Below are positions 1 through 33,710 of a stretch of DNA of 33,710 bases, piece by piece. How positions within the stretch are numbered: the stretch's first letter is position 1; every line of letters starts with the position of its first letter. Under the pieces are notes generated by a model. That model saw only the letters and a program-made list of their open reading frames with translations. It was not told the DNA's origin and searched no databases. The stretch comes from Nocardioides sp. (GTDB lineage Bacteria > Actinomycetota > Actinomycetes > Propionibacteriales > Nocardioidaceae): assembly GCA_025964985.1 (NCBI GenBank), contig JAOPXU010000236.1, forward strand, positions 1 through 33,710. The letters are read 5' to 3'. The position numbers and the translations under genes were made by a program.

Positions 1-668
1 ACGGCTCGCCGTCGGTGCTGCCCGCGCCGCCGGTGCGGGCCGTCGACCCGTGCGGTGCCGGCGACCGGTTCGCCGCTGCGGCCGCGTCCGCGCTGGCCGA
101 CGGGTCGGTGTGCTCCGAGGCCGTGCAGACCGCGGTGGCGCGGGCGTCGCAGTTCGTAGCGGCCGGTGGTGCGTCGTCGTACGCCGTCGGTGCCGCTCCC
201 CAGGCCGGGCCCGTCGAGGAGGACGCGGCCACCGTGGTCGCCCGGGTGCGCGCGGCCGGCGGCACGGTCGTGGCGACCGGCGGCTGCTTCGACCTGCTGC
301 ACGCCGGCCACGTGGCCACCCTGCGCGCCGCGCGGTCGCTCGGCGACTGCCTGGTCGTCTGCCTCAACTCCGACTCCTCCGTGCGCGACCTCAAGGGCCC
401 GACCCGCCCGCTGCAGAACGAGGCCGACCGCGTGACGGTGCTCGCCGCGCTGGCCGACGTCGACGCCGTCGTCGTCTTCGACGAGTCCACCCCCGAGCGC
501 GTGCTGGGCGAGCTGCGCCCCGACGTGTGGGTCAAGGGCGGTGACTACGGCGGCGCCAAGCTCCCCGAGGCCGCAGTCCTGGCGCAGTGGGGTGGCCAGG
601 CCGTCGTCGTGCCCTACCTCGACGGCCGCTCGACCACGGGCCTGGTCGCCGCCGCCTCCGCCCCGTGA
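1..668 (+). CDS. hldE: Bifunctional heptose-7-phosphate kinase / heptose-1-phosphate adenylyltransferase (HldE/RfaE-like), 5'-truncated by window
   Basis: PfkB signature DPCGAGDRF followed by nucleotidyltransferase motif GGCFDLLHAGHVATL and VKGGDY; the frame is open to the window edge. Confidence 0.85.
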   Translation, partial: GSPSVLPAPPVRAVDPCGAGDRFAAAAASALADGSVCSEAVQTAVARASQFVAAGGASSYAVGAAPQAGPVEEDAATVVARVRAAGGTVVATGGCFDLLHAGHVATLRAARSLGDCLVVCLNSDSSVRDLKGPTRPLQNEADRVTVLAALADVDAVVVFDESTPERVLGELRPDVWVKGGDYGGAKLPEAAVLAQWGGQAVVVPYLDGRSTTGLVAAASAP

Positions 669-675
669 GCCGGCC

Positions 676-1632
676 GTGAGCCGGGCGCTGGTCCTGCGGG
701 CGCTCGGCCTGGGCGACCTGCTGGCCGGCGTACCTGCCCTGCGCGTGCTGCGACGCGCGCGCCCGGACCACGAGGTCGTGCTCGCCGCACCCGGGGTCCT
801 GGCGCCGCTGGTCGACCTCGTCGACGCCGTCGACCGGCTGCTGCCGACCGGCGAGCTGCAGCCCGTGCCGTGGACCGGCCCCCCGCCCGAGCTGGGCGTC
901 GACCTGCACGGCAACGGACCCGCGTCGCGGGTGCTGGTCGAGGCGCTCGACCCCGGCCAGCTCGTCGCCTTCGACGGCGGGCCGCACTGGGACCCCGACG
1001 AGCACGAGCGCGCGCGCTGGTGCCGGCTCCTCCACGAGGGGCTGGGCGTCGAGCCGCGCGACGGCGACGCCGACGACCTGCTGATCGCCGTGCCCGACGC
1101 ACCGGTGCCCGTCGAGGGCGCGACCGTCGTGCACCCGGGTGCCGCGTCCGGCAGCCGCCGCTGGGCACCCGAGCGGTACGCCGCGGTCGCCCGCCACCTC
1201 GCCGCCGCCGGGCACGAGGTGGTCATCACCGGCTCGGCCGCCGAGTCCCCACTGGCCGGACGGGTCGCGGAGGCCGCCGGTCTGCCGCCGTCGAGCGTGC
1301 TGGCGGGGCGCACCGACCTGGCTGCGCTCGCGGCGCTGGTCGCGCACGCCCGGCTCGTCGTCTGCGGCGACACCGGCCTGGCCCACGTCGCGTCGGCCTA
1401 CCGGACGCCGTCGGTCGTGCTGTTCGGACCGACGCCGCCGAGCACCTGGGGGCCGCCGGGCGACGGCCCGCACACGGTCCTCTGGCACGGTCGCGCCGGT
1501 GAGCGCGGCGACCCGCACGGCCGGGCGTGCGACCCGGCGCTCGCGCGGGTGCAGGTCCGCGAGGTCGTCGAGGCCGCGGACGCGCTGGAGGCGGCTACGC
1601 CCCCGCCGGCACCCGCTGCAGCTCGCGACTGA
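676..1632 (+). CDS. Glycosyltransferase family 9 (ADP-heptose:heptosyltransferase-like)
   Basis: GTG start at 676; N-term ALVLRALGLGDLLAGVPALRVLRRARP; C-term VVCGDTGLAHVASAYRTPSVVLFGPTPPSTWGPP typical of GT9. Confidence 0.85.
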   Translation: MSRALVLRALGLGDLLAGVPALRVLRRARPDHEVVLAAPGVLAPLVDLVDAVDRLLPTGELQPVPWTGPPPELGVDLHGNGPASRVLVEALDPGQLVAFDGGPHWDPDEHERARWCRLLHEGLGVEPRDGDADDLLIAVPDAPVPVEGATVVHPGAASGSRRWAPERYAAVARHLAAAGHEVVITGSAAESPLAGRVAEAAGLPPSSVLAGRTDLAALAALVAHARLVVCGDTGLAHVASAYRTPSVVLFGPTPPSTWGPPGDGPHTVLWHGRAGERGDPHGRACDPALARVQVREVVEAADALEAATPPPAPAAARD

Positions 1633-2617
1633 CCCAGGCCACCGTCCGCTCGAGCCCGACCCGCGCCGGGGTGCCAGGCGACCAGCCCAGGTCGCGTCGG
1701 GCCACGGTCAGGTCGGGACGGCGTACGCGCGGGTCGTCCTCGGGCAGGTCGACGAAGCGCAGCGGCGACGTCGAGTCGGTCAGCTCGCGCACCGTGTCGG
1801 CCAGCTCGAGCACCGTCGTCTCGACGTCGTTGCCGATGTTGACCGGTCCCGCGTGGCCGGAGGCGGCGAGGCGCACCAGACCCTCGACGGTGTCCTCGAC
1901 CCAGCACAGCGACCGTGTCTGCGACCCGTCGCCGGCCACCGTCAGCGGCTCACCAGCCAGTGCCTGCGCGACGAACGTCGAGACCACCCGACCGTCGTCG
2001 ACCGCCATCCGGGGCCCGAAGGTGTTGAAGATCCGCGCGATCGTGGCGTCGACGCCCTGGCGGCGGTAGGCGCTCGTGACGGCCTCGGCGAAGCGCTTCG
2101 ACTCGTCGTAGACGCTGCGCGGGCCGATGGGGTTGACGTTGCCCCAGTAGTGCTCGGGCTGCGGGTGCACCAGCGGGTCGCCGTAGACCTCCGACGTCGA
2201 GGCCAGCAGGAACCGGGCGCCGTGCTCGGCGGCGAGAAGCAACGCGTTCTCGGTGCCGTGGCTGCCGGCGCGCAGCGTCTGCAGGGGCAGGGCCAGGTAG
2301 TGGACCGGCGAGGCCGGGGACGCGAGGTGGAACACCACGTCGACGCCCGCGTCGCTCACCGACCGCGGCAGCGGGATGCCGTCGGCCACGTCGGCCTCGA
2401 CCAGCGTGAACCCCGGCCCGTCCTGCCCCACCAGGTGCTCGACGTTGCGCGGCGAGCCCGTCAGGAACGAGTCGACGCACACCACCTGCACCCCGCAGGC
2501 CAGCAGCTGCTCGCACAGCCAGGACCCCACGAACCCCGCTCCCCCGGTGACGACCGCGGTGCGCCACCCCGTGGCGCGGACGACGTCGACGAGGGCCTGG
2601 GCGGTGGCGGTAGGCAT
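1595..2617 (-). CDS. NAD-dependent epimerase/dehydratase (UDP-glucuronate decarboxylase-like SDR)
   Basis: TGGAGFVGSWLCEQLLACG Rossmann motif, YDESKRFAEA active site, NTFGPRM; 3' end overlaps the GT9 gene convergently by 38 bp. Confidence 0.85.
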   Translation of the reverse strand: MPTATAQALVDVVRATGWRTAVVTGGAGFVGSWLCEQLLACGVQVVCVDSFLTGSPRNVEHLVGQDGPGFTLVEADVADGIPLPRSVSDAGVDVVFHLASPASPVHYLALPLQTLRAGSHGTENALLLAAEHGARFLLASTSEVYGDPLVHPQPEHYWGNVNPIGPRSVYDESKRFAEAVTSAYRRQGVDATIARIFNTFGPRMAVDDGRVVSTFVAQALAGEPLTVAGDGSQTRSLCWVEDTVEGLVRLAASGHAGPVNIGNDVETTVLELADTVRELTDSTSPLRFVDLPEDDPRVRRPDLTVARRDLGWSPGTPARVGLERTVAWVSRELQRVPAGA

Positions 2618-2746
2618 GTGCTTCGGTTCCCGGCGCTCCCCCGCACATTCAGGCCGTAGGGGTGAGTCGGAGCCACGGCCGCGGGGTGGTCTCGTGACGG
2701 TCGCCAGCGCGAACTCCTCGACCGACGTGTGGCCCGGTCGCCCGTC

Positions 2747-3943
2747 CTAGTGGCGGACCGAGACCCTCTGCGCCTCGGGCAGCGTGGGGATCCGGCCGAG
2801 GTCGGGGCCGCCGGTGGGCACGTCGAGGCGCAGGCCGGCGAGCACCTCGGTGGTGCGCACGAGCAGCTGCAGGGTCAGCGACTCCCCCGGGCAGCGGTGG
2901 CCGGACAGCTCGCCCCCGCCCTGCGGCACCAGGTCGTAGCGGCCAGGGGCGTCGTCGAGGAAGCGGTCGGCGCGGAAGGCGATCGGGTCGGGGTAGCGCT
3001 CGGGGTCGAGGTTGATCCCGCGCACGTCGAGCACGACGTGGTGGCGCGGCGGCAGGGCCACGCCGGCGTGCGACGAGCGGCGGCGCACCAGGCCGGTGAG
3101 GGCCGGCACGAACGGGGTCGTGCGGCGGACCTCCTGGGCGAACGACCAGCGCAGGGCCTCGGCGTCGGCGTCGTCGCCGGCGAGCCGGCGGCGGGTGTCG
3201 TCGTCGACGACGGCCAGGGCCTTGGCGGCGTGGACGCCCAGCCAGGACACCGCGATCGTCGGTCGTACGACGTTGCCCAGCTCGACGCCGGCGAGGCGGT
3301 CGTCGAGGTCGGAGGCCGCGATCACGGCGAGCACCGAGCCCTCGGGCGCAGCACTGCGCCCCTGTCGTACGTCGGCGACGAGGTCGCGCGCCCAGCGTTC
3401 GGTCCGCTTGCGCGCCACCCAGGCCCGCAGGTAGGCGGACCCGGCGAAGCCGAAGCCGTTGACGATGCGGGCGTACTCGCGGCTCAGGTCGCGCAGGCGC
3501 AGCGTGGCGAGGTCGACGCCGACCCAGCGCAGCACCGCCGTGCCGTAGGCGATCACCAGCTCGTCGTGCAGGTCGACGTCGCGCCCTCGCCACACGGCGC
3601 TCGCCTTGGACAGTGCAGCCCCGGCGGCCCGGGCGCAGCCGGCGACCTGCTCGGGCCCGAGCACACCGAGGAACATCTCCTTGCGCACCAGGTGGTCGGC
3701 GTCGTCGAGGCCGTGCACCGCGCCGCGACCGAACAGCAGCCACGCCAGCGGCGGCGGGATGGCCGCCTTGCGGCGCACGACCGCGTCGTCGTAGAAGACC
3801 TTCGCGCCGTCGGCGCCGCCGAGCACCACGGCCCGGCGGCCGAGCATCCGCGACTCGTACGTCGTGGACCCACCGCGGGCGGCCCGGTCGCGCTCGATGG
3901 CGCGGTAGCCGTCGCAGAGGAGCCGCAGCGTCAGGTCGGTCAC
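2747..3943 (-). CDS. Cytochrome P450, CYP152 family (fatty acid peroxygenase/hydroxylase/decarboxylase-like)
   Basis: VRPTIAVSWLGVHAAKAL, VRRTTPFVPALTGLVRR, DLVPQGGGELSGHRCPGE and RIPTLPEA resemble P450 BSbeta/OleT; GTG start 3943 overlaps the upstream sigma factor stop by 4 bp. Confidence 0.85.
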   Translation of the reverse strand: MTDLTLRLLCDGYRAIERDRAARGGSTTYESRMLGRRAVVLGGADGAKVFYDDAVVRRKAAIPPPLAWLLFGRGAVHGLDDADHLVRKEMFLGVLGPEQVAGCARAAGAALSKASAVWRGRDVDLHDELVIAYGTAVLRWVGVDLATLRLRDLSREYARIVNGFGFAGSAYLRAWVARKRTERWARDLVADVRQGRSAAPEGSVLAVIAASDLDDRLAGVELGNVVRPTIAVSWLGVHAAKALAVVDDDTRRRLAGDDADAEALRWSFAQEVRRTTPFVPALTGLVRRRSSHAGVALPPRHHVVLDVRGINLDPERYPDPIAFRADRFLDDAPGRYDLVPQGGGELSGHRCPGESLTLQLLVRTTEVLAGLRLDVPTGGPDLGRIPTLPEAQRVSVRH

Positions 3944-4827
3944 GCCGACTCGGCCCGCAAGCCCTGCCGCTGAGCGGGGGCGGGCTCGACGGCGCGACGC
4001 AGGTCGCGCAGGACCCGCTCGAGCAGGCGCGAGACCTGGGTCTGGGTGAGCCCGAACTCCTCGCCGATCTCGCGCTGGGTGCGCTCCTCGTAGAAGCGGA
4101 GGAACAGCAGCCGGCGGGCCCGGTCGTCGAGGTCGCGGAACGCCGGCTCGAGCAGGCACCGGGCCTCGACGGCCGCGTGCTCCTCGCGCTGGTCGGCGAT
4201 GAGCTCGCCCATCGTCGCGGCGCCGGCGTCGTCGCCGAGCGGCCGGTCGAGCGACGGCGGGTGGAAGCAGCCGAAGGCCGTCACGACCTCGGCGTACTCC
4301 TCGGCGCTGATCTCGACGCGCTCGCAGATCTCGTGCTCGAACGGCTCGCGCCCGAGCTCGTCGTACATCTGGCCGATGGCGGCGTTGACGCGAGCCTGCA
4401 GCTCCTGGACCCGGCGCGGCGGGCGCACCATCCAGGACCGGTCGCGGAAGTGGCGCTGGACCTCGCCGCGGATCGTGGGCACCGCAAAGGTCAGCAGGTC
4501 GTCGGCCTGGGCGGGGTCGAAGCGGTGGACCGCCTTGACCAGGCCCTCGTACGCCGCCTGCTGAAGGTCCTCCAGCGGGACGCCGCGGTCGCGGTAGCGC
4601 GACGCGACGGCGTCGGCCACGCGGCAGTTGAGCACGACCACCTCGTCGAGCAGCGCGTCGCGCTCCTGCGGGTCGGTGGCGCGGGCCGCGAGGCGCATCA
4701 GCTGGTCGGTCCTGCGGGACCGCTCCGCCCGGGAGAGCCGGGTCGAGGCGCCGCGGGCACCGAGGGGGGTGAGGACGACCTCAGGTGAGTCGTGGGGGCG
4801 TGACAGTTCGTCGTGGGCAGCAGGCAT
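3940..4827 (-). CDS. RNA polymerase sigma factor, SigB/SigF/SigG type
   Basis: LLDEVVVLNCRVADAVASRYRDRGVPLEDLQQAAYEGLVKAVHRFDP (region 2) and RFYEERTQREIGEEFGLTQTQVSRLLERVLRDLR (region 4.2); ATG at 4827 preferred over GTG at 4836. Confidence 0.9.
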   Translation of the reverse strand: MPAAHDELSRPHDSPEVVLTPLGARGASTRLSRAERSRRTDQLMRLAARATDPQERDALLDEVVVLNCRVADAVASRYRDRGVPLEDLQQAAYEGLVKAVHRFDPAQADDLLTFAVPTIRGEVQRHFRDRSWMVRPPRRVQELQARVNAAIGQMYDELGREPFEHEICERVEISAEEYAEVVTAFGCFHPPSLDRPLGDDAGAATMGELIADQREEHAAVEARCLLEPAFRDLDDRARRLLFLRFYEERTQREIGEEFGLTQTQVSRLLERVLRDLRRAVEPAPAQRQGLRAESA

Positions 4828-5021
4828 GGGAGGCACTCCGAGGCGTGTGCGCGGGTTCGCCGGCTGTTGCAGCGAGAAGGGGGCTGGTGGGGGCCAGCGC
4901 CGATGCTTCGACGTTACCGACGGCCGTCCCTGGATCGATCCATCCCCGCGGGTGACAGCGCTTCACCCTCCCGGTGACGGTCTCCACCCGGGCGGACGAC
5001 CCGCGACCCCGGAGACGCCGA

Positions 5022-5063
5022 CGAGCCCGGGTGCGGCCCGCGGAGGGGCGGCACCCGGGCTCG
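5022..5063 (-). terminator. Putative intrinsic terminator hairpin downstream of the PRC-barrel/DUF2382 gene
   Basis: Perfect 13-bp inverted repeat CGAGCCCGGGTGC / GCACCCGGGCTCG with 16-nt loop; no U-tract. Confidence 0.6.
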
Positions 5064-5108
5064 GCCGGTGGTGCGGTCCGGCTGTGTCAGCCGGGGCTCT
5101 GCTCGAGG

Positions 5109-5882
5109 TCAGCGACCGTCGCGGACGTCGCCCTCGACCTCGATGTTCTCCTCGCGGACCTCGGCGCTGACGGTCTCGTCCTCGACCACGGTCTCGGTGC
5201 CGAGACGCACGCGCTCGACGGGCGTGGTGGTCTTGCTGACGACCGCCTCCTCCTCGTGCAGCACGACCTCGTGCTCCTCCTCGGAGATGGCCGGGCCGTC
5301 GAGGGCCTGGTCGATGTTGCCGCCGGTGACCGGCTCGCGCTCGACCACGGCGCGCTCGCGGGCGACCGGGACCGTCTCGGTCTCGGTGTGGCTCGTGACG
5401 TACTTGCGCAGGCGGGCCCGACCGGCCTCGTGCGACGTCTTGCCGACCTCGAGGTGCTCCTCGGAGCGGGTCATCGCGTCGTCGGTCGTCGGACCGGAGG
5501 TGTCGTGGCCGACCGTGTGGTCGACGCCGGTCGCGGTGGTGTCGGCGTAACCGGTGTCGGTCGAGTTCCAGGTCAGGCCGTAGTGCGAGTACAGGCGCTG
5601 CTCCTCGGTCTCGTCGAGGTGCCCGTTGGCGACGTCCACGTGGGGGGCGTCCTTGATCTGGTCCTTGGTGTAGGGCAGCGTCAGCCGGTCACCCTCGTAG
5701 CTCGCCTGGGCGACGGGGACGTAGGACTCGCTGGTGCCGAACAGGCCCGTGTTGACGGTGACGAACTCCGGCTGACCGGTGTTGTCGTCGAGGAAGACCT
5801 GTCCGACCTTGCCGATCTTGTCGCCGGTGCTGCTGTAGGCGGTGCTGCCGATGACGCTGTCGAGCTGGGTGTCGTTGAGCAT
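5109..5882 (-). CDS. PRC-barrel domain protein with DUF2382 (YsnF/AvaK-type stress protein)
   Basis: N-terminal VIGSTAYSSTGDKIGKVGQVFLDDNTGQPEFVTVNTGLFG (PRC barrel); C-terminal RSEEHLEVGKTSHEAGRARLRKYVTSHTETETVPVARERAVVEREPV (DUF2382). Confidence 0.85.
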   Translation of the reverse strand: MLNDTQLDSVIGSTAYSSTGDKIGKVGQVFLDDNTGQPEFVTVNTGLFGTSESYVPVAQASYEGDRLTLPYTKDQIKDAPHVDVANGHLDETEEQRLYSHYGLTWNSTDTGYADTTATGVDHTVGHDTSGPTTDDAMTRSEEHLEVGKTSHEAGRARLRKYVTSHTETETVPVARERAVVEREPVTGGNIDQALDGPAISEEEHEVVLHEEEAVVSKTTTPVERVRLGTETVVEDETVSAEVREENIEVEGDVRDGR

Positions 5883-5958
5883 GTGTGGCCCTCCGTCGGG
5901 TCGGGGGTGGGGATTCGGGTGGTCGTGGAACCGGTAACCGCGCCCCAGGGTTCGTCAC

Positions 5959-6519
5959 TCACCCTTGCGGGCGGGCGATGTCCCTGGTCACGTCGGTGGT
6001 GCCAGTGGTTCCGGTGGTGGTGCCGGTCGTGGGGCTGACTGCGGTGCGGTCCTCGACCTCGATGCCGCCGTCGGCCTCGACGCTGACGTGCTCGCGGCGC
6101 AGCTCGGTCTCGAGAGTGTGCTCGTCCACCACGGTGTGCTTGCGGACGATGACGCGCTCGCGCACGACGAGCTTCTTGGTGACGACGAGGACCTCCTCGA
6201 AGACCGGGATGGAGACCGAGCCGTCGGGCAGGGTCTCGACCTCGCCGGTGTCGCCCTCGAGGGCCTCGACCCGCTCGGAGGTGTCGGCGCGCTCGACGCT
6301 GCGGCTCACCGTCTCCTCGACCGGGTAGGTCTCGACGTGCTTGCGCACGCGGACCCGGCCCGACTCGTGCAGCTCGGTGCCGACGTGGGCGCGCTCCTCG
6401 TGGGCGACGACCTCCGGACGCTCGATCTGGACGGTGCGGTCCAGGTCGGAGCGGTCGGCGGGCTCGGTCAGCGGCGAGACGTCAGACCCCTCGGCGGGCT
6501 CGACGTGGCGCCCGCTCAT
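5959..6519 (-). CDS. DUF2382 domain-containing protein (YsnF/AvaK-like)
   Basis: HEERAHVGTELHESGRVRVRKHVETYPVEETV plus second module VVTKKLVVRERVIVRKHTVVDEHTLETELRREHV; 4-bp overlap with upstream ORF. Confidence 0.8.
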   Translation of the reverse strand: MSGRHVEPAEGSDVSPLTEPADRSDLDRTVQIERPEVVAHEERAHVGTELHESGRVRVRKHVETYPVEETVSRSVERADTSERVEALEGDTGEVETLPDGSVSIPVFEEVLVVTKKLVVRERVIVRKHTVVDEHTLETELRREHVSVEADGGIEVEDRTAVSPTTGTTTGTTGTTDVTRDIARPQG

Positions 6520-7202
6520 CGCGAGGTCCGCTCGTTGACGATGCCGCCCGGGTGCTCGCGCACCGCGTGGCGGGTCTCGACGAGGGAGACCGAGTCGTGC
6601 TCGTGGCGGCGTCCGCCGAGCTTGCCGCCCAGCCAGCCGCCCAGCAGGGCGAGGGCGAGCGCGACGATGCCGGAGATGATGGCGCCGGTGGTGAAGGCGT
6701 CCTCGGAGAACCAGTTGGGCAGGCCGACGTCGCCGGTGATGTCGAAGTCGTCGCCGAAGATGGCGGCGAGGGCGGCGAGGGCGCCGGCCAGCAGGACCAG
6801 CCAGAGGATCGCGACCAGGCCGTGCAGGCCGCCGCGACGACGGGCGATGCGTCCGGCGACCCAGCCGCCGACCAGGCAGGCCAGGAACAGGACGACCAGG
6901 CCGGCGATGAGACCGCCGATCGAGAGGTCCTTGTCGCCGACGTCGGACTGGTAGCCGATGGTGCCGACGATCGCGCCGACGATGCTCGACAGGAGCAGCA
7001 GGGTGCCGAGCGCAGCGAGCGCTCCGCCGAGCGTGGCGGGCAAGTCGAACTTCTTGTCGTGGTGCAGTGCCGTCCCGGCGTCGCGGTCGTCGACGCGGTA
7101 GACGACCTGCTCCTCGTCGGGTCGGGGGATGGTCACGCGTTCGCGCGCGGACTGGTTCGTCGCGGTCGCCGGGGTCTCCGGGTGCTCCGAGTGGTGTGCC
7201 AT
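6516..7202 (-). CDS. Multi-TM membrane protein, YrzE-like/glycine-zipper style, stress-associated
   Basis: ATG 7202; hydrophobic segments LGGALAALGTLLLLSSIVGAIVGTIG, LIAGLVVLFLACLVGGWVAGRIARR, ISGIVALALALLGGWLGGKLGGRRHE. Confidence 0.7.
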   Translation of the reverse strand: MAHHSEHPETPATATNQSARERVTIPRPDEEQVVYRVDDRDAGTALHHDKKFDLPATLGGALAALGTLLLLSSIVGAIVGTIGYQSDVGDKDLSIGGLIAGLVVLFLACLVGGWVAGRIARRRGGLHGLVAILWLVLLAGALAALAAIFGDDFDITGDVGLPNWFSEDAFTTGAIISGIVALALALLGGWLGGKLGGRRHEHDSVSLVETRHAVREHPGGIVNERTSR

Positions 7203-7239
7203 GTCTGGACTCCTCGTCGAGATGGGCGGATCGCTCCCG

Positions 7240-7245
7240 GTACCC
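7240..7245 (-). promoter_or_regulatory. Candidate SigB/SigF-type -10 box (GGGTAC)
   Basis: Minus-strand GGGTAC ending 38 bp upstream of the ATG at 7202; same placement as the motif at 9021. Confidence 0.4.
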
Positions 7246-7314
7246 GAGCCCTCGCGAGCGGCCACTGTCCTTCCGGGTGAGTCGCGAGGCGCGCGGGGGC
7301 CCGGGCGCACGGAC

Positions 7315-7348
7315 GCCGCCGCCCGGGCCGGTGGGCCCGAGCGGCGGC
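7315..7348 (-). terminator. Putative terminator hairpin downstream of yihY-like gene
   Basis: 15-bp stem GCCGCCGCCCGGGCC / GGCCCGAGCGGCGGC with one mismatch (a G-U wobble in minus-strand RNA), 4-nt loop. Confidence 0.55.
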
Positions 7349-7395
7349 GTCGTGTCGCGCTGCGAGGTGGGGTGGTCAGCAGGTGCGGAGGGGTG

Positions 7396-8472
7396 TCACT
7401 CCTCGCCGCGCCGGATGGCGCGGGCCTCGTCCTCCTGCTTGTCCTCCTTCTTGGCCTTCTTGTCCAGCTGCTTGGTGTCGCGGTGCGGCAGCAGGATGTC
7501 GTCCTCGGCGGGCTCGCCGCGCTGCAGCTCACGGGCGCGCTCGAGCTCGGCGTCCAGCTCGCCGCCGAAGAGCAGCGCGAGGTTGGTCAGCCACAGCCAC
7601 AGCAGGAACACGATGACGCCGGCCAGGGCGCCGTAGGTCTTGCTGTAGGAGGAGAAGTTGGCGACGTAGAAGCCGAAGGCGGCGCTGGCGAGCACCCAGA
7701 CGAGGATCGCGACGAGCGCGCCGACGCTGATCCACTTGAACTTCTGCGGCTTCACGTTGGGCGTGAAGTAGTAGAGCATCGCGACGATCAGCACGACGAT
7801 CACCAGCAGGACGGGCCACTTGGCGATGTTCCACACGGTCACGGCGGTGTCGCCGAGGCCGATCGAGTCGCCGACGGCCTGGGCCGCGGGACCGGTGAGC
7901 ACGAGCGCCGCCAGGACGACGGCGACCAGGGCGACCAGCACCGCGGTCAGCAGCAGCATCGCGGGCCGAAGCTTCCAGACCGGACGGCCCTCGCCCTTCT
8001 CGTAGATGCGGTTCATCGCGCGGCCGAAGGCCCCGACGTAGCCGCTGGCCGACCAGAGGGCACCGGCCAGACCGAGGACGAACGCGAGGCCGGCGCCCTG
8101 CGAGGAGCTGAGGTCACGCAGCGTGGGGCCGATGGAGTCGACGACCCCGCCGGCGCCGATCTGGCCGAGGATCTTGAGGACCTCGTCGACCGCGGCCGTG
8201 CCCTGGCCGACCAGGCCGAGGATCGAGGTCAGCGCGATCGCGGCCGGGAACAGCGCGAGCACGGCGTAGTAGGTCAGGGCGGCGGCCAGGTCGGTGCACT
8301 GGTCGTCGCTGAACTCGGAGAGCGTCTTCTTGAGGACGAACTTCTTCGACCGCCCGGTCAGCTCGGTCGGGGAGTCGGGGTCGCGGTCGACGCCGTCGGC
8401 GTTGCCGCTGCGGTCGTGGTCGGTCGAGGTGGACCGGGTGCGGTCGTCGGTGTCGACCCTGCGCGCGCTCAT
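7396..8472 (-). CDS. YihY/virulence factor BrkB family membrane protein
   Basis: CTDLAAALTYYAVLALFPAAIALTSILGLVGQ, WSASGYVGAFGRAMNRIYEKGEGRPVWKLR, TYGALAGVIVFLLWLWLTNLALLFGGELDAELER. Confidence 0.9.
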   Translation of the reverse strand: MSARRVDTDDRTRSTSTDHDRSGNADGVDRDPDSPTELTGRSKKFVLKKTLSEFSDDQCTDLAAALTYYAVLALFPAAIALTSILGLVGQGTAAVDEVLKILGQIGAGGVVDSIGPTLRDLSSSQGAGLAFVLGLAGALWSASGYVGAFGRAMNRIYEKGEGRPVWKLRPAMLLLTAVLVALVAVVLAALVLTGPAAQAVGDSIGLGDTAVTVWNIAKWPVLLVIVVLIVAMLYYFTPNVKPQKFKWISVGALVAILVWVLASAAFGFYVANFSSYSKTYGALAGVIVFLLWLWLTNLALLFGGELDAELERARELQRGEPAEDDILLPHRDTKQLDKKAKKEDKQEDEARAIRRGEE

Positions 8473-8984
8473 GCGAGCACCTCGGTCTTGTTCTCGGAGG
8501 GGAACTTGTCGGGCTGGCCCGTCGTGGCGGCACGTACGGCGCCGATGAGTCGCTTGACCCTCGAGCTCGACGCCTCCCACCACTCGGCGGTCTCGGCGTG
8601 CACCTTGATGAGCGTGATGCCGGGGGTGTCGAGGCCGTCGGAGAACCACACCTCGAGCGGCGCGGCCCACAGGTCCTCCATGGTGGCGCGGTCCGTCACG
8701 AGGGTCGCGGGGCCCGAGACCGAGGTCCAGGCCTGGTGCTTGTCGTCGGAGAACGCCACGTTGACCTGGGGGTGGGCCTGGATCTCGGCGACCTTCGCGG
8801 AGTCGCCCATCGCGAAGAACCACAGGTCGCCGTCGAACTCGACGTCCTGCAGGGCCATCGGCCGGCTCACGTGGCGGCCGTCGGTCGTCATCGTGGTGAG
8901 CATGCAGATGCGGGCCTGGTCGACGAGCTCGGCGACCTTGGCAGTGCCCTCGTCGGTCGTGCCTTCAGTTCCGTCGTCAGTCAT
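8469..8984 (-). CDS. Pyridoxamine 5'-phosphate oxidase-like general stress protein
   Basis: CMLTTMTTDGRHVSRPMALQDVEFDGDLWFFAMGDSAKVAEIQAHPQVNVAFSDD typical of the GSP26/PPOX fold; 4-bp overlap with the yihY-like gene. Confidence 0.85.
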   Translation of the reverse strand: MTDDGTEGTTDEGTAKVAELVDQARICMLTTMTTDGRHVSRPMALQDVEFDGDLWFFAMGDSAKVAEIQAHPQVNVAFSDDKHQAWTSVSGPATLVTDRATMEDLWAAPLEVWFSDGLDTPGITLIKVHAETAEWWEASSSRVKRLIGAVRAATTGQPDKFPSENKTEVLA

Positions 8985-9020
8985 CGGAAACTCCCTCAGT
9001 TGAGACGATGTGGGGTGCAG

Positions 9021-9026
9021 GTACCC
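9021..9026 (-). promoter_or_regulatory. Candidate SigB/SigF-type -10 box (GGGTAC)
   Basis: Minus-strand GGGTAC ending 37 bp upstream of the ATG at 8984. Confidence 0.4.
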
Positions 9027-9240
9027 GAAAAACGACTGAGACCCCACCGGCTGGGGAGCAACGGAGGAGCCTCAGACGAACCCCGGGAACCAGCGCCATA
9101 GGACCGGGATCAAGTGCCGCGCACGACCACCCGAGCTGCGTGAGTCGGGGGGTGCGGCGACTCCTCGAACCTAACGTCCCGCGCGTCCCAGCGGACCCAC
9201 CCGCAGGAGTGACTGCGACGCATCGGGGTACCGGCTCCGG

Positions 9241-10791
9241 TCACGCCTCGTCGGCCTCGACCATCCCTCGCTCGACGACGACGTCGCGCGAGAGCGTCTT
9301 GTAGCCGGCGTCCTCGAAGAGGACGGTGACGCGGTCGTCGTGGTCCTCGGTGACGGTGCCGTGCCCGAACGTCGGGTGCTCGACGGCGGCGAGCGCGAGC
9401 GCGCCGTCGCCCCCCTCGTCGTCGGCGACGCCGGCCCGGCAGTTGTCGCACACGCCGCACGGGCCGGTCTGCTCGCCCAGGTAGCCGAGCAGGTACGCCG
9501 CCCGGCAGCGGGTCGTGCCGGCGTACTCGCGCACCAGGTCGACGCGGGAGCGCTCGAGCCGCTTGCGGGCCTCGGCGCGCTCCCGGACGGCGTCGGCGGT
9601 GGGCTCGTCGGCGAGGTCGACGAGGTTGAGGATCCGGGTGGCGGCCTGGCGTCCCAGCCCGGTGGCCTCGGCCAGGTCGTCGCGGTCGACGCCGTCGCGC
9701 AGCGCCGCGAGCACCTTCTCGACCGACGCCCGTCGCGGCACCCCGGCGGCGAAGAACCGGCCGAGCGCGAGGTCCTCGGGCCGGTGCACCAGGACGACGT
9801 CGGCCGGCTCGCCGTCGCGTCCGGCGCGCCCGGTCTCCTGCACGTAGTCGTCGAGCGACGGCGGCGCCTCGACGTGCACGACGAAGCGCACGTCGGGCTT
9901 GTCGATGCCCATCCCGAACGCCGAGGTCGCGACCAGCACGTCGATCTCCCCGGCCATGAAGCGCCGCTGCACGTCGTCGCGGTCGGCGCGACGCAGTCCG
10001 GCGTGGAAGTGCTGGGCGTCGCGGCCCGCAGTGCGCAAGGCCCCGGCGACCTCCTCGGCCGAGCGGCGGGTGCGGGCGTAGACGATCCCGCCGGCACCGG
10101 CCGGCTGCTCGGCCACGACGGCGACGACGCGCTCGACCTGCCGGTCGCGGTCGGGCACCTGGTGGACGGCGAAGCGCAGGTTGTCGCGGTGCAGGTCGGT
10201 GGTCACCTCGACCGGGTCGACCAGCCGCAGCCGCTCGACCACCGAGGAGCGCACCGGCGGGGCGGCGGTGGCGGTCATGGCGATCGTCGGGGCGTCGCCG
10301 GCGACCCGCTCGAGCAGCTCGCCGAGCCGCAGGTAGTCGGGGCGGAAGTCGTGTCCCCACTCCGAGACGCAGTGCGCCTCGTCGACGACGACCAGGCCGG
10401 GCGGGTGGGCGGCGAGGTGGTCGGCGAGATCGCTGCCGGCGAGCTGCTCGGGTGCGAGCAGGAGGGCGTCGAGGTCGCCGCCTCCGACGGCCCTGAGCAC
10501 CTCGGCGCGACGGCGCTTGCCCTCCGCCGAGCTGATCCGGGCGGCGCGCACGCCGGCCGCGTCGAGGTGCTCGACCTGGTCGACCTGCAGGGCCAGCAGC
10601 GGGGAGACCACCAGGGTCCAGCCGTCGCGCTGCAGACCGGCCAGCTGGTAGACCAGCGACTTGCCGCCACCGGTCGGCGCGATCAGCAGGACGTCACGTC
10701 CCCCGACCGCGGCCTCGACCGCCTCGACCTGCCAGGGGGCGGGCTCGTCCACGCCGAAGCGCCGGGCCAGGGCCCGGATGCCGCTGCTCAC
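9241..10791 (-). CDS. recQ: ATP-dependent DNA helicase, RecQ family
   Basis: LLIAPTGGGKSLVYQLAG, VVDEAHCVSEWGHDFRPDYLRL (DEAH), FGMGIDKPDVRFVVHVEAP, QETGRAGRDG, zinc-site CRAAYLLGYLGEQTGPCGVCDNC. Confidence 0.93.
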   Translation of the reverse strand: MSSGIRALARRFGVDEPAPWQVEAVEAAVGGRDVLLIAPTGGGKSLVYQLAGLQRDGWTLVVSPLLALQVDQVEHLDAAGVRAARISSAEGKRRRAEVLRAVGGGDLDALLLAPEQLAGSDLADHLAAHPPGLVVVDEAHCVSEWGHDFRPDYLRLGELLERVAGDAPTIAMTATAAPPVRSSVVERLRLVDPVEVTTDLHRDNLRFAVHQVPDRDRQVERVVAVVAEQPAGAGGIVYARTRRSAEEVAGALRTAGRDAQHFHAGLRRADRDDVQRRFMAGEIDVLVATSAFGMGIDKPDVRFVVHVEAPPSLDDYVQETGRAGRDGEPADVVLVHRPEDLALGRFFAAGVPRRASVEKVLAALRDGVDRDDLAEATGLGRQAATRILNLVDLADEPTADAVRERAEARKRLERSRVDLVREYAGTTRCRAAYLLGYLGEQTGPCGVCDNCRAGVADDEGGDGALALAAVEHPTFGHGTVTEDHDDRVTVLFEDAGYKTLSRDVVVERGMVEADEA

Positions 10792-10800
10792 CGTGAGGCC

Positions 10801-11649
10801 TCAGTCCTGGCGCTCGCTGCGCGAGAGCGCCGAGAAGAGCGGGCCGACCAGGCGGTCGTAGGCCCAGGGGGTCAGGCGGAACGCCGCCATGAGTCCGTGG
10901 TTGAGGAAAGCTGTCTGCACCTCGCCGCCGGTACCCCGGAGGCGGGGCGCCACCTGGTCGAGCACGACGCGGGCGACCCGCTGCGGGCTGATCGACGGGG
11001 GTGGAGGGGTGTTGACCGATCCCCCGTGGTCGAGCGCCTTGCCGTAGATCGGGGTGTCGACGCTGCCGGGCGAGACGTGGGTGATCCGCACGCCGGGCAC
11101 GTCGACGTTCTCGATGCGCAGCTGGCGGGCGAGTGCGCGCACGCCCCACTTGCTCACGACGTACGGCGTCATCTCGGGCACCGCGATGTGGCCGAGCAGC
11201 GAGCCCACCAGGACCAGGTCGCCGGTGCGCTGGGCGCGCAGGACCGGGATCACGTGGCGGGCCACCGACGCGGCGCCGAGGAGGTTGATGCTGACGACCT
11301 GGGCGAAGTCCTCGGCGGTGGTGTCCTCGGTGCGGCCGTAGCTGACGACGCCCGCGCAGTGCAGGACGGCGTCGATGCGGTCGTGCAGCTCGACGACGGT
11401 CGCGACCATGGCGGCCACGTCGTCGTCCTCGGCGACGTCGGTGACGACGACCTCGGCGGAGGCGGCGCCGGCCTCGAGGCAGGCCGCGGCGACCTTCTCG
11501 AGGACGTCCTCGCGGCGGGCCACGAGGACCAGGTGGTGGCGCTCGCCGGCCGCTCGCAGGGCAGTGGCCTCCCCGATGCCGCTGGAGGCGCCGGTGATCA
11601 CGATGACCTGGCCGGCCGTGCGGCCGGTGGGCAGGAACCGGGTCAGCAC
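10801..11649 (-). CDS. SDR family oxidoreductase
   Basis: VIVITGASSGIGEATALRAAG and YVVSKWGVRALARQLRIE (YxxxK). Confidence 0.9.
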   Translation of the reverse strand: MLTRFLPTGRTAGQVIVITGASSGIGEATALRAAGERHHLVLVARREDVLEKVAAACLEAGAASAEVVVTDVAEDDDVAAMVATVVELHDRIDAVLHCAGVVSYGRTEDTTAEDFAQVVSINLLGAASVARHVIPVLRAQRTGDLVLVGSLLGHIAVPEMTPYVVSKWGVRALARQLRIENVDVPGVRITHVSPGSVDTPIYGKALDHGGSVNTPPPPSISPQRVARVVLDQVAPRLRGTGGEVQTAFLNHGLMAAFRLTPWAYDRLVGPLFSALSRSERQD

Positions 11650-11705
11650 GACGACCCCCTTCGGGTGGAGACGGTGCCCCTGGCGACGCCGTTAGCGTCG
11701 GGGGC

Positions 11706-11909
11706 ATGAGCATCGGCAAGGGAGACAAGGTCCACTGGAACACCTCTCAGGGCAAGACCACCGGCAAGGCGGTGGAGAAGAAGACGAAGGAGTTCACCCA
11801 CGACGGGCAGAAGTTCAAGGCGAGCAGCGACGAGCCGTACTGGATCGTCGAGTCGGAGAAGTCGGGGTCGAAGGCGGCCCACAAGGAGTCCACCCTCGAG
11901 AAGGGCTGA
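11706..11909 (+). CDS. DUF2945 (hypervirulence-associated Tudor-like) small protein
   Basis: MSIGKGDKVHWNTSQGKTTGKAVEKKTKEFTHDGQKFKASSDEPYWIVESEKSGSKAAHKESTLEKG, full-length family pattern. Confidence 0.85.
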   Translation: MSIGKGDKVHWNTSQGKTTGKAVEKKTKEFTHDGQKFKASSDEPYWIVESEKSGSKAAHKESTLEKG

Positions 11910-11912
11910 GAC

Positions 11913-12815
11913 GTGACGCGATCGATCATGGTCGTCGGCGCCAGCAGCGGCATCGGCCTCGCCGTCGCCCAGCAGCTGAGCGCCCGCGGTGACCGACTGG
12001 TGCTGGTGGCCCGCGACGAGGCCCGGCTGCACGAGGTCGCCGCCTCGCTGCCCGGCCCGACCGTGGTGTCGGCCGCCGACGTCGTCGACGCCGACGCCGT
12101 CGAGCGCGCTGCCGCGGCCGCCGTGAAGGCCTTCGGCGGTCTGGACGGCGCGGTGACCACCGCCCAGGCGATGGCCTACGGCTCCGTCGAGGAGCTGCCG
12201 CTCGACGTGCTCAACCACCTCGTCGAGGTGGCCGTGGGCGGCACCGCCAACGTGGCGCGCGCCGTGCTGCCGCGCTTCCGGGCAGCCGGCGGCGGCCACC
12301 TCGTGGTCGTCAGCTCGCTGCTGGCCGAGATCGCGGTGCCGTCGATGGGCGGCTACTGCGCGGCCAAGTGGGGCCAGCTGGGCCTGGTCCGCACGCTGCA
12401 GACCGAGGTGCGCCGCGAGCGCGGGCTGCACGTCAGCATCGTGCTGCCCGGCGCCATCGACACCCCGATCTACCGCCAGGCCGCGACGTACGCCGGCCGC
12501 CAGGGTTCGGCCCCGCCGCCGGTCGTGGCGCCCGAGCGCGTGGCCGCGGCCTGCGTCAAGCGCCTGGACAAGGCGCGCCGGGCCGACCACGTCGGACCGG
12601 CCAACCTGCTCGCGGTGGCCGGCTTCCGCGGGCTGCCCGGCGTCTACGACCGGCTGGTCGGCCCGATGGTCGACCGGGCGGTCCTGCGCGGACCGCGCAG
12701 CGGTGCCGACGAGGGGAACGTCTTCACCGCCAACCCCGACGCCGAGCAGCTGCGCGGCGGCTGGACCACCGCCGGACGCAAGCGGGTCGGCGGCCGCGCA
12801 CGCTGGCACGGCTGA
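11913..12815 (+). CDS. SDR family oxidoreductase
   Basis: SIMVVGASSGIGLAVAQQLSARG, YCAAKWGQLGLVRTLQTE; GTG start 3 bp after the DUF2945 stop. Confidence 0.88.
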   Translation: MTRSIMVVGASSGIGLAVAQQLSARGDRLVLVARDEARLHEVAASLPGPTVVSAADVVDADAVERAAAAAVKAFGGLDGAVTTAQAMAYGSVEELPLDVLNHLVEVAVGGTANVARAVLPRFRAAGGGHLVVVSSLLAEIAVPSMGGYCAAKWGQLGLVRTLQTEVRRERGLHVSIVLPGAIDTPIYRQAATYAGRQGSAPPPVVAPERVAAACVKRLDKARRADHVGPANLLAVAGFRGLPGVYDRLVGPMVDRAVLRGPRSGADEGNVFTANPDAEQLRGGWTTAGRKRVGGRARWHG

Positions 12816-12895
12816 GGTCGGGAGCGGAGCGGCGGGACGGGTCATCAGGGCCTCGACGCTGCCACCTGTCGCTCCGCAGCGGGACCACCCCGAGA

Positions 12896-12925
12896 GCGAG
12901 GGCCCGTAGGGGTGAGGGCCCTCGC
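12896..12925. terminator. Bidirectional terminator hairpin between convergent genes
   Basis: Perfect 10-bp stem GCGAGGGCCC / GGGCCCTCGC, 10-nt loop, between genes ending at 12815(+) and 12933(-). Confidence 0.65.
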
Positions 12926-12932
12926 CCGGGTG

Positions 12933-13709
12933 TCACCGGGTCTGGTCGAGGACCTCGGTCAGCGTCTCGGCCAGGGCCACCGGGCTGATGCCGGCCCGGG
13001 TCGCGGCCTCGCGCAACCGGGTGCGGCCCTCGCCGAGGGCCAGCCCGGTCTCGCGCTCGAGCAGCAGCCCGGCCAGCCCGACCTGCGCCTTCTCGTGCAG
13101 CGCGACCCGGGTGTGCGCAGGGCTGAGCGCCCGCACGGTGGCCAGGCCCTCGCGGGAGGTCGTCGTCCCGTCGGCGGTGCGCAGCACGGCCGGCGCGCTC
13201 CGGGCGATGCTCTGCTGGGTCCCCTCGTGGCCGGCCTCCTGCTGCAGGAGGGTGACGACACCGACCGTCTCGGCCAGGCGCACCAGGGAGAGGTCGACCA
13301 GGGTCGGCCGGGCCAGGTAGAGCAGGACGACGCCGAGCATCTGCCCGGGATCGCCCACCGGCGCGGCCCCGGCCCGCTGGGGCGCGGTCGCGAACGGCAC
13401 GGCGACGACGCCACGCACCCCGCGGGCGCCGGCGGCCGCCGCGAACAGCGCCCAGTTGCGCCGCATCACCTCGGGCGTCGCGCCGTCGATGGTCATCCCC
13501 TGCTGCACCGCGTCGGTGCCCGGGCCGGTGTCGACGTACTGGACGGCGTCGAGCACCGCGGCGTCGCAGTCGAGGTCGGGCAGCAAGTCGTCGTCGGCAC
13601 CGTCGAGGGCCAGGATCGTCGACGGCGGGCCGTCGTCCAGGCTCCAGACGCTGATCCCGACGCAGCCGGGCAGGCCCCGCAGGGCGCGGAAGGCAGCGGT
13701 GTCGAGCAT
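12933..13709 (-). CDS. GAF and ANTAR domain-containing putative RNA-binding transcription antitermination regulator
   Basis: GAF-like N-terminal half; C-terminal three-helix ALHEKAQVGLAGLLLERETGLALGEGRTRLREAATRAGISPVALAETLTEVL resembles ANTAR. Confidence 0.7.
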   Translation of the reverse strand: MLDTAAFRALRGLPGCVGISVWSLDDGPPSTILALDGADDDLLPDLDCDAAVLDAVQYVDTGPGTDAVQQGMTIDGATPEVMRRNWALFAAAAGARGVRGVVAVPFATAPQRAGAAPVGDPGQMLGVVLLYLARPTLVDLSLVRLAETVGVVTLLQQEAGHEGTQQSIARSAPAVLRTADGTTTSREGLATVRALSPAHTRVALHEKAQVGLAGLLLERETGLALGEGRTRLREAATRAGISPVALAETLTEVLDQTR

Positions 13710-13807
13710 CGCGGGACTCCAGGGGCAGCCGCGTCACGCCGACTTCTACAGCGCCTTTCCACCCTAACCCAGGTCGCGGCCGGTGCCCGAGCACCGCCCG
13801 CCGCCGG

Positions 13808-14014
13808 TCACTCGGCGAGCTTGGCGATCGCCTGGGCCCACAGGAAGTACTTGTTGGTGCCGAGGTCGGCGATCGTCTTGATGCCCAGCGCCTGCTGCAG
13901 CAGCTCGGCCTTCGCGTCGCTGATGCCCTGCAGCGCCGCCACCGGCGCGCTCGCCAGCTCCTGCACGCTCTTGGTCTCGTAGTCCTTGTCGACCTTGGTC
14001 TCGATGCCGGCCAT
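13808..14014 (-). CDS. Small helix-hairpin-helix-like protein (68 aa)
   Basis: MAGIETKVDKDYETKSVQELASAPVAALQGISDAKAELLQQALGIKTIADLGTNKYFLWAQAIAKLAE; HhH-like ALQGISDAKAELLQQALGIKTIADL. Confidence 0.65.
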   Translation of the reverse strand: MAGIETKVDKDYETKSVQELASAPVAALQGISDAKAELLQQALGIKTIADLGTNKYFLWAQAIAKLAE

Positions 14015-14103
14015 GGGTGTCCCTCCGTCCGCGCGCGCCCCAGTGGCGCGTGCGTGCCGATCCTGCACCCGCCCACCCCCTGGCCGGCCGCTTCTCCGCT
14101 TTT

Positions 14104-14207
14104 GCTGGTTGCTGGGCCGATGAAGCTGGTGCTTGGCCGATGAAGTTTCGTCGGCCAACCAAGGGATTCACCGGCCGGCCGGTGAATCCCGAGGTCAGTG
14201 TGACTCA
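14104..14207. repeat. Two-hairpin intergenic repeat, copy 1
   Basis: ~103-bp unit repeated at 14270-14372; contains a TTGGCCGATGAA../..TTTCGTCGGCCAA inverted repeat and perfect 28-bp palindrome GGGATTCACCGGCCGGCCGGTGAATCCC. Confidence 0.85.
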
Positions 14208-14269
14208 CCACAAGGCCGAGCAGCGCCGTCCCGTCTCGGGGCCCACGGCCGGGCCCGGCGCAACTGATG

Positions 14270-14372
14270 GCTGGTACTTGGCCGATGAAACCGGTACTTG
14301 GCCGATGAAATTTCGTCGGCCGAGCAAGGGATTCACCGGCCGGCCGGTGAAGCCCGAGGCCAGTGGGACTCA
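14270..14372. repeat. Two-hairpin intergenic repeat, copy 2, ending on the last stop codon of the MAA operon
   Basis: Same unit as copy 1 with point differences; internal exact 18-nt tandem GGTACTTGGCCGATGAAA at 14273 and 14293; palindrome TTCACCGGCCGGCCGGTGAA. Confidence 0.85.
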
Positions 14373-15221
14373 GACCAGGCCCAGCAGCGACGCGGTCGGC
14401 AGCGCCCGCTCGAGGGCGGCGGCCAGCATCTCCGGCCGGTCGGCGTACCAGGCGAGGTGGGCGGCCTCAACCGAGGCGACCGGGACCGGCTCCCCCGCCA
14501 CGACCCAGTCGGCGGTGGGCTCGTCGGGCAGGCCGTGGGCGGCGACGACCTGGGGCAAGAGCGGCGCGTGGATCGACATCAGCAGCGGCCGTCGTACGCC
14601 GGGCGGGCGCGGGGGCAGGCCGAGGGCCTCGCGCAGCCGGGCGGCCAGCGGCTCGAGGACGGTGTTGCCGGGGTGGTTGATCGTGCGCATGGAGTCGGCG
14701 ACCGGACGGGCGAGCAGGTCGCTGACGCGGACGGTGCCGTGGAGCTGCTCGCGCCGCTCAAGCTCGGCGACCGAGGCAGCGGCGACGGCCCGCACGGCTT
14801 CGACGGTCAGGGGCGCGTCGGCCCGGCGTCCGGATGCGGCCAGGACGGTGCGGACGTCGTGGTAGGGCACGGCCGGCGGGTCGGGGCGCTCGAGTCCGGG
14901 CGGGTGGACGAGCAGGTGGTGGGGGTGCAGGCCGGCGTAGCGCACCGGCGGGACCAGCGCCGTGCGCGCGCCGGGCGGCAGGTGGGCGACCAGCTGCTCG
15001 GTGCCGACGGGCAGGCCGCGGTAGTCGGCGCCGACGGGCTGGCTGACGAACAGCTCGGTGCGCCCGAGGAGCTCGACGAGCGACGTCACGTCGGCCGGCT
15101 CCAGCTCGTGCAGCGGCGGGACGCGCACGGTGTGGACGTCGTCGCCGTCGAGGAGCAGCCGCAGCGACTCGGCCTGGCAGTTGCCGACGACGACCAGCGT
15201 GGGCAGATCGACGGCGGTCAC
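14370..15221 (-). CDS. WcbI-type polysaccharide biosynthesis (putative acetyltransferase) protein
   Basis: GTG 15221; TLVVVGNCQAESLRLLL signature, FVSQPVGADYRGLPVGTEQL, RYAGLHPHHL, HPGNTVLEPLA. Confidence 0.75.
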   Translation of the reverse strand: MTAVDLPTLVVVGNCQAESLRLLLDGDDVHTVRVPPLHELEPADVTSLVELLGRTELFVSQPVGADYRGLPVGTEQLVAHLPPGARTALVPPVRYAGLHPHHLLVHPPGLERPDPPAVPYHDVRTVLAASGRRADAPLTVEAVRAVAAASVAELERREQLHGTVRVSDLLARPVADSMRTINHPGNTVLEPLAARLREALGLPPRPPGVRRPLLMSIHAPLLPQVVAAHGLPDEPTADWVVAGEPVPVASVEAAHLAWYADRPEMLAAALERALPTASLLGLV

Positions 15222-16495
15222 GGGGCCCAGCCGCCCAGCCAGGCCTCCAGGACGAGGTCGGGGCGCCACGGCGTGAGGTGGGTGTCTGGCGAGGGATGGG
15301 GCGAGAGCAGCTCGGGCCGGCCCCAGCGCTCGGCCCGGCGCTCCAGGCGCAGGTCGGTGAGGGTGCCGACGCCGAGGTCGCGGACGCCGTGACCGTCGAG
15401 GCCCTGCAGCCCCTCGAGCGCCGCCTGCCAGTCGGCGGCACGGGCCAGGGCGCCGCACCGCAGGTCGAGCCGCAGACGGGCGACGTCGGGGTGGGTGTCG
15501 ACGACGCGGGGGTCGTCGCCGACCAGCGCGCGCTGCTCGTGCCGGTCGCGGGGCAGCAGGATCCGCGCGGTCGGGACGGCGGCCAGCAGGCTGTCGACGG
15601 TGGCCAGCAGCTCGGCGCCGCGCAGGTGGGGCGCGCAGGTGACGACCAGGTCGGCCGGTCCGCGCAGCAGCCCCCGCCAGCCGGTACCGGGGGCGGCGAC
15701 CCGGTCGGCCACGGCGCTGGTCTCGGCGAGCAACGCGTCGTCGCACCGCTCGCGCGCACCGGCGTCGAGCCCGTCGTGCCAGGCGACCGCGTCGCGCCGG
15801 TGGGCCAGCAGTCCCCCGGCCAGCCAGGCGCGGTGGGCGAGCTCCCAGTCCTCGCCGCCGTAGGTCGTGAACGACGGGTCGCAGCCGCCCAGCTCGTCCC
15901 ACCACCAGCGCGTGCAGCCGAGCACGGCCGAGATCACGTAGCGGTGGCTGGTGTGGTCGGCGTGCAGCAGGTCCTGCGTGCGCCGGTAGGCATCGCCCAG
16001 CCAGGCCGGCTCGGGCAGCTCGTGGTGCGGGCCGGCGTCCTCGACGGCCGCGTCGGTCGGCACGCCGGCCAGGGCGGCGTGGCGCCGGCGTCCGACCACC
16101 AGGCTCTCGGGCAGCCGCGACGGCAGGTCGACCAGGGCCTCGACGAGGCCCGGCTCGGGCGTGGTGTCGGCGTCGAGCAGCACCAGCAGCTCACCGGTGG
16201 TCGCGGCGACGCCGAGGTTGCGGGCGGCCGCAGCGCGGAACCCGTCGTCCTCCTGCCGCACCAGCCGTACGCCGTCCGGCACCGTGGGCGCGACGCGCGA
16301 GCCGTCGTCGCTCACCACGACCTCGAACGGCAAGCGCGTCTGACGGCCCAGGGCGTGCAGGGTGCGGGCGAGCTCGTCGGGCTGCTCGTAGTGGGTGACG
16401 ACGACCGAGACCCGCAGGTCGCGCGTGCCCGGCTCGGGCGGGGCGGCGAGGTCCCAGCGGTTGCCGGGCACGGTGTCGCCGAACGGCGGCCTCAC
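15218..16495 (-). CDS. Family 2 glycosyltransferase with C-terminal galactosyltransferase-like region
   Basis: GTG 16495; RVSVVVTHYEQPDELARTLHALGRQTRLPFEVVVSDDGS, LLVLLDADTTPEPGLVEAL, FTTYGGEDWELAHRAWLAGG; 4-bp overlaps on both sides. Confidence 0.85.
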   Translation of the reverse strand: MRPPFGDTVPGNRWDLAAPPEPGTRDLRVSVVVTHYEQPDELARTLHALGRQTRLPFEVVVSDDGSRVAPTVPDGVRLVRQEDDGFRAAAARNLGVAATTGELLVLLDADTTPEPGLVEALVDLPSRLPESLVVGRRRHAALAGVPTDAAVEDAGPHHELPEPAWLGDAYRRTQDLLHADHTSHRYVISAVLGCTRWWWDELGGCDPSFTTYGGEDWELAHRAWLAGGLLAHRRDAVAWHDGLDAGARERCDDALLAETSAVADRVAAPGTGWRGLLRGPADLVVTCAPHLRGAELLATVDSLLAAVPTARILLPRDRHEQRALVGDDPRVVDTHPDVARLRLDLRCGALARAADWQAALEGLQGLDGHGVRDLGVGTLTDLRLERRAERWGRPELLSPHPSPDTHLTPWRPDLVLEAWLGGWAP

Positions 16496-17526
16496 CGCGT
16501 GTCCCGCCACCAGGCGCCGTAGGCCCGGGCGGTGTCGTCGAGGTGAGGACGCAGGTCGGTGCCGGGCCGCGCCCAGGTCGAGCCCGGTCGGAGCAGGGCC
16601 GCCGCGACCGCGTCGGCGAGGGTGTCGTCGCGGAACAGCGTGACGGTGTCGGGGCGCAGGGCGGCCACCTCGCGGGCGTAGGAGCCGTCGCGCACGAGCG
16701 GGCGGCGTCCGGCGGCGAGCCAGGTGTTGAGGCTGCCGGAGGCCGAGACGTTGCGGTGGGCGACGACCGGGACCGCGACCGAGCGCAGCCGGTGGGTCAC
16801 CTCGTCGTCGTCGAGGTGGCCGGTGACCTCGATCGGCACGTCGCGGGCCCCGGCCAGCCGCCGGATGTCCTCGACGTCGTCGTCGTGACCGGGTGCGGCA
16901 CCGCCGACGACGAGCACGCTCGCCGCGGTGCCGGTGCGCCGCAGGGCGGCGGCGGCCCGCACGACCTGCCGGTGGCCCTTGCCGGGGTAGACGAACCCGA
17001 ACACCCCGAGCACCGGCGCCGGGTCGGCGCTCGCGCCGTCGCCGGGCTGCATGCGGGTGGGCCGGGGCACGGGCAACGGGATCGTCGTGCCGACCGCGTC
17101 GGCGTCGCACCAGCGCTCGACGAGCAGGCGCTCGTGCTCGGAGTTGGTCGTCCAGGCACGCACCGCCCGCACGATGCGGCCGTACGCCGCCGCGCGGGCC
17201 GCGAACACCGGCCCGTCGGTCGGCTGCGGCACGTCGTGCAGCGTGACCGTCAGCGCGACGTCGCGGGCCAGCTGCTCGACCCGTGCGGCTGCAGCGTCGG
17301 GAGTCGCGCCGAGCAGCCGGTCGGTGAGGTGGAGGTGGACCGGGTCGTCGAGCGACTGCAGCCCGGCCACGTCGGTGACGACGCGCGCGCCGCACGCGGC
17401 GGCCACCTCGGCGGCGTACCGGGAGACCCCGTGGCGGGCGTCGCCGAGCACGAGGTGGACGGGGACCCGGTGGGCGGAGGGGACGGTGGGGCGCCTCGAC
17501 CGGAGTCCGACTGGCTGGCGGCTCAC
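16492..17526 (-). CDS. Glycosyltransferase family 1/4 (GT-B)
   Basis: GTG 17526; VHLVLGDARHGVSRYAAEVAAACG, APVLGVFGFVYPGKGHRQVVRAAAALR, VPVVAHRNVSASGSLNTWLAAGRRPLVRDGSYAREV. Confidence 0.8.
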   Translation of the reverse strand: MSRQPVGLRSRRPTVPSAHRVPVHLVLGDARHGVSRYAAEVAAACGARVVTDVAGLQSLDDPVHLHLTDRLLGATPDAAAARVEQLARDVALTVTLHDVPQPTDGPVFAARAAAYGRIVRAVRAWTTNSEHERLLVERWCDADAVGTTIPLPVPRPTRMQPGDGASADPAPVLGVFGFVYPGKGHRQVVRAAAALRRTGTAASVLVVGGAAPGHDDDVEDIRRLAGARDVPIEVTGHLDDDEVTHRLRSVAVPVVAHRNVSASGSLNTWLAAGRRPLVRDGSYAREVAALRPDTVTLFRDDTLADAVAAALLRPGSTWARPGTDLRPHLDDTARAYGAWWRDTR

Positions 17527-18305
17527 CCGTACGACGCGACCATGCCGCGGTGCATCACCCGGTCACCGACGACGCCGGCGTGGTCGGCGCGGTGCAGGAC
17601 GCACGCGTTGTCCCAGACCACCAGGTCCTCGGGCGCCCAGGCGTGGGCGTAGGTGTTGTCGGGGCGGGTGGAGTGCGCGAGCAGCTCCTGCACGAGCGCG
17701 TCGCCCTCGGCCCGGTCGAGCCCGCTCACCGACCGGCAGCGCGCCGGCGTGGTCAGGTAGAGCGCCTCGCGGCCGGTGACGGGGTGGGGGCGAAGGATCG
17801 GGTGCTCGGCCTCGGTCTCGCCGTCGCCGGGCTCGACGCCGGTGACCACGTGGGTGATCGTGCGGCCCTCGACGCGGCGGCGCAGGTCGTCGGGCAGCGT
17901 CTCGGCGGCGCGGTACTGGTTGGTGAACTGCGTCGCCCCGCCCTGCGCGGGCACCGTGACCGCCCGCAGCGCGGTGTAGGACGGCGGCCGGCTGACGTAG
18001 CTGGTGTCGACGTGGAACGAGCTCTTCGGCGGGGCGCCGGAGTCCCAGCGGCCGACGTTGCTGATCACGTTGAGGTCGGGGTGGCTGTCGAGCGGCGTCT
18101 CCCCCTCGGTGAACGCCAGGTCACCGAAGCCGCGCAGGAACGCCAGGAACTGGTCGTCGTCGAGCACCTGGCCGGGCAGCACGGCGACACCGTGCTCGGC
18201 GAGCAGCCCACGCAGGTCGGCGACCAGCGCGGTCGGGTCGTCGGCGACCTGGACGCCGCTCACGCGGACGCCGACGGGGTCGAGGATGTCGGTCTGCACG
18301 GTCAT
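17523..18305 (-). CDS. TauD/TfdA family Fe(II)/2-oxoglutarate dioxygenase, candidate MAA tailoring enzyme
   Basis: SSFHVDTSYVSRPPSYTAL (HxD), PAQGGATQFTNQYRA, VVWDNACVLHRADH distal His, RVMHRGMVASYG (2OG Arg); 1-bp overlap with mysD stop. Confidence 0.9.
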   Translation of the reverse strand: MTVQTDILDPVGVRVSGVQVADDPTALVADLRGLLAEHGVAVLPGQVLDDDQFLAFLRGFGDLAFTEGETPLDSHPDLNVISNVGRWDSGAPPKSSFHVDTSYVSRPPSYTALRAVTVPAQGGATQFTNQYRAAETLPDDLRRRVEGRTITHVVTGVEPGDGETEAEHPILRPHPVTGREALYLTTPARCRSVSGLDRAEGDALVQELLAHSTRPDNTYAHAWAPEDLVVWDNACVLHRADHAGVVGDRVMHRGMVASYG

Positions 18306-19351
18306 CACCTCTCGAGGTCGGGGACGGGAACGGGTTCGGGGACGACGTGGGCGAGAGAAGCCTGCAACAGCGCCGCCAGCGGGATCCCGGCGGCCTCGGC
18401 CATCACGACCACCACCGAGGTCGGGGCGAAGGAGCAGTAGAGCGAGGCCTCGAGGAAGAACGGCGTGCCGGCCGGGTCGACGCGGAAGTCGAAGAGGCCG
18501 TGGTGGCGGCAGCCGAGGGCGTCGTAGGCGCGGAGCGCGGCCTCGTGGACGAGGGCGGTGAGCGGGTCGTCGACCGGGACGATCCAGGCGTGCGCGGCGT
18601 CCTTGGCGACCAGGCCCAGGTCGCCGGAGTCGTCGCGGCGCAGCTTGTCGTCGTGGTCGCGCACCGGCTTGGTGGCCGCGTCGACGGCGTACTCCTCCAG
18701 CGGCAGGCAGACCAGCACGTCGCCGACCTCGACCACGCCGCACCGCACCTCACGACCCAGCTCGACGTAGGTCTCCACGACCGCCCGGTCACTGTGCTCG
18801 CAGGCCGAGCGCACGGCGTCGTCGTACGCCGCCGGCTCGCGCACCAGCGTCACGCCGAGCGAGTTGTCGGCGTCGGCCGGCTTGACGACCACGGGCAGGT
18901 CGAGGAGGAGCGGGTCGCCGGGGCGCACGACCTGCGAGGCCGGTACGGCGACGCCGGCCGCGGCGACGACCGCGGAGGCGCGCGGCTTGTCGGCGCCCAG
19001 CGCCATCACCTCGGGCGCGTTGCCGACCCACGGGACGCCGAGCAGGTCGAGCAGCCCGCGGTAGGTCGTCATGCCGGGGCGGCAGAACATCTGCGGCAGC
19101 GCGGCGTCGACGTCGAGGTCGGCCAGGTGGGCGACGGCCTCGGCAAAGGTCAGCGCGGGGGCGGCGGCCAGCGCGGCGTCGTCGAGCGAGGCCGGGAAGC
19201 GCCAGGCGCCGCCCGGGGAGACGTGGGCGACGACGTGGTCGTGCTGGGCGCCGCCAGCACGGATCGCGTCGAGGCAGCCGCGGGCGTAGAGCCGCGACAC
19301 GTCGTCGAGCAGCGGGTCGACGGCGGAGCCGGTGAGGTGGAGCAGGCGCAC
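18305..19351 (-). CDS. mysD: D-Ala-D-Ala ligase-like mycosporine-like amino acid synthase (MysD)
   Basis: LHLTGSAVDPLLDDVSRLYARGCLDAI, WRFPASL, ALPQMFCRPGMTTYRGLLDLLGVPWVGNAPEVMA, NSLGVTLV, ELGREVRCGVVEVGDVLVCLPLEEY, GCRHHGLFDFRVDP; closely resembles cyanobacterial MysD from memory. Confidence 0.92.
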   Translation of the reverse strand: MRLLHLTGSAVDPLLDDVSRLYARGCLDAIRAGGAQHDHVVAHVSPGGAWRFPASLDDAALAAAPALTFAEAVAHLADLDVDAALPQMFCRPGMTTYRGLLDLLGVPWVGNAPEVMALGADKPRASAVVAAAGVAVPASQVVRPGDPLLLDLPVVVKPADADNSLGVTLVREPAAYDDAVRSACEHSDRAVVETYVELGREVRCGVVEVGDVLVCLPLEEYAVDAATKPVRDHDDKLRRDDSGDLGLVAKDAAHAWIVPVDDPLTALVHEAALRAYDALGCRHHGLFDFRVDPAGTPFFLEASLYCSFAPTSVVVVMAEAAGIPLAALLQASLAHVVPEPVPVPDLER

Positions 19352-19352
19352 G

Positions 19353-20666
19353 TCAGTCCCCCGCCGGCTCGACGAGCTTGCCGATGTTGACGTCGACCTT
19401 GAGCCAGGGCCGGCCCGCGCGCAGGTTGCCCCACAGCAGCGACGGCAGGTGCAGGTGGTGCAGCGCGAGGAACGGCAGCGGGTCGTGGCCGTCGAGCACG
19501 GCCTCGGTGCCGCCCGCGATCGTGCGCAGCCGCCCGGGGGCGGTCGAGGGGTGGCGCAGGGCCTGCGACAGCTCGTGGTGCAGCCAGTACGTCGGGCGCC
19601 CGCCGACCGGCGGCTCGACCGCGGCGGCGCCGTCGTCGAGGTAGGCCCCGGCCACCTCGGGGCGACCGGCCAGCAGGGTGATGGCGGAGTGGGTGCGCGG
19701 GTTGCACTCGATCGCACGGACGACGCCGTCGGCGTCCTCCATGAAGTCGAACGACACCTGGCCGGTCAGGCCGTGGGCGGAGACGAACCGCTCGACCCAG
19801 GCCCGGATGGCCGGGTGCTCGACGTGCTCGTAGGTGAGCTGCCAGGCCGAGGACCGGCAGCAGACGTAGACCTGCAGCCGGCCGTCGCGGGCGGTGCCGT
19901 GGGTGCACCACTCGGTGCCGCGCAGCAGCTCCTGCAGGATCCACGGCTGCTCGGGCGAGATCGGCAGGTCGCGCACGAAGTCGGCGGTCTCGGCCGGCGT
20001 GGGGCGGGGCAGCGGCGTCAGGTCGAGGCGGCGCACCGGGTCGTAGGGGATGCTCTTGAGCACCCACGGCCCGGGGTGGGCGGCGAAGTCGAAGTCGAGC
20101 ACCTGCTGGGGATCGGTGATCCGGTGGGTGACCGGCACCGCGAGCCCGACCGCGGCGGCCATCTCGGCGAACGCGTGCTTGTCATCGACGCGGCGCAACG
20201 TGTCGGTGTCGAGGTGGACCACCTCGCAGTGGCCCTCGAGCCGCTCGGCCGCCTGCGCCTCGGGCAGGCTCGACGCGGGGCTGGAGACCGGCACCCAGAC
20301 GTCGACGTCCTCCTCCTTGACGATGCGCAGCAACGCCTCGGCGTAGTCGGGCGACGTCGGGTCGGGCACGACGTGGAACGCGTCCACGGCGTTGGAGAAG
20401 CGGTGCCCCGTCCAGCGGTAGCGGGCGGTCTCGACCAGCACCACCCGGTGGCCGGCGGAGTGCAGCAGCCGGGCCAGCACGAGCGCCTTGGTCATCTTGG
20501 CCCCGCTGACCAGGACCGTGCGCCGCGCACCCGGCTCGGGTGCCGCCAGCGCACGCTCGCCGCGGCGCAGTACGGCCGCCCCGACGAGCAGCAGGTTGAG
20601 CGGCAGCGTCGCCTCCAGCGCCACGATCGCGGCGAGGGACTTGAGGCGGGCGGCGGTGGGGGTCAC
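19353..20666 (-). CDS. mysC: ATP-grasp mycosporine-glycine synthase (MysC)
   Basis: GTG 20666; VLVSGAKMTKALVLARLLHSAGHRVVLVETARYRWTGHRFSNAVD, VLKSIPYDPVRRLDLTPLP, GQVSFDFMEDADGVVRAIECNPRTHSAITL, VDVNIGKLVEPAGD; matches Ava_3856-type proteins from memory. Confidence 0.95.
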   Translation of the reverse strand: MTPTAARLKSLAAIVALEATLPLNLLLVGAAVLRRGERALAAPEPGARRTVLVSGAKMTKALVLARLLHSAGHRVVLVETARYRWTGHRFSNAVDAFHVVPDPTSPDYAEALLRIVKEEDVDVWVPVSSPASSLPEAQAAERLEGHCEVVHLDTDTLRRVDDKHAFAEMAAAVGLAVPVTHRITDPQQVLDFDFAAHPGPWVLKSIPYDPVRRLDLTPLPRPTPAETADFVRDLPISPEQPWILQELLRGTEWCTHGTARDGRLQVYVCCRSSAWQLTYEHVEHPAIRAWVERFVSAHGLTGQVSFDFMEDADGVVRAIECNPRTHSAITLLAGRPEVAGAYLDDGAAAVEPPVGGRPTYWLHHELSQALRHPSTAPGRLRTIAGGTEAVLDGHDPLPFLALHHLHLPSLLWGNLRAGRPWLKVDVNIGKLVEPAGD

Positions 20667-21448
20667 GCGACGCGCCGGACCAGGGTCACGCCGTCCCGCA
20701 ACGGCACCAGCACCTGCTCCACGCGCTCGTCGGCGGCCAGGCGGGCGTTGAAGGCGGCGATGGCCGACCCGTTGCTCGAGGGCGCCAGCGCCGCCCACGG
20801 CTCCCCCTGCAGCAGGGTGTTGTCGACCGCGACCACGCCGCCGGGGGCGAGGAGGTCGAGGTCGAGGACCGTGTCCAGGTAGCCGGCGTAGCCGGCCTTG
20901 TCGGCGTCGACGAAGACCAGGTCGAACTGCTCCCCCGCGTCGGCGAGCTGGCACAGGGTGGCGGCGGCGTCACCGACGCGTACGTCGACGAGCGCCCCCG
21001 CGGTCGCCGAGGCGAACGCGCCCCGGGCGACGGCAGCGGCGTGCTCGTCGAGCTCGCAGGCGACCAGGCGGCCGTCCGCCGGCAGGGCCTCGGCCATGGC
21101 GAGCGCCGAGTAGCCGGTGAACATCCCGACCTCGAGGACCCGGCGGGCGCGCGTCATCCCGACCAGCATCCGCAGGAAGGCGCCCTCGACGTGGCCCGAG
21201 AGCATCTCCTGCTCGAGCCCGGCGTCCCAGACCTCGGCGCGGGTGCGGACCTCGAGCGCGTCGAGGTCGTGCGAGGCCGGCGTGGTGCAGCGCCCGACGT
21301 AGTCGTCGAGCCCGGCGACCAGCGCCCGGGCGCGCGCCAGGTCGGCACGCACGTCGGGGTCGACGCCGTCGAGCCGGGCCTCCACGGAGGCCAGCAGGGC
21401 GGCGGCGATCCCGATCGGCGTGACCGGCCGAGCGGTGGCGGTCGTCAC
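20663..21448 (-). CDS. mysB: O-methyltransferase of MAA biosynthesis, DDG to 4-deoxygadusol (MysB)
   Basis: GTG 21448; [85 protein letters not shown]; matches Ava_3857-type proteins from memory. Confidence 0.95.
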
Positions 21449-22659
21449 GACTCGCGGGCGGTGTACTGCTCGACGCCCTCGCCGCCGCGCGGGTAGCCCG
21501 CGCACACGGCCTTGTGCACCTCGAGGATCTGCGTGAGCTCCTCGACGGTGAGGTCGTTGACGAAGCGGCACGTGCCGATCGGGGCGGGCACCGCCGCGCG
21601 CAGGAGGCCGTCGCGGGTCTGCATGATCGACGGGGTCGCCCGCTCCAGCAGGTCGCCGGTGAAGAACGGGCTGTCGATCGCCAGGCCCACCGAGCTGAAG
21701 AGCCCGAGCACCCGGTCGCGCTCGGCGGTGCTGATGTAGCCGCGCTGCTCGGAGATCGTCGCCGAGAACGCCATGTCGACGCTGATCGCGTGGCCGTGGA
21801 ACAGCGGCGGGTCGGGCGTCAGCTCGAGCGTCGGGCTCCAGGTGTGGCCGTAGGCGATGACCCGGTCGAGGTCGATCTCGTGGAGGTTGGGCACCTCGAG
21901 CTCGAGCATCGTGTGGATCGCGTCGTAGGTGATCCGGTCGGCGACCTCGCGCAGGTGCTCGGACCCGACCGCGTGGCCGAACGACGTCGTCAGCAGGTCG
22001 TCGGCGTACTTCTCGAGCGACTCGAAGATCTCGAGGTGCGAGACCGTCGCGATCTTGATGATCTCGGCGATGCCGTTGCGGACCTGGTCGACCGGCAGCG
22101 TGCGCAGCAGCGAGAAGTCGAGGAAGACCTTCTTCGAGGCGTGGTAGGCGCCGAGGCGGTTCTTGTGCTTGCCATGGTTGGCGCCGACCTTGATCGAGAC
22201 GCTCGCGTCGATGAGGCCGATCAGCGTCGTCGGGATGCGGATGTAGTCGGTGCTGCGCTTGTAGGCAGCGCACGCGAACCCGGCCACGTCGGTGGTCAGG
22301 CCGCCGCCGACGACGAGCACCCGCTCCTTGCGGTTGAGGCCGAACTCGGCGAACGCGTCGACGATCTTCTCCAGCGTGCGCAGGGACTTCGCCGTCTCCG
22401 CGATGCGCACGGGGACGACGCTGAGCTCGATCCCGTGGGTCCGGAAGTAGGTCGTGGCGGCGTCGCCGTGCAGACGCAGGACGTTCTCGTCGACGACCAT
22501 CAGGCAGCGGCCCTGGTCGCGGAACGTGTCGGCGAGCTCGGTGTTGTCGACGTCGAAGACGCCGGCGACGTACTCGAGCGTGTAGTCGATCTTCTCGTAG
22601 GCCTCGATGCGGAAGGTGGTGTCCGTGGCGGTGAGGCGGGCCGTGGGATTCGTCGTCAT
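21445..22659 (-). CDS. mysA: Sugar phosphate cyclase: desmethyl-4-deoxygadusol synthase (MysA, DHQS superfamily)
   Basis: ATG 22659; [102 protein letters not shown]; matches Ava_3858-type DDGS from memory. Confidence 0.95.
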
Positions 22660-23321
22660 CAGACGGTCGCGGCGGCGCGCAGGTCGGTCAGCTCGAGCGC
22701 CTCGACGCGCGGCGTGGCCCCGAAGTCGTGGGTGACCGTGTTGCCGTTGGGGAACGCCACCACCGGTACGCCGGCCGCGCGGGCCGACTCGACGCCGCCC
22801 AGGTTGTCCTCGATCGCGACGCAGTCGGAGGCGTCCTCGCCGAGCTGCTGCAGGGCGTAGCTGTAGGCCTCGGCGTCGGGCTTGCGGGCCCCCACCTTGG
22901 AGACGTCGACGACCACGTCGAGGTCGGCGAAGGAGACCTTGCCGGACAGCGCACGGCCCAGCGCGGCCACGTTGTCGGCCGACGTCGTGGTGACCAGGCC
23001 GAGCTTGTAGCCCTCGGACTTCGCGGCCTCGATGGTGTCGACGACGCCCTCGCGCGGCTCGATCTCGGTGCGGGCCAGCGTCTCCTGGTAGATCTTCGAC
23101 TTGGTGGCGTGCACCGCGTCGGCGTCGACCTCCTCGCCGCGGTCGGCGGCGTAGGCCGCGACCCGGTCGCGACCGCCGCTGGCCTCGAGCAGGCCGGCGT
23201 ACTCCTCCTGGTCCCAGTTCCAGTCGAGGCCGTGCTCGGCGAACGCGGCGTTGAACGCGTCGCGCTGGATCTCGGAGGTGTCGGCCAGGGTGCTGATGGA
23301 GCCGAACAGGATCGCGGTCAT
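22659..23321 (-). CDS. HAD-IA (beta-phosphoglucomutase-like) fold protein with degenerate motif I
   Basis: [36 protein letters not shown] replaces FDxDGTL; motifs [15 protein letters not shown] and [16 protein letters not shown] retained; 1-bp overlap with mysA. Confidence 0.85.
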
Positions 23322-23631
23322 GGGTGGTCCGTTCCGCGCGTCGTCGCGCTGGGTTGCTGGGCAGTCGTCGGTGAGCGGGACACCGGCGGCTGGCGCCCGA
23401 GTCCTCGCTGCGAGGTGGCCGGGCGTGAAGACTCGCCCTGGCCGGCGGTCGGGATGGCCAGCGGTCACCCGACGCGTGTGGGACGACCGTGCCACCCCCG
23501 GGCCCCCCACACCCCACCCCTCGGTGGATTGACCTCGCCCGAAGGGGTGGAGGGTGGCCGGACGGCGGGGGCACATGTCGGTCGAGGAGGTCGCGCCGCG
23601 ACCGTCACGAGACCACTCGACCGCAGGCCCG

Positions 23632-24381
23632 TCAGGCCCGGCTGATCGCGAACGCCACGATGAATCCTGCGGCGCACAGCGCCCCGGTGAAGACGTGGGT
23701 GCGCTCGAACGCCTCCGGCACCATCGTGTCGGCGACCATGGCGAGGATCGCGCCGGCGGCGACGGCGGTGATGAGCGCGACGGCCTCGGGCGAGGCGCCG
23801 TCGAGCAGGGTGTAGCCGAGCAGGGCGGCCAGGCCGCTGGCCACCGCGATCGCACCCCAGACGCCGAAGACGAAGGCGGCGCTGCGGCCGCTGCGCTTCA
23901 TGCCGGCGGCGCTGGAGAGGCCCTCGGGCAGGTTGGAGATGGCGATGGCGGCGAGGACGGCGACGCCGACCCCGTCGCCGGAGGTCAGCGAGAGGCCGAG
24001 CACCGTCGACTCGGGGATGCCGTCGAGCAGCGCCCCGACCGCGATGGCGGCGCCGCTGCCGGACTGCTCGTCCTCGCTGGGCTGCTCGTCGCCGGAGCGC
24101 TTGCGGTGGCGGGCGCCGCGGGTCGCGAGGACGACGTTGGCCGCGACGTACGCCGCCGCACCGAGCGCGAGGCCGCCGACCGTCGCGCCGAGGCCGCCGG
24201 TGCGGTCGGCCTCGTCGACCAGCTCGAACGACAGCGCCGAGATCAGCACCCCGGCGCCGAACGCCATGACGCTGGCGATGACCAGTCGTGGGACGCGCAC
24301 CCACCAGGCGATCGCGGCTCCGACGACGAGGGTGCCGCCGGACAGCAGGCCCCACAGCGCGGCCTGCACCCACAGTGGCAT
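23632..24381 (-). CDS. ZIP family metal transporter
   Basis: ASVMAFGAGVLISALSFELVDEA, AIAVGALLDGIPESTVLGLSL, IAISNLPEGLSSAAGMKRSG (HxxxE-like/NxPEG motifs). Confidence 0.88.
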   Translation of the reverse strand: MPLWVQAALWGLLSGGTLVVGAAIAWWVRVPRLVIASVMAFGAGVLISALSFELVDEADRTGGLGATVGGLALGAAAYVAANVVLATRGARHRKRSGDEQPSEDEQSGSGAAIAVGALLDGIPESTVLGLSLTSGDGVGVAVLAAIAISNLPEGLSSAAGMKRSGRSAAFVFGVWGAIAVASGLAALLGYTLLDGASPEAVALITAVAAGAILAMVADTMVPEAFERTHVFTGALCAAGFIVAFAISRA

Positions 24382-24386
24382 GCGGC

Positions 24387-25421
24387 CTAGGTACCCACTG
24401 GGCGCGCGAGTGCGTTGACCGCTGCGCCGAAGACCGGCGGCAGCGCCTGTGCCGCGGGCACGACGGCGCCGCGGATCCGGCGGGGCGTGGTGGCGGCGAC
24501 GAGCCCGCCGGTCAGCCAGCGGTAGCGCCGGGTGAGCCGGCGCCAGTCGGCCTCGTAGGCCTGGGGGTCGTCGACGGCGATCGCGCGGACGGCGGCCCCG
24601 GCCTGTCCCAGCGCCAGCGCGACGCCCTCGCCGGTGAGCGCGTCGACGTAGCCGGCGGCGTCGCCGACCAGCAGCACCCGACCCGCCGTACGCCGCCGCG
24701 CGCCCTGGCGCAGGGGTCCGGCGCCGCGCACGTCGCTGGCCCGCTCGGCGGCCGCGAGGCGCTCGACGAGCTGCGGGAAGGCGGCGAGGTGGTCGTCGTA
24801 GGAGCGCCGGGTGGTCGAGAGCACGGCGACGCCGACGAGGTCGGCGGCGACCGGGGTCACGTAGGCCTCGGCGTCGCGGGCCCAGTGGACCTCGACGTGG
24901 TCGGTCCAGGGCGCGAGGGCGTAGTGGCGGCGCTGTCCGTAGCGGGCGGGCCCGTGGTGCTCGCGGTCGAGGCCGAGCGAGCGGCGCAGGTGGGAGTGCA
25001 GGCCGTCGGCCGCGACGACGTAGCGCGCCCGGCGGCCGTCGATCTCGACGCCGTCGGCGTCCTGGCTCATCCGGCGCACCGGCGCCCGGACCACCTCGAC
25101 ACCGGCCGCGGCGACGGCCTGGTGGAGGGCGGCGTGCAGCACGGTGCGGCGTACGCCGCGCCCGGGGCCCTCGCGGAACGCTGCGGTGACCTGTCGGCCC
25201 GGCGCGCAGTAGGTGATCCCGGCGATCGGGTGCCCGGCCGGGTCGACGCCGATCTCGGCCAGCGCGGCAAGGGCACCGGGCATGAGCCCCTCGCCACAGG
25301 CCTTGTCGATGACGCCGCTGCGCGGCTCGAGCACCTGCACCGACAGCCCGGCGCGGGCGGCGTGCAGGGCGGTGGCCAGGCCCGCGGGTCCGCCGCCGGC
25401 GACGATCAGGTCGAGGGTCAC
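24387..25421 (-). CDS. FAD-dependent oxidoreductase (geranylgeranyl reductase/aromatic hydroxylase-like)
   Basis: GTG 25421; DLIVAGGGPAGLATALHAARAG, ACGEGLMPGALAALAEIG, RVLLVGDAAGYVDALTGEGVALAL. Confidence 0.85.
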   Translation of the reverse strand: MTLDLIVAGGGPAGLATALHAARAGLSVQVLEPRSGVIDKACGEGLMPGALAALAEIGVDPAGHPIAGITYCAPGRQVTAAFREGPGRGVRRTVLHAALHQAVAAAGVEVVRAPVRRMSQDADGVEIDGRRARYVVAADGLHSHLRRSLGLDREHHGPARYGQRRHYALAPWTDHVEVHWARDAEAYVTPVAADLVGVAVLSTTRRSYDDHLAAFPQLVERLAAAERASDVRGAGPLRQGARRRTAGRVLLVGDAAGYVDALTGEGVALALGQAGAAVRAIAVDDPQAYEADWRRLTRRYRWLTGGLVAATTPRRIRGAVVPAAQALPPVFGAAVNALARPVGT

Positions 25422-25939
25422 GCGGGCAGTCCTGCCAGGGCCTGGTTCTCGACGCGGATCCGGACGACGAGCAGCCCGGCGTTGACGACGGTGAAGACGA
25501 GCGCGGTGATCCACGCGCCGCCGACCAGCGGCAGGGCGACGCCCTCGACGACGACGGCGACGTAGTTGGGGTGGGACAGGAAGCGGTAGGGACCGCTGGT
25601 CACCGGGGCGAGCCCGGGCACGACGATCACGCGGGTGTTCCAGCGCGGGCCGAGCGTGGTGATGCACCACCAGCGCAGCACCTGGCTGGCCACGGCCAGG
25701 GCCAGCATCGACCCGACGAGGAGGGCCGGCGGGTCGGGCCGGCGCACCCACACCTCGACGAGCGCGCCGAGCAGGAAGCCGGTGTGGAGCACGACCATGA
25801 ACGGGAAGTGCTCGCGGCCGGTCTCGACGCCGCCGCGGGCGAACGACCAGGCGGCGTTGCGCTTGGAGACCACCAGCTCGGCCAGGCGCTCGACGCCGAC
25901 CAGCAGCACCACGACGGTGAACAGGACCTCGACGCTCAT
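25418..25939 (-). CDS. Isoprenylcysteine carboxyl methyltransferase (ICMT) family protein
   Basis: LAELVVSKRNAAW, LGPRWNTRVIVVPGLAPVTSGPYRFLSHPNYVAVVVEGVALPL; 4-bp overlap with FAD enzyme. Confidence 0.85.
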   Translation of the reverse strand: MSVEVLFTVVVLLVGVERLAELVVSKRNAAWSFARGGVETGREHFPFMVVLHTGFLLGALVEVWVRRPDPPALLVGSMLALAVASQVLRWWCITTLGPRWNTRVIVVPGLAPVTSGPYRFLSHPNYVAVVVEGVALPLVGGAWITALVFTVVNAGLLVVRIRVENQALAGLPA

Positions 25940-25957
25940 CGGGTGATCATGCCCCCG

Positions 25958-27031
25958 TCACGCGCGCAGCAGCACGAGCTCGGAGCAGAAGCCGGGCCCC
26001 ATGGCGAGCATCAGCCCGTAGGAGCCGCGCCGCGGCGGGTGGTCGGCGAGGGTGTCGGCGAAGACGTGCAACACCGACGCCGACGACAGGTTGCCGATGC
26101 GCGACAGGGAGTCCCAGGTGACGCCGAGGGCCTCGCGCGGCACCTCGAGGGCGTCGGCCATGGCCTCGAGCACCTTGGGGCCGCCGGGGTGGGCGACGTA
26201 CCACTCGATGTCGGCGCGGGTCAGGTCGTGCTGGGCCAGGAAGCGGTCGACGTCGCCGCCGACGTAGTGGCGCACGAGGTCGGGGACGCTGCTGTCGAGG
26301 ACGATCTTGAGGCCGCCGGCGCCGACGTCCCAGCCCATGGTGCGCTCGGAGTCGGGGTAGAGGCGGCTGGTCGCGGCGAGCACCTCGGGCTGCACGCCGC
26401 GGTCGGGGTCGAGCATCATCGCGGCGCGCTCGGCGCCCACGGCGACGACGGCGGCAGCACCGTCGCCGAAGAGCCCGCTGGCCACGAGGTTGGCGATCGA
26501 GACGTCGTCGCGCTGCAGCGTGAGCGAGCACAGCTCGACCGACATCAGCACCGCCACGGCGTCGGGGTGGCCGACGAGGTAGTCGTGCAGCCGGGCGACG
26601 CCGGCCGCACCGGCGACGCAGCCGAGGCCGACGAGCGGCACCCGGATGACGTCCTCGCGCAGGCCGATCGTGGCCGCGACGCGCGCCTCGAGCGACGGCA
26701 CGGCCAGGCCGGTGACGGTGGCGCTGATGATCAGGTCGACGTCGGCCGGGGCCAGGTCGACGGCCTTGAGCGCGTCGACCACGGCGCGCGAGCCGAGCGC
26801 GACGCCGGCCTCGATGAAGGCGTCGTTGGAGGCACCGAAGTCCGCCAGCCCGGCGTAGTCCTCGAGCGGGAGCGCCGTGTGGCGGGTCTTGACGCCGGCG
26901 TTGCCGTGGAAGCGCTCGACCACGCGGCGGTTGACCTTGGCGCTCATCATCCGGCTGATGAACGATTCGGTGATCTCCTCCTGCTGGTAGCGGTGCTCCG
27001 GCAGGACTCCGCGGACGGACAGCACGTGCAT
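25958..27031 (-). CDS. Type III polyketide synthase
   Basis: Catalytic Cys VPLVGLGCVAGAAGVARLHDYL; ANLVASGLFGDGAAAVV; His WYVAHPGGPKVLEAM; Asn SRIGNLSSASVLHVF. Confidence 0.93.
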   Translation of the reverse strand: MHVLSVRGVLPEHRYQQEEITESFISRMMSAKVNRRVVERFHGNAGVKTRHTALPLEDYAGLADFGASNDAFIEAGVALGSRAVVDALKAVDLAPADVDLIISATVTGLAVPSLEARVAATIGLREDVIRVPLVGLGCVAGAAGVARLHDYLVGHPDAVAVLMSVELCSLTLQRDDVSIANLVASGLFGDGAAAVVAVGAERAAMMLDPDRGVQPEVLAATSRLYPDSERTMGWDVGAGGLKIVLDSSVPDLVRHYVGGDVDRFLAQHDLTRADIEWYVAHPGGPKVLEAMADALEVPREALGVTWDSLSRIGNLSSASVLHVFADTLADHPPRRGSYGLMLAMGPGFCSELVLLRA

Positions 27032-27033
27032 GG

Positions 27034-28173
27034 TCAGGACTCCTTGGTGGACACGGTGGCGCGGGAGGTGGCGGCGCCGACGAGGGACCGGGCGAGCCCG
27101 GCGGTCAGGCGTGGAGTGATGCGGCCGCGGGCCAGCCCGAGCTCGACGAGGTCGTCGAACACCCGCTGGTCACGTGCCGATGCTCGCAGGCCCGCCTCGA
27201 GCACCCGGCTGGAGCGGCACAGCCGGGCCGCCGCGGCGGTGTGGCGCAGGTGCCACGACAGGATCGGCTTGGTGGCCTCGCGGTGGCATCGCCCGGCGCT
27301 CGACGGGTCGCCGGCCCCCAGAGCAGCCGCGGCGGCGCGGCCGGCGGCGATGCCGGTGGCGACGGCGTAGAAGATGCCCTCGCCGGTCATCGGGTTGATC
27401 AGCCCGGCGGCGTCGCCGACGAGCAGGACCCGGCCGTCCGAGGGGTGCCAGCGCGCCGACGACAGCGGCAGCTGGTGGCCGACCCAGTCGACGCCCGCGC
27501 CGGTGCTGCCGGGCAGGAGCTCCTCGAGGCGCTGCATCAGGTGGGCGCGCGTCGGCGCCTGCCGCTTCGGACGCAGGAGCTGGCCGTAGCCGACGTTGGC
27601 GAGGCCGTCGCCGCGGTCGAAGGACCAGGCGTACGCCGGCTGCTCGCCCCCGGCGAAGACGATGAGCTGGTGACCGCGCTGCTCGACGGGCGTCGGCGCG
27701 TAGCCGCGGATGGCCAGGGCGGTGCGCCCGCGCGGCTGCCCGAGCGAGCGCCGGATGACGGAGTGGGCGCCGTCGGCGCCCACCACGACCGCGTCGTGGG
27801 GCAGCTCGGCGAGGTCCTTGACCCGCCGCTGCTCGAGCCGCGCGCCGGCGGCCTGGGCGGCCTCGACGAGCCGGGCGTCGAGCACCTGGCGCGGCACGAC
27901 GTAGGCCGGCCGCTGCATCTCCCGGACGACGTCGCGCGGCCCGCGCCGCAGGTGCAGGTGGGTGACGGGCGTGCGGTCGTCGAGCAGGCCGGTGACACCG
28001 ACCTCGGCGAGCAGGTCGAGCACGTGCGGCGCGACGCCGTCGCCGCAGGCCTTGTCGCGCGGGAACGTCGAGCGGTCGAGCAGCAGCACGTCGAGCGACG
28101 GGTCGACGGACAGGGCGCCGAGCGCGGCGGAGGCCCCGGCCGGACCGGCGCCGACGATCACGAGGTCGCTCAT
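27034..28173 (-). CDS. Geranylgeranyl reductase family FAD-dependent oxidoreductase
   Basis: LVIVGAGPAGASAALGAL, RSTFPRDKACGDGVAPHVLDLLAEVGV, GRVLLVGDAAGLINPMTGEGIFYAVATG. Confidence 0.88.
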   Translation of the reverse strand: MSDLVIVGAGPAGASAALGALSVDPSLDVLLLDRSTFPRDKACGDGVAPHVLDLLAEVGVTGLLDDRTPVTHLHLRRGPRDVVREMQRPAYVVPRQVLDARLVEAAQAAGARLEQRRVKDLAELPHDAVVVGADGAHSVIRRSLGQPRGRTALAIRGYAPTPVEQRGHQLIVFAGGEQPAYAWSFDRGDGLANVGYGQLLRPKRQAPTRAHLMQRLEELLPGSTGAGVDWVGHQLPLSSARWHPSDGRVLLVGDAAGLINPMTGEGIFYAVATGIAAGRAAAAALGAGDPSSAGRCHREATKPILSWHLRHTAAAARLCRSSRVLEAGLRASARDQRVFDDLVELGLARGRITPRLTAGLARSLVGAATSRATVSTKES

Positions 28174-28997
28174 CCGGCGGCCACGAGCAGGACGACGTCG
28201 ACCAGGGCGATGACGACGGCCGCGCGGAACGGCGTACGGCCGCTGCCGGTGGCGGCGACCAGGGCCAGCACGGCGACCAGGCCGAGCGCGGCCCAGGTGA
28301 GCGGGTGGGGGTCGCCGGGGCCGAGCACCGCGAGCGCGGAGGCGCCGGCCAGCACGACGGCCGCCGCGACCCGCGAGGCCTGCTCGCCCATGCGGTGCGG
28401 CAGGCCGCGCACGCCGGTGCGCGCGTCGTCGGCCAGGTCGGGCAGCGTGTTGAGCAGGTGGGCGCCGACGCCGAGCGAGGCACCGGCGGCCATCAGCCAC
28501 CAGGCCGGCCAGGCCCCGTCGGGACCGGCGAGCGAGACGACGGCGGGCAGGCTGCCGAAGGCGACGGCGTAGGGCAGCCACGAGAGCGCGGTGGCCTTGA
28601 GGCCGAGGTTGTAGGCGTGGCCCATGCCGACCAGCAGGACGAGGTGGACCAGGGCGCTGCGCCAGCCCACGGCCACCGACAGCACGACGCAGGCGACCGC
28701 GGCGGCGACCAGGCAGCCGCGCACCAGCGCCGGGTCGAGCCGGCCGTCGGAGAGGGGCTTGTCGGTGCGCCCGACCACGGCGTCGCGGCGGGCGTCGAGC
28801 AGGTCGTTGCCCCAGCCGATGGTCAGCTGGCCGGAGAACACGGCGGCGGTGACGACGACCCCGGTCGTGAGGTCGAGGTCGGCGGCCACGGCCAGCAACG
28901 CCGCCAGGGTGGTGACGGCCATGCAGGGGCCGCCGTGCGCGGCCACGGCGAGGGCGGGCAGGGTGCCGCCCGTCGTCGGGACCGCGTCGGTGGTCAC
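28170..28997 (-). CDS. UbiA family prenyltransferase
   Basis: GTG 28997; first Asp motif WGNDLLDARRDAVVGRTDKPLSDGRL, second motif NTLPDLADDARTGVRGLPHRMG; multi-TM. Confidence 0.88.
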   Translation of the reverse strand: MTTDAVPTTGGTLPALAVAAHGGPCMAVTTLAALLAVAADLDLTTGVVVTAAVFSGQLTIGWGNDLLDARRDAVVGRTDKPLSDGRLDPALVRGCLVAAAVACVVLSVAVGWRSALVHLVLLVGMGHAYNLGLKATALSWLPYAVAFGSLPAVVSLAGPDGAWPAWWLMAAGASLGVGAHLLNTLPDLADDARTGVRGLPHRMGEQASRVAAAVVLAGASALAVLGPGDPHPLTWAALGLVAVLALVAATGSGRTPFRAAVVIALVDVVLLVAAG

Positions 28998-30049
28998 GGG
29001 TGGGACCGGAGGCTGACCGGGCCGCGGCGCACGGCGTCCCCGAGCACCTGCGGGACGCTGCGCTTGCGCAGCACCTCGGTGGAGCCGGACTCGGCGTGCG
29101 ACATGCCGGCGACGATCTCGGTGAAGACCTGCCGGGCGTCGTGGATCGGCTGCCAGCCGAGCTCGTCGCGCGCGCGGGTGCTGTCGAGGAGCGGCAGGGC
29201 GAACGCGAGGTCGATCCAGCCCGGGTCGAGCTGCTGGACCCGGGCCCGCCACGACGCGTTGACCGTCGCGCGCAGCACCGACGACGGCACGTGGACGAGC
29301 TTGGCGCCGAACACGTCGGCCATGATCTGCGCGGTCAGCGGCGGCTCGGTCGACAGGTTGAACGCCCCGCCGGCCTTCTGCTCCAGCACCTTGGCCACCG
29401 CGTCGGCGACGTCGTCGGCGTGGACGACGGAGATCGCCAGGCCGCGGTCGATCGGCAGCACCGGCAGGTGGCCGAGCACGCGGGCGGGCACGAACCCGGG
29501 TACGCCGTAGCGCAGCAGCGCGCTGCCCGCGACCCGCTGGCCGACGAGCCCGGGACGCAGCCGGGTCACGAGCGGGGCGGTGCCGGCGGCCTCGTGGGCG
29601 TCGAGCAGCCGCTCGGCGGCGACCTTGTGGTTGCTGTACATCGACGTCGGGACGCCGGTCGTCGGGTAGTCCTCACGCACCGGGACGTCGTCTCGGTGCG
29701 GCGCGTAGGCGCCCAGCGACGACAGGTGCACCAGGTGCGGGACGCCGGCCCGCTCGACCGCCTCCAGCACCCGGCGGGTGCCGCCGACGCCCAGCTCCTC
29801 GAGCTTGTCGGGGCGGTGCGAGGGCTGGAAGCCCCAGGCCAGGTGGACCACGGCGTCGGCGCCCTCGAACGCGGCGTCGAGGTCGGCCGGGCTGGCGGCG
29901 TCGGTCAGGTCGACGCTGCGCCACTCGGGGTCGCCGGCCTTCGCGGCGGGCACGCGGCGCGCGAGGCCGACGAGGTCGTGGTCGTCGCGGAGCCGGCGTA
30001 CGACGGCCGAGCCGAGGTTGCCGGTCGCCCCGGTGATGACGATGCGCAT
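28994..30049 (-). CDS. NAD-dependent epimerase/dehydratase family protein
   Basis: MRIVITGATGNLGSAVVRRLR, VVHLAWGFQ, YSNHKVAAERLL; 4-bp overlap with ubiA. Confidence 0.88.
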   Translation of the reverse strand: MRIVITGATGNLGSAVVRRLRDDHDLVGLARRVPAAKAGDPEWRSVDLTDAASPADLDAAFEGADAVVHLAWGFQPSHRPDKLEELGVGGTRRVLEAVERAGVPHLVHLSSLGAYAPHRDDVPVREDYPTTGVPTSMYSNHKVAAERLLDAHEAAGTAPLVTRLRPGLVGQRVAGSALLRYGVPGFVPARVLGHLPVLPIDRGLAISVVHADDVADAVAKVLEQKAGGAFNLSTEPPLTAQIMADVFGAKLVHVPSSVLRATVNASWRARVQQLDPGWIDLAFALPLLDSTRARDELGWQPIHDARQVFTEIVAGMSHAESGSTEVLRKRSVPQVLGDAVRRGPVSLRSHP

Positions 30050-30191
30050 GACGGTCCTTGTCTGTCGGGTGTCTGCCGCCAGGGACGGACGGTGCAGCAG
30101 ACCAGGTCTACCCGGTGACCGCCGCAGGGCGCCTCACCCTCGTTGGGAGGGGTGATCTGGCACCCCTGGTCAGGGTGACAGGGTGGAGGGC

Positions 30192-30740
30192 ATGGCGGCC
30201 TCCCCTGTTGACGACCTCGACCCCGCTGACGTGGTCGTCCTCCTCGACGAGGCCGGTACGCCGATGGGCACCGCCCCGCGCGCCACGGTCCACTCGACCG
30301 ACACCCCGCTCCACCTCGCCTTCTCCTGCCACCTGCGCGACGCCGCCGGCCGCACCCTCGTCACCCGCCGGGCGCTGTCCAAGAAGACCTGGCCCGGCGT
30401 GTGGACCAACTCCTTCTGCGGCCACCCCCGCCCCGGCGAGACCTTCGCCGACGCCGTGCGCCGCCACGCCCGGAACGAGCTCGGCCTCGAGGTCACCGAC
30501 CCCCAGCCCCTGCTGCCCGACTTCCGCTACCGCGCCGTCGACGCCGCGGGCATCGTCGAGAACGAGGTCTGTCCCGTCTTCACCGCCGAGGCCGTCGGCG
30601 AGCCCGTCGCCAACCCCGACGAGGTCGCCGAGCTGAAGTGGGTCGCCGTCGACGACCTGCTGTCCGTCGTCGAGCGGGCGCCCTGGGCGCTCAGCCCGTG
30701 GCTGGTCGAGCAGGAGCCGGCGCTGCGGCGTCTGCTCTGA
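30192..30740 (+). CDS. idi: Isopentenyl-diphosphate delta-isomerase, type I
   Basis: LLDEAGTPMGTAPRATVHSTDTPLHLAFSCHL, KKTWPGVWTNSFCGHPRPGE, RRHARNELGLEV; ATG 30192 behind GGAGG (alternative GTG 30183). Confidence 0.93.
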   Translation: MAASPVDDLDPADVVVLLDEAGTPMGTAPRATVHSTDTPLHLAFSCHLRDAAGRTLVTRRALSKKTWPGVWTNSFCGHPRPGETFADAVRRHARNELGLEVTDPQPLLPDFRYRAVDAAGIVENEVCPVFTAEAVGEPVANPDEVAELKWVAVDDLLSVVERAPWALSPWLVEQEPALRRLL

Positions 30741-30757
30741 CGGCTGCCGGCCCTGGC

Positions 30758-30789
30758 CGGGATTTCCCCGGCCGACCGGGGAAATCCCG
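30758..30789. terminator. Long near-perfect palindrome between convergent genes; probable bidirectional terminator
   Basis: 14-bp arms CGGGATTTCCCCGG / CCGGGGAAATCCCG, 4-nt loop CCGA, between idi and the FUSC gene ends. Confidence 0.7.
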
Positions 30790-30804
30790 AGCGGTGCCCG
30801 CCCC

Positions 30805-31905
30805 TCACCGCGGCGGCGGAGGCAACGCGTCAGTGGCCTCGAGCTGACCGAGCCCGGTGAGCATGAGCAGGTCGGCGACGACGGAGCGCAGCTGGGCGAG
30901 CACGACCTCGGCGGTCATCTCGTCGGCGCGGTCGACGGCGCTGGTGGCCCGGCCGAGGGCGAGCAGCTCGTCGCGCAGGGCGTCGGGGGCGCGGTCCTGG
31001 CCGAGCTCGGCGGCCATCTTGTCGACGGTGGCGGCGAGGTCGGCGGCGAGGTCGGCGTACGCCGCGGGGACCGGACGGCGCCGGTAGGCGCCGACGGCGA
31101 CCTGCCGCACCAGCACCCGGGTGCTGCGCAGGGCCCGGTCGAGCGGGTCGACGATGTCGGCGACCCGCCGGATCCCGGGCCGGTGCCGCACGCGGAACGG
31201 CGAGGACGCGACGACGGCCATGCCCTCGTCGGCGGCGGCCTGCAGGCGGCGCACGAGGTGGTCGGTGGAGCGGGCGTCGTCGAGGAGGTCGAGGCCGCGC
31301 TCGACGTCGCCGTCGACCATGACCTCCGAGGCCGCCCGCAGCAGCTCGCCGACCTTGGCGAGCACCGCGCCGGCCTGCTCGCGCGGACGCCGCAGCGGCG
31401 CGGACGGTACGACGGTCGCGGCCACGAGCGCGACCGCGCCGCCGACGAGGGCGTCGGTCCACCGCAGCAGCGAGTCGCCGGCACCCGGCGCCAGCGCGGC
31501 GACGAACAGCGCCTGCACGGCCGCCTGGTTGACGAACAGCGTCCCGGCGTCGAGCAGCACCGCCGCCGTCATCGCCAGCCCGACGATCAGCGCGATCTGC
31601 CAGGCCCCGGACCCCAGGCCGGCCACGAGCAGGTCACCGAGGAACACCCCGATCGCCACGCCGGCCGTCACCTCGACGACCCGGCGCAGCCGCTGGGCGT
31701 ACGACGTCCCGAGGCTCACCACCGCCGCGATCGGCGCGAAGACCGGGACCTCGTGGCCGAGCAGGTCGTGCGCGATGAACCAGGCGATGCCGGCTGCGAG
31801 CGCGCACTGCGCGACCTGCCAGCGCTTGTCGCGGAAGCGCTCGAGCCGCTGGCCGAGGTTGCGCCGTCCGCGCTGGCGGCCGCGCTCGAACCGGACGAGC
31901 TCCAT
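30805..31905 (-). CDS. FUSC family / aromatic acid exporter-like membrane protein
   Basis: ALAAGIAWFIAHDLLGHEVPVFAPIAAVVSLGTSYAQRLRRVVEVTAGVAIGVFLGDLLV, FVNQAAVQALFVAAL. Confidence 0.85.
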   Translation of the reverse strand: MELVRFERGRQRGRRNLGQRLERFRDKRWQVAQCALAAGIAWFIAHDLLGHEVPVFAPIAAVVSLGTSYAQRLRRVVEVTAGVAIGVFLGDLLVAGLGSGAWQIALIVGLAMTAAVLLDAGTLFVNQAAVQALFVAALAPGAGDSLLRWTDALVGGAVALVAATVVPSAPLRRPREQAGAVLAKVGELLRAASEVMVDGDVERGLDLLDDARSTDHLVRRLQAAADEGMAVVASSPFRVRHRPGIRRVADIVDPLDRALRSTRVLVRQVAVGAYRRRPVPAAYADLAADLAATVDKMAAELGQDRAPDALRDELLALGRATSAVDRADEMTAEVVLAQLRSVVADLLMLTGLGQLEATDALPPPPR

Positions 31906-31941
31906 CGCTCGATCGTGCCACGCGCCGCGCGGTGCGGGTCG

Positions 31942-32307
31942 TCAGCCGGCGGGTGCGGACTCCGCGTGCCCGGCGGGGTGGGCGTCGCGGACGTCGACGT
32001 GGAGCACGTGGTCGAGGGCGGTGAGGCCCAGGACGGTGAGGACGGGGTGGGAGGGGCGCCAGACGACCATCTCGACGCGGAGCACGCGGGCGCGCTTCCA
32101 AGCGGCGACGAGGGCGCCGAGGCCGGCGGAATCGATGAAGGTCACCTCGGACAGGTCGATCACGAGCATGCGACAGCCGTCGATGAGGGCCTCGCCGATG
32201 CAGCGGCGCAGCGTGGCGACGCTGAGCAGGTCGACGTCGCCTGCGACCACGACGGTGACGCAGTCGAGATCACGGGAGCTCGAGACCGCGAACGTGGACG
32301 TCCCCAT
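31942..32307 (-). CDS. STAS domain anti-sigma factor antagonist
   Basis: VVAGDVDLLSVATLRRCI, MLVIDLSEVTFIDSAGLGALVAAWKRA (DSxG phosphosite). Confidence 0.88.
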   Translation of the reverse strand: MGTSTFAVSSSRDLDCVTVVVAGDVDLLSVATLRRCIGEALIDGCRMLVIDLSEVTFIDSAGLGALVAAWKRARVLRVEMVVWRPSHPVLTVLGLTALDHVLHVDVRDAHPAGHAESAPAG

Positions 32308-32427
32308 GGAGCACCTCCTGATTCAGGAGTCAGTCTCACGGGTCGACGGCGTCTGGACCAGCACCTCAACAGGTGAGCGTGCGCATCACCCCTGTGGTGG
32401 TGGTGCAGCGCTGTCTACGTTGGGGTC

Positions 32428-33402
32428 ATGGACACCACCCGTCTCGGCACCTCCGGGCTGCAGGTCAGCCGCATCGCGCTCGGCTGCATGAGCTTCGGCA
32501 CCGACACCAGCGGTGTCGCCGGTGGCTGGGCCCTCGACGACGAGGCGGCCGAGCCGTTGTTCCGGGCGGCGGTCGAGCTCGGCATCACCTTCTGGGACAC
32601 GGCCAACGTCTACAGCGCCGGCACCTCCGAGGAGGTCACCGGCCGCGCGATCCGCGCCTACACGCGCCGCGAGGACGTCGTCCTGGCGACCAAGGTCTAC
32701 TTCTCGATGCACGGCGGCCCGGGGGGCTCGGGGCTGTCGCGCAAGGCGATCATGGAGCAGGTCGACGCCTCGCTCACCCGCCTCGGCACCGACTACGTCG
32801 ACCTCTACCAGATCCACCGCTTCGACCCGCACACGCCGGTCGAGGAGACGATGGAGGCGCTGCACGACGTGGTGAAGGCCGGCAAGGTCCGCTACCTCGG
32901 GGCCTCCTCGATGTGGGCCTGGCAGTTCGCCGCGATGCAGCACGCCGCCGACCTGGGCGGCTGGACCCGCTTCGTGTCGATGCAGGACCAGTACAGCCTG
33001 CTCCAGCGCGAGGAGGAGCGGGAGATGTTCGGTCTGCTCGAGCACCAGGGCGTCGGCAGCATGCCCTGGAGCCCGCTGGCGCGCGGCTACCTGGCCCGCC
33101 CGTGGGGCGGCACGACGAAGCGCTCGGAGGCCGACCCCAACGGAGAGCGCCACCGTGCGCCCGAGAACGAGCCGGTCGTCGCGGCGGTCCAGCAGGTCGC
33201 CGAGGCGCGCGGCGTACCGATGGCGCAGGTGGCGCTGGCCTGGGTGCTGCGCCACCCCGTCGTCAGCGCGCCCATCGTCGGCCCGACCAGGGAGCAGCAC
33301 CTGCGCGACGCCGCCGCGGCCGTCGAGCTCGAGCTGACCGACGACGAGGTCGCGCTGCTCGAGCAGCACTACACGCCGCGGCTGCCCTCCGGCTTCAGCT
33401 AG
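32428..33402 (+). CDS. Aldo/keto reductase
   Basis: RLGTSGLQVSRIALGCMSFG, FWDTANVYSAGTSEEVTGRAI, YVDLYQIHRFD, VSAPIVGPTREQHLRDA. Confidence 0.95.
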   Translation: MDTTRLGTSGLQVSRIALGCMSFGTDTSGVAGGWALDDEAAEPLFRAAVELGITFWDTANVYSAGTSEEVTGRAIRAYTRREDVVLATKVYFSMHGGPGGSGLSRKAIMEQVDASLTRLGTDYVDLYQIHRFDPHTPVEETMEALHDVVKAGKVRYLGASSMWAWQFAAMQHAADLGGWTRFVSMQDQYSLLQREEEREMFGLLEHQGVGSMPWSPLARGYLARPWGGTTKRSEADPNGERHRAPENEPVVAAVQQVAEARGVPMAQVALAWVLRHPVVSAPIVGPTREQHLRDAAAAVELELTDDEVALLEQHYTPRLPSGFS

Positions 33403-33403
33403 G

Positions 33404-33710
33404 TCACTCGCCGACGAGGGCGTCGTCGTACTCCCGGTGCGGGCGGCGTACGGCGGCCAGCAGGTCGGGCTCGGCGGCGCCGCGGTCGAGCACCCGCAGG
33501 GTGCTCCGCACGGCGTGCGGCGGCAGGGCGGCGAGCTCCTCCGCCCAGGCACGCGCGGCGTCGCCGCAGGTGCCGGTGGGCACGACCCGGTTGGCCAGCC
33601 CGAGGGACAGCGCCTCGGCGGCCGGCACCCGGCGTCCGGTGACGGCGAGCTCGGTGGCGACCCGCGGCGGCACCGCCCGTGGCAGGTGGGCCAGGCCGCC
33701 GTGCTCGGCG
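33404..33710 (-). CDS. Enoyl-CoA hydratase/isomerase family protein, N-terminus outside window
   Basis: Frame open to window edge reads AEHGGLAHLPRAVPPRVATELAVTGRRVPAAEALSLGLANRVVP, crotonase pattern. Confidence 0.85.
   Translation of the reverse strand, partial: AEHGGLAHLPRAVPPRVATELAVTGRRVPAAEALSLGLANRVVPTGTCGDAARAWAEELAALPPHAVRSTLRVLDRGAAEPDLLAAVRRPHREYDDALVGE

Follow-up and report, generated by a model that had tools for sequence, protein, structure and literature searches.

The locus examined here raises the question of what a TauD/TfdA-family Fe(II)/2-oxoglutarate (2OG) oxygenase does in the midst of the genes for a mycosporine-like amino acid (MAA). The window, that is, the whole 33,710-nt stretch of Nocardioides DNA that was analyzed, comes from a fragmented genome (426 contigs, 89.7% complete, 6.2% contamination) and contains a tight operon in the order HAD-mysA-mysB-mysC-mysD-TauD-GT4-GT2, in which all genes run in one direction and are separated by near-zero or negative gaps (Table 1). 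The TauD gene is the sixth. Its ATG shares one base with the mysD stop (TGATG, reverse strand of 18303-18307), and the reverse strand across this junction reads ...GAGAGGTGATGACC..., with the TGA stop and the ATG overlapping by 1 nt. At the other end, the TauD stop is overlapped by 4 nt by the GTG of the downstream GT4-type gene (GTGA, 17523-17526). Farther upstream in the operon, the probable GTG start of mysC overlaps the mysB stop. An initial sequence-only reading of this DNA had delimited the same TauD reading frame and had noted the 1-nt overlap with mysD, and both are confirmed. Judged by its sequence, the TauD gene is a genuine oxygenase gene and an integral part of the Nocardioides mycosporine cluster.

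Table 1. Genes of the mycosporine operon and adjoining genes in the window, listed by position.
Feature	Position	Strand	Characteristics
WcbI-type polysaccharide biosynthesis protein	14370..15284	(-)	third gene of a GT4-GT2-WcbI run shared by five Nocardioides-group clusters
Family-2 glycosyltransferase (GT2)	15218..16489	(-)	start approximate; possible operon extension
Group-1-type (GT4) glycosyltransferase	16492..17526	(-)	Glyco_trans_1_4, below gathering cut-off; GTG start
TauD/TfdA-family Fe(II)/2OG oxygenase	17523..18305	(-)	260 aa, ATG start; H98-x-D100, H238, R249, R253
mysD, D-Ala-D-Ala-ligase-like ATP-grasp (mycosporine-glycine amine ligase)	18305..19351	(-)	Pfam Dala_Dala_lig_C 1.6e-19; GTG start probable
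mysC, ATP-grasp ligase, Gly onto 4-deoxygadusol	19353..20666	(-)	50-53% identical to its counterpart in the Nostoc sp. HK-01 MAA cluster
mysB, O-methyltransferase	20663..21448	(-)	Pfam Methyltransf_3 1.6e-50; probable GTG start overlaps mysA stop
mysA, dehydroquinate-synthase-like sugar phosphate cyclase	21445..22659	(-)	Pfam DHQ_synthase 2.6e-31; 62% to the Nostoc HK-01 cluster
CbbY-like HAD, first gene of the operon	22659..23321	(-)	FGSISTL instead of FDVDGTL; stop overlaps mysA ATG by 1 nt
Type III polyketide synthase (25958-27031) and two FAD-binding oxygenases	24387-28581	(-)	upstream of HAD, transcribed in the direction of the operon

The protein had been proposed to be TauD-type rather than PhyH-type, and the profile searches agree. 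Pfam TauD (PF02668) matched with E=2.4e-56 and 192 bits (gathering cut-off 27), covering positions 9-266 of the 267 of the profile, and was the sole family match, so that the PhyH family (PF05721), the hallmark of MysH, was not among the matches. The description of the protein as non-homologous to MysH was nevertheless too strong, because TauD and PhyH enzymes, though only distantly related, both belong to one Fe(II)/2OG double-stranded beta-helix superfamily. BLASTP of the TauD protein against the PhyH protein of Nostoc HK-01 found no significant full-length similarity and no substantial alignable length. A structure prediction from two sequences was of too low confidence for use (pLDDT 32, pTM 0.23).

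The active site can be compared residue by residue with that of E. coli TauD. In the alignment, H98, D100 and H238 fall on H99, D101 and H255, T125 falls on T126, R249 on R266 (the 2OG arginine), and R253 on R270. All six residues are invariant across the intact copies from MAA clusters; thus, the HxD motif, the distal His and the 2OG-binding Arg are retained, as anticipated, and the active site is intact by sequence. E. coli TauD and TfdA of pJP4 accordingly resemble the window protein in fold family, in the HxD...H pattern and in the equivalents of T126, R266 and R270. However, both lie outside the MAA clade, in which the column of TauD H70, a contact to the taurine sulfonate, is variable, and which carries signatures of its own, among them FTxGE and, behind the distal His, a DH pair.

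Enzymes of this kind have been linked to MAAs before. In 2023, a TauD/TfdA dioxygenase encoded in MAA clusters of cyanobacteria was named MysI, and a convergent origin of palythines via MysH and MysI was argued (PMC10510106). The GATOR-GC article of 2025 (PMC11888242) describes HAD and TauD/TfdA genes as conserved among the MAA clusters of actinobacteria and suggests a MysH-like function. The TauD-type counterpart of MysH that the sequence-only reading presented as a candidate had therefore been anticipated twice: the window TauD is a further member of an already described enzyme group, and its interpretation in terms of palythines is not new. PMC11888242 also states that cyanobacterial clusters are devoid of TauD, which conflicts with MysI, and cites the unpublished expression of a Rhodococcus fascians D188 operon containing HAD and TauD, which yielded shinorine, palythine and palythine-serine; this was expression of the whole operon, in which the effect of TauD was not isolated.

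The Pseudonocardia alni region of that article and the R. fascians D188 operon agree with our window in enzyme family, HAD, core genes, phylum and the MysH-like proposal, whereas our window differs in its origin from a Nocardioides-group genome and in the GT4, GT2 and WcbI genes that follow TauD. MysI of Nostoc sp. UHCC 0926 is likewise a TauD/TfdA dioxygenase found with MAA genes, for which palythine formation by glycine hydroxylation was proposed (PMC10510106). However, it belongs to a mysF-mysI-mysE cluster with a Gly-specific MysE NRPS and a second methyltransferase, MysF, and was proposed to act on C3-Gly, whereas the window TauD belongs to a HAD-mysABCD operon with a ligase-type MysD and glycosyltransferases and has no MysF/MysE neighbours; this comparison is one of gene context. 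MysH of Nostoc linckia NIES-25 shares with the window TauD the Fe(II)/2OG chemistry, the proposed reaction class and the proposed palythine products, but belongs to the PhyH subfamily, as does the PhyH protein encoded in the MAA cluster of Nostoc HK-01, which matches PF05721.

We consider it probable that the protein is an Fe(II)/2OG-dependent, palythine-forming oxygenase that would remove the C1-Gly carboxymethyl group of shinorine as glyoxylate. In the proposed sequence of events, MysA, MysB, MysC and MysD would make shinorine, with Gly at C1 and Ser at C3. The TauD protein, holding Fe(II) by H98/D100/H238 and 2OG by R249/T125, would then hydroxylate the carboxymethyl group that stems from glycine at its alpha-carbon, and collapse of the hemiaminal would release glyoxylate and leave the free amine, palythine-serine; by the same reaction, mycosporine-2-glycine would be converted to palythine. 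This N-dealkylation of a carboxymethyl group would follow the logic of TfdA, which O-dealkylates 2,4-D with loss of glyoxylate, and would provide a TauD-fold route to the products of the cyanobacterial PhyH-type MysH. That shinorine is the likely substrate is suggested by MysD. In cyanobacterial MysDs, residues of the omega loop decide between Ser and Thr, and L-A favours shinorine (PMC11983340); by this rule, derived from cyanobacterial enzymes, the L-A found in the window and in nearly all relatives points to shinorine, whereas Nostoc HK-01 MysD has F-S. The proposal is also backed by the unpublished whole-operon expression from R. fascians and by the published proposals for MysI and MysH. 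A palythine-forming role of the TauD-type protein, as first suggested from the letters alone, is thus plausible, if putative, and coincides with the MysH-like proposal in PMC11888242.

Alternatively, the protein might carry out a different oxidation of the finished MAA, namely hydroxylation, desaturation or oxidative decarboxylation at the C3 Ser/Thr/Gly (including a MysI-like action on C3-Gly), the product of which would not be a simple palythine; this appears unlikely. Family membership settles the cofactors, not the regiochemistry, and the protein has a weak NCBIfam match to ScoE, a TauD-family enzyme that acts on a carboxymethylamino group with another outcome. The position proposed for MysI (PMC10510106) points the same way. 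On the other hand, palythine-serine, which the R. fascians operon yielded together with palythine according to PMC11888242, requires loss of the C1-Gly carboxymethyl group, and MysD, with its L-A pattern, appears to prefer Ser.

To place the gene in a wider context, we assembled MAA clusters by genome searches with mysA and mysC, supplemented by fetched regions. L021 and L109 are one locus and were counted once, and L055-L061, with mysA matches of 33-42% and without mysC, were taken as other sugar phosphate cyclases and excluded from the count. TauD is present in 32 of the 35 actinobacterial clusters, the window included; one of these copies (L054) is broken by undetermined bases and was counted as present but left out of the tree. 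Altogether, the window and 31 further clusters fit the GATOR-GC type (TauD with DHQS, O-MT, ATP-grasp and HAD). The three clusters that lack TauD (L053, L115 and L121) all come from one genus (g9). No replacement oxygenase follows mysD in the ORFs read in L053 and L115, and the TauD-family matches left in the genomes G084 and G535 are weak or belong to the housekeeping branch, while G551 has none. No MysH-like PhyH gene was found at the actinobacterial MAA loci; conversely, in the Nostoc HK-01 cluster the mys genes are accompanied by a PhyH gene but not by TauD. This PhyH-family gene (L131, on a plasmid, 16304-17107 (-), PF05721), whose annotation reads hypothetical, is located between mysC and mysD in the reverse orientation and is likely mysH.

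In most clusters TauD follows mysD, whereas in seven (L046, L054, L113, L114, L117, L122 and L124) it lies between mysB and mysC; its start and stop codons usually overlap or nearly overlap those of adjacent mys genes across the clusters. The position thus varies while membership in the operon is kept, so that the linkage survives rearrangement. A place between mysB and mysC might suggest that the oxygenase acts early, before MysD, on 4-deoxygadusol or mycosporine-glycine. We regard this as very improbable, since the gene is more often found after mysD with overlapping codons, since gene order is a weak guide to the order of steps, and since trimming of mycosporine-glycine would deprive MysD of its normal substrate.

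Two further variants of the cluster were observed. L048 (G401) has the order HAD-mysA-mysC-mysD-TauD without mysB, and the best mysB match elsewhere in its genome reaches 40% over part of the query; its product may have a demethylated core, or another methyltransferase may be used. L126 (G780) and L127 (G908) belong to two deep actinobacterial lineages; their mysA shows only 37-38% identity and, unlike in the other clusters, lies upstream of HAD, so that a cyclase of another type may have taken its place.

The association of TauD with mysC extends to whole genomes. Among 298 genomes of the family, 25 have a strong mysC, 22 an MAA-type TauD, and 21 both (Fisher p = 3e-27, shared ancestry uncorrected); among 398 genomes of the phylum, all six with TauD are among the seven with a strong mysC (p = 1e-12, again with shared ancestry uncorrected). 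One of the four family genomes with mysC only, G577, has a contig that ends at 2.4 kb. In the one family genome with TauD only, G661, what is left of the gene is a C-terminal relic about 113 residues long (L163, G661:C67, 9488-9826); it has no mys neighbours and is probably the remnant of a lost MAA cluster. A contig scan with the TauD protein found one relative, in Nocardioides sp. 1609 (L021). Among the matches listed in plasmid searches, TauD-like proteins reached at most 38% identity near full length, while a single broken Devosia gene reached 43% over part of its length. In the annotated plasmid records inspected, the neighbours are transporters, regulators or catabolic genes, with no mys genes; the Ensifer record is unannotated.

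In a careful tree of 64 proteins, the 31 MAA TauDs were split from the 33 others, which include E. coli TauD and paralogues from the host genomes, at 100/100 support, and a quick tree to which TfdA and a PlaO1 fragment had been added gave the same split (SH-aLRT 99). Hence the protein falls outside the sampled housekeeping TauD branches. The stem of the MAA clade is long (~1.6-2.3 changes per column), so that no sequence can safely be singled out as its closest relative outside the clade. Since the MAA-cluster TauDs form a single clade apart from the host and E. coli TauDs and almost never occur without mys genes, they are, on phylogeny and linkage, not the housekeeping taurine enzyme. That a taurine/alkylsulfonate or other housekeeping dioxygenase, as the Pfam TauD match and a weak similarity to taurine dioxygenases might suggest, came to lie beside mysD by chance is extremely improbable in view of this separate clade, the co-occurrence with mysC, the absence of sulfonate transport genes among the identified neighbours of TauD in the window, the variable H70 column, and a score of 108.6 bits against the cut-off of 313 for the taurine dioxygenase equivalog (NCBIfam NF007104).

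The first gene of the operon encodes the companion HAD protein. HAD phosphatases need the motif I DxDG(T/V). The best PDB match of the HAD protein is CbbY (4uat/4uar, E=3.5e-35), which has FDVDGTLAET as motif I, whereas the window HAD is without both motif-I aspartates. In all 34 aligned cluster HADs, G stands for the nucleophile and I for the second Asp (GSIS in 33, GSIG in one), whereas DMDGT or DNDGV is kept in two further HAD genes located close to such clusters. The residues of motifs II-IV (TTT, KP, EDN-GG) are largely kept. With both aspartates lost throughout, a phosphatase mechanism is unlikely, and we infer that the companion HAD is a conserved pseudo-phosphatase, still folded, that may bind a sugar phosphate. 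This loss of both catalytic aspartates (DxDG to GSIS/GSIG), read from the alignment, is what the present analysis adds; the available part of PMC11888242 makes no mention of it. The HAD is also present in the TauD-less L053 and L115 and thus tracks the core genes, not TauD. A combined scenario can be offered tentatively: Actinobacteria may have recruited a TauD of their own, independently of MysI and MysH, for cleavage of the C1-Gly of shinorine, and the pathway would include an obligate, dead CbbY-like HAD that serves as a sugar-phosphate-binding partner or a regulator of MysA and not as a phosphatase.

Downstream of TauD, the GT4-type gene is kept in four other clusters. A GT4-GT2-WcbI block (14370-17526 (-) in the window) follows TauD directly in the window, L045, L105, L106 and L108. 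The GT4 enzyme MysG1 of Nostoc glycosylates palythine-Thr (PMC11378024); by analogy, glycosylated MAAs are possible products of the clusters with this block. On the other side of the operon, a ZIP-like transporter gene lies between HAD and the block of the type III polyketide synthase and FAD-binding oxygenases, and this polyketide block also adjoins the MAA cluster in L106.

Palythines are UV absorbers of commercial interest. If the palythine-forming role is true, the compact TauD-type protein of Actinobacteria, whose gene adjoins that of the ligase, would add a second tool for their production, from a different subfamily, and the Fe(II)/2OG enzymes would offer an instance of functional convergence. 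The 35 clusters, with three natural losses of TauD, are candidates for a comparison of MAA products with and without the enzyme. For the HAD protein, the question shifts from the role of a phosphatase to why a dead phosphatase is kept in every cluster.
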